Below are positions 1 through 64,000 of a stretch of 64,000 bases of DNA, piece by piece. Where the stretch lies: the NCBI RefSeq assembly GCF_003946405.1, contig NZ_RHOG01000011.1:1-64000 (forward strand), written 5' to 3'. A program made the translations under genes and the position numbers. Under the pieces are notes generated by a model that was not told the origin of the DNA, made no database searches, and saw only the letters and a list, made by a program, of their open reading frames with translations. Every line of letters begins with the position of its first letter. Position 1 is the stretch's first letter. This DNA is from Lacticaseibacillus yichunensis (lineage in GTDB: Bacteria; Bacillota; Bacilli; Lactobacillales; Lactobacillaceae).

Positions 1-27
1 AAGCCCTCTAAGCCCTCTAAGCCCTTA
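1..27. repeat. Tandem 9-bp direct repeats at window edge
   Basis: Three copies of AAGCCCTCT (the third ends TTA) lie head to tail at 1-9, 10-18 and 19-27. The array may continue beyond the window edge. No function is evident. Confidence 0.5.
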
Positions 28-34
28 AGATAAC

Positions 35-57
35 AAAAAGCCCCCTCAAAAGAGGAG
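35..57 (-). terminator. Second Rho-independent terminator, minus strand
   Basis: Read on the minus strand, CTCCTC-TTTT-GAGGGG forms a 6-bp stem (one G-U) followed closely by five T. It sits just past the terminator at 107-139, so it looks like a back-up terminator for the structured RNA. Confidence 0.45.
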
Positions 58-106
58 ACCCATAAAAGCTTAAAACATAAAACCAACACCATTTGACAAA
101 TTTCCT

Positions 107-139
107 AAAAAAAACGCCTCCCCAGTGCACGAGGAGGCG
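107..139 (-). terminator. Rho-independent terminator of the 5-prime-edge RNA
   Basis: Arms CGCCTCC (115-121) and GGAGGCG (133-139) are perfectly complementary. On the minus strand they are followed by an eight-T run (107-114). Confidence 0.8.
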
Positions 140-367
140 CCTCCGCTGTGTTGTCCACCGCTATGGAACACCGACGATACCGGTTCGGGTCGGTGCCGCG
201 CGGATCAGGCGCGAGCCCGTCTTCCTTGAATCACGGCGATGCCGGGTCGCTGCCGCCCGCCTCCTGTGGTAAGCCCAAGACAGAGGCCCACAGGAGGCAA
301 ACAACAACCGAAAGACGATGCAAAAGCATGTCGGTGCGACCTGATCAAGGCGATGCACCGAGGTTCC
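107..367 (-). ncRNA. Candidate structured non-coding RNA, about 260 nt
   Basis: The segment between the sigma-A-type promoter at 374-402 and the terminator at 107-139 has no plausible gene; the open frame across it has no ribosome site and a non-protein-like composition. It holds several strong hairpins on the minus strand: TCGGTGC/GCACCGA near the 5-prime end, an 11-bp stem GCCTCCTGTGG/CCACAGGAGGC in the middle, and CACCGAC/GTCGGTG near the 3-prime end. I do not see the hallmark motifs of tmRNA, RNase P RNA, SRP RNA or a T-box. A 6S-like or lactobacillus-specific RNA is possible but unproven. It could also be a leader for a gene left of the window. Confidence 0.5.
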
Positions 368-373
368 AGGATG

Positions 374-402
374 ATTATAACCGTCCCTGTTGGCGGTGTC
401 GA
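374..402 (-). promoter_or_regulatory. Sigma-A-type promoter of the structured RNA
   Basis: On the minus strand TCGACA (397-402), a 17-bp spacer and TATAAT (374-379) are close to consensus. The predicted start is near 367. Confidence 0.65.
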
Positions 403-668
403 GTTTTAAGAACTGAAACACCACTTCTGAAATTGACCTTATCAAACCTGCGCCAAAATAATTCGAGCCAAAGGTAGAAAGTTATTTATTGTGAGCATAT
501 GTGTATTTATATCAGCAAATATTTTTCTTTATACGTTCTTTTAAAGCAAGCCCCTCTGGTATACTGGTTCCACATAGTATAGCGGTGATCCCCAGGAGGA
601 GATGATGCCAATGCAGTGAATCATTCTGCAAGCGCTGAAAGCTTTGAGAAAGGAGGATCTTTGTCCCT

Positions 669-821
669 GTGGCCCATTCGGTCATAGAGGCTCTCGCATT
701 CGCGCTGACCCTGGTTTCCCTGCTTCGGCAGCTGCTAGGAGAAGGCCTGGGGTTGCTGATCATTTCGGCCGCCTGCATTTTGGCTTGGCGCGATCTTGTG
801 AGAGCTTGGCGAGCCAAGTAG
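669..821 (+). CDS. Small TxpA/holin-like toxin candidate (50 aa)
   Basis: A 50-residue hydrophobic protein starts at GTG 669 (VAHSVIEALAFALTLV...) and ends WRDLVRAWRAK at TAG 819-821. The core SVIEALAFALTLVSLL resembles the N-terminal membrane segment of TxpA/BsrG-type toxins and the small holin-like toxins annotated in lactobacilli, followed by a basic tail. A strong AAAGGAGG (649-656) lies 12 nt upstream of GTG, a little far; a nearer TTG (661) opens only eight codons. A second AGGAGG at 595-600 precedes a 5-codon peptide (MMPMQ) at 602. An antisense RNA appears to converge from the opposite strand, as in txpA/ratA. The family call is by motif resemblance only. Confidence 0.45.
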   Translation: MAHSVIEALAFALTLVSLLRQLLGEGLGLLIISAACILAWRDLVRAWRAK

Positions 822-831
822 CTCGACGGTC

Positions 832-873
832 ACAAAAAGCCGCTCACAATTCCAAGAGTTAGCGGCTTTTTGT
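832..873. terminator. Bidirectional terminator after the toxin-like ORF
   Basis: Perfect 13-bp arms (832-844 and 861-873) flank a 16-nt loop, with T runs on both strands. It could end the toxin mRNA (+) and the antisense RNA (-). Confidence 0.85.
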
Positions 874-923
874 CGTATTAACACAATGGGATCACCATAC
901 TGTGAGAGAGTTTACTCTCGAAG

Positions 924-949
924 GCGCGGTTGCAGCCGCGCTCTTTTTG
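924..949 (+). terminator. Second plus-strand terminator
   Basis: GCGCGG/CCGCGC stem (924-941) followed by TCTTTTTGT on the plus strand. It has no T run on the minus strand, so it would not stop the antisense RNA. Confidence 0.65.
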
Positions 950-971
950 TCTGGTCATCATCTCTACAACT

Positions 972-1000
972 AGAGTAACACGGGCACCCGCAATTGTCAC
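972..1000 (-). promoter_or_regulatory. Promoter for the antisense RNA
   Basis: Minus strand GTGACA (995-1000), a 17-bp spacer and TACTCT (972-977), just beyond the 3-prime end of the HAD gene. Confidence 0.4.
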
Positions 1001-1045
1001 CAGGAGTGTCGGCACAGCACACACCGCCACCGACCGACACGCTCT

Positions 1046-1861
1046 TCAATCCCCCAACACCAATGACGCCAGTGCCTTGGCAATGCCATCCTCGTCATTA
1101 GAGGCGGTGACCACATCGGCATGTGCTTTCGCCACATCTGTCCCGTTGCCCATCGCGACCGCGGTGCCCACTGCATCAAACATCGCGAGGTCGTTTTCTT
1201 CATCGCCAAACGCCATCATTTCCCCGGGCAAAACACCGAGCTGTTCACCCAGCGCAAGAAGCGCCTTCCCCTTATCGATGCCAAGCGCCATCACCTCCAA
1301 AAATTGGCGGCCGGCGCGGATGACGGAAAAGCGCGGCGAAAATGCCACCCGCACCGCATTTTCCGCCGCATCGAGCTGGGCTTCCGTACCCACAAAGACG
1401 CCCTTGGCAATGGCAAAATTGGCTGGCATTTCACTAGGCTCCCGAACCAGCACACCGGCACGATTTTCATAGGCTTGGACGACGATCATTGGGTCGATGT
1501 CGCGGTCGGCGGTGATGATGGTGCTTTGCGGATTCACCACATTGAACGGCAGTCGATGCGCCGCGGCGAACTCGGTCATCGCCACATAGCCGGCGTGGTC
1601 GATGAGGTGGCTGATGACGAGGCGCCCGCTGACCGTTTCGGTGACGGTGCCATTGTAGGTCACCACATACTGGTCGTCGCCGGTCACGCCCAGCTCGGCC
1701 AAAAACGGCGCGACGCCTGCCAGCGGGCGCCCGGTACACAAGACGATCTTGAGCCCGCGCGCCAGGCACTTGCGCACCGCGGCGATGGTGCTGGGCAGAA
1801 TGACCTTGGCCGAGGACAGGAGCGTATCGCCGATGTCAAACGCAATGAGCTTGATGGTCAT
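1046..1861 (-). CDS. HAD-superfamily (Cof-type, IIB) sugar-phosphatase-like hydrolase
   Basis: A 271-residue cytoplasmic protein. The start MTIKLIAFD at 1861 has AAGGAG eight nt upstream; the open frame runs further 5-prime but that part has no ribosome site and crosses a palindrome. Motif I at residues 8-14 reads FDIGDTL and motif IV near the C-terminus reads GDEENDLAMF, typical of Cof-type phosphatases. Oddly, motif I has Gly at the position of the usual second Asp (DxD becomes DIGD), so the general acid may be missing or shifted. These enzymes commonly dephosphorylate sugar phosphates or flavin intermediates; the substrate cannot be told. It is monocistronic. Confidence 0.8.
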   Translation of the reverse strand: MTIKLIAFDIGDTLLSSAKVILPSTIAAVRKCLARGLKIVLCTGRPLAGVAPFLAELGVTGDDQYVVTYNGTVTETVSGRLVISHLIDHAGYVAMTEFAAAHRLPFNVVNPQSTIITADRDIDPMIVVQAYENRAGVLVREPSEMPANFAIAKGVFVGTEAQLDAAENAVRVAFSPRFSVIRAGRQFLEVMALGIDKGKALLALGEQLGVLPGEMMAFGDEENDLAMFDAVGTAVAMGNGTDVAKAHADVVTASNDEDGIAKALASLVLGD

Positions 1862-1990
1862 GGGAATCTCCTTAACGTGTTTGGACGTGTTTCTTCTATT
1901 ATACAAGAAAAGGCTTGTCGAAAAATTGCGCTGAAAGTCACACAACGAAAGCGCGCTTTGACGAAATGTCGCGATTTTGTGTGTCAAGCT

Positions 1991-2035
1991 GACCTTCAAT
2001 TCTTCGAAAACGCGATTATCGAAGAATTGAAGGTC
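1991..2035. repeat. Long perfect inverted repeat (17-bp arms, 11-nt loop)
   Basis: Arms 1991-2007 and 2019-2035 are perfectly complementary. The surroundings (1920-2110) are AT-richer than the flanks and contain several AAAATCGC/GCGATTTT words in both orientations. It lies between the HAD gene and the right end of the IS element. The stem has no T run, so it is not an obvious terminator. Confidence 0.85.
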
Positions 2036-2200
2036 AAAATCGCCGGTCAATTGTCGCAAAATCGCATTTTCGCAAAATTGCCCGTGAAATCTGTCAACCA
2101 TTTCTCCGATTTCGGACATTTCTGCGAGACCTCGATGCATTTTTAACGAGAACAACCCAGCGAGATGTAGAAGTACAACCCGCATTCTATTTCCAGCAGA

Positions 2201-2345
2201 GTGAACTACTCGGCCATAAATGACCGAGCTTCTGGGAACACCGCTGACTTACACATCCAGCACTAAGCTTTTTGTGCAGAGGTTACGGCTATTGACCAAG
2301 GCGCGTCCCGCGCCACAAACCCTATCAGGTTTTAAACTGTTTGTT
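2201..2345 (-). ncRNA. Predicted omega RNA (reRNA) scaffold at the right end
   Basis: In TnpB systems the guide RNA comes from the 3-prime end of tnpB and the right end of the element. Downstream of the tnpB stop (2332) the minus strand forms GGCGCGGGACGCGCC and CTCGG..CCGAG hairpins. The bases following the element (2200 down to about 2181) would serve as guide. Placement rests on known family architecture. Confidence 0.4.
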
Positions 2346-3486
2346 GCTCAGCCGCCAAGATATTCTTAGCGGCGTTAATATCACGATCATGGCGCGTGCC
2401 ACACTGTGGGCACGTCCATTCGCGCACGTCTAGCTCGTGTTTTCCGTCGTCGTAACCGCAATTTGAACAGCGTTGCGAGGTTTTGTATGGCGATACCACC
2501 ACAACCTGTTTACCATACCAGGCCGCCTTGTACTCAAGCATCAGGCGTAATTCCCGCCAGGACTGGTTCACGATGGCACGAGCCAGCTTATGATTATGCA
2601 GGAGGCCCTTGGTTTTCAGGTCTTCTAGCTTGATCAGGTCATACTGGCGTATAAGAATCGTGCTGAGCTTCTGGAGATAGTCACGACGTTGGTTGGCTTC
2701 CTTCGCGCTGTATTTGGCCACCATGCGCTTAGCCTTCAGATAGTTTTTGAAGTCACTGAGTTGCCGCGGGGCTTCCAGCTTAAGGTGGCGGTCCCAAGCG
2801 ATTTCCTTTTCGGCTTGTGCACGCCGGCGAGCCAGGCGTTTTTCCCAGTAGTGTTTTTTCTTGGCGTTAGCCTTGTCGAAACGTTTGGTGGGATACTTCA
2901 TGCCGTCACTGGTGATGACCAGGTCTGCGATTCCCATGTCTAGTCCAACCGCTGCCTCGCTCTTCGGCCACGATTCCAGTTCAACTTCCGCAACCACTAG
3001 AACGTAATAATTGTCCACGCGGTCGCGCACCACCGTGGCAGTTTTGATTTCACCAACTGGGCGCTGCCCCGTACGGAACAGGATCGGGCCCAGCTTTGGC
3101 ATGCGCAAATGGGTTGCATCGGTAAGCACAATATTGCCGTTGACCGCATTGGCTCGGTACGTTGGCTTAGCGAAGCGCCGTGCTTTGAACTTGGGGTATC
3201 CGGCCTGTTTTTTGAACAGTTTCTGAAACGCTAAGTGCAGGTTGTGACTGACCGCAATCAGACTAGTCGCATCGGCTTCTTTGAGCCAGGGATACTGCTG
3301 TTTGAGTGGCTTGATCAAGTAGTTCATCTGAAACTCATTGAGATACTTACCGCCATTATCGTGGCGCTGAATTTGCATGTTGAGTAGTTCATTCCACACG
3401 AAGCGGCATATACCGAAGTTGCGTTCGATCTGTTGGCGCTGCGTTGCGTTTGGATAGATGCGCAGCTTAAAGCTCTTCATGGTCAA
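2332..3486 (-). CDS. tnpB: TnpB RNA-guided nuclease of IS200/IS605
   Basis: 384 residues, the normal length for TnpB. RuvC-type catalytic residues are visible: D183 in GLDMGIADL, E288 in LIKLEDL, and D369 in DRDINAAKN. A zinc ribbon (C340, C343, C359, C362; CSNCG..CPQCG) sits between RuvC II and III. The N-terminal OrfB helix-turn-helix region is complete. No frameshift or stop is seen, so it should be active. TnpB proteins cleave DNA next to a transposon-adjacent motif using an RNA from the element end, favouring retention of the element. The start ATG at 3486 overlaps the end of tnpA by 20 bp, consistent with coupled translation. Confidence 0.92.
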   Translation of the reverse strand: MTMKSFKLRIYPNATQRQQIERNFGICRFVWNELLNMQIQRHDNGGKYLNEFQMNYLIKPLKQQYPWLKEADATSLIAVSHNLHLAFQKLFKKQAGYPKFKARRFAKPTYRANAVNGNIVLTDATHLRMPKLGPILFRTGQRPVGEIKTATVVRDRVDNYYVLVVAEVELESWPKSEAAVGLDMGIADLVITSDGMKYPTKRFDKANAKKKHYWEKRLARRRAQAEKEIAWDRHLKLEAPRQLSDFKNYLKAKRMVAKYSAKEANQRRDYLQKLSTILIRQYDLIKLEDLKTKGLLHNHKLARAIVNQSWRELRLMLEYKAAWYGKQVVVVSPYKTSQRCSNCGYDDGKHELDVREWTCPQCGTRHDRDINAAKNILAAEQQTV

Positions 3487-3919
3487 TTATCTGCACCGCC
3501 TTACTCCGTTGATCATCAATGTATTTAGCAACAGCCTCCTGGTTCGTTGTTCCGATACTCTCGACGTAGTAGCTGGGTGACCACAGGTGACGCCCTTGGT
3601 GTTTCCAATAGCTTCGTTGAAGTTCGGGACACTCAACGAACATTTGACGAGCCGAAATACCCTTTAACCACCGAACGATGTTAGTCACCGACAATTTCGG
3701 CGGTGCACTCACCAACAAATGAACGTGGTCATCCTTACCAATCTCCATATGGTCGATACTGAACCCATATTGTGCGGCGACCTCATAGAGGATTCGCTTA
3801 AGCACAGCTTCGACGTTTCCTTTCAGAACGCGGTTTCGGTATTTAGTGCCCCAAATGAGGTGGTAATTGAGATTATAGACAGATGTTCTACCATACGTGA
3901 CACGTTTAGTATCCTTCAT
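3467..3919 (-). CDS. tnpA: IS200/IS605 Y1 single-strand transposase
   Basis: 150 residues, full length for a REP-type/Y1 HUH transposase. The HUH motif is DHVHLLV (H65, H67). The likely catalytic tyrosine is Y133 in EAVAKYIDDQ. It would cut and join single-stranded transposon ends during peel-and-paste transposition. The start is ATG 3919 with no good ribosome site; the -10 box lies only eight nt upstream, so translation is probably weak, as is usual for this family. Confidence 0.93.
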   Translation of the reverse strand: MKDTKRVTYGRTSVYNLNYHLIWGTKYRNRVLKGNVEAVLKRILYEVAAQYGFSIDHMEIGKDDHVHLLVSAPPKLSVTNIVRWLKGISARQMFVECPELQRSYWKHQGRHLWSPSYYVESIGTTNQEAVAKYIDDQRSKAVQIIDHEEL

Positions 3920-3926
3920 ACTAGTA

Positions 3927-3956
3927 ATTATAGCATGGCATCTTGTACCATGTGAA
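3927..3956 (-). promoter_or_regulatory. tnpA promoter at the IS left end
   Basis: Minus strand TTCACA (3951-3956), 18-bp spacer, TATAAT (3927-3932). The spacer holds the left-end hairpin. If the element begins at 3951, most of the -35 box is supplied by the target DNA. Confidence 0.5.
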
Positions 3957-3972
3957 GAGTGCCTGGGACACA

Positions 3973-4020
3973 GAAAAAGGGCAATTCATCACGTCCTTGA
4001 AAGAACGTGTTTCCTTGCCC
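3973..4020 (-). terminator. Second terminator downstream of GH31
   Basis: On the minus strand GGGCAA..TTGCCC with an inner CACGT..ACGTG stem is followed by TTTTT. Confidence 0.6.
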
Positions 4021-4026
4021 TAATTC

Positions 4027-4065
4027 AAAAAAATGCCCGCCATGTTGGAAGGCACATAGCGGGCA
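4027..4065 (-). terminator. Rho-independent terminator of the GH31 gene
   Basis: TGCCCGC (4034-4040) pairs with GCGGGCA (4059-4065), followed by seven T on the minus strand, 17 nt past the stop codon. Confidence 0.85.
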
Positions 4066-4081
4066 GTCACAATCAAAATCG

Positions 4082-6076
4082 TTAGCCGAGCTTCTTAAAC
4101 ACTGGAATCCGCTCGATTGGGGCCGCGGCTGTCACAGTCTGGCCGCCCTCAAAGGTCTCGTGGGTATCGACATTCTCCCACTTGCCAGCTGGCAGATAGA
4201 CGTCGCGCTCGCGCTGGCCGAGCGTCAAGATCGGGGCCACGAGATAATCGGCGCCGAACATATACTGGTCGGCCAGCTCCCAGGTTTTTCCATCGTCAGG
4301 GAATTCGTAGAACATGGTCCGCAACAGCGGCGACCCGTTCTCGGAGGCTTCCTGATACAGTTTTTCCAGGTAAGGCTTGAGGGCCCAGCGGGTGTCGAGC
4401 TGGTTGCGCAGAACCTTGTAGACGTCCTCACCGTAACTCCAGAGCTCGTTGTTGTGGCCGGTGTAGAGGCTGCCGCCGCCATGATCGGAGTCGGAAAGCG
4501 GCTTGATGTCATGCGGACCGCGATCGCCGTGCATGCGCAGGACCGGAGAATAAACGGCGAACTCGAACCAGCGCTGAAGCAGTTCCTTGAAGTCGGGATC
4601 CTGCCAGTCATCGGTCATGAAGCCGCCGACGTCTGTGGTCCACCACGGAATGCCGGCGAGGCCCATGTTCAGGCCGGCCGCGAGCTGATCGCGCAGGGCC
4701 GCAAAGGTGCTTGGGACATCCCCACTCCACACGAGGGTCGCCAGTTTTTGACTGCCGGCCCAAGCAGAGCGGACCAGCGCCAACTGTTTTTTATCCGGAT
4801 CGACCGTGCGTATGCCATCGACGAACGCCTTGACGTAGAGCTGCGGGTAGATGTTGGTGACTTCGAGTGCCGGGCCGAGGTAGTAACGGTAATTGTCATA
4901 ATCGTAGATCGCATAATCGGGCTCGGCATTATCCAGCCAAAACATGTCGATGCCGTAATCGTAATAATTCTGCTTGCACTTCTCCCAGATGAATTGGCGC
5001 GCCTCGGGGTTGGTGACGTCGATCTCCAGGCAATCGCCTTGGAAATCATAGGTCTGAATGCTGCCGCGCTCGGTGCGAATCAGATAGCCCTTGTCGAACA
5101 TCTCTTGGAAATTCTCGGACTTGCGGTCAACAGACGGCCAGACGGAAACAACGACTTTGGTGCCCATCGCGTGGAGCTCGTCGCACATTGCCTTGGGATC
5201 CGGCCAGTAGTCTTTGTCAAAATGCCAATCGCCTTGGCGCGTCCAGTGGAAGAAATCGATCACGATCACGTCCAGCGGAATGCCGAGCTGCTTGTAATGA
5301 CGGGCGACGTCGAGCACCTCGTCTTGGGTGCGGTAGCGCAGCTTGCACTGCCACAGCCCAAGGAGACTGCTGTCCATTTCCGGCGCGCGGCCGGTCACGG
5401 CGGTGTAGTTTGCAACGATCTGCTTCGGCGTGTCACCGACTGTGAACCAGTAATCCATTTCCTTGGTCGCGTCGCTGTGCCACTCAGTCTTGTTTTTGGC
5501 AAAATTTGCGGTGCCGATGCCTGGGTTGTTCCACAGCATGCCATAGCCGAGGCTGGAAACGGCGAACGGAATCGAGACCTGCGAATTGCGCTGGGCGAGC
5601 TCAAGCGTGCAGCCTTTCAGATCGAGATAGGGCTGTTGATACTGGCCCATCCCGTAGAACTTCTCACCGTCATTGGCGTTGAAGCGCACGGTCAGTCCGT
5701 AGTCCCCGCCGATGATCGGCTTCCAGTCGCGGTTAACGACCTTCATGCAGTAACTCTCGTCAGTCACGCTACCATCATAATTGCGATAATATTCGCGCAA
5801 CACTTCCTGGTCGTCCTTGAAAAATGTCAGCACGCCGCTTGGGGTGATGGTGATCTTCAGCCGACCATTTTGAATCGCGGCCGTCTTTTTCACCTCATCG
5901 ATCGTGACCAGCGCGGTCTGCGGTGCCAGCGATTCGCTGAGCGCCCAATTATTCCCGGTAAACGCCGGGTATTCCGTCGCCCGCACGCGTAAGGCATCTT
6001 TGCCCCACGCCTCGATGCGCAGGGTCTCGTTGCCATTTTTAGCGATCAGCGCATTTTTATCTTCTTGATAACGCAT
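4082..6076 (-). CDS. GH31 alpha-xylosidase / alpha-glucosidase
   Basis: 664 residues from ATG 6076, which has AAGGAGG eight nt upstream; the longer open frame to 6220 has no ribosome site. The GH31 (beta/alpha)8 barrel is complete: nucleophile D382 in DMFWLDNAEPD and probable acid/base D453 in WSGDVPST. The N-terminal beta-sandwich covers about residues 1-230. No signal peptide, so it is intracellular. The family includes alpha-glucosidases and alpha-xylosidases; the FWLDNAEP signature and the neighbourhood full of plant-glycan enzymes favour alpha-xylosidase, but this is inference. It is divergent from an AraC-type regulator with a 27-bp inverted repeat between them. Confidence 0.85.
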   Translation of the reverse strand: MRYQEDKNALIAKNGNETLRIEAWGKDALRVRATEYPAFTGNNWALSESLAPQTALVTIDEVKKTAAIQNGRLKITITPSGVLTFFKDDQEVLREYYRNYDGSVTDESYCMKVVNRDWKPIIGGDYGLTVRFNANDGEKFYGMGQYQQPYLDLKGCTLELAQRNSQVSIPFAVSSLGYGMLWNNPGIGTANFAKNKTEWHSDATKEMDYWFTVGDTPKQIVANYTAVTGRAPEMDSSLLGLWQCKLRYRTQDEVLDVARHYKQLGIPLDVIVIDFFHWTRQGDWHFDKDYWPDPKAMCDELHAMGTKVVVSVWPSVDRKSENFQEMFDKGYLIRTERGSIQTYDFQGDCLEIDVTNPEARQFIWEKCKQNYYDYGIDMFWLDNAEPDYAIYDYDNYRYYLGPALEVTNIYPQLYVKAFVDGIRTVDPDKKQLALVRSAWAGSQKLATLVWSGDVPSTFAALRDQLAAGLNMGLAGIPWWTTDVGGFMTDDWQDPDFKELLQRWFEFAVYSPVLRMHGDRGPHDIKPLSDSDHGGGSLYTGHNNELWSYGEDVYKVLRNQLDTRWALKPYLEKLYQEASENGSPLLRTMFYEFPDDGKTWELADQYMFGADYLVAPILTLGQRERDVYLPAGKWENVDTHETFEGGQTVTAAAPIERIPVFKKLG

Positions 6077-6117
6077 TTTTGTCCTCCTTAGACTTGTCGG
6101 AAAATTAACACGTTCTT

Positions 6118-6144
6118 GACGTTTGTTTCGTGGAATCAAACGTC
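6118..6144. promoter_or_regulatory. Inverted-repeat operator between GH31 and araC-type gene
   Basis: GACGTTTG and CAAACGTC (8-bp arms, 11-nt centre) lie just downstream of a TATAAT (minus strand, 6155-6160) facing GH31. It is a plausible binding site for the divergent AraC protein. Confidence 0.5.
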
Positions 6145-6232
6145 TATACTGTTTATTATAGTAAATGCGGCGGTGAAGGCTTGAAACGCTTTGCCCGTTT
6201 TCTAACACGATATTGCTCAAGGAGGCCTCTCA

Positions 6233-7114
6233 ATGGTTGATTCGACGCTACGTGAAACTGAACCGCACGGCACCGTTTTATTTCCACTGCGCGTGCATGA
6301 ATTCGCCAGCGACCCCGCAATTGTTGACCGGGTGCCGGCTCATTGGCATCCGGAAATCGAACTGCTTGTGATCACCGCTGGCCAAGCCGTTTTCCATCTC
6401 GACGGCATCAGCCGCCCCGTTGCCAAGGCCGACATCATTTTCGTTGCACCTGATCATCTGCATGCATTCACTGCCCCGGTTGGCACGCCCTTCGCCTTTT
6501 ATGCGGTGGTATTCGACCCGAGCCTTCTTGCCAGCAGCGTCGCCGATACGATTCAGACCCAGTACCTTGATCCGGTGCTACAAGGCGAACGGCGCATTCC
6601 GAGCGTGATCACGCCGCATCAGTTCTGGTATGAGACTCTTCTGATGACGCTAACGGTGATTCGCGAAGCCGATGCATCCGCAGCGCCTGGCTACGAGCTC
6701 ATGATCAAGGCGGAACTCTTCTTGGCCTGGCAGTTGCTGTTTGCCCACTCAAGCGGCTCCCCACGCGAGACGGCGCAAGACCCTTCACAGATCAGCTTGG
6801 TGAAGAACGTTTTGACCTATATTCGCACGCATTATGATCAGCCGCTATCCGCCGGCCTGCTCGCCCGCCAGTTTCACGTCAGCGAAAGCCATCTATGTCG
6901 CCTGTACAAAAAAAATACAAAGACGACCCTGACCACCAGCATCACTGCCGAGCGCCTGTCCCACGCGGCTGACCTGCTGAGGCACACAACGATGCCAATC
7001 AGCGAGGTCGCCTTGGCCTGCGGATTCGCGAACATCTCCTATTTCAATAAACGGTTCCGCGAACGGATGCAGCAAACACCCGGAGCCTATCGCGCGGCGC
7101 AGAGGCACCACTGA
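6233..7114 (+). CDS. AraC-family regulator with cupin sensor domain
   Basis: 293 residues; AGGAGG precedes ATG 6233 by nine nt. The N-terminal half (about 25-110) is a cupin-like AraC sensor fold (HWHPEIELL, DIIFVAPDHLHAF). The C-terminal 100 residues contain two helix-turn-helix motifs ending in the typical GFANISYFNKRFRERMQQTP. It probably responds to a sugar and controls the divergent GH31 gene through the inverted repeat at 6118-6144. The GH31 gene is its only close partner, so a local activator role is likely. Confidence 0.88.
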   Translation: MVDSTLRETEPHGTVLFPLRVHEFASDPAIVDRVPAHWHPEIELLVITAGQAVFHLDGISRPVAKADIIFVAPDHLHAFTAPVGTPFAFYAVVFDPSLLASSVADTIQTQYLDPVLQGERRIPSVITPHQFWYETLLMTLTVIREADASAAPGYELMIKAELFLAWQLLFAHSSGSPRETAQDPSQISLVKNVLTYIRTHYDQPLSAGLLARQFHVSESHLCRLYKKNTKTTLTTSITAERLSHAADLLRHTTMPISEVALACGFANISYFNKRFRERMQQTPGAYRAAQRHH

Positions 7115-7194
7115 AGCATGTTGCCAATGCATTTTGACCGAGGCACTTTGAGCCAGCTAGGCTGACGGACTCACGCCACGCGCTGCTCGGCGCA

Positions 7195-7246
7195 TCAAAA
7201 AACCGGGGCCGCTGCATGTATCTCTGCCGCAACGGCGCCGGTTTTG
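7195..7246. terminator. Bidirectional terminator between convergent genes
   Basis: AAAACCGG..CCGGTTTT stem with inner GGCCG/CGGC pairs serves the AraC gene (+) and the GH51 gene (-). Confidence 0.75.
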
Positions 7247-7295
7247 GCTTGTCTAGATGCTTGAGTCGGCGCTTCAATACCCTGTTCATCGCTTA

Positions 7296-8810
<1,515 letters not shown>

Positions 8811-10061
8811 TTACTGCGGCTGCGCGAACAATGCCACACCATGCGCCGGCACTTCGATTGTCGCCGCAGTCAGCTTCGTGTGGGTCCAGAGCTCCGTCGC
8901 CTGATCTGGTACCTTCGCATTCAAGCTGGTATCGCTGAGATTGAAACACGCGGTGTAGCCCGCATTCGCACTGACGGCATGCCAGATCACCCAGTCGCTG
9001 CTCGCGGATTCTTCCCACGCCCCCGTGATCGCAGCGCGCATCGCTAGCAGATCCTGGTTAGTGTAAAGCATTTCTTCGGTGCCGGACTTGGTCAGGTCGC
9101 CGCCGAGGAAAAGAGGCGCGCGCAGCAGGCTCCACAGCGTCAGCATCGTCTTCGCTTCATTATCCGTGAAACGCGAGTGCGGAATATTCGTGCTATCATC
9201 GAGCGCCCGCTGACGAACCGCGCCGAGCGGCAACATGTCCGGATCGGGCCAGGTGCCCGCCTGAACGAACGGCGCCCACTTGGCAGCGACAGGGAAAACG
9301 TCGCGCAGTAATTGCCAGGTATCCCAGAAGTCATCCGTCAACCGCCACATGTTCGCATGCCGCTGCATGAACGCCCCATCTTCGATCTCCGTCGGGCCTG
9401 GCGACAGACTGAGCACGATCGGCCGGCCGCTGCGATCGATTGCTCGGCGCAGGGCCGCGATTTCAGGGCGCATGGTGCCATATAAACGAGAATTGGCGAT
9501 GTCGTCGACTTTGAGAAAATCGACACCCCATGCCGCATACATCGCGATCATCGAATCATAGTAGGCCTGTGCCCCAGGCTGGTCCATATTTAGCCCATAC
9601 ATATCACTATTCCATGGACAGATATTATTGTCCGCGATATCCCGCGCACGGGCGCCGCCTGCCACCACCAGATCGCGGTGAACCGCCTGCCGTGGAATAC
9701 CGCGCAAAATATGAATCCCAAACTTTAAGCCGAGACCATGGACATAGGCCGCCAGTGCGGTGAACCCTTGGCCATTTTGCGCAGAGGGAAACCGGTTTGG
9801 GGCCGGCTGTAAACGGCCTTGATCATCCATCGTCAGATCGGCGAAGGGATGATAAACCGCCGAATCAGCAGTGGCCTCATACCACTGGATATCAACAACG
9901 ATGTAGTCATACCCGAACGTCTTCAGGTGACTGGCCACATAGTCTGCATTGGCTTTGACCTCCGCTTCAGTCACCGACGCGCCGAAACAGTCCCAGCTGT
10001 TCCACCCCATCGGTGCTTGCGGTGCCCAAGTACGAAATGGTGCTTCTTCAGAAATTGTCAT
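8811..10061 (-). CDS. GH27 glycosidase (alpha-galactosidase or beta-L-arabinopyranosidase)
   Basis: 416 residues from ATG 10061 (AAAGGA upstream). GH27 signatures: MGWNSWDCFG near the N-terminus, nucleophile D186 in DFLKVDD, acid/base D243 in WRLTDDFWD, and a C-terminal beta-domain. Family members are mostly alpha-galactosidases, but some remove beta-L-arabinopyranose, which has the same stereochemistry. Co-transcription with an arabinofuranosidase and control by an AraR-like box make arabinopyranosidase worth testing. Intracellular. Confidence 0.88.
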   Translation of the reverse strand: MTISEEAPFRTWAPQAPMGWNSWDCFGASVTEAEVKANADYVASHLKTFGYDYIVVDIQWYEATADSAVYHPFADLTMDDQGRLQPAPNRFPSAQNGQGFTALAAYVHGLGLKFGIHILRGIPRQAVHRDLVVAGGARARDIADNNICPWNSDMYGLNMDQPGAQAYYDSMIAMYAAWGVDFLKVDDIANSRLYGTMRPEIAALRRAIDRSGRPIVLSLSPGPTEIEDGAFMQRHANMWRLTDDFWDTWQLLRDVFPVAAKWAPFVQAGTWPDPDMLPLGAVRQRALDDSTNIPHSRFTDNEAKTMLTLWSLLRAPLFLGGDLTKSGTEEMLYTNQDLLAMRAAITGAWEESASSDWVIWHAVSANAGYTACFNLSDTSLNAKVPDQATELWTHTKLTAATIEVPAHGVALFAQPQ

Positions 10062-10168
10062 TCGCGTTTCCTTTCTCGATGTCAGACGGGACCGCGTCTT
10101 CACACTCTTTTTCGTCTCACAGCCCGCCTGATCACGCCCAAACACTTCAGATTGATTTCACCTCATTT

Positions 10169-10182
10169 TGATAGCGATTACA
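10169..10182. promoter_or_regulatory. cre box (CcpA site) upstream of GH27-GH51
   Basis: TGATAGCGATTACA fits the cre consensus TGWNANCGNTNWCA at every position. It lies between the AraR-like box and the GH27 start. Confidence 0.65.
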
Positions 10183-10230
10183 TAAAACGTGTCAAACCGA
10201 CCTCGAACGGGCTTAGGCACGACAGGCGAG

Positions 10231-10246
10231 GATTGTACGCACATAT
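10231..10246. promoter_or_regulatory. AraR-like operator upstream of GH27-GH51
   Basis: GATTGTACGCACATAT matches 12 of 16 positions of the AraR operator ATTTGTACGTACAAAT. It overlaps a minus-strand -10-like TATATG, a position suited to repression. Confidence 0.5.
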
Positions 10247-10284
10247 ACGAGACGTCCTATTTTTGACAGGACAAATAGTAATAT

Positions 10285-10309
10285 ACAAAAAGCCCTTTTT
10301 CAAGGGCTC
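10285..10309 (-). terminator. Terminator of araR
   Basis: AGCCCTT..AAGGGCT stem followed by TTTTTG on the minus strand, just past the araR stop. Confidence 0.8.
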
Positions 10310-10313
10310 CTTG

Positions 10314-11411
10314 TTACTTCTTTGGCTGATAGGCGGCGACTGACTCGCCGGCCGAGAGTTCCGGCGCATAGGTCTTGGCGAACTGGGCATAGTTGCGCGT
10401 CGGCTCAGCAATCATCTTGATCATTAAGGCAGCAACGTCACGGCCCATTTGTGCCTGCGGATGAATCGCAGAGACCAGCTGTACGCCAAGGCTGTGCGAT
10501 AACAGTGAATTATCGAAACCGACGATCGACAGGTCCTGTGGCACCTTCAGATCATATTTCGTCGCTAAGTTGTAGGCGGTCATCGCGATCTGATCGTTAT
10601 ACGCGATAATGCCGGTTGGGCGCGCGTCCTTGGTCGCAAGGATGCGCGATAGCCGCTCAAACATCTGGGTCTGCACATTTTCCGTCTGATACGTGATCAG
10701 CTGGATGTCGATGGCTGTCTGGGTCTCTTGAATCGCGCGATTGAACCCGTTCATCCGATCGATGCCCTGTTGATCATCGGTCTTGAAGATACCAAGTAGC
10801 TGCTGGTGGCCGAGGTCTAGGAGCTTCTTGGTCGCCAGTTTACCAGCGCCGAAGTCATCCATCACGAAATACGGCACCTTCGGCAGACTGGTCTTCGCGT
10901 TGATCGTGATCACTGGAATCTTGCGGTCAAGAAACTGTTGATAAAGATCCTGGTTCTTCAGACCCAGCGCGCTTTTGGTCGGCTCGATGATCAGCCCTTG
11001 AATATTGCTGTTTAGGTACTGTACCAGACTCTGTCGCTCGCGCTCCGGATCATTTTGGGTGCTGCCAAGTAGTAGCGAGGTACCTTGCGCCGTCAAGGTC
11101 TCTTCGATGCCGGAAATGATCGCCGGAAAAATGTAATCGGAAATATGTGTCGTCAGGACCGCGACGTTTTGCCCAGTATCGCGTTGCTGGCAGTTTTTTT
11201 GCCAATCGGCGACATAGCTACCGCCGCCTTGAATGCGATAAACATAGCCGCGGCCCTCAAGATCGGCCAGCGCCTTGCGCACGGTGTGGCGGCTGACTTG
11301 AAACTGACTCATCAGCGCCAGCTCTGTCGGCAGCTTGGCATCGACCGAGTAAGCGCCATCCTGCATCTCCTTGAGCAGGGCGTTGATGACGACCTCGTAT
11401 TTTTTCTCCAT
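10314..11411 (-). CDS. araR: AraR: GntR/LacI-type L-arabinose repressor
   Basis: 365 residues from ATG 11411 with GGAGGCAGTT upstream. The N-terminal 70 residues are a GntR winged helix (LPTELALMSQFQVSRHTVRKALADLEGRGYV region). Residues 80-365 are a LacI/periplasmic-binding-type sensor that in AraR binds L-arabinose. This fusion is characteristic of AraR. It is divergent from araD-araA-araB and adjacent to GH27-GH51, both carrying AraR-like boxes, which supports local control by arabinose. Confidence 0.9.
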   Translation of the reverse strand: MEKKYEVVINALLKEMQDGAYSVDAKLPTELALMSQFQVSRHTVRKALADLEGRGYVYRIQGGGSYVADWQKNCQQRDTGQNVAVLTTHISDYIFPAIISGIEETLTAQGTSLLLGSTQNDPERERQSLVQYLNSNIQGLIIEPTKSALGLKNQDLYQQFLDRKIPVITINAKTSLPKVPYFVMDDFGAGKLATKKLLDLGHQQLLGIFKTDDQQGIDRMNGFNRAIQETQTAIDIQLITYQTENVQTQMFERLSRILATKDARPTGIIAYNDQIAMTAYNLATKYDLKVPQDLSIVGFDNSLLSHSLGVQLVSAIHPQAQMGRDVAALMIKMIAEPTRNYAQFAKTYAPELSAGESVAAYQPKK

Positions 11412-11621
11412 AACTGCCTCCAAACTGACTGATGAATCGATTCTAGCCGTTCGCTTAGCGTATTTCAACAATGGCACGGCTAAGGCTCGCCTGCCACGCC
11501 GAGATGTTATCCGTATAATTTTAGATTTTCTGATTGTATCCCTATTCCACCGGCCTTTATGCGGACTCAATGAGGGCTTTCTGCGCGCTATCGCGGCTAT
11601 GGAGGCGCGTCATTTTCATTG

Positions 11622-11637
11622 ACTTGTACGTATAAAT
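11622..11637. promoter_or_regulatory. AraR operator upstream of araDAB
   Basis: ACTTGTACGTATAAAT matches 14 of 16 positions of the AraR consensus. It begins inside a TTGACT -35-like element (11619-11624) and fills the spacer toward TAGGCT (11642-11647), so binding would block the promoter. Confidence 0.7.
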
Positions 11638-11696
11638 AGGCTAGGCTACCTCCTGTAAGCATTCCCATTTCAGTGAAAAAGGAGGCGGTCCCCGCA

Positions 11697-12437
11697 ATGT
11701 TAGAGGATCTGAAAAAAGAAGTCTACGAGGCCAACATGCAGCTGCCAAAGCTGGACTTGGTCACGTTCACTTGGGGCAATGTCAGCGGCATCGACCGTGA
11801 GAAAGGCCTGTTCGTGATCAAACCTTCTGGGGTCCCGTATGAGAAATTGACCCCGGACGACATGGTCGTGGTCGACCTCAAAGGCGAGGTCGTCGAAGGC
11901 AAGTTGAATCCGTCCAGCGATACGCCGACGCATACCGTGTTGTACAACGCCTTTCCGGATATCGGCGGCATCGTGCACACCCACTCTCCTTGGGCTGTCG
12001 CCTTCGCGTCGGCCAATCTCGACGTGCCGGCGCTGAACACCACCGCGGCGGATACCTTCTATGGCGACGTGCCGGTCTCCGAGCCGTTGACCAAAGAACA
12101 GATCGAACGCGCCTATGAAGAAGAGACCGGCAACGTGATCGTTAAGACCTTCAAGGACCGCGGCCTCGATCACGAGGCGGTGCCAGCGGTCTTGGTCAGC
12201 CAGCACGGCCCATTCACCTGGGGCAAGACGCCGGCGCATGCGGTCTACAACGCGAAGGTGCTGGAAGTCGTCGCGGAGATTGATTATCACGCGATGACCC
12301 TGACCCACGCGGACTGCCACGTTCCGCAATACTTATTGGATAAACACTATGACCGCAAGCACGGCAAAGATGCGTACTACGGCCAAGGCAAGGCGCGGCG
12401 GGTGAAGTTCGCCGCCGATGCCAAGAATCGATTTTAA
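11697..12437 (+). CDS. araD: L-ribulose-5-phosphate 4-epimerase
   Basis: 246 residues; ATG 11697 is preceded by AAGGAGGCGG. An upstream in-frame GTG (11673) contains that ribosome site and is rejected. Class II aldolase fold with zinc ligands in HTHSPWAVAF and, later, YHAMTLTH. It converts L-ribulose-5-P to D-xylulose-5-P, feeding the phosphoketolase or pentose phosphate route. First gene of araD-araA-araB. Confidence 0.93.
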   Translation: MLEDLKKEVYEANMQLPKLDLVTFTWGNVSGIDREKGLFVIKPSGVPYEKLTPDDMVVVDLKGEVVEGKLNPSSDTPTHTVLYNAFPDIGGIVHTHSPWAVAFASANLDVPALNTTAADTFYGDVPVSEPLTKEQIERAYEEETGNVIVKTFKDRGLDHEAVPAVLVSQHGPFTWGKTPAHAVYNAKVLEVVAEIDYHAMTLTHADCHVPQYLLDKHYDRKHGKDAYYGQGKARRVKFAADAKNRF

Positions 12438-12464
12438 CAATAGGAAGAAAAAGGAGTCATCATC

Positions 12465-13889
12465 ATGTTGAAAGTCCCTGCATACAAATTCTGGTTCATC
12501 GTCGGCAGCCAAGCGCTGTACGGCGAAGATGATCTGAAGGCGGTCGAAAAAGACGCGCGGACCATCGTCGACAGTCTCAATGACAGCAAAAAGTTGCCGT
12601 ATCCGGTCGAATTCAAGGAAGTCGCGATCGATGCGCAGACGATCACTTCCGCAATGAAGGAAGCCAACTTCCGCGATGAAATCGCCGGTGTGATCACCTG
12701 GATGCACACATTCTCGCCAGCGAAGAACTGGATTCGCGGCACCAAGCTGCTGCAAAAACCGCTGCTACATCTGGCGACGCAGTTCCGCAATGATATCCCA
12801 TGGGACACCATCGACATGGACTACATGAACCTCAACCAAAGCGCGCATGGCGACCGCGAGTATGGCTTCATCAACGCCCGTCTGCGCAAACATAATAAGG
12901 TCGTCTACGGCTACTGGCAAGACAGTGAGGTTCAGCAGGAGATCGCGGATTGGATGAACGCCGTGGTCGGCTACAACGAGAGCTTCAAGATCAAGGTCGC
13001 CCGCTTCGGCGATAACATGCGCAATGTCGCCGTGACCGAAGGCGATAAGATCGAAGCGGAGATTCAGCTCGGCTGGACCGTCGACTACTTTGGCATCGGC
13101 GACCTCGTCGAAGAGATGAGTCATGTCACCGAGGCCGACATCGATCAAGAATACGCCGATCTGGAGGCAAAATACGACCTGGTCGTCGGCGACAACGACC
13201 TCGCCTTTTACAAAGACCATGTCCGTTATCAGCTGAAAGAAAAGATTGCGATGGAGCGCTTCTTTGAGCGCGGCGGGTATTCCGCCTTCACGACCAACTT
13301 CGAAGATCTTTGGGGCATTAAGCAGTTGCCAGGCCTTGCCGTTCAGCTGCTCAATCGTGAAGGCTACGGGTTTGCCGGTGAAGGCGACTGGAAGACCGCA
13401 GCGCTGGATCGCCTGCTCAAGATCGTCAGTCATAATCAGCAGACCGGCTTCATGGAAGATTACACGCTCGACCTGCGCAAAGGCCATGAAGTGATCCTCG
13501 GCTCCCACATGCTGGAGGTCGATCCGACCCTGGCTTCGACCAAGCCGCGCGTTGAAGTTCATCCGCTGGGCATCGGCAACCGTGAAGATCCGGCGCGCCT
13601 TGTCTTCGATGGGTCTGCCGGCGACGCGATCGACGTGACGATCTCCGATTTCGGCGATCAGTACAAGATGATCACATATGCCGTTGACGCGAAAAATCCG
13701 GACGTTCCGGCGCCGCATCTGCCCGTTGCCCGTCAGCTCTGGACCCCGAAGATGGGCCTGAAGAACGGCGCGACCCAATGGATTCAAGACGGCGGCGGCC
13801 ACCATACCGTGTTCAGCCTCAGCGTCACCGAAACGCAGCTGCACGATCTGGCGCAGATGTTCGATCTGACGTATATCAATATTCAGTAG
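12465..13889 (+). CDS. araA: L-arabinose isomerase
   Basis: 474 residues with AAGGAG upstream of ATG 12465. Full-length AraA with typical blocks ([45 protein letters not shown]). It converts L-arabinose to L-ribulose and needs Mn2+. It follows araD by 27 bp. Confidence 0.96.
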
Positions 13890-13905
13890 AAGTGGGTCGG
13901 CAAAA

Positions 13906-13940
13906 AGCTGGGGGCAAGACGTGCTGTTTTGTCCCCAGTT
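13906..13940 (+). other. Intercistronic hairpin between araA and araB
   Basis: CTGGGGGCAA..TTTTGTCCCCAG forms a strong stem 17 nt after the araA stop without a clear T run. It may protect the araDA mRNA end or lower araB expression. Confidence 0.5.
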
Positions 13941-14028
13941 GCTCTCAAGAACAACCTTGTTTCTACAGTGTCGTGGACTTAAAGTCTGGATCTGACTTTT
14001 GGCCCACTGATCAATTGGAGGAAATACG

Positions 14029-15645
14029 ATGAATTTGATCGATACGGCCAAGGCAATCGAGGCCGGGCAGACGAGCCTTGGCATCGAACTGGGATCGACG
14101 CGGATCAAAGCGGTTTTGATCACGGATGATTTCAATACGATCGCGTCGGGCAGCTTCACTTGGGAGAACCAGCTCAAGGACAACATCTGGACGTACCCGC
14201 TCGACTTGGTCTGGACCGGCATTCAGGCCAGCTACAAGCAGCTGGCCGCCGAGGTGGCCGGCAAGTACCACGTCGCCCTGACGAAGCTTGGCGCGATCGG
14301 TGTTTCGGCGATGATGCACGGCTATCTCGCCTTTGATGACGCAGATACTTTGCTCACCCCGTTTCGCACCTGGCGCAACAATATCACGGGCCCCGCGGTC
14401 GACGAGTTGACCGCGTTGTTCGGCTTCAACATCCCCCAGCGCTGGAGCATCGGCCATCTTTACCAAGCAATCCTGAACGGGGAGGCGCATGTCAGCCGGA
14501 TTCATTTTCTCACTACCTTGGCCGGCTATGTGCACTGGCAGCTCTCGGGCGAAAAAGTGCTCGGGATCGGCGATGCATCTGGGATGTTCCCGATCAATGA
14601 GAAAACACACAGCTATGACGCCAAGATGGTCAGCCAGTTCAATGCACTGCCGAAAGTCAAAGCGATGCCGTGGCTGCTGGAAGACCTGCTGCCCAAGCCG
14701 CTGAGCGCCGGCACCACAGCCGGCCAGCTGACTGAAGCCGGCGCCAAACTGCTGGATCCCAGCGGCACCTTGCAGGCCTGCAGCGTGATGGCGCCGCCGG
14801 AGGGCGATGCCGGTACCGGGATGGTCGCGACCAACAGCGTGCGTAAACGCACCGGTAATATCTCGGTCGGCACCTCGGCCTTTGCCATGCTCGTGCTCGA
14901 GCAGCCGCTGCGCGCGGTCCATCGCGACATCGATATCGTGACCACGCCGGATGGGGCACCGGTCGCAATGGTCCACATCAACAACTGCTCCAGCGACATC
15001 AACGCCTGGGTCGACTTGTTCAGCGAATTCGCCCAGCGCGCAGGCGCGCAACTGACGCCAGATCAATTGTATGAGCTATTGTTTTTGGAGACGACCCACG
15101 CCGACCCCGACGCCGGCGGGCTGACAAACTACAGCTATCTCTCCGGCGAGAACATCACCAAGATGCCCGAGGGCCGGCCGCTGTTTGTGCGCACGCCGGA
15201 CAGTCGTTTCACGTTGGGCAACTTCTTCCTCACCCAGCTGTATGCGGCCTTTGCCCCGCTGAAGATCGGGATGGACATCCTGATCCAAGAGGAAGGCCTG
15301 TCCGCCGACGTGATGATCGCGCAAGGCGGGCTCTTCCGCACGCAGGTGATTGGCCAGCAGGTGCTGGCAAACGCCTTGAACCTGCCGATCACCATCATGA
15401 AGAATGCCGGTGAAGGCGGCCCTTGGGGGATGGCGGTGCTCGCCCGCTATGCTGCGCAGACTGATACGAGCAGTCTCGCCGACTTCCTCGACCGCGATGT
15501 CTTCACCCAGCCCGACAGCATGACCCTCAGCCCAGAAGATTCCGGGGTCGCGGGTTATGAAGCCTTCATCAAACGATATCAAGCTGGCCTGCCGATCGAG
15601 GCGGCCGCAATCGCACAGATTCAGACCGCCACCAGCGGCAAATAA
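14029..15645 (+). CDS. araB: Ribulokinase (FGGY family)
   Basis: 538 residues; GGAGG lies seven nt before ATG 14029. FGGY kinase fold: N-terminal phosphate loop IELGSTRIKAV, central substrate region, and a C-terminal ATP-binding block MIAQGGLFRT. The product follows from synteny with araD and araA: L-ribulose + ATP gives L-ribulose-5-P. The 139-bp gap from araA holds a stem-loop, so expression may be uneven. Confidence 0.88.
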   Translation: MNLIDTAKAIEAGQTSLGIELGSTRIKAVLITDDFNTIASGSFTWENQLKDNIWTYPLDLVWTGIQASYKQLAAEVAGKYHVALTKLGAIGVSAMMHGYLAFDDADTLLTPFRTWRNNITGPAVDELTALFGFNIPQRWSIGHLYQAILNGEAHVSRIHFLTTLAGYVHWQLSGEKVLGIGDASGMFPINEKTHSYDAKMVSQFNALPKVKAMPWLLEDLLPKPLSAGTTAGQLTEAGAKLLDPSGTLQACSVMAPPEGDAGTGMVATNSVRKRTGNISVGTSAFAMLVLEQPLRAVHRDIDIVTTPDGAPVAMVHINNCSSDINAWVDLFSEFAQRAGAQLTPDQLYELLFLETTHADPDAGGLTNYSYLSGENITKMPEGRPLFVRTPDSRFTLGNFFLTQLYAAFAPLKIGMDILIQEEGLSADVMIAQGGLFRTQVIGQQVLANALNLPITIMKNAGEGGPWGMAVLARYAAQTDTSSLADFLDRDVFTQPDSMTLSPEDSGVAGYEAFIKRYQAGLPIEAAAIAQIQTATSGK

Positions 15646-15727
15646 TCTGACTAGTTGCGCCTCAACGCCCACCCAGCGCGGTGCGCCTTTTTTCCGACTC
15701 ACCTCCTCTCACCAACGCGAAAAACGC

Positions 15728-15800
15728 CAAAAAACGCACCCGCAAAGCCCCGCCTCGTCTCAAATAGACGGCGCAAGGTCCCTGCATGGTGCGTTTTTAT
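15728..15800. terminator. Bidirectional terminator between araB and GH42
   Basis: AAAAACGCACC (5-prime side) pairs with GGTGCGTTTTT (3-prime side) with inner pairing between; T runs on both strands. Confidence 0.7.
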
Positions 15801-15806
15801 CTCCGC

Positions 15807-17837
15807 TTAAAGAGTGTGCTGCAAGATTGCCACCCCATAAGGTGCCAACGTCACTTCTGCTGGCAGGGGGGTGCCGCTCAACAGATCGACGCCATCCGGA
15901 TCCGGGTTGGTGACCGTGTGCGCGGCCCCGGTCACATTCAGGATAAACGTGTACCGCTCGGTGGCACTGACCCGGTGCGTGATCTCGACACCATCAAACC
16001 GCGTGGCCGCAGCCGGCAGCCCAGCCGCGTCAAGCAGCTGGCCCATCAAATGCGCCAAACCCACCTCGTCCAGCTGCGTCCCCACATAAAAGGCCGCGCC
16101 CTGGCCGAACCGATTCGCCGTCAGGACCGGCGCCCCGTTGTAAAACAGTGACGGGTCCTGGTAACTTGCGAGCACCTTGGCCCCATCCGGATGAATAATG
16201 TCGCACAGGAACTGCCCCTGCACAGCAGGGCCATCCGCCAGTTGGACGCCGACTGTGGTGTCCGGCGGCAGGGCGTCACAGGCTTCATTCCAGATTCCAA
16301 GCACCCCAGTCAACGAGCCGGGATACCCGCCAAGCCAAACATTATCGTGGTCGTCGACGATGCCGGACATGTAGGTGGTCAGGAACGTGCCGCCATTTTT
16401 CACAAAGGCCGCGAGCTTGTCGCTGACCGCCTGCCCCGCGATGTACATCACCGGCGCGATCAAAATGTCGAGCTGTGACCAGTCACTCTCCTGGCCGACC
16501 ATCGCGACATCAAGCCCCGCATCATAGACCATCTGGTAATAAGTATGCACCTGCTGGACGTAATCCATTTGCCGGCTCGGACCAGTGGCGTATTCCACAC
16601 CCCAAAAACTCGGCCAATCAAAAAGCACCCCGATCTTGGCGACATTCTTGCTACGGCGAAGATCCGTCGGCAAGGCCGCGAGCTCCGCGCCGAGCTGCTG
16701 GACCTCCTTGTAGACACGCGATTCGTGCGCCCCGCCGGCATCGACATGGGAGATCACGGCGCCATGGAATTTTTCGATGGCATTGCGCGACTGCTTCATC
16801 TGGAAAAATTCGATGGTGGTGGCCCCATGTGCCAGCGCCTGATAGGACAAGAGCCGCATCTCGCCCGGCTTTTTCAAGGCGCAATAAGGTTGCCAGTTCT
16901 GCTGGCTCGGCGTTTGCTCCATCAACATGAACGGCGCCTGCTTCACCCCGTACATCAGGTCGTGCTTCATCGCGGTCTCGGAGCTTGGCGTGTCAAAACT
17001 CGGATAGTTGTCCCAAGACACGACATCCATTTCCTTCGCCCACTGGAAATAGTCGAGGTCGCGCTGGGTGCTCATCAGGTTGGTGGTGATCGGCGTTGTT
17101 GAATCAACGGCCCGAATCACTGCTTTTTCCATCTTGAAGTTCGCCAGCATCGCGTCGGATTGAAAGCGCCGGTAATCCAGCGCCGCCCCGGCCAAAACAG
17201 GCTTGTCGCTGCCGGCATCGATCATGTCCGTCAAATGCATCGGTGGGTCGATCTCCGTCCAGTCATGGAACGTGTGGCTCCAGAAATTGCTGTTCCACGC
17301 CTTGTTGACCGCATCCAGGTCGGCATAATGGGCCTGAAGCCAGCTGCGAAAGGCCGCCGCGCAATTATCGCAGTAGCACTGCCCGCCATATTCATTTGAA
17401 ATGTGCCAGCAGACCAGCCCCGGTGCGTCGTGATAACGGGCCGCCAGCCGGGTCACCAGCGCTGTGGCCAGCTGCTGAAAATGCGGGGAGCTCGGGCACG
17501 CATTGTGGCGCATGCCAAATCCCGCGTGGCGCCCATTGACGTCGGTACGTGCGACGTCTGGATATTTTTTCACCATCCAGGCCGGCAGCGCCCCGGTCGA
17601 GGTGGCCAACACGATCGTCATATCATAGCGTGCGGCCAGCGCCATGATCTTGTCCAGCAGGGAAAAATCATAGGTCGCTTCATCCGGCTGAAGCAGCGCC
17701 CACGAAAAGACATTCAGCGTCAGCGAATTGATATGCGCCGCCTGCAACTGTTTCAGGTCTTGTTCCCATGTGTCTTCCGGCCATTGCTCCGGATTATAAT
17801 CGCCGCCGAACAATAGCGGCCTATCGCGCACTGTCAT
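15807..17837 (-). CDS. GH42 beta-galactosidase (or alpha-L-arabinopyranosidase)
   Basis: 676 residues. Acid/base E149 in WHISNEYGG, nucleophile E307 in FMLMEQTPS. The zinc-type cysteines of the family are present (C114, C154, C156, C159). Three-domain GH42 length. No signal peptide, so it acts on imported oligosaccharides. Its ATG overlaps the stop of GH1 by four bases, implying translational coupling; it is the last gene of the GH29 operon. Galactose removal from xyloglucan-type side chains is one possible role. Confidence 0.9.
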   Translation of the reverse strand: MTVRDRPLLFGGDYNPEQWPEDTWEQDLKQLQAAHINSLTLNVFSWALLQPDEATYDFSLLDKIMALAARYDMTIVLATSTGALPAWMVKKYPDVARTDVNGRHAGFGMRHNACPSSPHFQQLATALVTRLAARYHDAPGLVCWHISNEYGGQCYCDNCAAAFRSWLQAHYADLDAVNKAWNSNFWSHTFHDWTEIDPPMHLTDMIDAGSDKPVLAGAALDYRRFQSDAMLANFKMEKAVIRAVDSTTPITTNLMSTQRDLDYFQWAKEMDVVSWDNYPSFDTPSSETAMKHDLMYGVKQAPFMLMEQTPSQQNWQPYCALKKPGEMRLLSYQALAHGATTIEFFQMKQSRNAIEKFHGAVISHVDAGGAHESRVYKEVQQLGAELAALPTDLRRSKNVAKIGVLFDWPSFWGVEYATGPSRQMDYVQQVHTYYQMVYDAGLDVAMVGQESDWSQLDILIAPVMYIAGQAVSDKLAAFVKNGGTFLTTYMSGIVDDHDNVWLGGYPGSLTGVLGIWNEACDALPPDTTVGVQLADGPAVQGQFLCDIIHPDGAKVLASYQDPSLFYNGAPVLTANRFGQGAAFYVGTQLDEVGLAHLMGQLLDAAGLPAAATRFDGVEITHRVSATERYTFILNVTGAAHTVTNPDPDGVDLLSGTPLPAEVTLAPYGVAILQHTL

Positions 17838-19309
17838 TTTGTGGCCTCCGTGATCTGCGCCCCATTTTGGGCAATGATCTGTTGATACCAGTAAAAGCTC
17901 TTCTTGGGGATCCGTTTAAGCTGCTTTGGCCCGTCGTCATCGCGATCAACGTAAACAAAGCCGTACCGCTTACGGTAGCCATTGAGCCAAGACAACAGAT
18001 CCGTGAAACTCCAGGCGCAATACCCGATCAGCTCAACCCCATCGGTAATGGCTTCCTTCATCGTCCGCAGATGGGCGGCCAGGTAGTCGATGCGATATTG
18101 GTCGTCCACTTCACCATCTGCCAATTCGTCGACGGCGCCCAGCCCATTTTCGGTCACGAACAGCGGCAGCCGGTATTTTTCATAGACTTGGCGTAGGCCG
18201 ACGCGGAACCCAACTGGATCGATCTCCCAGCCCCAGTCCGTCTTTTTCAGATACGGATTGGCCACCGCGTTGAACATCGGTACTTCAGGCGATTGCGCCT
18301 GATCTGCCTTGGGCTGCATCAGATACGGGTCCGTGGCGGAAAAATCCTTCTTCGCCGCCTCGGCCACCGGCTTTTCCAAGCGATTTTGCTGGACGGTGCC
18401 ACCGTGATAATAATTGATGCCCAGAAAATCGGGATGTGCCTGCTTGAGCAGCGCCCGATCCGCGTCGGTCACATCCGGCATGAGGCCCATGCGCGTCAGT
18501 GTTTTTGCCATAAAGTACGGGTATTCCCCGCGGCAGTAGACATCCAGCCACCAATTATTGTTGAAATCATCGGCGTTAACGGCCGCCAACACGTCGGTCG
18601 GGGCGCCGGTCAGCGGATAGACCGGCCCGTAGCCAAAACTCGGCCCGATCAGCCCATTTGGCACGAGCTCATGGAACAGCTTGATGGCCGTCGCGTTGGC
18701 CAAGTTGACGATGTGGTTCGCCGCGAACATCCGGCGGACATCTTGAACCTTCGGCGGATGGTTGCCCCACCGGTAGCCGAGGCCGGTGAAAACATTTTGC
18801 TCGTTGAAGGTGACCCAGTATTTCACGTCGTCTTTGAATGCATGGAACAAGGTGCGGCAATACTTGGCAAAAGCTGGAATCACCTCACGCGACTCCCAGC
18901 CGCCATATTTATCCTGCAGGGCTTGGGGCAGGTCCCAGTGATACAGCGTCAGGACCGGCTCGATGCCGTTTTGCTTGAGTTCGCGGATCAGCCGCCGGTA
19001 AAAATCGAGCCCGGCCTCATTCACCGCCCCGTCACCATCGGGAATCACGCGCGCCCATGCAACGGAAAAGCGGTACGCCTTGAGCCCCATTTTCGCCATC
19101 AATGCGACGTCTTCTTTCATATGGTGATAATGGTCGATCGCGACATCGCCGGTCGTGCCGTTGAAGGTGTTGCCCGGCTGATGGGCGTACACATCCCAGA
19201 TCGACGGGCCTTTGCCATCTTCGTCATACGCGCCTTCGATCTGGTAGGCGGCACTGGCGGCGCCCCACAGAAAGTCAGGCGGAAAATCATCGAGTTTGTC
19301 GTAATACAT
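17834..19309 (-). CDS. GH1 beta-glucosidase / 6-phospho-beta-glucosidase
   Basis: 491 residues from ATG 19309. Acid/base E170 in TFNEQN, nucleophile E387 in FVTENG. The C-terminal SWLNGYRKRYGFVYVDR shows Ser where non-phosphorylated glucosidases usually have Glu, and K/R residues as in 6-phospho enzymes. That hints that the substrate carries a 6-phosphate. No PTS gene is nearby, but a ROK sugar kinase lies directly upstream. Substrate remains open. Confidence 0.85.
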   Translation of the reverse strand: MYYDKLDDFPPDFLWGAASAAYQIEGAYDEDGKGPSIWDVYAHQPGNTFNGTTGDVAIDHYHHMKEDVALMAKMGLKAYRFSVAWARVIPDGDGAVNEAGLDFYRRLIRELKQNGIEPVLTLYHWDLPQALQDKYGGWESREVIPAFAKYCRTLFHAFKDDVKYWVTFNEQNVFTGLGYRWGNHPPKVQDVRRMFAANHIVNLANATAIKLFHELVPNGLIGPSFGYGPVYPLTGAPTDVLAAVNADDFNNNWWLDVYCRGEYPYFMAKTLTRMGLMPDVTDADRALLKQAHPDFLGINYYHGGTVQQNRLEKPVAEAAKKDFSATDPYLMQPKADQAQSPEVPMFNAVANPYLKKTDWGWEIDPVGFRVGLRQVYEKYRLPLFVTENGLGAVDELADGEVDDQYRIDYLAAHLRTMKEAITDGVELIGYCAWSFTDLLSWLNGYRKRYGFVYVDRDDDGPKQLKRIPKKSFYWYQQIIAQNGAQITEATK

Positions 19310-19324
19310 GAGCTGCTCCCTTCG

Positions 19325-20200
19325 TTAATGGTTCTGCAAGGCAATGTACAGTGCGCCCAGCAAGCCGGCATCGTTGTCGTGTTTGCACAGGGCAAGGTCG
19401 GTGTGAAATTCGCCCCAGAATGGATTTTCATTCAGGGCTGCTTCGATGAACGGCAGGATCTTCGGATTTTTCGAGATGCCCCCGCCAATCAAAATGCGCT
19501 CGGGGTCGATAGTGGCAACGAGGTTGAAGATCGCAACGGCGACATGCTGCGCCCAAGTCCGAACGACTTTGTTCGTCACCGGATCCTGCAGGTCGGCCAT
19601 AATCATTTCCCCTGAGGCCTGTTCGAATGGTAGCCCTTTTGCCTTGGCAAACGCGCGCACCAACGAGCTGGTCGCCGCCATGTCGTGAAGCGTCGCGTAG
19701 CCTTGCGCCTGAAAATCGGTGATGGACATGCCAAACTCCCCGGCGCGGAAATGCCCGCCGTGCAGGACTTTGCCATCCAGCACAATGCCGCAGCCGACGC
19801 CGGTGCCCAGCGTCAAGACCGCAAAGTTGCGCACATCCATCGCGTTGCCGTTCAGCAGCTCCGCCAGCGCAGCGCATTTGGCGTCATTGTCGATCGCCAC
19901 AGGCAGCGCCTCATTGCCGAGGGCCTGCTTGAAATGCGCGACCAGATCGAACCCATCGAGTTGCCCCAAGGCGCCGGCGCGTTTGGCCACGCCGGTCGCC
20001 GGGTCGACGAACCCCGGAAAGCTGATTCCAACCCCTGCGATATCGGGAAACCGCTTGGCCACCGTCGCCATGTCGGCAAAAAACTGGTCGGGCACCTCGC
20101 TGTGGGTCGGATACTTCCCTTTTTCAATAAATGCCGCGTGGTCGGTCAGCACCGCATACTTCACGAAGGTGCCACCGACATCAAAACAAAGATAATTCAT
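19325..20200 (-). CDS. ROK-family sugar kinase
   Basis: 291 residues from ATG 20200 with GGAGGTTGTC upstream. ATP loop DVGGTFVKY at the N-terminus, GISFPGFVDP, and substrate/catalytic DNDAKCAALAE. The zinc cluster CxCGxxGC of many ROK kinases is absent, as in a subset of family members. No DNA-binding domain, so a kinase rather than a repressor. Placed between an esterase and a GH1 gene, it could be glucokinase, or a beta-glucoside kinase (BglK-like) feeding GH1. Confidence 0.82.
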   Translation of the reverse strand: MNYLCFDVGGTFVKYAVLTDHAAFIEKGKYPTHSEVPDQFFADMATVAKRFPDIAGVGISFPGFVDPATGVAKRAGALGQLDGFDLVAHFKQALGNEALPVAIDNDAKCAALAELLNGNAMDVRNFAVLTLGTGVGCGIVLDGKVLHGGHFRAGEFGMSITDFQAQGYATLHDMAATSSLVRAFAKAKGLPFEQASGEMIMADLQDPVTNKVVRTWAQHVAVAIFNLVATIDPERILIGGGISKNPKILPFIEAALNENPFWGEFHTDLALCKHDNDAGLLGALYIALQNH

Positions 20201-20213
20201 TGACGACAACCTC

Positions 20214-21032
20214 CTAAATATTATTGGCGAGCCAGCTGGCAAACAGCGCCGGCCACTGATCGACTTGCGGCTGAATGCCATACCCGTTGTCGGCAATCGC
20301 CGTGACCGCGGTGCCCAGCGACAAGCCGTGGCCGCCTTGTGGAAAAATGTGCAGCTCGACGGAAACACCGGCCTGATGCAGTGCGCTGGTGAACAGCAGG
20401 CTATTTTCCATCGGCACCGTATCGTCCGTCGCCGTGCACCAAATGAAGCTGGCCGGCGCGCTGGCGGTGACCTGTTTTTCAAGCGAGACCTTGGTCATCA
20501 GCGCGTCATCCCCGTACTTGTCGCCAAGTAGGGCCTCAATAGAGCCTTGATGGGCAAACTGGCCGGAGGAGATCACCGAATAGCCGAGGAACAGGCCATT
20601 GGGTTTGATGGCAGCGGGGTCGAAGCCGTACTCAGTTGCGAGATCGCGGTCCCATTCCACGGCGAGATCGGCGGCCAGGTGCCCGCCAGCCGAGAAGCCG
20701 GCGACCACAATGCGGTCTGGATCCACATGCCAGTCCGCCGCATTGGCCCGCACGAGCCGCATCGTCTCGGCTAATTCCAGCAGCGCCACAGGATAGCGGG
20801 CCGGGGCAACGCTATAGCGCAGGATAAACACGTTGCAATCCAGCGCTAAAAATTGCATCGCCACAGGCTCGGCCTCGCGATCCGAAGTCATCACATAACC
20901 GCCGCCTGGGCACAGCACAATGGTCTTGCGCTGGCGGTTTGGCGCCATTTCCGCGGAATTATCGAGGACATAGCCATATACTTTGGCGCTATCGGACAGC
21001 GCCGTTTTGATTGTTTTGACAAAAGTTTGCAT
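20214..21032 (-). CDS. Alpha/beta-hydrolase esterase (acetyl-xylan-esterase-like)
   Basis: 272 residues from ATG 21032; an upstream GTG overlaps the preceding stop and is less likely. Oxyanion region CPGGGYVM, nucleophile S114 in AGFSAGGHLA, a later DDTVP acid and the GGHG histidine form a complete triad. Similar proteins deacetylate plant oligosaccharides. No signal peptide. Located five nt after the GH29 stop, so certainly co-translated with it. Confidence 0.8.
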   Translation of the reverse strand: MQTFVKTIKTALSDSAKVYGYVLDNSAEMAPNRQRKTIVLCPGGGYVMTSDREAEPVAMQFLALDCNVFILRYSVAPARYPVALLELAETMRLVRANAADWHVDPDRIVVAGFSAGGHLAADLAVEWDRDLATEYGFDPAAIKPNGLFLGYSVISSGQFAHQGSIEALLGDKYGDDALMTKVSLEKQVTASAPASFIWCTATDDTVPMENSLLFTSALHQAGVSVELHIFPQGGHGLSLGTAVTAIADNGYGIQPQVDQWPALFASWLANNI

Positions 21033-21037
21033 TTTTC

Positions 21038-22501
21038 TCACTCCACAATGATCTTCAACCCAAGCGGTCGGTTCGCGTCAGTCGCGTGGATCGTGACCTG
21101 CAGCCCCGCCGCATCGATGTGCCAATCAACTGGACCGCTGCCCAACTGCACCACGTCCTTGATCGGCGCGTGGAACGCGGGCTGGTCGGCGTCGTCAAAC
21201 GCCCGAAACGCAGTCAGGGTCGCAGCTGTTTTGCCCGCTGGATTCAGAATGTAGGCATACACGTTGCCGTGATTGGCGGTATAGCGGACATCTTGACTGC
21301 CGTAATGCAGCCCAGAGAGGTCCTGGAACATGCCTTCCTTGATGTTAGTTGGGCCTTCGCCAAACAATTTCCAGCAGGTACTACCATAAATGCCTTCACC
21401 GTTGACGCTGAGCCAATCCCCAATCTCCCCGAGAATCCGGCGGTCGGTGGCGGCGATCGAGCCATCCGCCCGCGGGCCAACGTTCAAGAGCAGGTTCCCG
21501 TTTTTCGCGACGGCATCCAGCAGGCTGATCAGAATCTCGTTGGTGTCCTTATAATCAAGGTCATCGGTATAACACCACGAGTTATTCGCGATGGCGGTAT
21601 CAGTCTGCCAATAGAAGGGCTTTTGCTGCTCAAAGCCGCCGCGCTCCACATCCGGAATGCCGTCGCCCCAGGCCAGCGCATCATATTTGTAGCAGATACC
21701 GACATTTTTTCCCCATTCGGCGGCCCGATTATAGTAATAGGCGGTCATTTCCTTGAGGTAGGGCTTGAACGCCTCGTGCTGAATCCACCAGTCAAAATAC
21801 AGCATCTCCGGCTGATAGTTGTCGATCAGCTCGCACACCCGCATCAGCCAGTCATCCAGATACTCCGTGGTCGGATACGGCTTGGAATAGAGGTCCTGGT
21901 TGTTGGGCTCCGGCATGGCCGGCCAGTAGAAGTCGCCCTTGTGCAGCGGCTCCTTAATGTCCGAGTCGAATTCCTTGCCGTGGCTCATAAACCACCAGTG
22001 TTCGGCGCGGTGATTGGACGTGCAGAAATGCAGTCCCGTTGCTAACGCCGCCTGCCGCAGCTCGCCGATGATGTCGCGGTGCGGACCCATTTCCGCTGCG
22101 TTGTAATGCGACAGGTCCGACTTGTACATCTGAAAGCCATCGTGATGTTCAGCGACGGGAAAATAGTATTGTGCCCCAGCCTTTTTAAACAGGGCGACCC
22201 AGTCATTTGGGTCAAACTTCGGTGCAGTGAAGAGCGGGATGAAATCCTTGTAGCCAAAATTCTGCTGCGGCCCATACGTCTTGATGTGATGCTCATAGGC
22301 GGGCATCCCCTTGATGTACATGTTGCGCGAATACCATTCGTTTGAATATTCCGGCACGGTATAAAGTCCCCAGTGCGTGAAGATGCCAAACTTTGCCTGC
22401 CGAAACCAGTTTGGCACCGGCATTTGACTCAGGCTGGCCCAATCCGCATGATACGGACCCGCCTCGTTGATCGCGCGGATCTCTGCGACTGTTTTTGCCA
22501 T
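21038..22501 (-). CDS. GH29 alpha-L-fucosidase
   Basis: 487 residues. GH29 blocks: WFRQAKFGIFTHWG, VAEHHDGF, nucleophile D237 in MLYFDWWIQ; residues NGNLLLNVGP close the barrel. Subfamily A-like, intracellular. It is the first gene of a five-gene operon (GH29, esterase, ROK, GH1, GH42). Alpha-fucose caps galactose in fucosylated xyloglucan and host glycans; the neighbours favour a plant source. The ribosome site GAGAGGTG lies just before ATG 22501. Confidence 0.88.
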   Translation of the reverse strand: MAKTVAEIRAINEAGPYHADWASLSQMPVPNWFRQAKFGIFTHWGLYTVPEYSNEWYSRNMYIKGMPAYEHHIKTYGPQQNFGYKDFIPLFTAPKFDPNDWVALFKKAGAQYYFPVAEHHDGFQMYKSDLSHYNAAEMGPHRDIIGELRQAALATGLHFCTSNHRAEHWWFMSHGKEFDSDIKEPLHKGDFYWPAMPEPNNQDLYSKPYPTTEYLDDWLMRVCELIDNYQPEMLYFDWWIQHEAFKPYLKEMTAYYYNRAAEWGKNVGICYKYDALAWGDGIPDVERGGFEQQKPFYWQTDTAIANNSWCYTDDLDYKDTNEILISLLDAVAKNGNLLLNVGPRADGSIAATDRRILGEIGDWLSVNGEGIYGSTCWKLFGEGPTNIKEGMFQDLSGLHYGSQDVRYTANHGNVYAYILNPAGKTAATLTAFRAFDDADQPAFHAPIKDVVQLGSGPVDWHIDAAGLQVTIHATDANRPLGLKIIVE

Positions 22502-22661
22502 TGTGCACCTCTCCCATTTTTCTCGTCGCTAGCCGCCAGAAGCGAAACTGCGCGGCGTTGCGTCACGTACTATATGTATTGTGGGCTTTTTGCCGGAAAT
22601 TGACAGCGCGTAATGACGCCTCCTTGTGCATCACCGTCTGCCAACGGGCCTGCCCACATTC

Positions 22662-22692
22662 AAAAATGCGGGGCGACGTTTGTCACCCCGCA
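22662..22692 (-). terminator. Terminator of the Lpl-type ABC operon
   Basis: TGCGGGGTGAC..GTCGCCCCGCA stem followed by TTTTT on the minus strand, 46 nt past the lipoprotein stop. Confidence 0.85.
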
Positions 22693-22738
22693 CTATTTGA
22701 CCGTTCATCGACGACTCAGTTGTTGCGAAAGTCCGCAA

Positions 22739-24529
22739 TTACTTTTCGTCTTTGTACTGTTCGATGACCTTTTGACGGGCAGCGTTCTTTGCCTTGGAGT
22801 TCTTGAGGTCAACTTTATAAACATCGTCGTAGCCAAGACCCTTGACCGTCTTTTGCATGCTGGTCAACAGGCTCTTGAACTCGGTGTCGTTCTTGGCCAT
22901 GACCATCTTCCAGGAAGAGGAGACGATCTGTGTCTGGACAGAGCCACGCGTTGTTGCGACGGTTGCAGGATCTTCCGGTGCGGTGTAGGAAACGCCGGCC
23001 GCAACCAACAGTTCGTTGTTCTTCTTGAGGTAATCCATGGTCGAGGTTGCGCCGCCCATGTGTTCGGACCAGTCCTTGGACAACTTGGTCTCGTTGATCT
23101 TCAACACAGAAGGCCAGGTCACATAGCCATACTTGTAGCCAGTGGTAGGATCCTTGTCGTACTGCATCACAGCAACGAAGTTCAACGTGGAGATCCCGTC
23201 TTTCCAAGTGCCGGAACCATACTTAGCAGGCATCTTGACGGAGCCGCCTTCAAGCAATGCCTTCTTACCAAAGTCGGTCAAAACAGGTTGGTCGCCATCC
23301 ATCTTCCAGGTCAGGCCTTTGATCCCAGCGGAGTAGCCGGTGCTTTGGGCCTGTTGAACCTGAACGCCTTCAGGGCTGTAGAGCCAGTTGATGAACTTCA
23401 CAAGGCGTGCCTTGTTCTTTGCCTTCGAGCCAATGCCGATGAAGGTCGTGTTGCCATCTGGCATGTTCCCGTTGGAGAAGACCTTCATGCCTTTGAGCGG
23501 TGCCAGTTCAAAGCCTTTGCCAGCCGCCATGTTGGCACTGGTGTTGTACGCCCCTTGGCCCAGGAATGACCAGTAGGAGAAGAGCACTTTACCAGCCTGA
23601 TACTTCGCATACATCGTATCCCAGTTCTGGGTCGTGCTTTCTGGATCAACAAGACCCATTTGCTGTGCCTTGTTCAGGAATTCCAGCCCTTGAACATATT
23701 GGCTGTTGTTAGCGATCAGGCTTTCATACTTGGAGCCATTGCCTTTTGCCAAAGCGTAGTTGGTCGGCTCCCAGCCGTAAAAGGCGAGGTTCTGGCCGGC
23801 GTTTTGCATCGAGGCGCCATCCCAATCCTTGAACAGGGAGATCGCATAGATGTCTTTCTTGCCTTCTTCTTTGCGGGCCTCTGTCTGCATTTCTTTCAAG
23901 GCGTTCAACAGATCATCTGTGTTGTTCAAGGTCGGATAGCCGATCTTCTTGTACAGATCCCAACGGATATATGGCACGGTGGTTGCTTCTAGGCCTTCAG
24001 ATGCTTCGGTTGGGGAGCCTGAGGAAACGGAACTGGCAATGCCCCATGTGCCTTTTTTGTCCGCCAAGTCAGAGATCGCCTTGGTCGCGCCGTCATACTT
24101 CTTGATGTACTTCATGCCATCCAAGTATGGCGTCATGTCGGTCAACAGGTTAGCCTTGACCAACTTGTTGACATGACCGGTCCCGGTGATGATCAGATCG
24201 CCCAGATTGCCGGCCGCGGTGCGGGTGTCAAACAGCGTGTTGCCGCCCCCAGCAACGTTTGGTGCGACCATCTTAAGCTTGATATTGAATTTGTCTTGGA
24301 CATATTGGGCAAACCAGCCCTTGGCCAAGCCCTGATAGTTGGCCAAGTCGTCATAGACGGTGACCGTCATCAGCTTGCCGTCATCTTTTTCAGCCTTTTT
24401 GGATGAATTGTCAGCCGAAGAGGAGCTGCAAGCAAAGAGTGCGACAGAAGCCAGCGCAACGGTTGCGACTACCGCAACCTTTTTGATGCCAGATACAACA
24501 GACTTGAACAAGGTCGAATTCTTATCCAT
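22739..24529 (-). CDS. LplA-type sugar-binding lipoprotein of ABC importer
   Basis: 596 residues from ATG 24529 (GGAGGTAAGAAGTA upstream). Lipoprotein signal with a lipobox around LFAC and acylated C34, followed by a Ser-rich linker. The length and the YDDLANYQGLAKGWF..KFN start fit the large CUT1 family-1 binding proteins for complex oligosaccharides. Third gene of the permease operon; the ATPase (MsmX-like) must be encoded elsewhere. Confidence 0.9.
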   Translation of the reverse strand: MDKNSTLFKSVVSGIKKVAVVATVALASVALFACSSSSADNSSKKAEKDDGKLMTVTVYDDLANYQGLAKGWFAQYVQDKFNIKLKMVAPNVAGGGNTLFDTRTAAGNLGDLIITGTGHVNKLVKANLLTDMTPYLDGMKYIKKYDGATKAISDLADKKGTWGIASSVSSGSPTEASEGLEATTVPYIRWDLYKKIGYPTLNNTDDLLNALKEMQTEARKEEGKKDIYAISLFKDWDGASMQNAGQNLAFYGWEPTNYALAKGNGSKYESLIANNSQYVQGLEFLNKAQQMGLVDPESTTQNWDTMYAKYQAGKVLFSYWSFLGQGAYNTSANMAAGKGFELAPLKGMKVFSNGNMPDGNTTFIGIGSKAKNKARLVKFINWLYSPEGVQVQQAQSTGYSAGIKGLTWKMDGDQPVLTDFGKKALLEGGSVKMPAKYGSGTWKDGISTLNFVAVMQYDKDPTTGYKYGYVTWPSVLKINETKLSKDWSEHMGGATSTMDYLKKNNELLVAAGVSYTAPEDPATVATTRGSVQTQIVSSSWKMVMAKNDTEFKSLLTSMQKTVKGLGYDDVYKVDLKNSKAKNAARQKVIEQYKDEK

Positions 24530-24569
24530 TACTTCTTACCTCCAATTTTTTTGAAACGCCTGATACACG

Positions 24570-25481
24570 TTAACCCTTGACAGCGCCAAGCATGATCCCC
24601 TTAGTAAAGTAACGTTGGAACATTGGATAGATGAACAAGATCGGGAGGACGACAACGACCGAGACTGTCATGCGAATCGAGGTCGGTGTCTGAGACTGGG
24701 CCGCACTTGCCACCGCGGCGACCCCACCGCCGTTGCGGACCATAGACGCAAGCGAACTCGCTTGGTTGATGTACTGGTACAGCAGATACTGCAGGGAATA
24801 AAGCTTGTCGTCAGTAATATAGAGCAGCGTATCCTGAAATGAGTTCCATTGACCGACAGCGGAGAAAATGGCGACGGTCGCCAGAATCGGTGTACAACTC
24901 GGCAAAATGACATGGATAAATGTCTGCAAGGTTGTCGCACCATCGAGAGCTGCCGCTTCTTCAAGCGACTTCGGGAGACTTTCAATATAGGTCTTGACCA
25001 AAATAATGTTGAACGGTTGCACGATCGCTGGGAGGACATAGACCCAGAACGTGTTGGTCAAGCCTAAGTTTTTCATCGTGATAAACATCGGGATCATCCC
25101 GGCGTTGAAGTACATGGTGACCACCACGAAGCGGTACCAGAACTTGCGGTGCCACATATCTTCGCGGGTGAACATGTACCCCAGGAAGGAGGAGGCGATC
25201 ACGGTCAAAGCCGTGCCGATCACCGTCCGGCCCAAGGAGACCAACGCCGCTGTGCCAAGGCCAGAGAGCTGCAAGACCTGGACATAGTTTTCAAAATGGA
25301 TCTTGCGCGGGAACCAGTTGATGAGCCCGTTTGCGGAAAGGTCATTCGCCGAGATACTGTTGATGATCAGGTAGTAGAACGGATAGAAGCAGATCAACGT
25401 AAACAGAACGAAGAAAATGATGTTGAACACCCTGAACGCTTTGAAGCCGGGGGTCGTCTCGTTTTTTTCAATATTAGACAT
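24570..25481 (-). CDS. LplC-type ABC permease
   Basis: 303 residues with six predicted membrane segments. The EAA loop reads EEAAALDGATTLQTFIHVILP, the contact site for the ATPase. GGAGGTAAAA precedes ATG 25481. Partner of the permease at 25500 and the lipoprotein at 22739; typical CUT1 importer of oligosaccharides. Confidence 0.92.
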   Translation of the reverse strand: MSNIEKNETTPGFKAFRVFNIIFFVLFTLICFYPFYYLIINSISANDLSANGLINWFPRKIHFENYVQVLQLSGLGTAALVSLGRTVIGTALTVIASSFLGYMFTREDMWHRKFWYRFVVVTMYFNAGMIPMFITMKNLGLTNTFWVYVLPAIVQPFNIILVKTYIESLPKSLEEAAALDGATTLQTFIHVILPSCTPILATVAIFSAVGQWNSFQDTLLYITDDKLYSLQYLLYQYINQASSLASMVRNGGGVAAVASAAQSQTPTSIRMTVSVVVVLPILFIYPMFQRYFTKGIMLGAVKG

Positions 25482-25499
25482 AATTTTTACCTCCGTCTT

Positions 25500-26471
25500 C
25501 TAAATGATCGACGCGCCGCGCGTCTTCTTGGATACGATGTTGACGATCCACAGAAGGGCGACCGACACGAGACTCTTCAGCATAGAGATCGCAGTCGCGT
25601 ATGACAGACTGTTTTGGCCCATGCCGACGTTGTACACGTAAAGGTCAAGGACCTGGATATGGGTCTGGTTGAACGCGTTTTGGAAAACAAAGTACTGATC
25701 CATGCCGTTGTTCAGGAAGTTGGAAACCGACAGCATCAACATCACGAAGAAGGTCGGCATCAGCGCCGGAATGGTGATGTAGCGGATCAGCTGGAAGCGG
25801 CTGGCGCCATCGACACGCGCCGCTTCATACAGCTCTTGGTCGATGCCGGAGATGGAGGCCAGGTAGATGATCGATCCCCAGCCAAGGCCCTTCCAGGTGC
25901 TCCAAAGCAGCATCTTGATCCAAGTCAACGAGTCGGAGTCAAGGAACTTGATCGGCGCCGCGATGACATTGAGGTTTTGCAGCAGGTCATTGACCATGCC
26001 GTTGGTGGAGAACATCGCAAAGGCGATCGAGTAGACCAGCACCCAAGAAATGAAGTTCGGCAGCGTGGTCAAGGTCTGAATGATGTTGCGGAAATGCTTG
26101 TTGCGAATCTCATTCAGTCCGATGGCAAATAATAGCGGGAAAAATGACGTCGCGATGTTCAGCAGGCTCATCGCGAAGGTGTTGATCAGCACCTGCATCA
26201 ACTGGCGCACCTGCGTGGAGTTGGCGACCATCATCTTGAACCACTGCATACCGACGAATTGACTGTCGCGCAGCGGAATCGGTGGCTCATAGTCAAAGAA
26301 CGCGTAGACCCAGCCGAACAGCGGATAATAACTGAAAGCCACGACCAGCACCAAGAATGGCACGATCAACAGCCACATCCGCCGCGAACGCTTTCGCTTG
26401 GCCTTATCATGTTGCTGGCGCCGCTGCTGCAGCGCTTCGCTTTCCTTTTGGTTATCGATCACATTCTCCAT
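25500..26471 (-). CDS. LplB-type ABC permease
   Basis: 323 residues from ATG 26471 (AGGAGAGG upstream). Basic N-terminus of about 35 residues, then six membrane segments. EAA motif YEAARVDGASRFQLIRYITIP. First gene of the importer operon; 18 bp before the next permease. Confidence 0.92.
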   Translation of the reverse strand: MENVIDNQKESEALQQRRQQHDKAKRKRSRRMWLLIVPFLVLVVAFSYYPLFGWVYAFFDYEPPIPLRDSQFVGMQWFKMMVANSTQVRQLMQVLINTFAMSLLNIATSFFPLLFAIGLNEIRNKHFRNIIQTLTTLPNFISWVLVYSIAFAMFSTNGMVNDLLQNLNVIAAPIKFLDSDSLTWIKMLLWSTWKGLGWGSIIYLASISGIDQELYEAARVDGASRFQLIRYITIPALMPTFFVMLMLSVSNFLNNGMDQYFVFQNAFNQTHIQVLDLYVYNVGMGQNSLSYATAISMLKSLVSVALLWIVNIVSKKTRGASII

Positions 26472-26495
26472 GGCGTTCCTCTCCTTGTATAAGAC

Positions 26496-26525
26496 TTGCA
26501 TTCGGCGACGCGTGTGGCCTAGTAT
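26496..26525 (+). promoter_or_regulatory. Probable promoter of the YesL-like gene
   Basis: TTGCAT (26496-26501), 18-bp spacer, TAGTAT (26520-26525) on the plus strand, in the 93-bp divergent gap with the importer operon. Confidence 0.4.
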
Positions 26526-26564
26526 GTGACACAAGGTCATAAAATATGAACAGGTGGGTCAAAC

Positions 26565-27176
26565 ATGAAATTCAATCCAAACAGCTCATTTTTCCGGGCG
26601 ATGGGCACCCTTGTCTCGTTTGTCGCCGTTAATTTCGTTTTCATCATCACCTGCCTGCCGGTCTTCACGATCGGCGCGGGGCTGGCTGCAATGCAACGGA
26701 CGATGATGCAATACATCGATCAAAGCGGGTTATCGCTGACCCGAAGCTACCTGAAAAATTTCAAGTCTAGCTTCAAACTCGGCACCACCACTTGGCTCAC
26801 GGTCCTGGCTCTGGCAGCCGTGTTCATCTTCAACGTCAACTTCTGGCGCGGGCTTGATGATTGGTTTGCCACGCCGGTGATGGTCCTGATGATCATTGCG
26901 ACCGGCGTCTTGCTATTGATCTGCCAAGTACTGTTTCCGCTGGTCGGCACCTTTGCCAACACCTACAAGCAGACGTTCAAGAACGCTGCGCTTTTGGTGT
27001 TGCCAGAACTGCCGAAAGTGTTGCTTCTCGCCGTGATCGACGTTCTTGCCGCGTTGCTGTTCATCTTCACATCGTTTGGCCGGGTCACGTTCGTCCTGTT
27101 CGGCTTTGCCTTTTGGCTTTATCTCAAAGCCTTCGTGGACAAAAAGCTGTTGGCCAACTATTCGGACCAAGTCTAG
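26565..27176 (+). CDS. YesL-like (DUF624) membrane protein
   Basis: 203 residues, four to five hydrophobic segments, with AGGTGGG before ATG 26565. The N-terminus NPNSSFFRAMGTLVSFVAVN and the ITCLPVFTIGA block are typical of DUF624/YesL proteins, which almost always accompany Lpl-type sugar importers and YesMN systems. The biochemical role is unknown. Divergent from the importer operon, suggesting a shared control region. Confidence 0.85.
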   Translation: MKFNPNSSFFRAMGTLVSFVAVNFVFIITCLPVFTIGAGLAAMQRTMMQYIDQSGLSLTRSYLKNFKSSFKLGTTTWLTVLALAAVFIFNVNFWRGLDDWFATPVMVLMIIATGVLLLICQVLFPLVGTFANTYKQTFKNAALLVLPELPKVLLLAVIDVLAALLFIFTSFGRVTFVLFGFAFWLYLKAFVDKKLLANYSDQV

Positions 27177-27257
27177 GCGACCGGTGAAAACGCTTCAACG
27201 TGGTTAGTATAAAACAAGTGTGTCTATTTGTAAACTTAATTTACGAACCAATAATTA

Positions 27258-29939
27258 TTATTTTGAACCAGTCGGCGCCGCAGCCAGTGTTAACACTGAA
27301 ACTGCGGCGTTTGTCGTGACCTGCAAAATCTGATCGGCCATTCCGCCAAGCGCAAAAACAAGCTGTTGTTCGCTGGTGGCGGCGTCAAACGCTTGCGTTT
27401 CGTGGTGGCCATCGCCGCGTGTCAATGTTAATTGGCCGCGACCGGACGCCACCACTGTCACGACAAGGTCACCGTTTTTGGCGGTCAGATGGCGGTAAGT
27501 CAGGGACCCTTCCTTACTCAACGAAACCACCTCATATTGGCCGGCTTCACTCGTCAGCTCGGCCCCATCGGCGTCATCAAAGGCACCGGCGCGCAGCGGG
27601 AACGCATCGAGATCATAGGTGGTTGGCGCGGCCCCATCGATGGTCACAGGCAGGGTTTGTTGCGGCTGACCACTGGCAAAGCCGACCGCCAGCTGATACG
27701 TGCCCCGCGGAAAATAGAAGGCCTGCGCCTTGGCGTCATACCAGCGAAAGTCGGCGAGATCCGCCGCGAGCGTGACCAGCTGGGTGCTGTGTGCGTTGAC
27801 AGTGGTTTTTTCAAAGGCGATCAACTGCTGGCGATTCGGCAAGTCCTGAAGCCCCGTGGCGACCAGATAGACCTGAGGCGTTTCCGTCACGGGATATGTC
27901 TCCCGATTTTCCAATACCAAGTCGATCGTCAGGTGCCGGCCCTGCTGGTTGATTGAGGCATTTTGCAGCGTCACCTGGCCGTATGTCAGACCAAAGCCAA
28001 ACGGATACTGAACGGTTTCGGGCGCCGCAAATTGATAGGTGCGTCGCGTTTTTTCGATGTCGTAGGCGCGCATGCTCGGCATCTGCCAGGTGTGGTTATA
28101 CCACGTCTGGCTGAGCTTACCCGTTGGGGCGACATCCCCGACCAGCACCTTGGCCAGCGCCGCGCCCAGGGACTGCCCCGCATACCCGACTTCAAGCAGC
28201 GCCTGGGTCGGAAGCGTCTCGACCGCAAATGGGTAGCCCGTGATGAGCACACCGACCACCGGCTTACCAAGCTGCGCAAGGCGGTCAAACAACGCGCGCT
28301 GGGCAGCCGGCAACTCAAGATCCGTGCGATCCTCGGTTTCCCGGGCGATCACCAGTGGATGGTTGCCGCCTGCGATCACGATCTTCGTGGAGTCGCCGGC
28401 CGCCGCAGCCACCCGCTCAGCCCCATTTTCCGTGATCGTGACCGTGCCGACGCGCGGCCCGCGTCCGCCGGCTTCCATGGCATTGCGGTCGCTGGCGCGA
28501 AAATCATGGTCAACGGCATACAGGTCGCCCGCTGCCGTCAACACAAACGCCTCCCGCACGACCCAGTCATAGACCTCCGTCTTGTGCAGACTCAGTTGGC
28601 CGTCCTCCTCAAACTGCAGGTAGCGTCCGCTGTTGGTGTCCCGCAAAAAGACGAGGTCGCCTTGCCACCGCTCGATCTCGTACGTCAATTGGGCGAGGTC
28701 AGGCGTCGCCGGCAACCCGGCTTGAACGGCGAGGGTCGCATGATCATTTGACTCGACATAGGTGACGCGCGCCCCCAGCCGCTTGGCTAACCCCTCGCGC
28801 AAGGTCTCGCGGTCCATCGGCAAGGTCGCGTACCAATCGCGCACAAACCGGTCGGCAGCCGGCCCCGTTAACAGCACCCGGTCGGCGTCCGTCAACGGCA
28901 AGGTCGCATGCTCGTTTTTCAGCAAAACGGTGCCGGCCGCCGTGACTTCCTGCACCAGGTCATCGGCCGCTTGGGTCCCGATAGCCGCATTGCCCAATTC
29001 CGCGTATGGATCGGTCGTTTCATCCAGCTGACCGAGTCTGGTACGAACGGTCAGGGTGTTGGTGATCGCCATGGTGATCTCGGCTTCCGTGATCAAGCCG
29101 CGGCTCAGTGCCTGCTTCGCCGCTTCCTCCACCTTGGCCGGATCATCGACAAAACAGTCCATCCCCTTGTGCAGCGCATCGGCCACAGCATGGGGGTAAT
29201 CGCCGAAATATTTGTAATCCTCAATGTTCAGCGTCAAAGCCGACCCGTCCGTGACGATCGTGCCATCCATGCCCCACTGCCCCTTGACCGTGTGCGCGAG
29301 CTCTGGCGATTGCATCATCGGAATGCCATTGACGCCGTTGTAGCCGGTCATCATCGACTGCGCGTGGTGATCGCGAAACGCGAATTTGAACACCTTCAGG
29401 TAATACTCGTGCTTCATCCGCGGGGTGACGGAATTTGACTCACTGCCGCGCTTGGCCTCGGTATTATTGGCAAAAAAATGCTTCGGCGCCGCGGCCACCC
29501 GTAGCGTTTTGTCGTCTCCCTGCAGCCCATCGATATAGCCGCCTGCCACCGCGCCGGTTAAAAACGGATCCTCGCCGTAGCCTTCCTCATTGCGGCCCCA
29601 CCGCGGATCGCGCTCAAGATCCACAGTCGGCGCCCATGGCATCAGGCGACTGTTCCGGCCGGTCGTGTTGTACAGCGCCCGGGCCTCGGCCGAGACCACG
29701 GTGCCGACGCGCTTCAACAGCGCCGGGTCAAAGGTCTGCGACAAGGTCAACGGTATCGGAAAACTCGTGGTGTGATAGGTCTCACGGTCCACGATGCCAT
29801 GCGCGGCTTCCCCGCCAATGTGAAATTCGCGCAGACCCAGGCGCGGCACCGCCTTTTGCGTGGTCGAAAGCAGCCCGATCTTTTCGCTCACCGTGAGCTG
29901 TGCGGCAAGGTGTTGCGCTAATTGACGTGCATTTGTCAT
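27258..29939 (-). CDS. GH3 beta-glucosidase / beta-xylosidase
   Basis: 893 residues. N-terminal barrel with PTVDLERDPRWGRNEEGYGEDP, KHFFANNTE, and nucleophile Asp in IVTDGSAL; then the alpha/beta sandwich and a fibronectin-III-like C-terminal domain. A beta-trefoil- or fascin-like insert (about 420-480, LVFLRDTNSGRYLQF) lies in the middle. No signal peptide. The ATG overlaps the GH43 stop by four bases, so both are translated together. Xylosidase or glucosidase activity cannot be separated by eye; the operon with xylB and GH43 favours xylose-containing oligosaccharides. Confidence 0.88.
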   Translation of the reverse strand: MTNARQLAQHLAAQLTVSEKIGLLSTTQKAVPRLGLREFHIGGEAAHGIVDRETYHTTSFPIPLTLSQTFDPALLKRVGTVVSAEARALYNTTGRNSRLMPWAPTVDLERDPRWGRNEEGYGEDPFLTGAVAGGYIDGLQGDDKTLRVAAAPKHFFANNTEAKRGSESNSVTPRMKHEYYLKVFKFAFRDHHAQSMMTGYNGVNGIPMMQSPELAHTVKGQWGMDGTIVTDGSALTLNIEDYKYFGDYPHAVADALHKGMDCFVDDPAKVEEAAKQALSRGLITEAEITMAITNTLTVRTRLGQLDETTDPYAELGNAAIGTQAADDLVQEVTAAGTVLLKNEHATLPLTDADRVLLTGPAADRFVRDWYATLPMDRETLREGLAKRLGARVTYVESNDHATLAVQAGLPATPDLAQLTYEIERWQGDLVFLRDTNSGRYLQFEEDGQLSLHKTEVYDWVVREAFVLTAAGDLYAVDHDFRASDRNAMEAGGRGPRVGTVTITENGAERVAAAAGDSTKIVIAGGNHPLVIARETEDRTDLELPAAQRALFDRLAQLGKPVVGVLITGYPFAVETLPTQALLEVGYAGQSLGAALAKVLVGDVAPTGKLSQTWYNHTWQMPSMRAYDIEKTRRTYQFAAPETVQYPFGFGLTYGQVTLQNASINQQGRHLTIDLVLENRETYPVTETPQVYLVATGLQDLPNRQQLIAFEKTTVNAHSTQLVTLAADLADFRWYDAKAQAFYFPRGTYQLAVGFASGQPQQTLPVTIDGAAPTTYDLDAFPLRAGAFDDADGAELTSEAGQYEVVSLSKEGSLTYRHLTAKNGDLVVTVVASGRGQLTLTRGDGHHETQAFDAATSEQQLVFALGGMADQILQVTTNAAVSVLTLAAAPTGSK

Positions 29940-31441
29940 TTCTCTGCCTCCATCAAGTGATAGGAAAAATCGCTGAGTTCATTCCACGCCGGCGCCTCGC
30001 CGTGAGTCTCGGTGAATAGCGCCAGCATTACGCCGGTAAAATTCACTGCGACCTCAGACGACAAGAACTGCGCCGCCGCCGCGCCGAGGTCAAACTGCTG
30101 GCCCCCGGCGCTCACGTAAAAGGCATACTGGTAGTTCGTGGTGCGGACCCCCAGCGTCACCGGCCCCGCCGGCAATGTGAGCTGATGGTCGAGCGTCGCG
30201 GCCGGCCCGATGCGCAGCCGCCGCGCCGCCTGCACCTGCCCATTTTCCGGCCAGACCACGACATCATAATGCTGATCATTTTCCATGTAGGCGGCGAGCC
30301 CCACCAAATTGTGCGGCTCGGCGATCGTCACATGAACGTCCAAGTTGAACTGGTCCTGGCGCAGCATCACCGCAGTCGGGGACCCGCTTGTTTCCTCCAG
30401 GATCAGGCCGTTGGGGCGCAGCGCCAACCGATTTTCCCCGAAGGCGTAATTGGCTGTCTCGGGTTCGCGTAGGGTGACCCACTGCCGGCCCAGCGCCGTG
30501 TTAGCAAAACTCAGGTCCTGTGCCGGCGTCTGCACGACATCGCTCAGGCCAGGGGCGGTCATTGCCAGCCGGGTCGTGCCGTGGTCGCCGGCCGTGAACC
30601 AGCCTTTGTCATCAAACGCGACCGGTACCAAATACACCTCGCGCCCCAGCGTGTGGTGCTGGATCCACTGATCGAGCATGCGAAACGCGAGGTGGACGAG
30701 AAACCAATTGCCGTGGCCATCATCGACGAGATCCGCATGGCCGCAGCCTTGAATCTGATAGCCGCCGAGATCGCGGTTGGTCAAGACTGGGTTGCCCGGG
30801 TCATTTTCAAACGGCCCGTTCGGCGTTTTGCCCCGCGCATAAACCAGCATGTGCCCATATTCGGTGCCGCCTTCGCTGGCGATGAGGTAGTACCAGTCAT
30901 CCTTTTTGTACAGATGCGGGCCTTCCAGGTAGCGCCCGCCAGCGCCGGTCCAGATCACGGTGGCCGGGGTCAACTTTTTGCCCGTCGCGATGTCGATCTC
31001 GCACTGGGTGATGCCATGCCGGCCCGCATCGTCATCGCCGTTGCTCATGAAGTACGCCGTGCCATTTTCAAAATAAAGGGATGGGTCGATGCCACCTTGT
31101 TCAACGAAGATCGGGTCGCTCCATTCGCCATGAATGTCGTCCGTCCACACGTAAAAATTCCCGCCATGGTTCACATTCGTGGTCACCATGTAAAACCGGC
31201 CGTTGTTGTAGCGCAAGGTCGGCGCATAAATGCCGCCGTGGGTGTTGGCGTCTGCGAGTTGAAGTTGGCTCGGACGCGTTAGCACATGACCGATCTGCGT
31301 CCAGTTGACGAGGTCGGTGCTTTCAAACAAGGGCACACCGGGAAAATAGTTGAATGAACTGGTCACCAGATAATAGTGATCGCCGACCCGCACAACGCTT
31401 GGATCGGGATGAAACCCGGGAATCACAGGATTTTTATACAT
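29936..31441 (-). CDS. GH43 beta-xylosidase / arabinofuranosidase
   Basis: 501 residues; GGAGACAATC precedes ATG 31441. Five-bladed propeller with general base Asp in NPVIPGFHPDPSV and acid Glu in YLEGPHLY; the C-terminal 190 residues are the beta-sandwich of the xylosidase subfamily. Intracellular. Coupled to GH3 downstream and ten bp from xylB upstream, it would release xylose for XylA/XylB. Confidence 0.92.
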   Translation of the reverse strand: MYKNPVIPGFHPDPSVVRVGDHYYLVTSSFNYFPGVPLFESTDLVNWTQIGHVLTRPSQLQLADANTHGGIYAPTLRYNNGRFYMVTTNVNHGGNFYVWTDDIHGEWSDPIFVEQGGIDPSLYFENGTAYFMSNGDDDAGRHGITQCEIDIATGKKLTPATVIWTGAGGRYLEGPHLYKKDDWYYLIASEGGTEYGHMLVYARGKTPNGPFENDPGNPVLTNRDLGGYQIQGCGHADLVDDGHGNWFLVHLAFRMLDQWIQHHTLGREVYLVPVAFDDKGWFTAGDHGTTRLAMTAPGLSDVVQTPAQDLSFANTALGRQWVTLREPETANYAFGENRLALRPNGLILEETSGSPTAVMLRQDQFNLDVHVTIAEPHNLVGLAAYMENDQHYDVVVWPENGQVQAARRLRIGPAATLDHQLTLPAGPVTLGVRTTNYQYAFYVSAGGQQFDLGAAAAQFLSSEVAVNFTGVMLALFTETHGEAPAWNELSDFSYHLMEAEK

Positions 31442-31450
31442 GATTGTCTC

Positions 31451-32944
31451 CTATTGAAAATCGATCAGCCGCGCCGTCAGATTCTTGGTTGCGGGATACA
31501 CGTCGCGGTAGCAGTCATAAAGCTTCTGGTATTGCGTAACGGCCGCCGGATCCGGCTGATAGACCTGCTTGACCTGCACGAACTGCGCCGCGCAGTCCTG
31601 AAGCGTGGCAAACCACCCGAGGCCGACCGCCGCGAGCATTGCCGCGCCCAGTCCAGGCCCCTGTTCGGAGGTCAGGCGCACGATCGGCGTGTTGAAGACA
31701 TCCGCCTGCATCTGAAGCCACAGCGGACTTTTTGCCCCACCGCCGATCGAGACCAGCTGCTTAAAGGCCTTCCCATTGGCCGCATAGATCTCAAGAATAT
31801 CGCGAAACGAGAAGGTGATGCCTTCAAGCACCGCCCGGACAAAATCGGCGCGCGTCTGCTTGCTATCGACGCCAATGAAGCTTCCTCGGATCGCCGCATC
31901 TGCATACGGGGTCCGTTCGCCGACAAGATACGGGGTGAAAAGAAGCCCGTGCGCCCCCGGAATAGAGGTGGCCGCGCTGTTCACAAACGGTGTGAATTCC
32001 TCGTCTGGGGCAAACGTGTGCTTGAACCAGCTCAGACTGTAGCCCGCTGCCAGCGTCACGCCCATCGAGTAAAAAGCATTTGGCGCCGCATGATTGAACA
32101 GATGAAGATGGCCGTGATAATCGGCCGTGGCATCCGGCTCATACGTCAAAACAACCCCAGAGGTGCCGATACTGCACATGGCCTGCTGCGGCTGCAGGAC
32201 CCCGGCGCCAATCGCCCCACAGGCATTATCGGCCCCACCGCCAAACACCGCGGTGGCTGGATCGAGCCCACTGAGCGCGGCATACGCTGGGGTGAGCGTG
32301 CCGACTTGTTTGGTCGCCTCGACTAATGGCGGGCACAGGCTGGTGGGAATCCCAAATGCCTCACAGATCTCGTCGCTCCATTTTTTGCCTGCCACATCCA
32401 GCATCACGGTGCCGGCCGCATCGGAAAGCTCCATTTCCAGGTGGCCGGTCATGCGGTAGCGCACGTAATCCTTGGGCAGCACAAAGCTGGCGGCCTGGGC
32501 AAAGATCGCCGGCTCATTTTCCTTGACCCACAGGAGTTTCGGTAAGGTGAACCCCTCCAGCGGGCGATTGCGCGTGATGGCCAAAAACTGCGCGCCCATT
32601 TTGGCCGTGATCTCGGCCGATTGCGCAGTCGTGCGGGTATCGTTCCACAAAATGGCCGGGCGCAGGACGTTTCCTTGGGCATCCAATAGCACCAGTCCGT
32701 GCATCTGGCCGGAGTAGCTCAAGCCCTCAATGGCTGTGGGCGCCACGTCCGTTTTCGCCAATAATTCATGAATGGCCGCGGTGACGCCGCGCATCCAATC
32801 TTCTGGATCTTGCTCACTGTAGCCCGGCTTTGGCTGGGCCAGCGGGTAAGGCTGGCTGGCCTGGGCCACCACCGCGCCTTTTTGATCCACCAGAAGGACT
32901 TTAACGGCACTTGTGCCAAGATCAACGCCGATCACATATTTCAT
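31451..32944 (-). CDS. xylB: Xylulokinase
   Basis: 497 residues, GGAGGAAAAT before ATG 32944. FGGY kinase with [15 protein letters not shown], the xylulose pocket [12 protein letters not shown], and the C-terminal [14 protein letters not shown]-type block. It phosphorylates D-xylulose. It lies downstream of xylA, separated by a terminator-like stem, and heads xylB-GH43-GH3. Confidence 0.94.
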
Positions 32945-32969
32945 AATTTTCCTCCATCTAACGCTAACG

Positions 32970-33037
32970 AAAAAACGGCGCCTGCCTCCGCTGACGAGCC
33001 ACTTGCGCAGCCGGCGTCAGCGTCGTGCAAGCGCCGC
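32970..33037 (-). terminator. Intercistronic terminator between xylA and xylB
   Basis: GCGGCGC..GCGCCG ends a long imperfect stem and is followed by six T on the minus strand, 22 nt past the xylA stop. It would cut transcription into xylB-GH43-GH3 unless read through. Confidence 0.7.
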
Positions 33038-33058
33038 TTAGTGTTGATTGTTGATCGA

Positions 33059-34399
33059 TCAGTGCAAAGTCTCGATGATGTAATGATTCAACGTGTCTTC
33101 AAGCTCTTCCCAGCGACCGGACTTGGTTGCGGCCCGCAATGCGGCTTGCGGCTTGTCGATCACGTAATCATTCAAGGACGTGAAGGTCTCCTTGCCCGCT
33201 TCGATCGAGGCACCGATGCCGCTATCGTAGCTGCTGTAACGGTCCTGAATGAAGTCGTCAAAGACGCGATCTTCATGGAGCTTGACCGCCACCTTCAGGC
33301 CAGCCGCAAAGCTGTCCATGCCGACAATATGCGCATAGAACATATCCTCAGGCGTGAAGGAGGAGCGGCGCGGCTTGGCATCAAAGTTCAGGCCACCATG
33401 GTTGAGCCCGCCATTGGCCACCACTTCATACATCGCAAGGGTGGTGTCATACAGGTTGGTCGGGAACTGATCCAGATCCCAGCCGATCAGCTTATCGCCT
33501 TGGTTGGCATCCAAAGAACCCAGCAAGCCGGCCGACCGTGCGACGCGAATCTCGTGTTGATAGGTATGGCCCGCCAAGTTGGCATGGTTGGCTTCAAGGT
33601 TCAACTTGTAGGTGCCATCCAGCCCATATTCCTTCATGAACGCGATGGTGGTCGCGGCATCGAAGTCGTATTGGTGCATCATTGGCTCTTTTGGCTTTGG
33701 CTCGAGGAGCAGCTGGCCCGTGTAGCCGATCTCTTTTGCGTAATCAGCCGCCATGTGGAAGAACTCGCCCAGATGATCCTGCTCGCGCTTCATGTCGGTG
33801 TTCAAAAGGCTTTCGTACCCTTCACGGCCGCCCCAGAAGACATAGTTCTCAGCGCCGACCTTCTTGGCCGTGTCGAGCCCTTCCTTGACCTGCGCCGCAG
33901 CAAACGCAAACACATCCGCAAACGGACTGGAGGCTGCCCCGGCAACGAACCGTGGATTGGTAAACATGTTCGCAGTGTTCCAGAGGACCTTCATGTGCGA
34001 CGTCTTTTGATAATCCACGAACATGTCCGTGATCGTCTCGATGTTCTTGTTGGTCTCGCGCAGCGTATCCCCTTCTGGCGCGATATCGCGGTCATGGAAG
34101 CAGAAGAAGTCCACGCCGAGCTTGTCATAGAATTCAAAGGCCGCATCCACGCGCGCCTTTGCCAGATCCATGCCAGTCAAGCCATCCCAAGGCCGAATCG
34201 CGGTGCCGTCGCCGAAAATATCGTCCAGCTTCTGGCCAAATGTGTGCCAGTAAGCAACGGAGAAGCGGAGCCAGTCGCGCATCTTTTTGCCGCCGATCTC
34301 TTCATCGGCATTATAGTAATGGAATCCAAACCCAGATTTGAGATCCTTGGTCCCAACATAAGGAATCTGGGTCACATCGGGAAAATAAGTCTTTGTCAT
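33059..34399 (-). CDS. xylA: Xylose isomerase
   Basis: 446 residues, the large (group II) form. Catalytic blocks [28 protein letters not shown], and metal ligands in [13 protein letters not shown] and DANQGD. GGAGGCACTC lies before ATG 34399. It converts D-xylose to D-xylulose. The cre-like box and inverted repeat upstream indicate CcpA and XylR control. Confidence 0.96.
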
Positions 34400-34434
34400 C
34401 AGAGTGCCTCCTAAACGTCAGCCTTTTCGGTTGG

Positions 34435-34462
34435 TTTGTTTTGCTAACTTACTTCAAACATA
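34435..34462. promoter_or_regulatory. Imperfect inverted repeat, likely XylR operator
   Basis: CTAACTTA..TAGTTTAA halves around a 9-nt centre lie between the predicted xylA -10 (TATGTT on the minus strand) and its ribosome site, where XylR operators usually sit. Confidence 0.4.
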
Positions 34463-34476
34463 GTTTAACGCTTTCA
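34463..34476. promoter_or_regulatory. cre-like box upstream of xylA
   Basis: On the minus strand TGAAAGCGTTAAAC matches 12 of 14 cre positions. It lies in the spacer of a TTTACC-18-TATGTT promoter. Confidence 0.5.
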
Positions 34477-34491
34477 TTTTGGTAAAACAAC

Positions 34492-34527
34492 ACGGGGCAG
34501 GCAAAAAATCTGCCTACCCCGTCTTTT
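34492..34527. terminator. Terminator between xylR and xylA
   Basis: ACGGGGCAGGCA (34492-34503) pairs with TGCCTACCCCGT (34511-34522). T run strong on plus, weaker (TGTTTT) on minus, where it would end xylR. Confidence 0.7.
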
Positions 34528-34543
34528 TTGTTGATATAGCTCG

Positions 34544-35695
34544 TTAAGCGAAGCTCAAACTGCCGGCTTCGACGTTCAAAAGCGTTTGAATGATCAGCGA
34601 GGCGCCACCAAGCAAGGTCGCGTTGCGCACATCCTTGACCAAGATCACATCCGGGTCTTCATCAGTAAGCCGCGGCATGTCCGCCTGAATCTTGGCAAAC
34701 AGCTCCGGAATCGCCGCGACCAACCCCGAGTTCAGGGCGATCAGCTGTGGCGCCATGGTGACGCCGACATTGTAGATCACATGTGCGATCGCAAAGCAGA
34801 AGCGGTCGAGCGCCTCGGTGACGAGCTTGTCGCCGGCCCGGAACCGCTGCACGACATCCTGCCGCACCAGGTCGGCCTCACCGGTATCATGGCGAAGCCG
34901 TTCCATGATTGCATCTTCCGAGCACAGATTTTCGACCGTATCAGGTTTACTATTGCCCAGGAAATGATTGTTGTAGACGATGGTGTGGCCGATCTCCCCG
35001 GCCTCGCCGCGATTACCCGTGTACAGCTGGTTGTGCAAAATAATCCCCGCGCCGATGCCCTTATGAATGCTGACACAGACGAGGTTGGCGACACTTTCCT
35101 TGGTGTCAAAATCGCGCTCATAAATGACGGAAAGATTCGCCTCGTTTTCCAGGACGACCGGGACATGCGTGGCGTCCTGCAGCATCTTCGCCACGTCGAA
35201 GCGCTTGAAATCAAGCGTCGGTGTGTACACGACTTTATTTTCGTTGACGATCCCGTGGATGGACACCGCGATACCCAGTAGCGGCAAGCCATCGATCATA
35301 TTATCCACATTCGCCATGTCGACCAGCATCGCAAGCCGTTTTTCAACAGGCATGTCGGCGACTTGATAGCGCTCGACTGCCACGATGCTGCCGTCCATCT
35401 TATTGACCATCCGATCGATGTAGTCAAACCCGAGGTCAAAGACGATCACATACCCAAGATCTGCGTTGAACTGCAAGAGTGTCGGCTTGCGGCCGCCGTT
35501 TTTCGTACTATCTCCTTGCCCAAGCTCAAGCAAATGCTGATGGGCGATCAGGTCGCCAACGATCTCCGAGACAGTGACCTTGTTCAGGCCCAGATTCTTG
35601 GAGACCTGACTACGAGAGATCGGCCCATGATTGAAGACCTGCTCCAACACATGACGCTCATTGAGCACGCGCAGGATGTTCTTGTTTGCAGCCAT
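34544..35695 (-). CDS. xylR: XylR: ROK-family xylose repressor
   Basis: 383 residues, GGAGGGG before ATG 35695. N-terminal winged helix (FNHGPISRSQVSKNLGLNKVTVSEIV) followed by a ROK sugar-binding domain. The kinase zinc cluster is not evident, as usual for repressors. Adjacent to xylA with an operator-like repeat, so xylose-responsive repression of xylA is the natural assignment. It has its own promoter. Confidence 0.9.
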   Translation of the reverse strand: MAANKNILRVLNERHVLEQVFNHGPISRSQVSKNLGLNKVTVSEIVGDLIAHQHLLELGQGDSTKNGGRKPTLLQFNADLGYVIVFDLGFDYIDRMVNKMDGSIVAVERYQVADMPVEKRLAMLVDMANVDNMIDGLPLLGIAVSIHGIVNENKVVYTPTLDFKRFDVAKMLQDATHVPVVLENEANLSVIYERDFDTKESVANLVCVSIHKGIGAGIILHNQLYTGNRGEAGEIGHTIVYNNHFLGNSKPDTVENLCSEDAIMERLRHDTGEADLVRQDVVQRFRAGDKLVTEALDRFCFAIAHVIYNVGVTMAPQLIALNSGLVAAIPELFAKIQADMPRLTDEDPDVILVKDVRNATLLGGASLIIQTLLNVEAGSLSFA

Positions 35696-35734
35696 CTCTA
35701 CCCCTCCTTTTTGTTTGGACTACTAACGAACTAG

Positions 35735-35763
35735 ATTATATCCTCACGCTTGCCGAATAGCAA
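35735..35763 (-). promoter_or_regulatory. xylR promoter
   Basis: Minus strand TTGCTA (35758-35763), 17-bp spacer, TATAAT (35735-35740). Downstream CTAGTTCGTTAGTAG may be an autoregulatory site. Confidence 0.6.
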
Positions 35764-36132
35764 TTGAATTACCCGCAAGTGACCGCAGACCCCGCAGTTT
35801 AATGGGCTTTAGCGATAGAAATAGCGCTTTCTCGCGCCAACTGATGCGGAATTGAACAAATGGGCCGGCTTTTGCCGAAATGGCGAAAAAACAGGGCTGT
35901 GGCTGGTGCGACCGCGATTTTTCCGGTGATTTTAGTTTGTCAGGTCTCGTCAGTTTTCGCCTTACGCCTGTCGTATCGCCACGCTTTTCCCACGAAAACC
36001 CCAAACCGGATGCTTTCCTCGGTGAACTAAGGTATGATAGAGAAAGAAGATAGCGGTTTCACGGTTGGCTTGCCGCCGTGGGACCGCCTTACTATTACCG
36101 CCAGCTGGCGCGAGAAACAGGAGCATTCACCT
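35764..36132. other. Intergenic stretch without a recognisable gene
   Basis: Open frames here are short and lack ribosome sites. A TATGAT box at about 36031-36036 could serve the downstream hypothetical gene. I see no terminator or operator of note. Confidence 0.5.
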
Positions 36133-36576
36133 ATGACATTTCGAATTCCAACTTATCAAGATTACCTGACCGCCACCCCCAACGACCACATCACGGTCGA
36201 AGAATGCGGGGAGCTGCTGGATGAGATCATCGCGGCGATGGATCTGACCGACGACTTCTACCAGGAGACCTGGGAGACCTTCGTCCACACCGCAACCAGC
36301 TACACGCGCATCCGCGCCGATTTTGCGCTGATGACCATCGTGGAAAGCTCCGAGGAAGGCACAAAGCGCACCGCCGCACATAATTCCGTGATCTCGGCGC
36401 TGGCGGCTGTCGCCAAATTGCAGGCGCAAGATGGTCGCGATTACTCATGGGCAACCAAGCTCAACATCGACCTGACCAACCCGGATGTCGCCAAGGCAAA
36501 ATTGAACCGCCGGCGCATCGGGGATTTCGCGAATTACATCACCTATGTCACCGCCTTGGATTCGCGCTTGGTTTAA
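36133..36576 (+). CDS. Hypothetical protein (147 aa)
   Basis: Chosen start ATG 36133 (MTFRIPTYQDYL) has AGGAG ten nt upstream; an earlier ATG at 36034 lacks one. A soluble, probably mostly helical acidic protein with a conserved-looking FADYITY-like C-terminus (DFANYITYVTALDSRLV). No signal peptide, membrane segment or known motif. Codon use matches its neighbours, so it is likely a real gene. Convergent with the sortase gene across a bidirectional terminator. Function unknown. Confidence 0.7.
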   Translation: MTFRIPTYQDYLTATPNDHITVEECGELLDEIIAAMDLTDDFYQETWETFVHTATSYTRIRADFALMTIVESSEEGTKRTAAHNSVISALAAVAKLQAQDGRDYSWATKLNIDLTNPDVAKAKLNRRRIGDFANYITYVTALDSRLV

Positions 36577-36599
36577 GACTGCGGCTGCCTGACAAACAT

Positions 36600-36684
36600 A
36601 AAAAAAACAGCCTCGCGCTGACGGAGGGCGCCCAAGGATCAATTTGTGATCTCGGGGTTCCTCGTTGCGCGTGGGCTGTTTTTG
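36600..36684. terminator. Bidirectional terminator between hypothetical gene and sortase
   Basis: AAACAGCC..GGCTGTTT stem with inner CGCGC/GCGCG pairing and T runs on both strands. Confidence 0.7.
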
Positions 36685-36701
36685 GCTATACCGGGGCTTC
36701 G

Positions 36702-37817
36702 CTAATGATGGCGGGGCTTCAGGGTAAACTGCTTGTCATGCCAGTGCTTGACGTAGGCCTTCAGCGGACCGGATGTCACGCCAGCCGGCACCTCGACGCG
36801 GTAGGTCCCGCCGCGCAGCGTGGTGCTGGCCACGCCATCTGGGCCGGTCGTCAGCGTCGCCACGTGCTTGCGCCGACGCCGGACAACGAGCGAAGCGTCA
36901 GCTAGCGCGGCCCCGTCTGCGGTCAAGGCCGTGACACGCAGTTCATAGCGGCTGCCCGCCACCAGCAGGCCGCGAAGCAATAGCCAGATCACGCCGAGTA
37001 GCAGGATCCCGGCCAGCCCCCACGCTGCCAGCTTCAGTTTGTTCCAGCGCTCTGCCCAATTTGAAGCGGTCTTATCCGCCTTGGTGTAGGGGACCCGGCG
37101 GCCGGTGATCAGCAAGCGATGCGAGTTGATCATGTAAGGCGTGCACGTCATCAATGTTACCAGGTCCTGTCCCGGCTCGACCTTGAGCGAGCCGATATCA
37201 CTGGGGTCGATCGTCTGCCGCTTGAAGACCTGATAGGCCAGCGTTTTGTCACCGATCTTGATGAAAAATTTGGCGCCGTTTTTCAGCTCCGGCAGGCGGG
37301 TGAACAGCTCGGCATTGGGAATCCCGCGATGCGCGGAGATCACCGCGTGCGTATTTTTCCCGCCGGTCGGATAGCTCGTGCCGTCCAGCAGGCAGGCGCC
37401 GAATTGCAGCAACCAGTCCGTCGTGCGAGAAAAAACAGGTAGCGACACGCCGATCGTCGGAATGGTGAGTTGCGCGATCGTGTCATTTGTCAGCGTCTGT
37501 TGGTCGCGTTTGGCGCTGGTCTTTGCGGTGCCTTGCGCATTGACGGCCGTGTTGAACGCCGCCACGCCAGGCGCCGCACCAGTTTTCGCCAGCGCCGTAT
37601 TTTTGGCCTGATACTGTTTGTACTCGCGCTTCAAGGCCGCCGTATTCTTCTTCGTTTCGCGGACCTGATAGGCGTCGATCACCTGCTGATTTTTGTACGA
37701 GACATACGCATCCGACACGAAGGGATAGGCCAGCACCCCGATGCCGACGACGATCAGGAGCAAAATGATGATGTCGATCGCCCCAATCGGCTTTTTCGCT
37801 TTCTTTTTCGCCATCAT
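36702..37817 (-). CDS. srtC: Class C (pilin) sortase with C-terminal extension
   Basis: 371 residues. N-terminal membrane anchor at 12-32; catalytic H163 (ISAHRG), C225 (TLMTCTPY) and R234 (NSHRLLITGRR). A lid-like TTDW at 132-135 precedes the LLDGTSYPTGG block. A second membrane segment (264-285) is followed by about 85 residues resembling a carboxypeptidase-regulatory/SpaA-like beta-sandwich, unusual for a sortase. It would polymerise the LPHTG pilins encoded upstream. The preceding gap holds a terminator-like stem. GGAGGCAC precedes ATG 37817. Confidence 0.92.
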   Translation of the reverse strand: MMAKKKAKKPIGAIDIIILLLIVVGIGVLAYPFVSDAYVSYKNQQVIDAYQVRETKKNTAALKREYKQYQAKNTALAKTGAAPGVAAFNTAVNAQGTAKTSAKRDQQTLTNDTIAQLTIPTIGVSLPVFSRTTDWLLQFGACLLDGTSYPTGGKNTHAVISAHRGIPNAELFTRLPELKNGAKFFIKIGDKTLAYQVFKRQTIDPSDIGSLKVEPGQDLVTLMTCTPYMINSHRLLITGRRVPYTKADKTASNWAERWNKLKLAAWGLAGILLLGVIWLLLRGLLVAGSRYELRVTALTADGAALADASLVVRRRRKHVATLTTGPDGVASTTLRGGTYRVEVPAGVTSGPLKAYVKHWHDKQFTLKPRHH

Positions 37818-37847
37818 GTGCCTCCTTCTCAGCGACTTGTCTCGATA

Positions 37848-37881
37848 GCAAAAAGGAGAAGCGGCCGGCTCCTCCTTTTGC
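37848..37881 (-). terminator. Terminator-like stem between major pilin and sortase
   Basis: GCAAAAGGAG..CTCCTTTTTGC forms a stem with a T-rich 3-prime arm on the minus strand. It probably lets most transcripts stop after the major pilin, so sortase is made in smaller amounts. Confidence 0.6.
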
Positions 37882-37895
37882 AGGTGCGGGGAAAA

Positions 37896-38984
37896 TTAGG
37901 CTGCGCGCCGCTTGTTGTAAGCCACGCCGCCAAGTGCGATCAGCGCCACGCCCAGCACGACAAAGGCCACGATGCCGGCGCCACCGGTATGCGGGAGAAT
38001 GCCTTCTGGGGTATCGGTGACGGTCGTTGCGTTATCGCCCGGCTTGACTGAAGCGTCCGCAGCCGCCTTGCCATCGATCGCCGCATCCTTGTTGTAGCCG
38101 TTTGGTGCCGCGACTTCTTCGATCGTGTAGGACTTGTCAGGATCAAGGCCTGTCAGCACGCCATCGACCGTTGCTTCTGGATTCGCCTCAAAGCCGAATT
38201 CGCCTTTGTCGTTGGAAACAAAGGTCGTTGCCTGGTCCCTCGTGCCCCAGGAAACATCGGAGGCGCCAGCTGGCAATTCGGTCAGCGCTGCATTTTCAGA
38301 ACCCTTGATGGCGGCATAGAGGTCGCCTTGCTTGATGTAGAACTTCGCACCGGCCAAAACAGTCTTGGTGTTCGTCTCGTCAACCTTGGTGAACTTCAAC
38401 TTATACGTCTTGTCGACTTGTTCCTTCGGATAAACATACGCCACGCCATCGGAAGCCGGCGCCTTCACAGGCAGGGAAAGCACGAAATCAAAGGAAGTCT
38501 TGTAGCCAGCCGGTGTCTTTGTTTCACGGAAAAGATAGACAGCGGGCTGACCATTTGAGGATTTAGGCAAGTCGAAGGTGACTTGCCCGTTCTGAGTCGT
38601 GTCGCTGAGGTCCGGCTTTGCATCTGTGAGGTCAAACACCGTGGTATGGCCGTTATCATCTGCCTGATTAGCATCCGCGGCAGTCAACGTACCATCCTTG
38701 ATCTTGCTCCAATACTGGGCCGTCACATCATACACGGAATACTCCGCACCATCGACACGGGCATTATTCGCCTTGTCCGCTGTTGCCGGCAACGTGTCGA
38801 CAGGGACAGGGTTGCCGGTCGGCTGATTGCTGGCCGAAACATACTTGGTCAGCGTCACCTTCTGTGTCTCGCCGTCCGCTTTGACCGTTGTTGCGTTGAG
38901 ACCATTGGCCGCCAGAGGCAATGCCAACAGGGCCGCACCGATCACGATCAGTGCTTTCTTTACAAGTGAATTCTTCATAATCAT
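37896..38984 (-). CDS. LPHTG pilin, likely major (SpaA/SpaD-like) subunit
   Basis: 362 residues from ATG 38984 (GGGGG five nt upstream; ATG 38978 is possible). Sec signal peptide to about residue 37. Pilin motif VYPKE supplies the lysine for polymerisation; the E-box YTIEEVAAPNGY and Cna-B/SpaA repeats suggest isopeptide bonds. C-terminus ILPHTGGAG, hydrophobic stretch, KRR. Being adjacent to the sortase, like spaA/spaD, it is probably the shaft. It is 29 bp from the gene upstream. Confidence 0.9.
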   Translation of the reverse strand: MIMKNSLVKKALIVIGAALLALPLAANGLNATTVKADGETQKVTLTKYVSASNQPTGNPVPVDTLPATADKANNARVDGAEYSVYDVTAQYWSKIKDGTLTAADANQADDNGHTTVFDLTDAKPDLSDTTQNGQVTFDLPKSSNGQPAVYLFRETKTPAGYKTSFDFVLSLPVKAPASDGVAYVYPKEQVDKTYKLKFTKVDETNTKTVLAGAKFYIKQGDLYAAIKGSENAALTELPAGASDVSWGTRDQATTFVSNDKGEFGFEANPEATVDGVLTGLDPDKSYTIEEVAAPNGYNKDAAIDGKAAADASVKPGDNATTVTDTPEGILPHTGGAGIVAFVVLGVALIALGGVAYNKRRAA

Positions 38985-39013
38985 TGGTTCCCCCAAAATA
39001 GTTTTTTAACTAG

Positions 39014-40528
39014 TTAGTTAACTGATCTCCGGTTCCGATAACGAAGCGCCAGCACCAGTGCGATCACCACGACCCCGATGGCCGAAAGCCAAGAGGCCCA
39101 GGCGCTGCCGGTGTGTGGCAGGTAATCCCACAATTTTGGTGTTGGGTGGTGCGGTTGCGTGGGTGACACTGGTTTGTCCGGTGTCATGGGTGAAGCGACA
39201 TTCACGACCTTGTATGGATCCGTTTGGCCGCGCGTGTACTCCCCGGCTACGATCTGAAACGCAATGGCCTTGGTGTTTCGCACATAGCCAGCCGGCGCCC
39301 TGACTTCAACCAGCGAATAATGACCAGCGGCCAAGCCTTGAATGGCAAAACGCCCATCTTTTCCCGACGTCAGGGTGGCCAGGCCCGCCGCTTTGTACGA
39401 CGTGGTGATCGGCGCGGACACATTTTTCCACGCCCAGCCGTCCTTGGCCTTGATCAGGTAGGCACCCTGCTCGTTTTTCACCACGAAGACGGCGCCGGCC
39501 AATGGTTGTCCAGACTTCGCATCGACCTTGATGAACCGCTTGCCGCCGGTGACATCCACCGTGTAATCCTGTTGCGGGTCATCGCCGCCCGGATAGACGA
39601 TCGCGCGGTTGACCAGCAGCTCATCCGCTGGGGTGCCGGCCTTGATCGCCATGTCATAAGTGACGGTGATCGTTTTGCCGGCATCCCCCGTCAGCTGGGT
39701 GACGTCAAAGGCTAGGGAAAAACTGTGCGCAGTGGCATCGCGGACCCGATACAGCCCCGCAGTCGCCGTGACTGGCTGTCCGTCGATCGCCACATGAATG
39801 CCGCCGTGGCGGACAAGCTCGGCGTTGGCGCTGTCCGAAATGGTGAACGTCTTCAGCGCGCCGATATCCGCCGGCACCGTCACCGCGATCTTGTATGGAA
39901 TGGTTTCCCCATACGCGAAATTGGTGCGGTTCGCCGTGACGGTTTTCGCGATCGTCGTTTCGCCGCCGCTCACCACATTCTTTGGAAACAGATCGATCTG
40001 CGATTGAATCTGGCCGTCTGCCATCAGCGGCAACACAACGACCAAGTTTTGGCTCTGCCCATCAATGCCGGCGGGCGTGCCAGTTTCCTTGAACAGATAA
40101 ACCGCGTACTGCCCATTTTCGCGAAGCGTGAGGCCGGCGAACCGCGCTTCACCCGAGCCAGCCGTTTGGTGACTGACCACCGCTTGGCGCGAAAAATCGG
40201 CCTGCGTATTCGCAAAATGGGCCTGCGCCGCCGCCACATCATGGCCATCTGCGACATACGCCCAAAAATCGGTCGTGATGTCATACGCAGTGAAGGTCAC
40301 GCCATTCAGCGGGCGCGCGGACTGGCCAAAATCGGGAATGGCCGCACCGTCGTTGGCCTGTTTGTCCGGCAACGTCTCGTCGAAGAGCAGCTTGTGCAGG
40401 ACGATATCGACGGTCGTGGGCGCTTGTGTCTGAGCCGCGGCGGTTGCTTGCGCCGGGCTGAGCGCGACCCCAAGCAACATCAGGAACGCGGCGCCCACTG
40501 CAAGAAGTGCTTTCCATCGCTTACTCAT
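39014..40528 (-). CDS. LPHTG pilin, accessory or second backbone-like (504 aa)
   Basis: Start ATG 40528 with GGAGGTGCG upstream. Signal peptide ends near AQATAAA. Contains a pilin-type DLFPKN motif, a Cna-B-like domain with E-box YSLVEVRAPAGY, and the C-terminal anchor YLPHTGSAW..RYRNRR. The FPKN lysine means it could itself be polymerised; its middle position equals spaB/spaE. It overlaps the tip gene by eight bases. Confidence 0.88.
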   Translation of the reverse strand: MSKRWKALLAVGAAFLMLLGVALSPAQATAAAQTQAPTTVDIVLHKLLFDETLPDKQANDGAAIPDFGQSARPLNGVTFTAYDITTDFWAYVADGHDVAAAQAHFANTQADFSRQAVVSHQTAGSGEARFAGLTLRENGQYAVYLFKETGTPAGIDGQSQNLVVVLPLMADGQIQSQIDLFPKNVVSGGETTIAKTVTANRTNFAYGETIPYKIAVTVPADIGALKTFTISDSANAELVRHGGIHVAIDGQPVTATAGLYRVRDATAHSFSLAFDVTQLTGDAGKTITVTYDMAIKAGTPADELLVNRAIVYPGGDDPQQDYTVDVTGGKRFIKVDAKSGQPLAGAVFVVKNEQGAYLIKAKDGWAWKNVSAPITTSYKAAGLATLTSGKDGRFAIQGLAAGHYSLVEVRAPAGYVRNTKAIAFQIVAGEYTRGQTDPYKVVNVASPMTPDKPVSPTQPHHPTPKLWDYLPHTGSAWASWLSAIGVVVIALVLALRYRNRRSVN

Positions 40529-43500
40529 GGCGCACCTCCCGGCGAAAAGCCGCAACGATCAAGATCAGGAACCCGGCCAGCGCGAACATCGCCAAGGCCA
40601 TGACCAGGTACCGCGACACGCCACCGCCGCCGGTATGCGGCAAAATGGTCTGCGGCATGTTGGTGATGGTAGCGATGCCATCTGTTTTAGCCAGATTCTG
40701 CGCCTTTTTGTCACCCGGCGCATAGAACTCGACCGTGCCGTCCAGCTTGACCTTGATCGTGTACGCGCCGGTGCCGCGCAAATATCCCGTTGGCGCCGTG
40801 GTTTCCGTCAACGTATACGTGTGTCCAGCCTGAAGCCCCATAGCCGTCATATTCCATTTCTGGCCGGCCACGTTTTCAGACTTCAGGACAGCAGGGGCGG
40901 CATCGCTCGTCGTATCCTGGAGGCTGAACTGAGCGCCAGTCAACTGCGTCTTGTGGTTCCAATGATCCACTTTGTTGAGGTGAAAATTGACCGTCGTGCG
41001 CTTATCTGTGAAGGCGTACGTCATCGTTGTTGGGGCGTCGGCATCGACTGTCAGTGCCGGATCCTGAGACGCATTACCAAATGAGATCTCTCTTGGCGTC
41101 GCATCGACGTCATACCCATCCGGTGCCGTCTTTTCAACCAGCTCATAAGTCGTGTCGCGGTCAAGCGCTTGGGAAAATTGAACGTGGCCATCCGCATCAG
41201 TTGGCGCGGAGGTGATTGCTTTGTCCGGCTGGTCCTTCGGATACAAGGTGAAGATCGCCCCGGCCAGCGGTTTGCCTGTCGCCTCATCCTGCTTCAAAAC
41301 GTTGAGTTGCCACGATGGCGTATCGGTTTTAATGAAGTGCAGGACATTGCCAGCCGTCGACTCGCCACTACTTGAAACGTAAAACGAATCCTTGTCATAT
41401 ATGCTTGGTGTCTGAGTTGGGAGTGCAGATGGGACCCATTTCTTGTCTGCATTTTGACTCAGGTGTTGCCACTGATAATCAGTTGTTAGTTCAAATCGCG
41501 TAGGCGTGGCATCGAGCGAATAGCCAGTCGGCGCAACTGTTTCAGTGATCTCATAGACGCCTGGGGCCAGCGGCTGGGTCTGGTTTGCATCGGTGATCGT
41601 TGCGACTGGTGTTTTCGTCTCGGACCCATCTTCGGCTGTCGTGATCTGATCGAGCTTGAATGTTGCACCAGTCAGCGGAGCGTCCCCTGCCTTGGCGCCG
41701 GTGGCAACTTTTCTGACGTCGATCACGTGTTGTGTATTTGTGAGCGTAACTTGTGGATCGGTCGTAGACGTGAAATCAAGGTCGCCGTTTCCATCGAGAT
41801 CCCCAGTCAGGGTCGTACTGAATTCTTTCCCGGTTGACTGGCCATTGACCGTCGCCCCAACCTCTTTGACAACATACTTTGCAGTCGGCGAGAGCTTCTT
41901 AAACGTAGCCGTGAAATCGTTCGCCGCATTCAACGTGACCGGATCGCCAACGGGTTGGTCCTTCGTTTGCGATGTCCCGTCTGCGACTTGGTAGAGTTGA
42001 ACCGTCGCCTCGGCATTTTGCTGATCGACAGGGTCGCCTAAGTGCCAGACCTTCTTCACGGTTGCCTGAGCGAACTGCGTATTTTCGACCGTCCCGGTAT
42101 TTTCACCAGTGTAAGCCGAGAAGTTGAGGTCCCACCGGTGATTCGTATCGCCGCTGACCGCCACTGTGCGGCCAATGATCGAGCCAAACACGTGGGCACT
42201 TTGAACAACGAGATTCGCATCCGGGGCGAGAATCGACCCATAAAACGTATCATTACAGATTGAGATGGTCTGGCCATCTTTATAGCCATAAAAATTCCAG
42301 AGAATCTTCGCCTTGTTGAAGTCTTTCAGATCAGCGTCAGTGAGGCCCTCAAACGAGATATTGCCGGCATCCCCGGCGCTGATATCGGTACCATCGTAAT
42401 TTGAAAAATCGACATTGATAATGATCGGCCGTGAGTTGGGATCGTCAAAGTTGATCCCCGAGAAGTTGATGGCGCTCTTCGCTTCACCTTTTTCGCCAGC
42501 CAGTTGCTCCCACGTCAAGTTGACATAGGCGGCATCTGGCATGACGCCAGTGGTGAATTCATCGCTTGGTGCGGCATTGACGGCGTAGTTATAGTCGGCC
42601 GCCTGCTGGTCCTGCGGGAGTTCAACGAAGTAATACGTGCCCGGCGCGCTGACCGAGATATTGATCTGACCATTCTTATCTGTGGTCAGGACGTTTTTAT
42701 CCAGCCGATTATTTTGGCTATCAAAGACAGTGATCTTTGAAAAATCGACCGGGGTCAGTTGGCCATCATCGTCTTTTTGAACGAGCTGAAATTTGACGCC
42801 CGAGGTGATCGGCTTGCCATTCTCATCGACCTTCGTCAGTTGCAGTGGGTACATGAGCGGCCATTGTGAGTTGTCGGCTTCGGGATCTACGTCGATGTCT
42901 AGTTCATTGTCGTTTGTCTTCTGGTATGTTTTCCCTTTGCCAGCAAAGAGGTTGGAGACGGTCTCTAATTGCTGGAAAGTCTGATCAAGATCGATGAAGG
43001 GCTGATCAGCGGACTCTTGCGAAACATCGCCGATATGCAGCGCGTCCATCTTCTTGCCATCCAGAGTAAGGGTCGTCTCGCCTTGATTTTGACTAGCCAG
43101 ACCCACAGTGGTGTCTGCCCCTACGACGACTTGCTTAGAAGCAGAGCCAAACGCCGAAGCGGAAAAGCCATTGATATCATCGATCGTCTGAAAATAATTG
43201 ACATCGGTGCCCTTACCTGTAGTCGCGTTCACAGGCAACGGGCCAAGGTCGTCGGCAGTGTGCCAATCACTCGTTGCAGCGAGATCCTTTGTCGCCACAT
43301 TACCGTCCTGGCTAGACCCCAACGTGACCTTATCACGGCCAACAAGCGAAAAATGTTGGGCCGCGCCAAGGATGTCGTATTGTGTCGATGGATAGGTCTG
43401 GGCATACGTGCCTGCCGGTTGCGCGAGTGCCGAACCATCAGCCTTCGCCGTTTTCGCCGCGGGCATCACAAGTACCTGCCCGAGCAAAACAACGGACGCG

Positions 43501-43559
43501 CATAAGATCCGGGTCAGCCGCGTTACTATATTTGTATGACGATCCTTTGTCTCTGTCAT
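40521..43559 (-). CDS. Large LPHTG tip adhesin with choice-of-anchor-A-like domain
   Basis: 1012 residues from ATG 43559, chosen because GAGG lies six nt upstream; earlier ATGs lack a site. Signal peptide to about residue 42. The N-terminal half (YDILGAAQHFSLVG .. LWNFYGYKDGQTI .. GSILAPDANLVVQSAHVFGSIIG) fits the choice-of-anchor A (BsiA) fold seen in surface adhesins. The C-terminal half holds several Cna-B domains with E-boxes (YEITETVAPTGY, YELVEKTAPDGY, YTLTETTAPTGY) and ends ILPHTGGGG. First gene of the pilus operon, the usual position of a tip protein. Confidence 0.9.
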   Translation of the reverse strand: MTETKDRHTNIVTRLTRILCASVVLLGQVLVMPAAKTAKADGSALAQPAGTYAQTYPSTQYDILGAAQHFSLVGRDKVTLGSSQDGNVATKDLAATSDWHTADDLGPLPVNATTGKGTDVNYFQTIDDINGFSASAFGSASKQVVVGADTTVGLASQNQGETTLTLDGKKMDALHIGDVSQESADQPFIDLDQTFQQLETVSNLFAGKGKTYQKTNDNELDIDVDPEADNSQWPLMYPLQLTKVDENGKPITSGVKFQLVQKDDDGQLTPVDFSKITVFDSQNNRLDKNVLTTDKNGQINISVSAPGTYYFVELPQDQQAADYNYAVNAAPSDEFTTGVMPDAAYVNLTWEQLAGEKGEAKSAINFSGINFDDPNSRPIIINVDFSNYDGTDISAGDAGNISFEGLTDADLKDFNKAKILWNFYGYKDGQTISICNDTFYGSILAPDANLVVQSAHVFGSIIGRTVAVSGDTNHRWDLNFSAYTGENTGTVENTQFAQATVKKVWHLGDPVDQQNAEATVQLYQVADGTSQTKDQPVGDPVTLNAANDFTATFKKLSPTAKYVVKEVGATVNGQSTGKEFSTTLTGDLDGNGDLDFTSTTDPQVTLTNTQHVIDVRKVATGAKAGDAPLTGATFKLDQITTAEDGSETKTPVATITDANQTQPLAPGVYEITETVAPTGYSLDATPTRFELTTDYQWQHLSQNADKKWVPSALPTQTPSIYDKDSFYVSSSGESTAGNVLHFIKTDTPSWQLNVLKQDEATGKPLAGAIFTLYPKDQPDKAITSAPTDADGHVQFSQALDRDTTYELVEKTAPDGYDVDATPREISFGNASQDPALTVDADAPTTMTYAFTDKRTTVNFHLNKVDHWNHKTQLTGAQFSLQDTTSDAAPAVLKSENVAGQKWNMTAMGLQAGHTYTLTETTAPTGYLRGTGAYTIKVKLDGTVEFYAPGDKKAQNLAKTDGIATITNMPQTILPHTGGGGVSRYLVMALAMFALAGFLILIVAAFRREVRHE

Positions 43560-43617
43560 GTTGATCCTCATCGCTGGGTCCGCCATCAAACCACTGGTTC
43601 CCAGTTTCTGACATAAT

Positions 43618-43641
43618 AAAAAGCCCCCGTCTCCGGAGGCT
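43618..43641 (-). terminator. Attenuator-type terminator in the pilus operon leader
   Basis: On the minus strand AGCCTCCG-GAGA-CGGGGGCT forms an 8-bp stem (one G-U) followed by TTTTT. It lies 59 nt upstream of the tip pilin ATG and downstream of the operon promoter, so it must be read through for pili to be made. Confidence 0.7.
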
Positions 43642-43694
43642 CACGTGAAGATAACAGCGCAAAGGGCCGCAAAAAAGATGGCCGAGATCACCAT
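43641..43694 (-). CDS. Candidate 17-aa leader peptide of the pilus operon
   Basis: ATG 43694 to TGA 43641: MVISAIFFAALCAVIFT. GGGGTG (43704-43709) lies nine nt upstream. The stop codon abuts the attenuator stem. The reading frame contains a T6 tract (43671-43676); gain or loss of one T would carry translation through the stem. The peptide is hydrophobic with no known relatives by eye. Confidence 0.4.
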   Translation of the reverse strand: MVISAIFFAALCAVIFT

Positions 43695-43728
43695 CCGTCG
43701 CTACACCCCAAAAAAGCCTGTTGCACCG

Positions 43729-43756
43729 TTAAAAAGTCTTCCCCCAAAGACTGTTA
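43729..43756 (-). other. Leader hairpin upstream of the leader peptide
   Basis: GTTAA..AGTCTT / AAGACT..TTAAC forms an AT-rich stem with T5 within the 3-prime arm, near the predicted transcript start. It might be a pause site or weak terminator. Confidence 0.45.
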
Positions 43757-43764
43757 ACTCGCCC

Positions 43765-43793
43765 AATATATCATCTAAAAATCACAGGTGCAA
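43765..43793 (-). promoter_or_regulatory. Promoter of the pilus operon
   Basis: Minus strand TTGCAC (43788-43793), 17-bp spacer, TATATT (43765-43770). About 200 nt of leader precede the tip gene. Confidence 0.6.
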
Positions 43794-44080
43794 GACACTT
43801 ACTTATATTTAATAATTAAAGAACATTGAGATTATTAACACGTTTTTGAATTCGGTTATGGTTTGGGCACGATTGAAATCGGCCAAGAATCGACTGTCTA
43901 TCGGCCCCAGGTTGAAACGGTCGGAAAGTATTTCATTTAAGGAAACAATTGTTTTTGTTTCTTATTACTGAATAAAATTTTTTCGCATAGTTCAGGGATT
44001 GAGCCTCTCCAAAATGGCCGATGCGGCGCGTTGTTAGTTAGGCCGTATACAAAATGGCCCCCAAATGGCCGTCTGCACAA
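43794..44080. other. AT-rich gap upstream of the pilus promoter
   Basis: No gene is supported. AT content is higher than in neighbours; a regulator site is likely but no clear repeat stands out. Confidence 0.4.
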
Positions 44081-44082
44081 CA

Positions 44083-44119
44083 AAAGCGGTTCGCATCAAA
44101 ATTGACACGCACCGCTTAT
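44083..44119 (-). terminator. Terminator of the hypothetical gene pair
   Basis: AAGCGGT..ACCGCTT stem followed by TTGTT on the minus strand. Confidence 0.65.
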
Positions 44120-44133
44120 CATTGATGTGTGAC

Positions 44134-44472
44134 CTAGTCGTCGGCGTTTTTATACCCGATCTGATTCGGCACGATATACAGCGACTTCATCGCCTTGTTC
44201 GCAGACACGCCTTCCTGCTTCGCGAACGACAGGAGAAGATCCACATACTTTTGAATCTGAGCCTTGGAAAACAGCGGAATGCCGTCTTTTGGATCGTTGC
44301 TCCAGGTCAGCGTGAGCGAATCATCGTCTTCCTCTTCAACATCGGCAATGTATTTGATTCGGCCCTCATCTGGCAACTTGAGCCCGATGCTGGCTGTCGT
44401 AAACAGTGCAGGCTTGGCCTCGGCCGGAATCGCATCAAAATCTTGATAAGTGTTAAAGGCAACGTACCTCAT
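44134..44472 (-). CDS. Hypothetical protein (112 aa)
   Basis: Begins MRYVAFNTYQDFDAIPAEAKP. Soluble and acidic; no signal peptide or known motif. The start overlaps the upstream gene by four bases (ATGA), so the two are coupled. Central EEEDDDSLTLTWSND and C-terminal helical segment. Function unknown; the partner is the only clue. Confidence 0.75.
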   Translation of the reverse strand: MRYVAFNTYQDFDAIPAEAKPALFTTASIGLKLPDEGRIKYIADVEEEDDDSLTLTWSNDPKDGIPLFSKAQIQKYVDLLLSFAKQEGVSANKAMKSLYIVPNQIGYKNADD

Positions 44473-45143
44473 TCGGCGTCCTCCCGTAATTGAATGCTCA
44501 GCTGCATGGCGCCCACGCCGTCCCCATTTTCCAGGCGGCCAAATTCGACGACACAGGGGAAGTTGTTCATCTGGTAGGCGAGGTCCGACCAGTCGAGCAG
44601 CTCGTCTGGCAGTGCCCAGAATGTCGGCTGATCAGGCCCGGCCACGGTCATTCCAGCATAAGCCTGGCCTGTGTCGCTATCGACGTAATGCCCCGCGGCC
44701 AGGACAGTGAACTGACGCTTGGCCCAGTCCGCCTCGTCAAGGTTGAAAACACGGTTGTTGTCGCGGGCGATCTGGCGTTCTGCCCCAAACCGATCGTAAT
44801 CGACCAACGCATCGCCGACTGCATAGGTGACCTCGCGCCCTTCGATGACATCCGGCTCAACTTTTTCGGTCACAATCTCAAAATAATGGCGAACGATCTG
44901 AAACGCCTCGATCGTGATCGAATAAAACAGCGGAATGCTAGACCGGTCGGGGTGACGAAGGACCGCCTGGAACAGTCGCGTCTCCAGCTGCACATCGTTG
45001 ACGAGATCCGTGACGAGCGAAACGGCCTCGTCCGGATCATCGGTCAATTGGACACTGAAAGACTCCATGGTGTCTGTTTTATAACTTTGAAGATAACGCC
45101 CATCTTTTTTGGAGCGAAACCACGCGCGATATAACTGTGTCAT
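44469..45143 (-). CDS. Hypothetical protein (224 aa)
   Basis: Start ATG 45143 chosen for GGGGGAGA seven nt upstream. A soluble protein beginning MTQLYRAWFRSKKDGRYLQSYK. No recognisable domain or membrane segment. Coupled to the 112-aa gene. Codon use is normal for the window. It may form a two-protein unit with its neighbour; no function is inferred. Confidence 0.75.
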   Translation of the reverse strand: MTQLYRAWFRSKKDGRYLQSYKTDTMESFSVQLTDDPDEAVSLVTDLVNDVQLETRLFQAVLRHPDRSSIPLFYSITIEAFQIVRHYFEIVTEKVEPDVIEGREVTYAVGDALVDYDRFGAERQIARDNNRVFNLDEADWAKRQFTVLAAGHYVDSDTGQAYAGMTVAGPDQPTFWALPDELLDWSDLAYQMNNFPCVVEFGRLENGDGVGAMQLSIQLREDAE

Positions 45144-45361
45144 TTGTCTCCCCCTATCAGCCTTCATGCATCAATATAGTTATATTTTACCGCTATGAGA
45201 GGCGCGTGCAAGGGACTTGGGACCCAGATGCGGCATGATTTCCCAGGAAATTTTTGCAACAGTTTCGTCCTGATCGTCCACACAAAGAACTAGCGAAAAT
45301 ACCGCGAATACTCACATATACCAATTATTGTCAAAAACCGGCCACGAATCGGCAGCGCGAG

Positions 45362-45376
45362 ATGCAACCGGTTTCC
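45362..45376. promoter_or_regulatory. cre box upstream of galM
   Basis: ATGCAACCGGTTTCC fits 14 of 15 positions of WTGNAANCGNWNNCW. It lies where the -35 of a TATAAT promoter (45384-45389) would be. Confidence 0.5.
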
Positions 45377-45422
45377 ATTCAGGTATAATACAAGGGAACC
45401 TATATAAAGGAGTCGATCACAT

Positions 45423-46433
45423 ATGCAATCATTATTTGGCCAGATAAATGGTCAACCTGTTACCAAATATTCCGTGACGAACGCAAATGGCGTCACACTG
45501 TCCTGTTTGTCGTTTGGTGCGACCTGGTATTCGCTCACCGTCCCGACTGACGACGGCCCGCGCGACGTGGTCCTGCACTACCGCACCGCAGAAGAATACG
45601 ACCAAGCCAGTTCTTTTCTCTGCAAAACGATTGGGCGGACAGCCGGTCGAATCGGCAAGGGCCAAGCCACGCTGAACGGCCAGCTCGTTCAGGTCCCAAC
45701 CAACGAAAATGGCAACACCCTGCACGGTGGCAAGCATGGCCTGCATGACCTCAACTGGGACGGCCGTACTGAGGGGTCGCGCATTATTTTCACCTGCCAC
45801 ATGCCAAGCAGCGTGGACGGATACCCGGGCGATCTGGACGCGCAGGTGGAGTACCTGCTCGACGACAACGACACTGTCACGATCAGCTACAGCGCCACCG
45901 CCAGCGAAGACACGCTGTGGAACCCGACTTGCCATATCTACTTCAACCTGGACGGCGCAGACAACACGATCAACGCGCAGGACATGCAGGTGCTTGCCGA
46001 CCAGCGGCTTGAACTCGATGAGGAAAAAATTCCGACTGGCGAATTCCTGCCGCTGGCGGAAACTCCATATAACTTCAAGACGCAGGCAAACCTGGGTACC
46101 GCGATCGACGGCCTGCAGGATATCGATGAAAAGGGCATCGATGATGTCTATGTGATCAACGAGCACGACGAAAACGACCCTGTTTGCACCCTGTGGTCCA
46201 GCGACAAAAAGGTGAGTGTCGCGCTCACCTCCCCGCGCAACGGGCTTGTCGTGTACTCTGGCAATCACTTCGAGGCTGCGGACGACCTGGAAGGCTATGA
46301 AGGCCGCCCATACGTCGGTATCGCCGTTGAAGCCCAGACCCTGCCAACCGCCGCCACAGACGACTCTGGCACCATCAAGCTGGCCGCAGACGAACAGCGC
46401 GACGACTGGATCTCATACCATTTCGCTTATTAG
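45423..46433 (+). CDS. galM: Aldose 1-epimerase (mutarotase)
   Basis: 336 residues, AAAGGAG before ATG 45423. Catalytic His residues in NTLHGGKHGLHDLNW and NPTCHIYFNL, and the C-terminal Glu in GIAVEAQTLP. It interconverts alpha and beta anomers of aldoses such as galactose, glucose and xylose. Monocistronic, ending at a bidirectional terminator shared with nagE. Confidence 0.93.
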   Translation: MQSLFGQINGQPVTKYSVTNANGVTLSCLSFGATWYSLTVPTDDGPRDVVLHYRTAEEYDQASSFLCKTIGRTAGRIGKGQATLNGQLVQVPTNENGNTLHGGKHGLHDLNWDGRTEGSRIIFTCHMPSSVDGYPGDLDAQVEYLLDDNDTVTISYSATASEDTLWNPTCHIYFNLDGADNTINAQDMQVLADQRLELDEEKIPTGEFLPLAETPYNFKTQANLGTAIDGLQDIDEKGIDDVYVINEHDENDPVCTLWSSDKKVSVALTSPRNGLVVYSGNHFEAADDLEGYEGRPYVGIAVEAQTLPTAATDDSGTIKLAADEQRDDWISYHFAY

Positions 46434-46524
46434 AAAAGGGTGCGAAGCCGAGCGGTTAGGTCTGAGCAGCTAAGCGCACCAGCGCCACGCGCTTTCGCAA
46501 CATTGCACCATTCCAAATGCACGC

Positions 46525-46593
46525 AAAAAACAGGCAGCGACCGCGTCACCTCGGTGTTTTCCACCAGTGTGATGCGGCGCTGCCTGTTTTTTT
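46525..46593. terminator. Bidirectional terminator between galM and nagE
   Basis: AAAAACAGGCAGCG and CGCTGCCTGTTTTT form the outer stem; T runs on both strands. Confidence 0.85.
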
Positions 46594-46611
46594 CTTCCAT
46601 TATAGAAGTGG

Positions 46612-48624
46612 TTACTTCGTGGTAGCACTCAACACCAGCGTCTCAGCTGTGGCATCGCCGACAGCCTTGAACTTCATGATGCCGACCGCGTCCATGTTCG
46701 TGATGATCACGATCATTGGGGTCTTCTTGCCTGCCGCGACGATCGCGTCAAGATCCGCGATCGCGACCACGTCACCGTGCTTGACGGTTTGGCCAACTTC
46801 AACTTTGACGTCAAACGGCGCACCCTTCAGCTCAACGGTGTCGATACCCATGTGAAGCAGAACTTCCAGGCCAGCATCGGTCTTGAAGCCGATCGCGTGC
46901 TTGGTTGGGAAGACCGCTTCGATCGTCCCATCGACAGGCGCGGTGATCGTACCGTTTGCGGGATCGATGGCAAAGCCGTCACCCAGCATCTTTTGGGCAA
47001 AGGTCGGATCTGGCACATCGGCGAGATCCATGACGTGACCTTCTGCGACGCTGTAAAAGTTTTCAGTGACATCACGCTTGATGCCGGCTGGGACGTCCGC
47101 AACAGGTGCTGCAGGCGTTGCATCGGCGGCGGCATCCTTGTCTGCAGCTGCCCCACCCTGCAACGTAGCCAGCGGCGTCTTCGCATTTTCCAACTTGCTC
47201 AAGGCATCCGCAACGAATTGAACTTCGGTGCCGATGATGATCTGCAAGTTGTGATCATCGATCTTGTTGACGCCGGCCGCACCGGAATGCTTGATGGCGC
47301 CTTCGTTGATCTTGTTGGTATCGGAAAGTTGCAGACGCAAACGGGTCGTGCAGTTGTCAACCTCAGTCAGATTTTCAAAACCACCCAAAGCGGCGTAGAT
47401 CTGCTTGGCCTGACGCATGTACTTGTCGTCTTCGGCGGCGGCGGTGATGATCGGTTCGTCGTCGGCGCTGTCATCGATGGCTTCACGGCCTGGGGTCATC
47501 AAGTTGAACTTCTTGATTGCCCAGTTGAAGCCGAAGTAGTAAATGACGGCCATCACAAGCCCTTGCAAGATCAGCATGTACGGCTGGTTGGCGATCGGGT
47601 TCTTGAAGCTCAACACGAAATCGACCAAGCCGGCGGAAAACGCGAAACCTGCAGTCCAGTGCATGAATGCGGCAAAGGCCAAGGACAGGCCAGTGAAGAT
47701 CGCGTGAATCACGTACAGTGGCCATGCGACAAACATGAAGGAGAATTCAAGCGGTTCGGTGACACCGGTGAAGAATGAGGCAAACGCCCCAGCCAACATC
47801 AGGGAGCCGACTTCCTTTTTCCGCTCAGGCCGCGCGTTCTTGTAGATTGCATACGCGCCGGCTGGCAGACCAAACATCATGACTGGGAAAAAGCCAGCCT
47901 GGAACATCCCGGTGACCCCTTTTGGCCCCTGAGACGCGAGGAACTTGCCGATATCGTTGATGCCGGCGACGTCGAACCAAAAAACAGAGTTCAGCGCCTG
48001 ATGCAGGCCGGTCGGAATCAGCAAGCGGTTGAAGAACCCGTACAGGCCAGCCCCGACCGCGCCGAGTTTGACGATGCTTTCGCCAAATGCGACCAATGCG
48101 GAGTATACTGGCGGCCAAACAACGAACAGAACTGCGGACACGGCCATCATCACAAACGCTGAGATGATCGGCACCGCGCGCTTGCCGCTGAAGAACGACA
48201 AGGCCATTGGCAATTTTACTTCATGGAATCGGTTGTACAGCGCCGCGGCGATGACCCCGGCCATGATCCCGATGAAAACGTTGGTGATTTGATTGAACGC
48301 CGGATTAACGGCGGTCACTTTGACGCCGGTGAACACCGCAATGTTGTCCGGTTTCAGCACATTAACTGGCACTTCAAAGGCGACCAGCCCGGCAAACGCC
48401 GCGGCCCCGTCTTTATCTTTGGCCATGCCAAGCGCAACGCCCACTGCGAAAAGAATTGGCAGCTGGTTGAGAATGGCAAGTCCACCCTGAAGCAAGAAGT
48501 TGGCGATCGAGTTAGGCCCAAAAGACAGCCAATAGTTCGCGATGCCGACCAACAGCGCGGCTGCTGGCAAAACGGCGACTGGCAGCTGCAAGGAGCGGCC
48601 GAGTCGTTGCATGTATGACTTCAT
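46612..48624 (-). CDS. nagE: PTS N-acetylglucosamine transporter EIICBA
   Basis: 670 residues. EIIC domain 1-375 with the GlcNAc/glucose-class block LIPTGLHQALNSVFWFDVAG; EIIB with phosphorylated C425 (EVDNCTTRLRLQL); EIIA with H591 (LLHMGIDTVELKG). Full CBA fusion, membrane protein. It imports and phosphorylates N-acetylglucosamine, judged by the NagE-like block; glucose remains possible. Two NagR/DasR-type dre sites and a cre-like box upstream support amino-sugar control. Confidence 0.88.
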   Translation of the reverse strand: MKSYMQRLGRSLQLPVAVLPAAALLVGIANYWLSFGPNSIANFLLQGGLAILNQLPILFAVGVALGMAKDKDGAAAFAGLVAFEVPVNVLKPDNIAVFTGVKVTAVNPAFNQITNVFIGIMAGVIAAALYNRFHEVKLPMALSFFSGKRAVPIISAFVMMAVSAVLFVVWPPVYSALVAFGESIVKLGAVGAGLYGFFNRLLIPTGLHQALNSVFWFDVAGINDIGKFLASQGPKGVTGMFQAGFFPVMMFGLPAGAYAIYKNARPERKKEVGSLMLAGAFASFFTGVTEPLEFSFMFVAWPLYVIHAIFTGLSLAFAAFMHWTAGFAFSAGLVDFVLSFKNPIANQPYMLILQGLVMAVIYYFGFNWAIKKFNLMTPGREAIDDSADDEPIITAAAEDDKYMRQAKQIYAALGGFENLTEVDNCTTRLRLQLSDTNKINEGAIKHSGAAGVNKIDDHNLQIIIGTEVQFVADALSKLENAKTPLATLQGGAAADKDAAADATPAAPVADVPAGIKRDVTENFYSVAEGHVMDLADVPDPTFAQKMLGDGFAIDPANGTITAPVDGTIEAVFPTKHAIGFKTDAGLEVLLHMGIDTVELKGAPFDVKVEVGQTVKHGDVVAIADLDAIVAAGKKTPMIVIITNMDAVGIMKFKAVGDATAETLVLSATTK

Positions 48625-48653
48625 GTTTATCCCCCCAAATATAAATTAAATAA

Positions 48654-48667
48654 TGCAATCGCTTTCC
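48654..48667. promoter_or_regulatory. cre-like box upstream of nagE
   Basis: Minus strand GGAAAGCGATTGCA matches 12 of 14 cre positions, 30 nt before the ATG. Confidence 0.4.
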
Positions 48668-48705
48668 AAAAACGCAATCAAAAAGCGGTCATGTAAGCAT
48701 TTTCG

Positions 48706-48734
48706 AGTTTACAGGGCGAATGAAAAAAACACAA
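48706..48734 (-). promoter_or_regulatory. nagE promoter
   Basis: Minus strand TTGTGT (48729-48734), 17-bp spacer, TAAACT (48706-48711). Confidence 0.5.
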
Positions 48735-48744
48735 CCCCCTGGCG

Positions 48745-48760
48745 TTTGGTCTACACCAAT
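48745..48760. promoter_or_regulatory. dre-like operator 1 (NagR/DasR type)
   Basis: TTTGGTCTACACCAAT closely resembles the dre palindrome built on TGGTCTAGACCA. It lies immediately upstream of the nagE -35. Confidence 0.6.
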
Positions 48761-48790
48761 TATGAGAAAGCGCTGACGTGGAGCTTGTTG

Positions 48791-48806
48791 GTTGGTCTAT
48801 GCCAAT
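48791..48806. promoter_or_regulatory. dre-like operator 2 (NagR/DasR type)
   Basis: GTTGGTCTATGCCAAT, 46 bp from operator 1 (about four to five helical turns). Confidence 0.55.
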
Positions 48807-49072
48807 GAATGCGATACCAGTCGCCTTTATCCTGAATTCACGCGAAATTGGCCCGCGTGGTGATAATAAGCAAAAAAAATATTGGTCAGCTTTGACCGAC
48901 AATCGTACCCCACATCCGGGGTGATTGCCTCCGTCACTGCATACCAATTAGTGCGAGAGACTGCCACGATTTTTCCTGAGGCCTCTATCTTTGCCCGGCG
49001 CCACCCTGTTATGATGAGACAAGCGGCTAACTTTGCCGCTCGCACCGCCCCCACGAAAAGGAGCGACTTACG

Positions 49073-49642
49073 ATGAAAAAAATAGCGATCATGACGCTGT
49101 TTGCCCTGTGCCTCGTAGCGACAGGCTGCCAGCAATCGACCACCAAGACCCATCCGGCCACGATGACCAGTTCCGCCGCCCCGACCTCCGTGGATGCCGC
49201 GGCGCCGGATGTGACGTTGAACGATGCCTGGACAACCTTATTGCGCCAACATGGCGAGATCGCCGTGACCCAAGTCAAACTGGCAGCTGGGCATTACACG
49301 CTGACTGGGCAAGATGCGAGCCGAGAGATCGAGCTGACGATCGATGCCACCTCGGGCAGGGTCCTGAAAACAGCCTCCGAGGAGATCACCGAAGATGAGC
49401 TTGATGACGACCGCGATGCCGTGATCGAGCGACAAAATCTCCTGACCCAGAGCAAGGCCGTTGCCGCCGCAACGCCCCACGCGACTGGGAAGCTGACCAG
49501 TTGGGAGATCGAAGAAGACAGCGGTCGCATGGTGTGGGAGTTTCAATATAAAGATGGCCAAAAAGAGACCGAGGTCCAGCTCGACGCCTACAACGGGACC
49601 GTGCTTGGCGTCGATGAAGACGAAGATGACGGACCATCCTAA
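49073..49642 (+). CDS. PepSY-domain lipoprotein
   Basis: 189 residues, AAAGGAGCG before ATG 49073. Lipobox LVATGC with acylated C19, Thr/Ser/Ala linker, then two PepSY-like repeats: about 62-115 (AVTQVKLAAG..ELTIDATSGRVLK) and 130-185 (SWEIEEDSGRMVWEFQYKDG). PepSY proteins are thought to bind or inhibit extracellular peptidases. Anchored on the outer membrane face; monocistronic. Confidence 0.85.
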   Translation: MKKIAIMTLFALCLVATGCQQSTTKTHPATMTSSAAPTSVDAAAPDVTLNDAWTTLLRQHGEIAVTQVKLAAGHYTLTGQDASREIELTIDATSGRVLKTASEEITEDELDDDRDAVIERQNLLTQSKAVAAATPHATGKLTSWEIEEDSGRMVWEFQYKDGQKETEVQLDAYNGTVLGVDEDEDDGPS

Positions 49643-49656
49643 ACTAGGGGCCATAC

Positions 49657-49687
49657 AAAAAGGCAACGCACGCCGCGTTGCCTTTTT
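49657..49687. terminator. Bidirectional terminator
   Basis: AAAAAGGCAACGC..GCGTTGCCTTTTT; serves the lipoprotein (+) and the NusG_II-like gene (-). Confidence 0.85.
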
Positions 49688-49696
49688 GCGTCCGGG

Positions 49697-50110
49697 TCAA
49701 GGTTGCACGAGCCCACCCGCATCCGGATCGTCGCCTGCCTGAATCAGAATGATCAATTTATGCGGTAGACAGATGCTTTGCTGCCCAGGTTGCGAGATCC
49801 AGCTGGTATGGACCGCGATCTGATCCGGCGTGTTATCCTCTTTATCCCGGATCCGCGCGCCGTCGACTTCGATCACATTGTATTGGCCCGGCGCGGGGTG
49901 CAACGTGAATTGCGTGTGCGGGGTCTGCTTGTCCAGCTTGATGCGGCGGACCGTCTGACCATCGATCGAGATCACGGCGATCAGGTTTGAGAAAGGCTGA
50001 GCGGCCTGCTGGCGAGACCAGAGCCACCATGGCAAAAAACACAGCGGAATCAGGATAACCAAGAGCACATAATCAAATGGCCGCGTATAATGTCTCAGCC
50101 AATGGCGCAT
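49697..50110 (-). CDS. NusG domain II-like membrane-anchored protein
   Basis: 137 residues. One N-terminal membrane segment (about 13-32) followed by a compact beta-domain with the pattern DGARIRDKEDNTPDQIAVHTSWISQPGQQSICLPHKLIILI, typical of extracytoplasmic NusG_II proteins of Firmicutes. These often accompany FMN-transfer or quinone-linked systems, but no such partner is in the window. Function unknown. No strong ribosome site stands out before ATG 50110. Confidence 0.75.
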   Translation of the reverse strand: MRHWLRHYTRPFDYVLLVILIPLCFLPWWLWSRQQAAQPFSNLIAVISIDGQTVRRIKLDKQTPHTQFTLHPAPGQYNVIEVDGARIRDKEDNTPDQIAVHTSWISQPGQQSICLPHKLIILIQAGDDPDAGGLVQP

Positions 50111-50191
50111 GCGTCCCGCCTCCCCATATCGTAATCAGTACGATATAAATAGTAGCACGCACCCCGTCGCTCGCCAACCACCTTCGCAAAA

Positions 50192-50220
50192 CAAAAAGGC
50201 GACCCCCAAATAGAGTCGCC
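50192..50220 (-). terminator. Terminator of the acyltransferase-like gene
   Basis: GGCGAC..GTCGCC stem followed by TTTTT on the minus strand. Confidence 0.75.
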
Positions 50221-50226
50221 CATTAC

Positions 50227-51048
50227 TTACTGAGTCAGTGCCGTTTGCCGCAATCGGCCCACGCCGACCCCGAGCTTGCCGCCTTTCAATAGAAAGGTCT
50301 TCAGATTCCGCTGCAAGGTCGTGTGCTCCGGCCAGTCGATCAGGGCCGCTTTGGTGCGACCAAACACCCACTTGCGCACATCCTCATGGGACAGATCCGT
50401 GGCGATCACCTCAAAATCATCTTGAAACTGGCGAATTTTCGACTCGGGCGGCAGCACCTCCGCCAGCCCCGGGGCCATCAACCAAGAATGACATTCATAG
50501 GGCTTCGCGGCATCACCCGGGAAATAATCGGCAAAGAAATCGCGGGCCGCGCGATAAGACGCCTGCCGAGACGCAGTGTGCAGATCCGCATCATTTGGAA
50601 TGTGGACCTGAATCGCCGTCTCAGTGCGCTCATACTCAAACGCCCCAAGTCGAAATTCGCGCAAGGTCAGCTGCCGAATCGGCCACTGCAGATCATATGG
50701 CGCCACATCGATTGCCTGAGCATCGCTTTGCAGGATCCGCGTGAAAAACCGCATGGTCGCGTCATAGATCGGCATACTGATGCCGCGATGCGCATACCCA
50801 TTATGTGCGAGCGCCGCCAGTTTCAGTAGGGCATAATAACGCCCGGCAAAGCCCTCACCGCGTGCATCCCACGAGTCCAACTGGGTCGCCAGTTCCTGAT
50901 CGGTCTGCCAGCTCGCCAGCGCATCCAGTTGCCCTTGCCAATAGGGTTCGTCGTACTCAAATGCGTATCGCGCGTCCATTTCGGTCATCGCCAGCGCGAT
51001 CGGTTTCGGGGTCTGAATATGGGACATCAATGATTGAAGGGTGATCAT
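50227..51048 (-). CDS. Acyltransferase-like (GNAT-C type) protein
   Basis: 273 residues from ATG 51048 with GGAGGCAAGCC upstream; the longer frame to 51285 is rejected. The region IQVHIPNDADLHTASRQASYRAARDFF..PYECHSWLMAPGLAEVLPPES resembles the acyltransferase-domain proteins with a GNAT-like C-terminal domain found in lactobacilli and clostridia. Cytoplasmic, substrate unknown. Divergent from the SGNH hydrolase gene. Confidence 0.65.
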   Translation of the reverse strand: MITLQSLMSHIQTPKPIALAMTEMDARYAFEYDEPYWQGQLDALASWQTDQELATQLDSWDARGEGFAGRYYALLKLAALAHNGYAHRGISMPIYDATMRFFTRILQSDAQAIDVAPYDLQWPIRQLTLREFRLGAFEYERTETAIQVHIPNDADLHTASRQASYRAARDFFADYFPGDAAKPYECHSWLMAPGLAEVLPPESKIRQFQDDFEVIATDLSHEDVRKWVFGRTKAALIDWPEHTTLQRNLKTFLLKGGKLGVGVGRLRQTALTQ

Positions 51049-51199
51049 GGCTTGCCTCCTTGAGTGCACTGTTATTTTACGCCATCGAGGCTGCTGAAAA
51101 ACAGTTTCTGGCAATTTCTCATCGAGTCTTTTCTTTTTTGCCATCCAGTGAGAAGATACCGGTGAAGCGTTTACAAATACAAGCTTGGAGATGAGTTTT

Positions 51200-51865
51200 T
51201 TGCTTTTTAAAGCGAACACGAAACTTGTTTTGACGGGTGATTCCGTCACTGATTTTGGCCGCGATCGGACGGGCTGGCCGGGCACCGAACCGTCACTTGG
51301 AACCGGCTATCCGCGCGTGATCTCCGCCGAGCTGGCCGCGGTGTATCCGGAACTGAAGATCTTGACCATCAATCGCGGCGTGTCCGGCGACACGACCAAC
51401 GAACTGGTCGCCCGCTACCAGGCCGATGTCTTGGACCTGCATCCAGATGTCGTCTCGATTCTGATCGGGGTCAACGACGTATGGCGCCATTTCGACAGCA
51501 CCTTCCTGCATCCCACGGACCTCGTTGACTTGCCGCTGTACCGCGAGCATTACCAATGGCTGATCGACCAGTCGAAGGCGGCCGGCGCCCAGGTGTTGGT
51601 CATGAGTCCCTTCTTCTTTGAGGCCAACCACAACGACCCGATGCGGCAAATGGTCGACGAGTTCACCGCCGCGGCCAAGGACCTCGCTGCGACCAACGAT
51701 CTGCTTTACATTGATATTCAGGCGCGCATCGATGCGTATCTGAAAAACAATTCGCCGTACCTGCTCACACCAGATCGGGTCCATCCAAATTACATTGGCC
51801 ACACCTTAGTCGCCAACGAATGGCTGCATGCAATCGGCTTTGATGCCGACCACCGGCAAGCCTGA
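51200..51865 (+). CDS. SGNH/GDSL hydrolase (esterase)
   Basis: 221 residues if begun at TTG 51200, nine nt after GGAG (51187-51190); an ATG at 51191 directly abuts the ribosome site and is less likely. Blocks: TGDSVTDFGR (Ser nucleophile), NRGVSGDTT (Gly), GVNDVW (Asn), DRVHPN (Asp, His). Complete catalytic set; no signal peptide. Family members often deacetylate sugars or xylan fragments; the role here is open. Confidence 0.85.
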   Translation: MLFKANTKLVLTGDSVTDFGRDRTGWPGTEPSLGTGYPRVISAELAAVYPELKILTINRGVSGDTTNELVARYQADVLDLHPDVVSILIGVNDVWRHFDSTFLHPTDLVDLPLYREHYQWLIDQSKAAGAQVLVMSPFFFEANHNDPMRQMVDEFTAAAKDLAATNDLLYIDIQARIDAYLKNNSPYLLTPDRVHPNYIGHTLVANEWLHAIGFDADHRQA

Positions 51866-51893
51866 TCCACACATAAATCAACACGCACCACGC

Positions 51894-51931
51894 AAAAAAG
51901 CTGAGACCAGACGATCGGTCTCAGCTTTTTT
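51894..51931. terminator. Perfect 15-bp bidirectional terminator
   Basis: AAAAAAGCTGAGACC (51894-51908) pairs perfectly with 51917-51931. It ends the SGNH gene (+) and the structured RNA (-). Confidence 0.9.
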
Positions 51932-52268
51932 GGCGTCTTCTCGCGGCGGTGCGCGGACACCACCGTTTTGATGGCACAGCAAACAGGCCGAAGTCTCCTC
52001 CGACCTGCCAAATTTTAGGTTGGATCCCTTTCCCTCTTCATTTTCGAGATTCCTCCCGTCGGTGTTAGGGGAACTTATTGAGTTAGAAATACGGGTGGTA
52101 CATTTTCCGGTGCCTTTCAGCACTGGGTCCGTTTCTCCCTTTGGGTCACCCAACATCGTACAGATGACCGTCATTGCGTCGCTCGGGGTGGGTCGCGGGT
52201 TGTCTCCCGCCGGACTGACCGACGCTGGGAGAAAACTCGTGGCCAGCTCCTCCACGCCTCTCAGTGTC
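51894..52268 (-). ncRNA. Candidate structured non-coding RNA, about 375 nt
   Basis: A near-consensus promoter (52275-52303) drives the minus strand toward the strong terminator at 51894-51931. No convincing gene lies between; the 150-codon open frame has no ribosome site and odd composition. Stems visible on the RNA include CGTGG/CCACG, CTCCC/GGGAG and GGTGTCCGCGCACC. Its size matches tmRNA or RNase P RNA, but I find neither the tmRNA tag codons nor the GAGGAAAGTCC core of RNase P. Identity unknown. Confidence 0.6.
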
Positions 52269-52274
52269 GAAATA

Positions 52275-52303
52275 AGTATAACGTGAGAAAACGTTCTCGT
52301 CAA
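52275..52303 (-). promoter_or_regulatory. Strong promoter of the 375-nt RNA
   Basis: Minus strand TTGACG (52298-52303), exactly 17 bp, TATACT (52275-52280). Confidence 0.75.
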
Positions 52304-52529
52304 TAGGATTGTGAATCTGTTTTGGCCCATTCTTGTAAAATGTTTGTAACTAGTTGAATGTAGATCGTCGCCCGCACGGCCAACACATCAGCTTCTTTTC
52401 CCCGTTTCAAGGCCCGTCTTCTAGATAAACATATGATTTTTGATTTATACAAATTTCACAAGACTAATTCCGTGACAAATAACGATGTTCAGTCTAAACT
52501 TTTTGGCAAACTAGAAAGGAATGACCAAA

Positions 52530-53351
52530 ATGGCGATCCCAAAGCAGATCATCACGTTATATGGCTGGATCATCGACATCGTTAAAGCGGACATGATCGA
52601 TCCTGTGACGAGTCACGTCACAAGCGGCGTCTTTTTAGAGATCGGTGCCGACTGGATGCAAGCTCGGCCGGATGAGCCCCGGCTTCCGATCGACTCGATC
52701 ATTGTCTATGTCGACGTGACACCAGCCCTACTTCGACGAGACATCTTCAGGATAGATATCGGCGGGATGAACAGTTTCACTGGCAAAGTCGCGACGGCCT
52801 ATCTCACAACGACCGTCTCTCAAACCAAGTGGCGATTGACCCACCAAATAGCCATTAGTAAGGAATTACGTCTATTCGAAGCGAGCTGGCTCGGCCGCCT
52901 CAAGCAATCCAAAGACCTCTCCCCGCGCAATCTCGCTCGTCTCGACGGCCTCTATCTCCGTTTCAAAAAATCTGAGCTGACCCTCGATCAACTCTACGAT
53001 CTGCAAACGAAGATCACCAAGCCATACCGAGGCAGTCTCCCTCACGAGTTGATTGCAAAGCGGCGTGCCGAACTTAGCCTTATCGCGGCGGATGATGCCC
53101 AAAACGGTGCCCCGGTGCCCCTTTTGATCAATACAAAGCCAGGCAACTGGCTCTATCAGGCAAAACTCGATGGGTGGATCGATCCATATTTCATGGAGGA
53201 ATCTAATCTCGATTATGAGACCAAGCTCGCCCACCTGATCGAGCGGCTGCAAGGCGAAGTCACTTACCGCGAGCGCCATCATGTCCCGTTTTTCGAAGAA
53301 GGCGATCTACCGCCGGACCTTGAGCAGCACCATTATCAGCCGCGAAGTTAA
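52530..53351 (+). CDS. Hypothetical protein (273 aa), no recognised family
   Basis: Start ATG 52530 is nine nt after AAAGGA; the ATG at 52521 touches it. Two parts are visible: residues 1-110, beta-rich (SGVFLEIGADW, DSIIVYVDVTP), and 115-270, helical and charged (SPRNLARLDGLYLRFKKSELTLDQLYDLQTKI). No signal peptide or membrane segment. Its upstream region is AT-rich compared with the window, so it may be a recent arrival. The gene ends 12 bp from the convergent sulfatase without a terminator. Confidence 0.65.
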   Translation: MAIPKQIITLYGWIIDIVKADMIDPVTSHVTSGVFLEIGADWMQARPDEPRLPIDSIIVYVDVTPALLRRDIFRIDIGGMNSFTGKVATAYLTTTVSQTKWRLTHQIAISKELRLFEASWLGRLKQSKDLSPRNLARLDGLYLRFKKSELTLDQLYDLQTKITKPYRGSLPHELIAKRRAELSLIAADDAQNGAPVPLLINTKPGNWLYQAKLDGWIDPYFMEESNLDYETKLAHLIERLQGEVTYRERHHVPFFEEGDLPPDLEQHHYQPRS

Positions 53352-53363
53352 CTTCACTGCTCA

Positions 53364-54827
53364 TTACCCTGTCTGACCACCCCGATGGCCCAGCACCGCC
53401 CGTATCGCTTCAACCGGCACCTGCACGAGCTGACCGTCTTGCACGAAGCCTTCTTCGCGTCCAGTCAGCGCGGCCACCAGTTGCGCGCGATAATCGACGA
53501 AAATCGTCTGTGCCGCTGGGTCACGGCTGCGGTCACACATTTCGTTTGGATCCGTGTCCCGGTCGAACAGCTGAAACACGTTGCGCACCGGGAACCAGAT
53601 CAATTTCCAGCGCGGGCCGACGATAAATTGGCTGGAGTCCGCGCCGAGGGCATGTTCGCCATGAAAGGTCTGCCGCCACGCCGTCTTTTCGCCAAACAGG
53701 AGCGGTTTCACCGAGCGTCCATCCACCCCAGCCACCGCGTCGCCGCATGCCAGGTCCACCAGCGATGGAAAAATATCCTGCAGCAACACGAGCTCCGGCA
53801 CAGTATGACGCGCACCGGCCAAGAGCCCGCCTGCGTTGTACAAAAAGGACGGGACATGAATGCTGCCCTGATACGGATAGCCTTTGCGAAAAAGTCGGTG
53901 TTCGCCGAGTTGATCGCCGTGATCCGAGACAAACCAGATCAGCGTGTCCCCCAGCGCGTCAAATTCGCCCAGCGCCGTCATGAAGCGGCTGAGCTGGTGG
54001 TCGATCTGGGTGACCAAGCCCAGATAGGCCGCAACCATCCGCCGTTCGTCATCGTCTTTCAAGGTGCCGCGCATGGCCTCGATATCTGGCACCCCGCTGC
54101 CCGGGATCGCCCAGTCGCCAAGGTGCAGATCGAGCTTGGCCGGCAGCCTGTCCATGTACATGTCAAAATAGTAAGCCGGTGGATCCAGCGGCGCGTGCGG
54201 TTTTTCAAACGACATCTTGAGGAAAAACGGCACAGTGGGATCGCGGCGTTGCAAAAATTTGATCGACTCGGAGACGACCCAGTTCGTCGGATGCAGCCGC
54301 TCCGCATAGGGCCAAGGCCGCGCCTCCCAGCTATTGCACCCGATGCCATCGTCAGTCAGATCAGCCTCGGTACCGAGCGTCCCTTTGAGAAATGCGAGGT
54401 AATCATCCCCATTTTCAAACTGGGAACCGTACGCCTGGCCGTATTTGCGCTGAACATGCAGATAGCCGTCGTGAAGCAGCACATGATCGTAGCCGAGCCG
54501 GGCGCGCGGCGGATAAACATGCATCTTGCCGACACATTCCGTTTGATAGCCGCGATCGCGAAACGCCTGGGGCAAGGTCTGGGAATAGTCCCACGGCACC
54601 CGATCCTGATACCCAACGCGGCCGGTACGATCGGCGTCCAGGCCCGTCAGCAGCGATGCGCGCGCCGGCACACAGGTTGGAGTGGCCGAGTACATGTTTT
54701 GAAAATTGACCCCGCTGGCCGCCATGGAATCAAGCGTCGGCGTGCTGGCAAAGTGGGTGGCCTCATTGAGCGCCAGTGCCTCTGCGCGCATTTGGTCCAC
54801 CACGATCAAGATCACATTCGGTTTCAT
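53364..54827 (-). CDS. Sulfatase (formylglycine-type)
   Basis: 487 residues. The alkaline-phosphatase-like sulfatase fold begins NVILIVVDQMRAEAL; the modified Cys is C52 in TPTCVPARASLLTG (CxPxR, with Ala where Ser is usual). Metal residues VSDHGDQLGEH are present. It needs an anaerobic sulfatase-maturing enzyme, not found in this window. No signal peptide, so it would desulfate imported glycans. It lies downstream of GH29B and a GH123-like gene, separated by a repeat unit. Confidence 0.88.
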   Translation of the reverse strand: MKPNVILIVVDQMRAEALALNEATHFASTPTLDSMAASGVNFQNMYSATPTCVPARASLLTGLDADRTGRVGYQDRVPWDYSQTLPQAFRDRGYQTECVGKMHVYPPRARLGYDHVLLHDGYLHVQRKYGQAYGSQFENGDDYLAFLKGTLGTEADLTDDGIGCNSWEARPWPYAERLHPTNWVVSESIKFLQRRDPTVPFFLKMSFEKPHAPLDPPAYYFDMYMDRLPAKLDLHLGDWAIPGSGVPDIEAMRGTLKDDDERRMVAAYLGLVTQIDHQLSRFMTALGEFDALGDTLIWFVSDHGDQLGEHRLFRKGYPYQGSIHVPSFLYNAGGLLAGARHTVPELVLLQDIFPSLVDLACGDAVAGVDGRSVKPLLFGEKTAWRQTFHGEHALGADSSQFIVGPRWKLIWFPVRNVFQLFDRDTDPNEMCDRSRDPAAQTIFVDYRAQLVAALTGREEGFVQDGQLVQVPVEAIRAVLGHRGGQTG

Positions 54828-54847
54828 CTACAGTTTCCTTTCCGCGT

Positions 54848-55045
54848 CGCCAAGGCGCTTAGCCGAGTCGGGCGCCCACCCCTGAGCGCGAGCCTCCACA
54901 CCTTTTAGTCGGGTTCCGGCTCGCAGGGTGGGACATTTAGCTGGCCTAGGCACTCGATGGCAAGGGACGCCATCAAGCGCCCAGACCAAGCTAACTGCCC
55001 GCCCCTATACGCGAGCCTCCACACCCTCCAGCCGGGCCACCCGCA
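54848..55045. repeat. Hairpin repeat unit (family A), GH29B 3-prime end
   Basis: One full unit (about 54877-55001) and part of a second. It carries GCGAGCCTCCACACCYT, a CCGG..CTCGC stretch, and a terminal stem GATGGC..GCCATC. The partial second unit overlaps the last codons of GH29B. The same family occurs at 61456-61852. Confidence 0.75.
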
Positions 55046-56489
55046 CTTCCGCCAGTGTTGGCGCTGCGCGAAAACCGGTGAAGGTGATCTTCAGCGCAGT
55101 GGTCTCAACCTCCTCAAAGCGCAAGATCCGACAATTGCCGATCGTCGTCGCGCGCGTCAGCGCATGCCACCCATCCGCTTGCAGAGCCATCACGGAAAAG
55201 GCCTCGACGCGTTGCCCGCGGCTGATGGCTTCGCGCAGAATCAGTGTGTTGACGCACACCGGTTGCGCCCACGTCAACGTGACGGTCGGGGTCGCGTCAT
55301 CCGGCGCCGCCTCCCACGCCGACTGTAAGGCCAGCGTCTCGCCTGCATCCCCCATCGTCGCAGCCGGGGCCTCACTCGCCCCGCCCGTGATCGCAAAGGG
55401 CGCCACAGCGCTGGTCGCCGCGACAACAGCCGCCCCGCTCACATCCGTGTCAGTCAGCTGGATAATTTTTTGACCGACCGCAACCAGCGCCGCCTGATCC
55501 GCAGCGCCGAACCGGCCGCAACGGTCCAGTGGCACATTCAACAACAGTGCCGCGTTGCCGCCGACCGCCTTGCAGTACAGGTCAAACAGCGCCTCACCCG
55601 AGCGCACCTGAGTGTCTTGTGCCTCATGGAAAAACCATCCCGGCCGGATCGACGTGTCGACTTCCGCTGGATACCACACCAGCGGCCCGTCATAATCGGC
55701 CAAGGCGTCGCGACTGCCGAGGTCGTCATCGGTCGACTTGAACTGGCGGGAAAAAGCGGCGTCATCGCTTTGTTGCGACAGCGCGGCGACCCGCTCGGCT
55801 TCCCTAAGCGCAGCCGGCACCACGCTCCACTCGCTGGGCCGGATGTGGCCCGCTTCGTTGCCGATCCAGCGCACATCGGGGCCACTGACGGCGATCACCG
55901 CATTTGGCTGAAGCGTCCGCATCACTTGGTAATAGCGGTCCCAGTCATAGACCTGATGCTTGCCGTTTGGGCCCTCTCCGTTCGCCCCGTCTAGCCAGAT
56001 CTCAAACAGGGGCCCGTAATTGCTGAGCAGCTCCGTCAGTTGGGCGACATACAGGTCATCATAGGCCTTGCCCTGCCCATAGACAGCCGCGTTGCGGTCC
56101 CACGGCGACAGATACACACCGAACTGCATCTGATGGCGTGCGCAGGCATCCGCAAACAGCCGCACCACATCCCCGTGGCCGTTTTGCCAAGGGCTGGCCG
56201 CCACGGAATGGGTCGTTGTTTTCGTCGGCCACAGGCAAAAGCCGTCGTGGTGCTTACACGTCAGAATCAACCCGCGCATGTGCGCCGCCTGCATCGCAGC
56301 CACGGCACGGTCGGCGGCGGCTTCATCGAGCCCCGTTGGCGCAAACAGCGCGGGGTCTTCCGTGCCGTCGCCCCATTCGCGGTCGGTCATCGTGTTCATG
56401 CCAAAATGGATAAAGCCGTAGAAGCCAAGCTGCTGCCAGGCGAGCTGGCGGGGGCTGGGGGTCACGTTGATCGCTTCAGCTAATTTCAT
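55005..56489 (-). CDS. GH29 subfamily-B-like alpha-L-fucosidase
   Basis: 494 residues, AAGGAG eight nt before ATG 56489. Core LGFYGFIHFGMNT, CKHHDGFCLW, LSPWDRN, nucleophile D167 in FEIWLDGANGEGPNG. The C-terminal 140 residues resemble a discoidin (F5/8) carbohydrate-binding domain. Such enzymes usually remove alpha-1,3/1,4-fucose of Lewis-type glycans. No signal peptide. The last codons lie in a repeat. The start region is tandemly duplicated. Confidence 0.85.
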   Translation of the reverse strand: MKLAEAINVTPSPRQLAWQQLGFYGFIHFGMNTMTDREWGDGTEDPALFAPTGLDEAAADRAVAAMQAAHMRGLILTCKHHDGFCLWPTKTTTHSVAASPWQNGHGDVVRLFADACARHQMQFGVYLSPWDRNAAVYGQGKAYDDLYVAQLTELLSNYGPLFEIWLDGANGEGPNGKHQVYDWDRYYQVMRTLQPNAVIAVSGPDVRWIGNEAGHIRPSEWSVVPAALREAERVAALSQQSDDAAFSRQFKSTDDDLGSRDALADYDGPLVWYPAEVDTSIRPGWFFHEAQDTQVRSGEALFDLYCKAVGGNAALLLNVPLDRCGRFGAADQAALVAVGQKIIQLTDTDVSGAAVVAATSAVAPFAITGGASEAPAATMGDAGETLALQSAWEAAPDDATPTVTLTWAQPVCVNTLILREAISRGQRVEAFSVMALQADGWHALTRATTIGNCRILRFEEVETTALKITFTGFRAAPTLAEVRVARLEGVEARV

Positions 56490-56545
56490 TACGGGTCACT
56501 CCTTTTTTCGGCTTCAGCTAATTTCATTACGGGTCACTCCTTTTT
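56473..56545. repeat. Tandem 35-bp duplication of the GH29B start region
   Basis: Identical 35-bp copies at 56473-56507 and 56511-56545 (period 38). Each contains AAGGAG and the first codons of GH29B. The upstream copy encodes a 12-codon peptide MKLAEAEKRSDP whose TAA overlaps the true ATG (TAATG). Confidence 0.9.
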
Positions 56546-58183
56546 GTGGGCAGGCGCCGCTGCGGCCAAGGTCGCAACAGCTTTTTCATGCAGGCGGGTC
56601 AGCCAGCCCGCATCGGGTGGGTAATCATCAAATTGCGGGACCATGCCGGCAGTTACGTCGATCAATCGCTCGACAAACGGCCGGCCCTTGAGCGCTTCGA
56701 GTTGCTGCAAAACGGCGAGGTCGCCAAAGCCCAGCCGCTGCACCTCGTTGCGCAGGCTGTTCAGCGGTTGGCCGTCCGCCCCCGGATACACGAGAAACGG
56801 GTCGCCGGATGGAAAGGCCCCGCCGGCATCGGTCACGGCAAACGGATCGATCGGCCGCGTGGAAAGCTGCGCGTTGTAAAAGTTGAAGCCCCAGTGTAAA
56901 AAGCCTTGGATCTGATGGCGATACAACAGCACCCCAAGCACCCGGTTGTCATAACTGCGCAAGGCGAAAAAGCGATTCGGCACCGCCGTTGTTTGTGCGC
57001 AACAATAATACGTCCACAAAGGCGCCGCGTCAGCCGCCAAAAACGGCGCCAGGGCATCATCGGCGACAACGGGATGCGGCACCAACCCATTTTCATAAAA
57101 GCGGACATCCGACAGCGCATCGATCACCTGCAAGCCGTCCAGCAGATCCGCGACCTGCGCGCGGGCCGCCCGATACCCGTCCTCTGTTGACGCGTTGGGT
57201 TCATCGGCCAGGTGGAAAAATAGGTGGTCACGGTCATAGCCTTCCTCGGCCAGCACCGCCAAGAGTTGGGGCAACAAGGCCTGTAAAAACGCGCGATACG
57301 CCGGCGCGGTACTCGGCACATGCCAGCCAAACAGCGCGGTGCCGGCCGTATCCGTGATGGTTGGCGTCGCCTGTGCGCCCCACTGGGTAAACAAAGGCGG
57401 CATTTCCAGATACGCAAACCCACTTTGCTGGGCCAGCTGGCACCATTTTCGCAGGCGCGACCAGTCAAATCGATATGGCGTGCCCGGCAAGATCTGTACC
57501 AATTGCACATTGGTCCGCGTCGCCCCCACCGCCGTGTCCAGGGGCGGCGTGAAGATCGGAGTCAAGAGCGTGTCCATCAGCGCCTCGTCATGTGCAAACA
57601 CCATGAAATTGCCAATGATCGCCCATAACCGCGGCGTATAAGGCGCCTCGTGATAATAATCCGCCAGACAATCGACCGAGAACCATTCCGTGTGATGCAG
57701 GCGCGGCGGCTGGGCGACCGCCGCGGCCACGGTCAGCGGCACCGTTTGGGAAAAAACGACCTGCCCGCTGGCCGTTTCAGTCAGCGTGATCGTCAACTCA
57801 TAACTCCCCGGTGTCAGGGACTCTGTCGGAATTTTCAGCCACAGCGCCCGCACTTGGCCGTGATACGCGCGCACCGGCCCGGTCAGTGGCGTCAGAAGAT
57901 CCGGAAATAGGCCCGGCGTCGTGCGCAAATAGCGGGCGTCCGGATGCGGCCAGGTCGGCAGTTGGGACGGTACCTGGTTGATCTCAAAACACTGCGCCGA
58001 AAGCGAGGTCGCCAGCGTCAATTCCGAGAAGCTCGCATCGTCATCACGCAGACGCTGATACGCCAGCTGAAGCACCAAGGGCTCGCCCTGAAGCACCATC
58101 TGCGTCGCGACGACCCAAGCGTCCGGCACCTCATCGGCAAAAACCTTGGTCAACGGATCCACCAAGTCGATCTGATAATCCAT
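56534..58183 (-). CDS. GH123-like (DUF4091) glycoside hydrolase
   Basis: 549 residues from ATG 58183 with AGGGGGC upstream. N-terminal beta-sandwich (1-160) and a barrel whose FHLADEPN block (D327, E328) provides the Asp-Glu pair used in substrate-assisted catalysis by GH123 beta-N-acetylgalactosaminidases, which carry DUF4091. The C-terminal FLHWGFNFYN block is also typical. No signal peptide. Second gene of the AraC operon. Activity is inferred from motif and context. Confidence 0.7.
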   Translation of the reverse strand: MDYQIDLVDPLTKVFADEVPDAWVVATQMVLQGEPLVLQLAYQRLRDDDASFSELTLATSLSAQCFEINQVPSQLPTWPHPDARYLRTTPGLFPDLLTPLTGPVRAYHGQVRALWLKIPTESLTPGSYELTITLTETASGQVVFSQTVPLTVAAAVAQPPRLHHTEWFSVDCLADYYHEAPYTPRLWAIIGNFMVFAHDEALMDTLLTPIFTPPLDTAVGATRTNVQLVQILPGTPYRFDWSRLRKWCQLAQQSGFAYLEMPPLFTQWGAQATPTITDTAGTALFGWHVPSTAPAYRAFLQALLPQLLAVLAEEGYDRDHLFFHLADEPNASTEDGYRAARAQVADLLDGLQVIDALSDVRFYENGLVPHPVVADDALAPFLAADAAPLWTYYCCAQTTAVPNRFFALRSYDNRVLGVLLYRHQIQGFLHWGFNFYNAQLSTRPIDPFAVTDAGGAFPSGDPFLVYPGADGQPLNSLRNEVQRLGFGDLAVLQQLEALKGRPFVERLIDVTAGMVPQFDDYPPDAGWLTRLHEKAVATLAAAAPAHKKE

Positions 58184-58195
58184 CACACATGCCCC

Positions 58196-59056
58196 CTACT
58201 TCGCGTCCGCGTCCGGGTAATAGGCCCGGTCGACGGCTTTTTTGCGCCGATACTCGCGCGGCGCATCGCTGTAATACGACCGAAACTGGCGGGAAAAATG
58301 CAGCGCGTCTTGATAGCCAGATTGCGCGGCGACCACCTCGATCGGCAGGGTCGTCGATTCCAGCAACTGTTGGGCGTGACTGAGGCGCAGGCGCTGCAGA
58401 TATTGCTTCGGGGCCAAATTGACCTCGCGGATGAACAGCCGATACAGGTAGCTGCGCGAAATGTGCACCTGCGAGGCCGCATCCTGCACGCTGATCGGCC
58501 GTGTGTAGTTGGCGTTGAAAAAAGCCAGCGCCGCGGCCACGGTCTCGTCGTAATGCTCCTCGTCGCGCGTGGCCTGCACAACGCCAAGCCCCGTGGCAAA
58601 ATCGTCGACAAACGCGATCAGGTCCCGACTGCGCCGCAAGCCCGTGTCGTGCTTGCGGTCAGTTTTCGAGACCCGCTCATGGGTGAAGGCCACGATGTCT
58701 TTGGCCGCAGCTGGCGGCATTTCCGCGATCAAGAAGCCGCGCGCGGTGAGCGGGGCCAGGATGCGACTGGCCATTTGCCCGCCGAACCCCAGCCAGCAAT
58801 ATTCCCATGGGTCCTCAAGCGTCGGCCCATACTTGACCTTCACCCCCGCCGTCAGCAGGAAAAATTCGCCGCGCTGGACCGGATGGACCTGCCCGTCGAT
58901 CTCGACCCAGCCGGACCCGGCGATCACATAATGGACGATCACGTCCCGCGCCACTGTATAGTAATACGAATCCAGTGGGGTGCAGCGCTGCCAGCCGCAT
59001 TCCTCCGTCAACCAATCAACGCCATATGACGCGTATTTTTGCCAAGCGTATTGCAT
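58196..59056 (-). CDS. AraC-family regulator of the sulfatase/fucosidase operon
   Basis: 286 residues from ATG 59056 (GGAGGCGAGGC upstream). N-terminal cupin-like sensor (SYYYTVARDVIVHYVIAGSG, RGEFFLLTAGVKVKYGP) and C-terminal double helix-turn-helix (ISVQDAASQVHISRSYLYRLF .. GYQDALHFSRQFRSYY). First gene of a four-gene unit with the GH123-like gene, GH29B and the sulfatase, so probably their activator. Confidence 0.88.
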   Translation of the reverse strand: MQYAWQKYASYGVDWLTEECGWQRCTPLDSYYYTVARDVIVHYVIAGSGWVEIDGQVHPVQRGEFFLLTAGVKVKYGPTLEDPWEYCWLGFGGQMASRILAPLTARGFLIAEMPPAAAKDIVAFTHERVSKTDRKHDTGLRRSRDLIAFVDDFATGLGVVQATRDEEHYDETVAAALAFFNANYTRPISVQDAASQVHISRSYLYRLFIREVNLAPKQYLQRLRLSHAQQLLESTTLPIEVVAAQSGYQDALHFSRQFRSYYSDAPREYRRKKAVDRAYYPDADAK

Positions 59057-59362
59057 TGCCTCGCCTCCTCGATCGCGACCCGTGACTGACGCCGCGAGCC
59101 GCCGCCCGCATTGCCATTGGCCCATGTTTCCCATCATCCGTAGCGTACCGATTCGGAGCCAGTGATGAAAGCGGGTTCGGTTGCCAATGTATGGATAAAT
59201 GTTGCCACATTTTCGACGGATTACGCAACACCGCCGCATGTTTGAGGAGACCCTTTTTGCCCATGAAAGCGCTTGATATAAACAGCTTTATCACCGCTCG
59301 CCACCCCGTTAAAAAACCAAATTCAAGGGGGTTTTCGGCGGTCCAACACGCTTTTGGCCTGC

Positions 59363-59391
59363 TTGACGAAACGTTAGCGGTCCGCCATATT
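59363..59391 (+). promoter_or_regulatory. Promoter of the orphan binding lipoprotein
   Basis: TTGACG (59363-59368), 17-bp spacer, CATATT (59386-59391). The same two boxes and spacing occur in the sRNA promoter at 61142-61170. Confidence 0.5.
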
Positions 59392-59518
59392 GAGCGGGTG
59401 AGCCAGGCCGGCTGGCGCGGGGATCGCGCGGATGCGATCTGAGTTCCTGCGGGGCACCATTTTCACCGATGCTCAAAAGCCGGCCTGCTCGCAACATGTC
59501 CAATAAGGGGGAAGTAAA

Positions 59519-60988
59519 ATGCATTTTTGGCGAAAAGGGTTGGCAGTTGCCGCGACCGCCGTTTGCGCGACCACCTTGGCCGCTTGCGGAAACGGGTCAT
59601 CCAGCGATGGGGGCTCATCCAGCGGTAAAGTGGTCGTCACCATGTATCGGCCTGGAGATCCACTGGATAACCAAACCGAGATGATGAAGATCGTGAACAA
59701 GGAGATTCAAAAGACCTATCCGAAGATCGAACTGCAGATCAAGCCGATCTCCTGGGGCGATTATTCCAGCAAGTTCAACGTGATGCTGGCCTCGGGCGAA
59801 CCGTTTGACCTCGCATTTGCGCAAGATTATGTTGCTGCTTCGCAAAAGGGTGCGTATGCCGACATGACCGAGCTGATTCAAAAATACGCCAAGAAGGCCT
59901 ACAACGAGGTCGACCCGGCGTATTGGAAAGGCGTGAAGGTGGATGGCAAGATCTATGGTTTCCCGACCAACGCCAACGTCTTTTCCCAAGAGCTATTTGT
60001 TTTTAACGGCACCTACACGAAAAAATACAACATCGACGTTTCCGGCGTGACCTCCCTACAAAGCGCGACCGACGCGATGGCGCAATTCCACAAGGCGGAT
60101 AAAAGCGTGACCCCGATGGCGATCGTGTCGGGTTACCGCGCGCCAACGCCGGGCTGGGAATACCCGCTCAGCAATGGCTACCCATTCGTCATCGATGAAA
60201 GCGGCAAGGACACCAAGGTGCAAAATCCGTACAATTTGGCGGTGATGCGCAAGAACCTGGCCACCCTGCATGACTGGTACGAAAAGGGCTACATTCCGCG
60301 GGATGCGGCGACCTCCACGACTCAGTACACGCTAGGCGATGACACCTGGTTCGGCCGCATCGAGACGAACGGCCCATTTGATTATGGCAACACGGCGCTG
60401 CTCGGGGCCCGCGGTGGCAAGCCGCTTGAATCCGCGGTGATTGCCAAGCCGTTCAAGAAGACTTCCGATACCCAAATGGCGATGTACGCGATCTCCAAGT
60501 CCTCGAAACATAAAAAAGAGGCCATGCAGGTCCTGAATGCCATCAATACCAACAAAACGATCATCAACACGATGGTCTGGGGCATTGAAGGCAAGCAATG
60601 GGAATTCACCGACAAGGCCAATGGCAAGATCAAGACGCTGAAGGGCTACAACGATAAGACCCATTATGGTGCCTGGATGACCGGCAACAACAAGAACCTT
60701 TACACCTTGGACACGGTCACCGCCGCGCAGATCAAGGAGCGGGATGAGGCAATCAAGAACACGCCGGAATCAGCCACCCTTGGGTTCACGCCAAGCCTCA
60801 CCAAATACAAGACGGAGCTGACCAACATCGCCAACGTGATGAGTAAATACATCAACGTCATCAACACCGGTACCGGCGATCCCGTCCCAACCATCGAAAA
60901 GATGAACGCCGAACTCAAGACAGCCGGCTGGGATAAAGTCCGCGACGAATTGCAAAAGCAATACGACGACTTCCGGGCAGATAAGTAA
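59519..60988 (+). CDS. Orphan sugar-binding lipoprotein of ABC importer
   Basis: 489 residues; AAGGGGGAAG before ATG 59519. Lipobox LAAC with acylated C23, Gly/Ser linker, then a CUT1 binding fold (VTMYRPGDPLDNQTEMMKIVNKEI). The C-terminal 130 residues resemble the DUF3502 extension of Lpl-type proteins. No permease gene adjoins it, so it probably uses permeases encoded elsewhere. Close to the AraC operon and to YesMN, suggesting it captures the sulfated/fucosylated substrate. Confidence 0.88.
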   Translation: MHFWRKGLAVAATAVCATTLAACGNGSSSDGGSSSGKVVVTMYRPGDPLDNQTEMMKIVNKEIQKTYPKIELQIKPISWGDYSSKFNVMLASGEPFDLAFAQDYVAASQKGAYADMTELIQKYAKKAYNEVDPAYWKGVKVDGKIYGFPTNANVFSQELFVFNGTYTKKYNIDVSGVTSLQSATDAMAQFHKADKSVTPMAIVSGYRAPTPGWEYPLSNGYPFVIDESGKDTKVQNPYNLAVMRKNLATLHDWYEKGYIPRDAATSTTQYTLGDDTWFGRIETNGPFDYGNTALLGARGGKPLESAVIAKPFKKTSDTQMAMYAISKSSKHKKEAMQVLNAINTNKTIINTMVWGIEGKQWEFTDKANGKIKTLKGYNDKTHYGAWMTGNNKNLYTLDTVTAAQIKERDEAIKNTPESATLGFTPSLTKYKTELTNIANVMSKYINVINTGTGDPVPTIEKMNAELKTAGWDKVRDELQKQYDDFRADK

Positions 60989-61141
60989 TGTCTTTTCACT
61001 GCGTCCAGCAGTGGCCGCACCACATACTCAACGTTGCTTGCGCGCACCCGTGGCATCCCCTGCCGCTGGCGCCGCCCAAACGCAAGTAACACCCCTGTTT
61101 TTCCGGCCAATAAATAGCGACCGTCACACAATTATTTTTGC

Positions 61142-61170
61142 TTGACGAAAACGCTTACACGGCTCATATT
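61142..61170 (+). promoter_or_regulatory. Promoter with embedded cre box for a small RNA
   Basis: TTGACG (61142-61147), 17-bp spacer, CATATT (61165-61170). CGAAAACGCTTACA at 61146-61159 matches 13 of 14 cre positions and overlaps the -35 and spacer, so CcpA would repress it. Confidence 0.6.
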
Positions 61171-61176
61171 AGTGGA

Positions 61177-61357
61177 GTGGCCTTTTACTTTGAGGCTATC
61201 TCGTATCACCATGAGCCGGCCCGCGCCGGGAAAAACGTAGATGCACGACCAACTTGATTCCAAATCGGGCGTGATCGGCCCACCCTCCGTGGCGATCACC
61301 CACAACCCCGGCTGGATGCGAAACGGAGCTGAGACGAAAGATCTCGGCTCCGTTTTT
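61177..61357 (+). ncRNA. Candidate CcpA-controlled small RNA, about 180 nt
   Basis: Runs from the promoter at 61142-61170 to a strong terminator at 61322-61357. No ORF with a ribosome site fits; a 48-codon frame reads through the terminator and is discarded. Stems include CCGGC/GCCGG and GTGATCG/CGATCAC. Confidence 0.5.
61322..61357 (+). terminator. Terminator of the candidate small RNA
   Basis: AACGGAGC-GAGA..TCTC-GCTCCGTT stem followed by TTTTTG. Confidence 0.8.
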
Positions 61358-61455
61358 GCGTGTGTGGATTTTTTGCGCAGTCATTGAAAAAGCGCCGCCT
61401 CCGCTTTGAGAGGACTCGGAATCTTTTTAAGATGTGGGGCATGTCAGCCGCCCGA

Positions 61456-61852
61456 CCATCCCGCGAGCTTCCGCACCCTTGAGTCGGGCGCCGGTGCGCA
61501 TGGTCGAGACAGCTAGGTACGCCAATCACTCGGTGGCAAGAAGCACCACCAAGCGCTTGGCTAGCCTACCTGCTCGACCATAAACGCGCACCTTCGCACC
61601 CTTTTTAGTCGGGCCCCGGTGCGCATGGTCGAGACAGCTAGGTACGCCAATCACTCGGTGGCAAGAAACACCACCAAGCGCTTGGCTAGCCTACCTGCTC
61701 GACCATAAACGCGCACCTTCGCACCCTTTTTAGTCGGGCTCCAGCTCGCATGTTCGGGACGTCTAGCTGTCTCGTGCACTCGGGGCGAAATGCGCCCCAA
61801 GCGCCCGAGCCAAGCTAGCCGCCCGACCATCCCGCGAGCTTCCGCACCCTTA
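61456..61852. repeat. Three tandem hairpin repeat units (family A), period 125 bp
   Basis: Units at about 61456-61580, 61581-61705 and 61706-61830, with a partial one to 61852. Units 1 and 2 share almost all bases over the hairpin; unit 3 is more diverged and closer to the unit at 54.9 kb. Each hairpin is closed by ATGGTCGAG/CTCGACCAT-like outer arms and an inner stem that differs between units but keeps pairing. Confidence 0.85.
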
Positions 61853-62065
61853 ATTTCGATGCAGGTCATCGTACTTCTCATCGAAATGGGAGGCGTTCGA
61901 TTCCCACTTATGAGGCTTGGGATGCTTCTTTTGATAATGTATCTCGATCAATTCCTCAATGCTCACGATCACGATCGCGGGCGGGCCAAAAAGCATGAAC
62001 CAGGACAATACATTCGACGTGAAAAACATCGCAAAATACGGAATCCACAACAGGATGTAAAACAC
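61850..62065 (-). pseudogene. Small membrane protein, probably broken at its 5-prime end
   Basis: Open frame of 71 codons from GTG 62065: two hydrophobic segments (FYILLWIPYFAMFF, WFMLFGPPAIVIVSI) then a charged tail. No ribosome site precedes it; the frame continues upstream (RKRKRDLIIRW) without a start. A 10-bp tandem duplication (62096-62115) and a TAG separate it from the 30-aa ORF. It may be the remnant of a longer gene or a small gene with a non-standard start. Confidence 0.4.
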
Positions 62066-62095
62066 CCAGCGGATAATGAGATCCCGCTTGCGTTT

Positions 62096-62115
62096 ACGTA
62101 ACTATACGTAACTAT
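62096..62115. repeat. 10-bp tandem duplication
   Basis: ACGTAACTAT is repeated head to tail between two small open frames. Confidence 0.9.
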
Positions 62116-62204
62116 TTGAGATCCGCCGCACTTGCGACGATCTCTTGTTTTGCCTTCACAAGCTCAGTGGTTTCATCCTCTGAGCGACTTCTCACCATGG
62201 CCAT
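62112..62204 (-). CDS. Small ORF (30 aa) with good ribosome site
   Basis: ATG 62204 has GAGGTGATC upstream, a strong match to the anti-SD sequence. The product MAMVRSRSEDETTELVKAKQ... is charged and helical, ending SAADLK at TAG. Could be a real microprotein or the 5-prime piece of the broken membrane-protein gene. Confidence 0.35.
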   Translation of the reverse strand: MAMVRSRSEDETTELVKAKQEIVASAADLK

Positions 62205-62317
62205 TTCGATCACCTCGACCAAAGGCTCAACGCATCAACTAGGTGGCGCGACTTTCTGTATGTGACCTAAGTGTACCCCCCGCCACAAATTAGCAAAGCC
62301 CCTAGGTACCCGGCAAA

Positions 62318-62333
62318 TGTTTCGCGTGAAACA
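62318..62333. promoter_or_regulatory. parS-like site
   Basis: TGTTTCGCGTGAAACA differs at one position from the ParB-binding palindrome TGTTTCACGTGAAACA. It lies in the gap just past yesN. Confidence 0.55.
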
Positions 62334-62352
62334 TCACGTCACGACCCGCCGC

Positions 62353-63888
62353 TCACTTACCCCCGCTGTTTTTCCGCCGGTAGCCCATCGGCGTCATGCC
62401 GGTCTCGCGCTTGAAGAGCCGGGTGAAATAAGAGAAGTTCGTATAACCGAGCGACTCGGCGATCTGGTTGATCGGCTGGGCGGAGCTGGCCACCAATTCC
62501 TCGGCCATGGTGATGCGGCGACGAATGATGTAATTGGTCATCGAAATGCCAAACTCGTCCTTGAACAACTTGGCCGAGTAATCCGGATTGAGGTAGACGA
62601 TCTCCGCGAGATTGTCGCGGGTGAGCTCCTCATTGAGATGATGGTCGATGTATTTTTGAAACTGGCGCGCCACGCTGATGCTCGAATCGGCGAACTTGGC
62701 GTAGGAGAACGCCTCCCCGCAGACATACGCGACAAAGTCCAAGAGCATCTCCACGCTCGTCAGCGAGTTGTAATACATCGTGGTGTAATCCCGGCTGAAA
62801 AACAGCTTGTGGGCCTGGACATTGTGACGCTGCAACTGAACGTAGATCTGCTGGACCAGATCCTCGCGAAAATTGCGCATCGTGTGCTTGCTCAGCCGGT
62901 GCTCGCGCTCACAGCCTGTCAGATACTCGCGGCAATAGGTAAGCAGCGCCGCTTGATCCTTGCGCTCGATCTCCTGGCCGATCACCGCCAGCGACGGCTC
63001 CACATATTCGACTTGGCTTGGATGATAGTCGCTCAATAAATTGATGCTATTGCGGTGCACCGCCATTTGCCGGACCATATTGGCCAGCCGGGCAACCACG
63101 GCGCGAATTTTATCCCGGGGCGTGATCGTGCTGATGTAGATCGCGGCATTGACGTTTTCCGCATTGATGGTGCGCTTGATTGCCTGGCCCAGCGCCAGAT
63201 GCCGGGTCTGCAGGTCCTGAAAAAGCTGGTCGTCCTTTGCCATCTCGTAGACGAAGATCAGCTGCTCGTCCCGTTCAAAAATATAGGTCAACGCATGCAG
63301 GCCGTCGTGCTCCGGCGGCAGCGCATTTTTATCCAGCAAATGATGTAGGATCTGGCCATCGCGCTGACGCTCCGGTTGCACCGCCGCAAACAGATAATAC
63401 GAGGCGTCATCCGGCAACAGTTGATCCAGCGGCTTGGTCGGCTCAAAGAAGATCTGTTGCCAGCGCTGGCGCACCTCAGCCTTGGATTCCCCATGCCGTT
63501 CTTTGTGCTGATCTTGGCGAATCTTGGCCACCGCTTTTTCGATGACCGGGGTGAATTTGGCCGGCACGACCGGCTTGAGATAATAGTCAAAGGATTTGAG
63601 CTCGATCGCCTTTTGCGCGTAATTGAAGTCGGCGTAATTCGTCAGGAAAATAAATTCCGGGGCCGGGCGATCGCGCTCACGGACCCAAGCCAACAGGTCA
63701 AGGCCACTGCCCTGGGGCATCTCGATGTCCGAGATCACCAGGTCGATGTCCTCCCCTTCGAGCACCGCCTGGGCCTGGCGCATGTTGTAGGCGGTCAAAA
63801 CGCCGCTAAACCCTAAGCTCGCCCAGTCCATCGTCGTTTTCATCACATTGATCACGTAACGGTCATCATCGACCAGCAGCACTTTCAT
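62353..63888 (-). CDS. YesN-type response regulator with AraC DNA-binding domain
   Basis: 511 residues. Receiver domain 1-125 with phosphorylated D54 (VISDIEMP) and acidic pocket D7-D9; linker of about 280 residues; AraC double helix-turn-helix at 410-505 (NLAEIVYLNPDYSAKLFKDEFG .. GYTNFSYFTRLFKRETGMTP). These regulators control Lpl-type importers and YesL genes. It overlaps the upstream histidine kinase gene by 23 nt. No terminator is obvious downstream. Confidence 0.92.
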   Translation of the reverse strand: MKVLLVDDDRYVINVMKTTMDWASLGFSGVLTAYNMRQAQAVLEGEDIDLVISDIEMPQGSGLDLLAWVRERDRPAPEFIFLTNYADFNYAQKAIELKSFDYYLKPVVPAKFTPVIEKAVAKIRQDQHKERHGESKAEVRQRWQQIFFEPTKPLDQLLPDDASYYLFAAVQPERQRDGQILHHLLDKNALPPEHDGLHALTYIFERDEQLIFVYEMAKDDQLFQDLQTRHLALGQAIKRTINAENVNAAIYISTITPRDKIRAVVARLANMVRQMAVHRNSINLLSDYHPSQVEYVEPSLAVIGQEIERKDQAALLTYCREYLTGCEREHRLSKHTMRNFREDLVQQIYVQLQRHNVQAHKLFFSRDYTTMYYNSLTSVEMLLDFVAYVCGEAFSYAKFADSSISVARQFQKYIDHHLNEELTRDNLAEIVYLNPDYSAKLFKDEFGISMTNYIIRRRITMAEELVASSAQPINQIAESLGYTNFSYFTRLFKRETGMTPMGYRRKNSGGK

Positions 63889-64000
63889 CGCGATTCTCCC
63901 CCTTTACCGCGCGCTGAATCGGCAGCTCTAGCGTCGTGCAGGCGCCGCCGTTTTTCAGATTCTCGAGCTTCAGATGATACGTGTGGTTGTATAGCAGATC
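63866..64000 (-). CDS. YesM-type sensor histidine kinase, C-terminal fragment
   Basis: The window edge cuts the gene; 44 codons remain. The C-terminus NHTYHLKLENLKNGGACTTLELPIQ matches the end of the ATPase domain of YesM-type kinases. The stop (63866) overlaps the response regulator gene. Confidence 0.7.
   Translation of the reverse strand, partial: DLLYNHTYHLKLENLKNGGACTTLELPIQRAVKGENRDESAAGR

Follow-up and report, generated by a model that had tools for sequence, protein, structure and literature searches.

How is a pilus operon controlled when a predicted terminator stands between its promoter and its first gene? The question is raised by a 64,000-nucleotide stretch (the window) of a Lacticaseibacillus yichunensis draft assembly (2.56 Mb, 73 contigs), which encodes a sortase-dependent pilus operon on the minus strand (43559-36702) composed of a tip adhesin, two pilin-like subunits, and a sortase. 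The tip pilin or adhesin, with an ice-binding-like adhesive domain (40521-43559; pAdhesive_15, SpaA, and Cna_B domains, LPHTG), likely starts at ATG 43559, with GAGGA upstream, and is followed by a basal pilin-like subunit (39014-40528; GramPos_pilinD1, SpaA), a major pilin-like subunit (37896-38984; GramPos_pilinD1, SpaA, LPHTG), and a class C-like pilus sortase (36702-37817). Little is known of how lactobacilli control pilus production, and the spaFED region of L. rhamnosus revealed no control element when studied at the sequence level.

A constrained leader upstream of the tip-pilin gene

The initial annotation proposed a promoter, a 17-codon leader peptide, and an intrinsic terminator ahead of the tip-pilin gene, and each was recovered in that order. 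The promoter (43765-43793, minus strand) consists of TTGCAC (43793-43788) and TATATT (43770-43765) with a spacing of 17 nt, the latter forming part of an extended -10 element (TGATATATT). Transcription is predicted to start at ~43758 and to yield a leader transcript of 43758-43618. Within this transcript, folding and comparison delineate a 5' hairpin, P1 (43735-43752; AGUCUU-UGGGGG-AAGACU), ~6 nt from the predicted start, followed by a self-closed linker domain, P2 (43652-43731), and a predicted intrinsic terminator (43618-43642; GAGCCTCCG-GAGA-CGGGGGCTT; -15.9 kcal/mol), with its stem at 43642-43621 and its U-tract at 43622-43618. This predicted terminator would be premature, as it lies before the first pilus gene. 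Taken singly, it does not stand out: 12 kb contained 18 terminator-like sites, with 13.7 expected. The fold of the entire leader was more stable than those of shuffled sequences (z -3.0).

The related-locus search with the tip protein returned L. mingshuiensis alone, the closest relative found, with ~95% identity across the pilus operon. No change was recorded in 188 leader bases (43752-43565) between the two genomes, including P2, whereas the intergenic DNA upstream differed by 8.2% (p 5e-6 against the leader) and the pilin gene by 3.1% (p 0.01). Invariance of the leader amid differing flanking DNA means that something in it is under constraint, which, in this comparison of two genomes, may act on the RNA or on the peptide. 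Among the features of the window, it is the leader taken whole that goes beyond chance, and not the terminator, the T tract discussed below, or the open frames singly.

A shared 5' hairpin and its predicted pairing with unlike terminators

Searching the genus for related DNA returned short matches to window positions 43774-43733 in other species. These leaders have a common architecture: a -10 element, usually extended, then ~12-18 nt, P1, a variable linker, an intrinsic terminator, and a surface-protein gene. The P1 consensus, AGUCUUYGGGGGARGACUUU, lies within ~10 nt of the predicted start, and the extended -10 (TGnTATATT) is retained in most other leaders carrying P1, while the sequence of P2 is not conserved between species. 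Using a covariance model and a refined version of it, we located 11 copies of the P1 element in 6 of 30 Lacticaseibacillus genomes, with the leader present in five species other than that of the window; G011 carries three copies, and G001, G004, and G013 two each.

The genes downstream of the leader are diverse. Tips with an ice-binding-like adhesive domain follow it in the window, G001a, G004a, and G011a, a vWA/GBS104-type tip in G007, and an L-type lectin tip in G001b, one of two tandem pilus operons in G001 that each have their own leader. At G013:C3 (L032:1-2541), the leader precedes a KxYKxGKxW adhesin that lacks close relatives among the remaining 29 genus genomes. Because in five other species this leader stands ahead of pilus and adhesin genes that are unrelated, an on/off control element is favored over a slippery-repeat switch. 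No conserved regulator gene was seen beside the leader-bearing operons, whose neighborhoods differ.

Two copies depart from the common architecture. At L067:6750-6803 (G004:C1), an orphan leader and terminator sit directly behind a pilus sortase gene with no pilin after them; since the corresponding place in G001 is occupied by a second pilus operon, G004 has probably lost its second operon and kept the leader. The other copy of the 5' element, at L061:9272-9326 (G011:C5), leads into an IS30-type transposase gene that seems to have taken the place of the terminator part.

The P1 element was absent from 37 other genus pilin regions, some of which are cut off where their contig stops. Outside the genus, no convincing copy occurred in 399 family or 396 order genomes, sets that include genus members and were searched with stricter filters, such that distant members may be missed, and plasmid and phage collections yielded nothing relevant. 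Pattern matches in other genera and weak model matches in G010, G017, G060, G029, G560, and G567 fell in coding DNA or lacked the leader architecture and were judged chance, as was GYCTTYGGGGGARGACTTT, found in four near-identical viral contigs just before the start of an unrelated gene and with no terminator. A different arrangement was seen in two species of genus g15 (L056 and L058, ~1500), where an extended -10, GTTAC, and a TTGGGGG start are followed by a CCCCC hairpin and T-tract ahead of one and the same lipoprotein-like gene; this very short leader terminator is perhaps another attenuator.

Although the terminators of P1-bearing leaders differ from one another, in each of the 10 leaders with a terminator the leader segment most complementary to the P1 core lay at that terminator's 5' arm or foot. 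In the window, GUCUUUGGGGG (43751-43741) would pair with CCUCCGGAGAC (43639-43629), which lies inside the terminator hairpin, the two forming the 5' and 3' strands of a predicted antiterminator; the equivalent pairings are UUGGGGGAAGAC with GUCUUUUCCCAA in G001a, GGGGGAAGGC with GCUUUCCCCC in G007, and UUGGGGGAAG with CUUCUUCCAA in G004a. Cognate core-terminator duplexes surpassed those with 189 control terminators, namely other terminators from leader-bearing loci (Fisher p 6e-6, eight leaders), and predicted pairing surpassed that of the dinucleotide-shuffled upstream leader part (p 6e-5, nine leaders), though C-rich terminator arms favor pairing to any G-run and the kinship of the leaders makes the tests not fully independent. 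In 8 of the 10, the P1 core was the best arm-pairing 16-mer, with no equal elsewhere in the leader. Considered singly, support for the antiterminator was fairly clear in G001a, G007, G004a, G013b, and the window, weak in G001b and G004b (the orphan), and partly so in G011a and G011c.

Equilibrium folding of the growing window transcript gave P1 (0.98), next the antiterminator (0.95), and next the terminator (0.86), and the finished terminator and antiterminator states were 1.4 kcal/mol apart. Most leaders behaved comparably, the long-range antiterminator reaching at least 0.6 once the terminator arm appears and finally giving way to terminator plus P1. In the P1 alignment, 92.5% of cells were paired with little covariation, as the sequence hardly varies; the helix shows only one compensatory change, and a third pair fails in 3 of 9 copies. 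Prediction and comparison thus describe mutually exclusive structures of which one is a terminator, the defining feature of a terminator/antiterminator leader RNA.

Together, these data point to the leader as a transcription attenuator whose outcome would depend on competition among three RNA structures, with no leading role for a peptide, a reading we hold to be somewhat better than an even bet. P1 (43752-43735) would form first as the RNA emerges. Synthesis of the terminator's 5' arm would then offer the G-rich P1 core (43751-43741) an alternative partner (43639-43629); by opening its hairpin to pair there, the core could create an antiterminator around the closed P2, allowing transcription of the operon. 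Were P1 instead kept closed, the terminator would form and transcription would end at ~43618, the choice being set by some factor that holds or opens P1. Comparison of sequences shows conservation of the P1 sequence, its 5' position near the start, its complementarity to unlike terminators, and constraint on the leader; termination, read-through, competition in the cell, and a factor recognizing P1 are what we infer from the model. Since conservation extends to P1 but not to P2, the signal is most likely a diffusible factor recognizing the UUYGGGGGAR hairpin, presumably a protein, with a small RNA or metabolite less likely.

Peptide, operator, and antitermination alternatives

The initial annotation suggested a different switch, in which one T gained or lost in a T6 tract shifts the frame of the leader peptide; ribosomes would then open the terminator. 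Such a mechanism is known from pil1 of Streptococcus gallolyticus, where 22 GCAGA repeats confer phase variation by ribosome-driven terminator opening (PMC3894217). Its sequence premises hold: the 17-codon ORF (MVISAIFFAALCAVIFT, 43694-43641) ends in a TGA that overlaps the terminator stem at its outermost base pairs, T6 is exactly 43676-43671, and both T5 and T7 read through the terminator, the former giving a 35-residue peptide that extends past it and the latter remaining open up to the end of the stretch tested. A Shine-Dalgarno-like GGGGTG also precedes the ORF start (ATG 43694) by 9 nt, with an energy (-8.5 kcal/mol) matched by only 3.6% of ATGs in the window. However, the pil1 OFF state requires a stop 39-49 bp short of the terminator, whereas ON frames stop within or next to it (PMC3894217). 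The T6 stop overlaps the terminator and T5 and T7 pass through it, so by this rule all three alleles would be ON, and no frame among them stops well before the terminator. The leader contains no tandem repeats of the GCAGA type but T6 tracts only, and the tract is identical in L. mingshuiensis, the sole close relative (two genomes compared), as is the leader's other T6 (43715-43710). The window contains 55 runs of at least six A/T in 64 kb, making T6 ordinary, and two frames staying open across ~40 nt is not unusual. Directly upstream of T6, a GATGG..CCATC stem (43696-43677) makes the tract fit equally well as the U-tract of a small hairpin, and the two resemble a second, weaker terminator or pause site within the leader. 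The 17-codon ORF is present only in the window genome and L. mingshuiensis, and no ORF of matching sequence, frame, or length was found in homologous leaders of other species. An attenuating leader before the pilus operon is therefore well supported, but the slippery-tract peptide mechanism is not, and we regard pil1-like phase variation as very improbable. Translation of the window ORF, and a ribosome role without phase variation, are possible given its SD-like site. Ribosomes positioned at the P1 core, acting as an SD, or on the leader ORF could in this way decide between antiterminator and terminator, and six leaders have a GTG or TTG start located 5-10 nt beyond the P1 G-run, for which the SD energies are -8.4 to -11.3 kcal/mol. 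Yet these ORFs vary in start codon, length, frame, and composition, none is present in G001a, and conservation of CUUYGGGGGARG exceeds what an SD site needs, leaving ribosome-mediated attenuation quite unlikely.

The near-palindromic sequence of P1, its position adjoining the start site, and its scant covariation would also suit a DNA operator or a 5' mRNA-stabilizing hairpin, with the terminator serving as a constant attenuator uncoupled from P1. This arrangement leaves unexplained why complementarity between the P1 core and the terminator rises above two controls, and we consider it unlikely, if a serious contender. LoaP systems place a leader hairpin ahead of a long operon, and P1 likewise sits near the beginning of such a leader, before a long surface-structure operon, where a specialized NusG paralog could load for processive antitermination. 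However, no Lacticaseibacillus protein scored above the NCBIfam LoaP cut-off, the genomes giving one ordinary NusG-like match each. LoaP at this leader is thus largely refuted and its probability slight in the extreme, while another antitermination factor is possible.

Relation to known leader RNAs and pilus systems

Searched against 4227 Rfam families with covariance models, the window leader and ten family loci gave chance-level matches only, none at the gathering score, and no description of a P1-type leader was found among the papers searched. The leader is probably a peptide-independent attenuator and probably represents a new leader-RNA family. The fuller proposal, that this family is new and so far restricted to Lacticaseibacillus and that a factor-recognized P1 sets termination or read-through of the downstream adhesin or pilus operon, is tentative, and we place it somewhat short of even. 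If true, a single signal could act on several surface structures at once in the genomes with two or three copies. A leader RNA shared by different pilus and adhesin genes would offer a defined and readily testable point of control, as well as a route to the regulator, in these food-related bacteria, whose adhesion is governed by pili.

Among pilus systems, L. rhamnosus GG belongs to the same genus, and its spaFED and spaCBA operons are of a related type; no terminator between the promoter and spaF and no pil1-like features were reported there (PMC4240662, PMC5536039). The window leader resembles pil1 and pil3 of S. gallolyticus in having a premature terminator between the promoter and the first sortase-dependent pilus gene and a short leader ORF (PMC3894217). 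Unlike pil1, it has neither repeats nor a conserved peptide, its stop already lies in the terminator, and it carries instead a conserved 5' hairpin complementary to that terminator.

Terminator/antiterminator leaders are a known kind of control element. In coupling a 5' element to a terminator by mutually exclusive pairing, the P1 leaders resemble riboswitches, T-boxes, and protein-controlled attenuators, but they differ from known leader RNAs of this kind in that the conserved part is just a hairpin of ~20 nt and the middle domain is variable.
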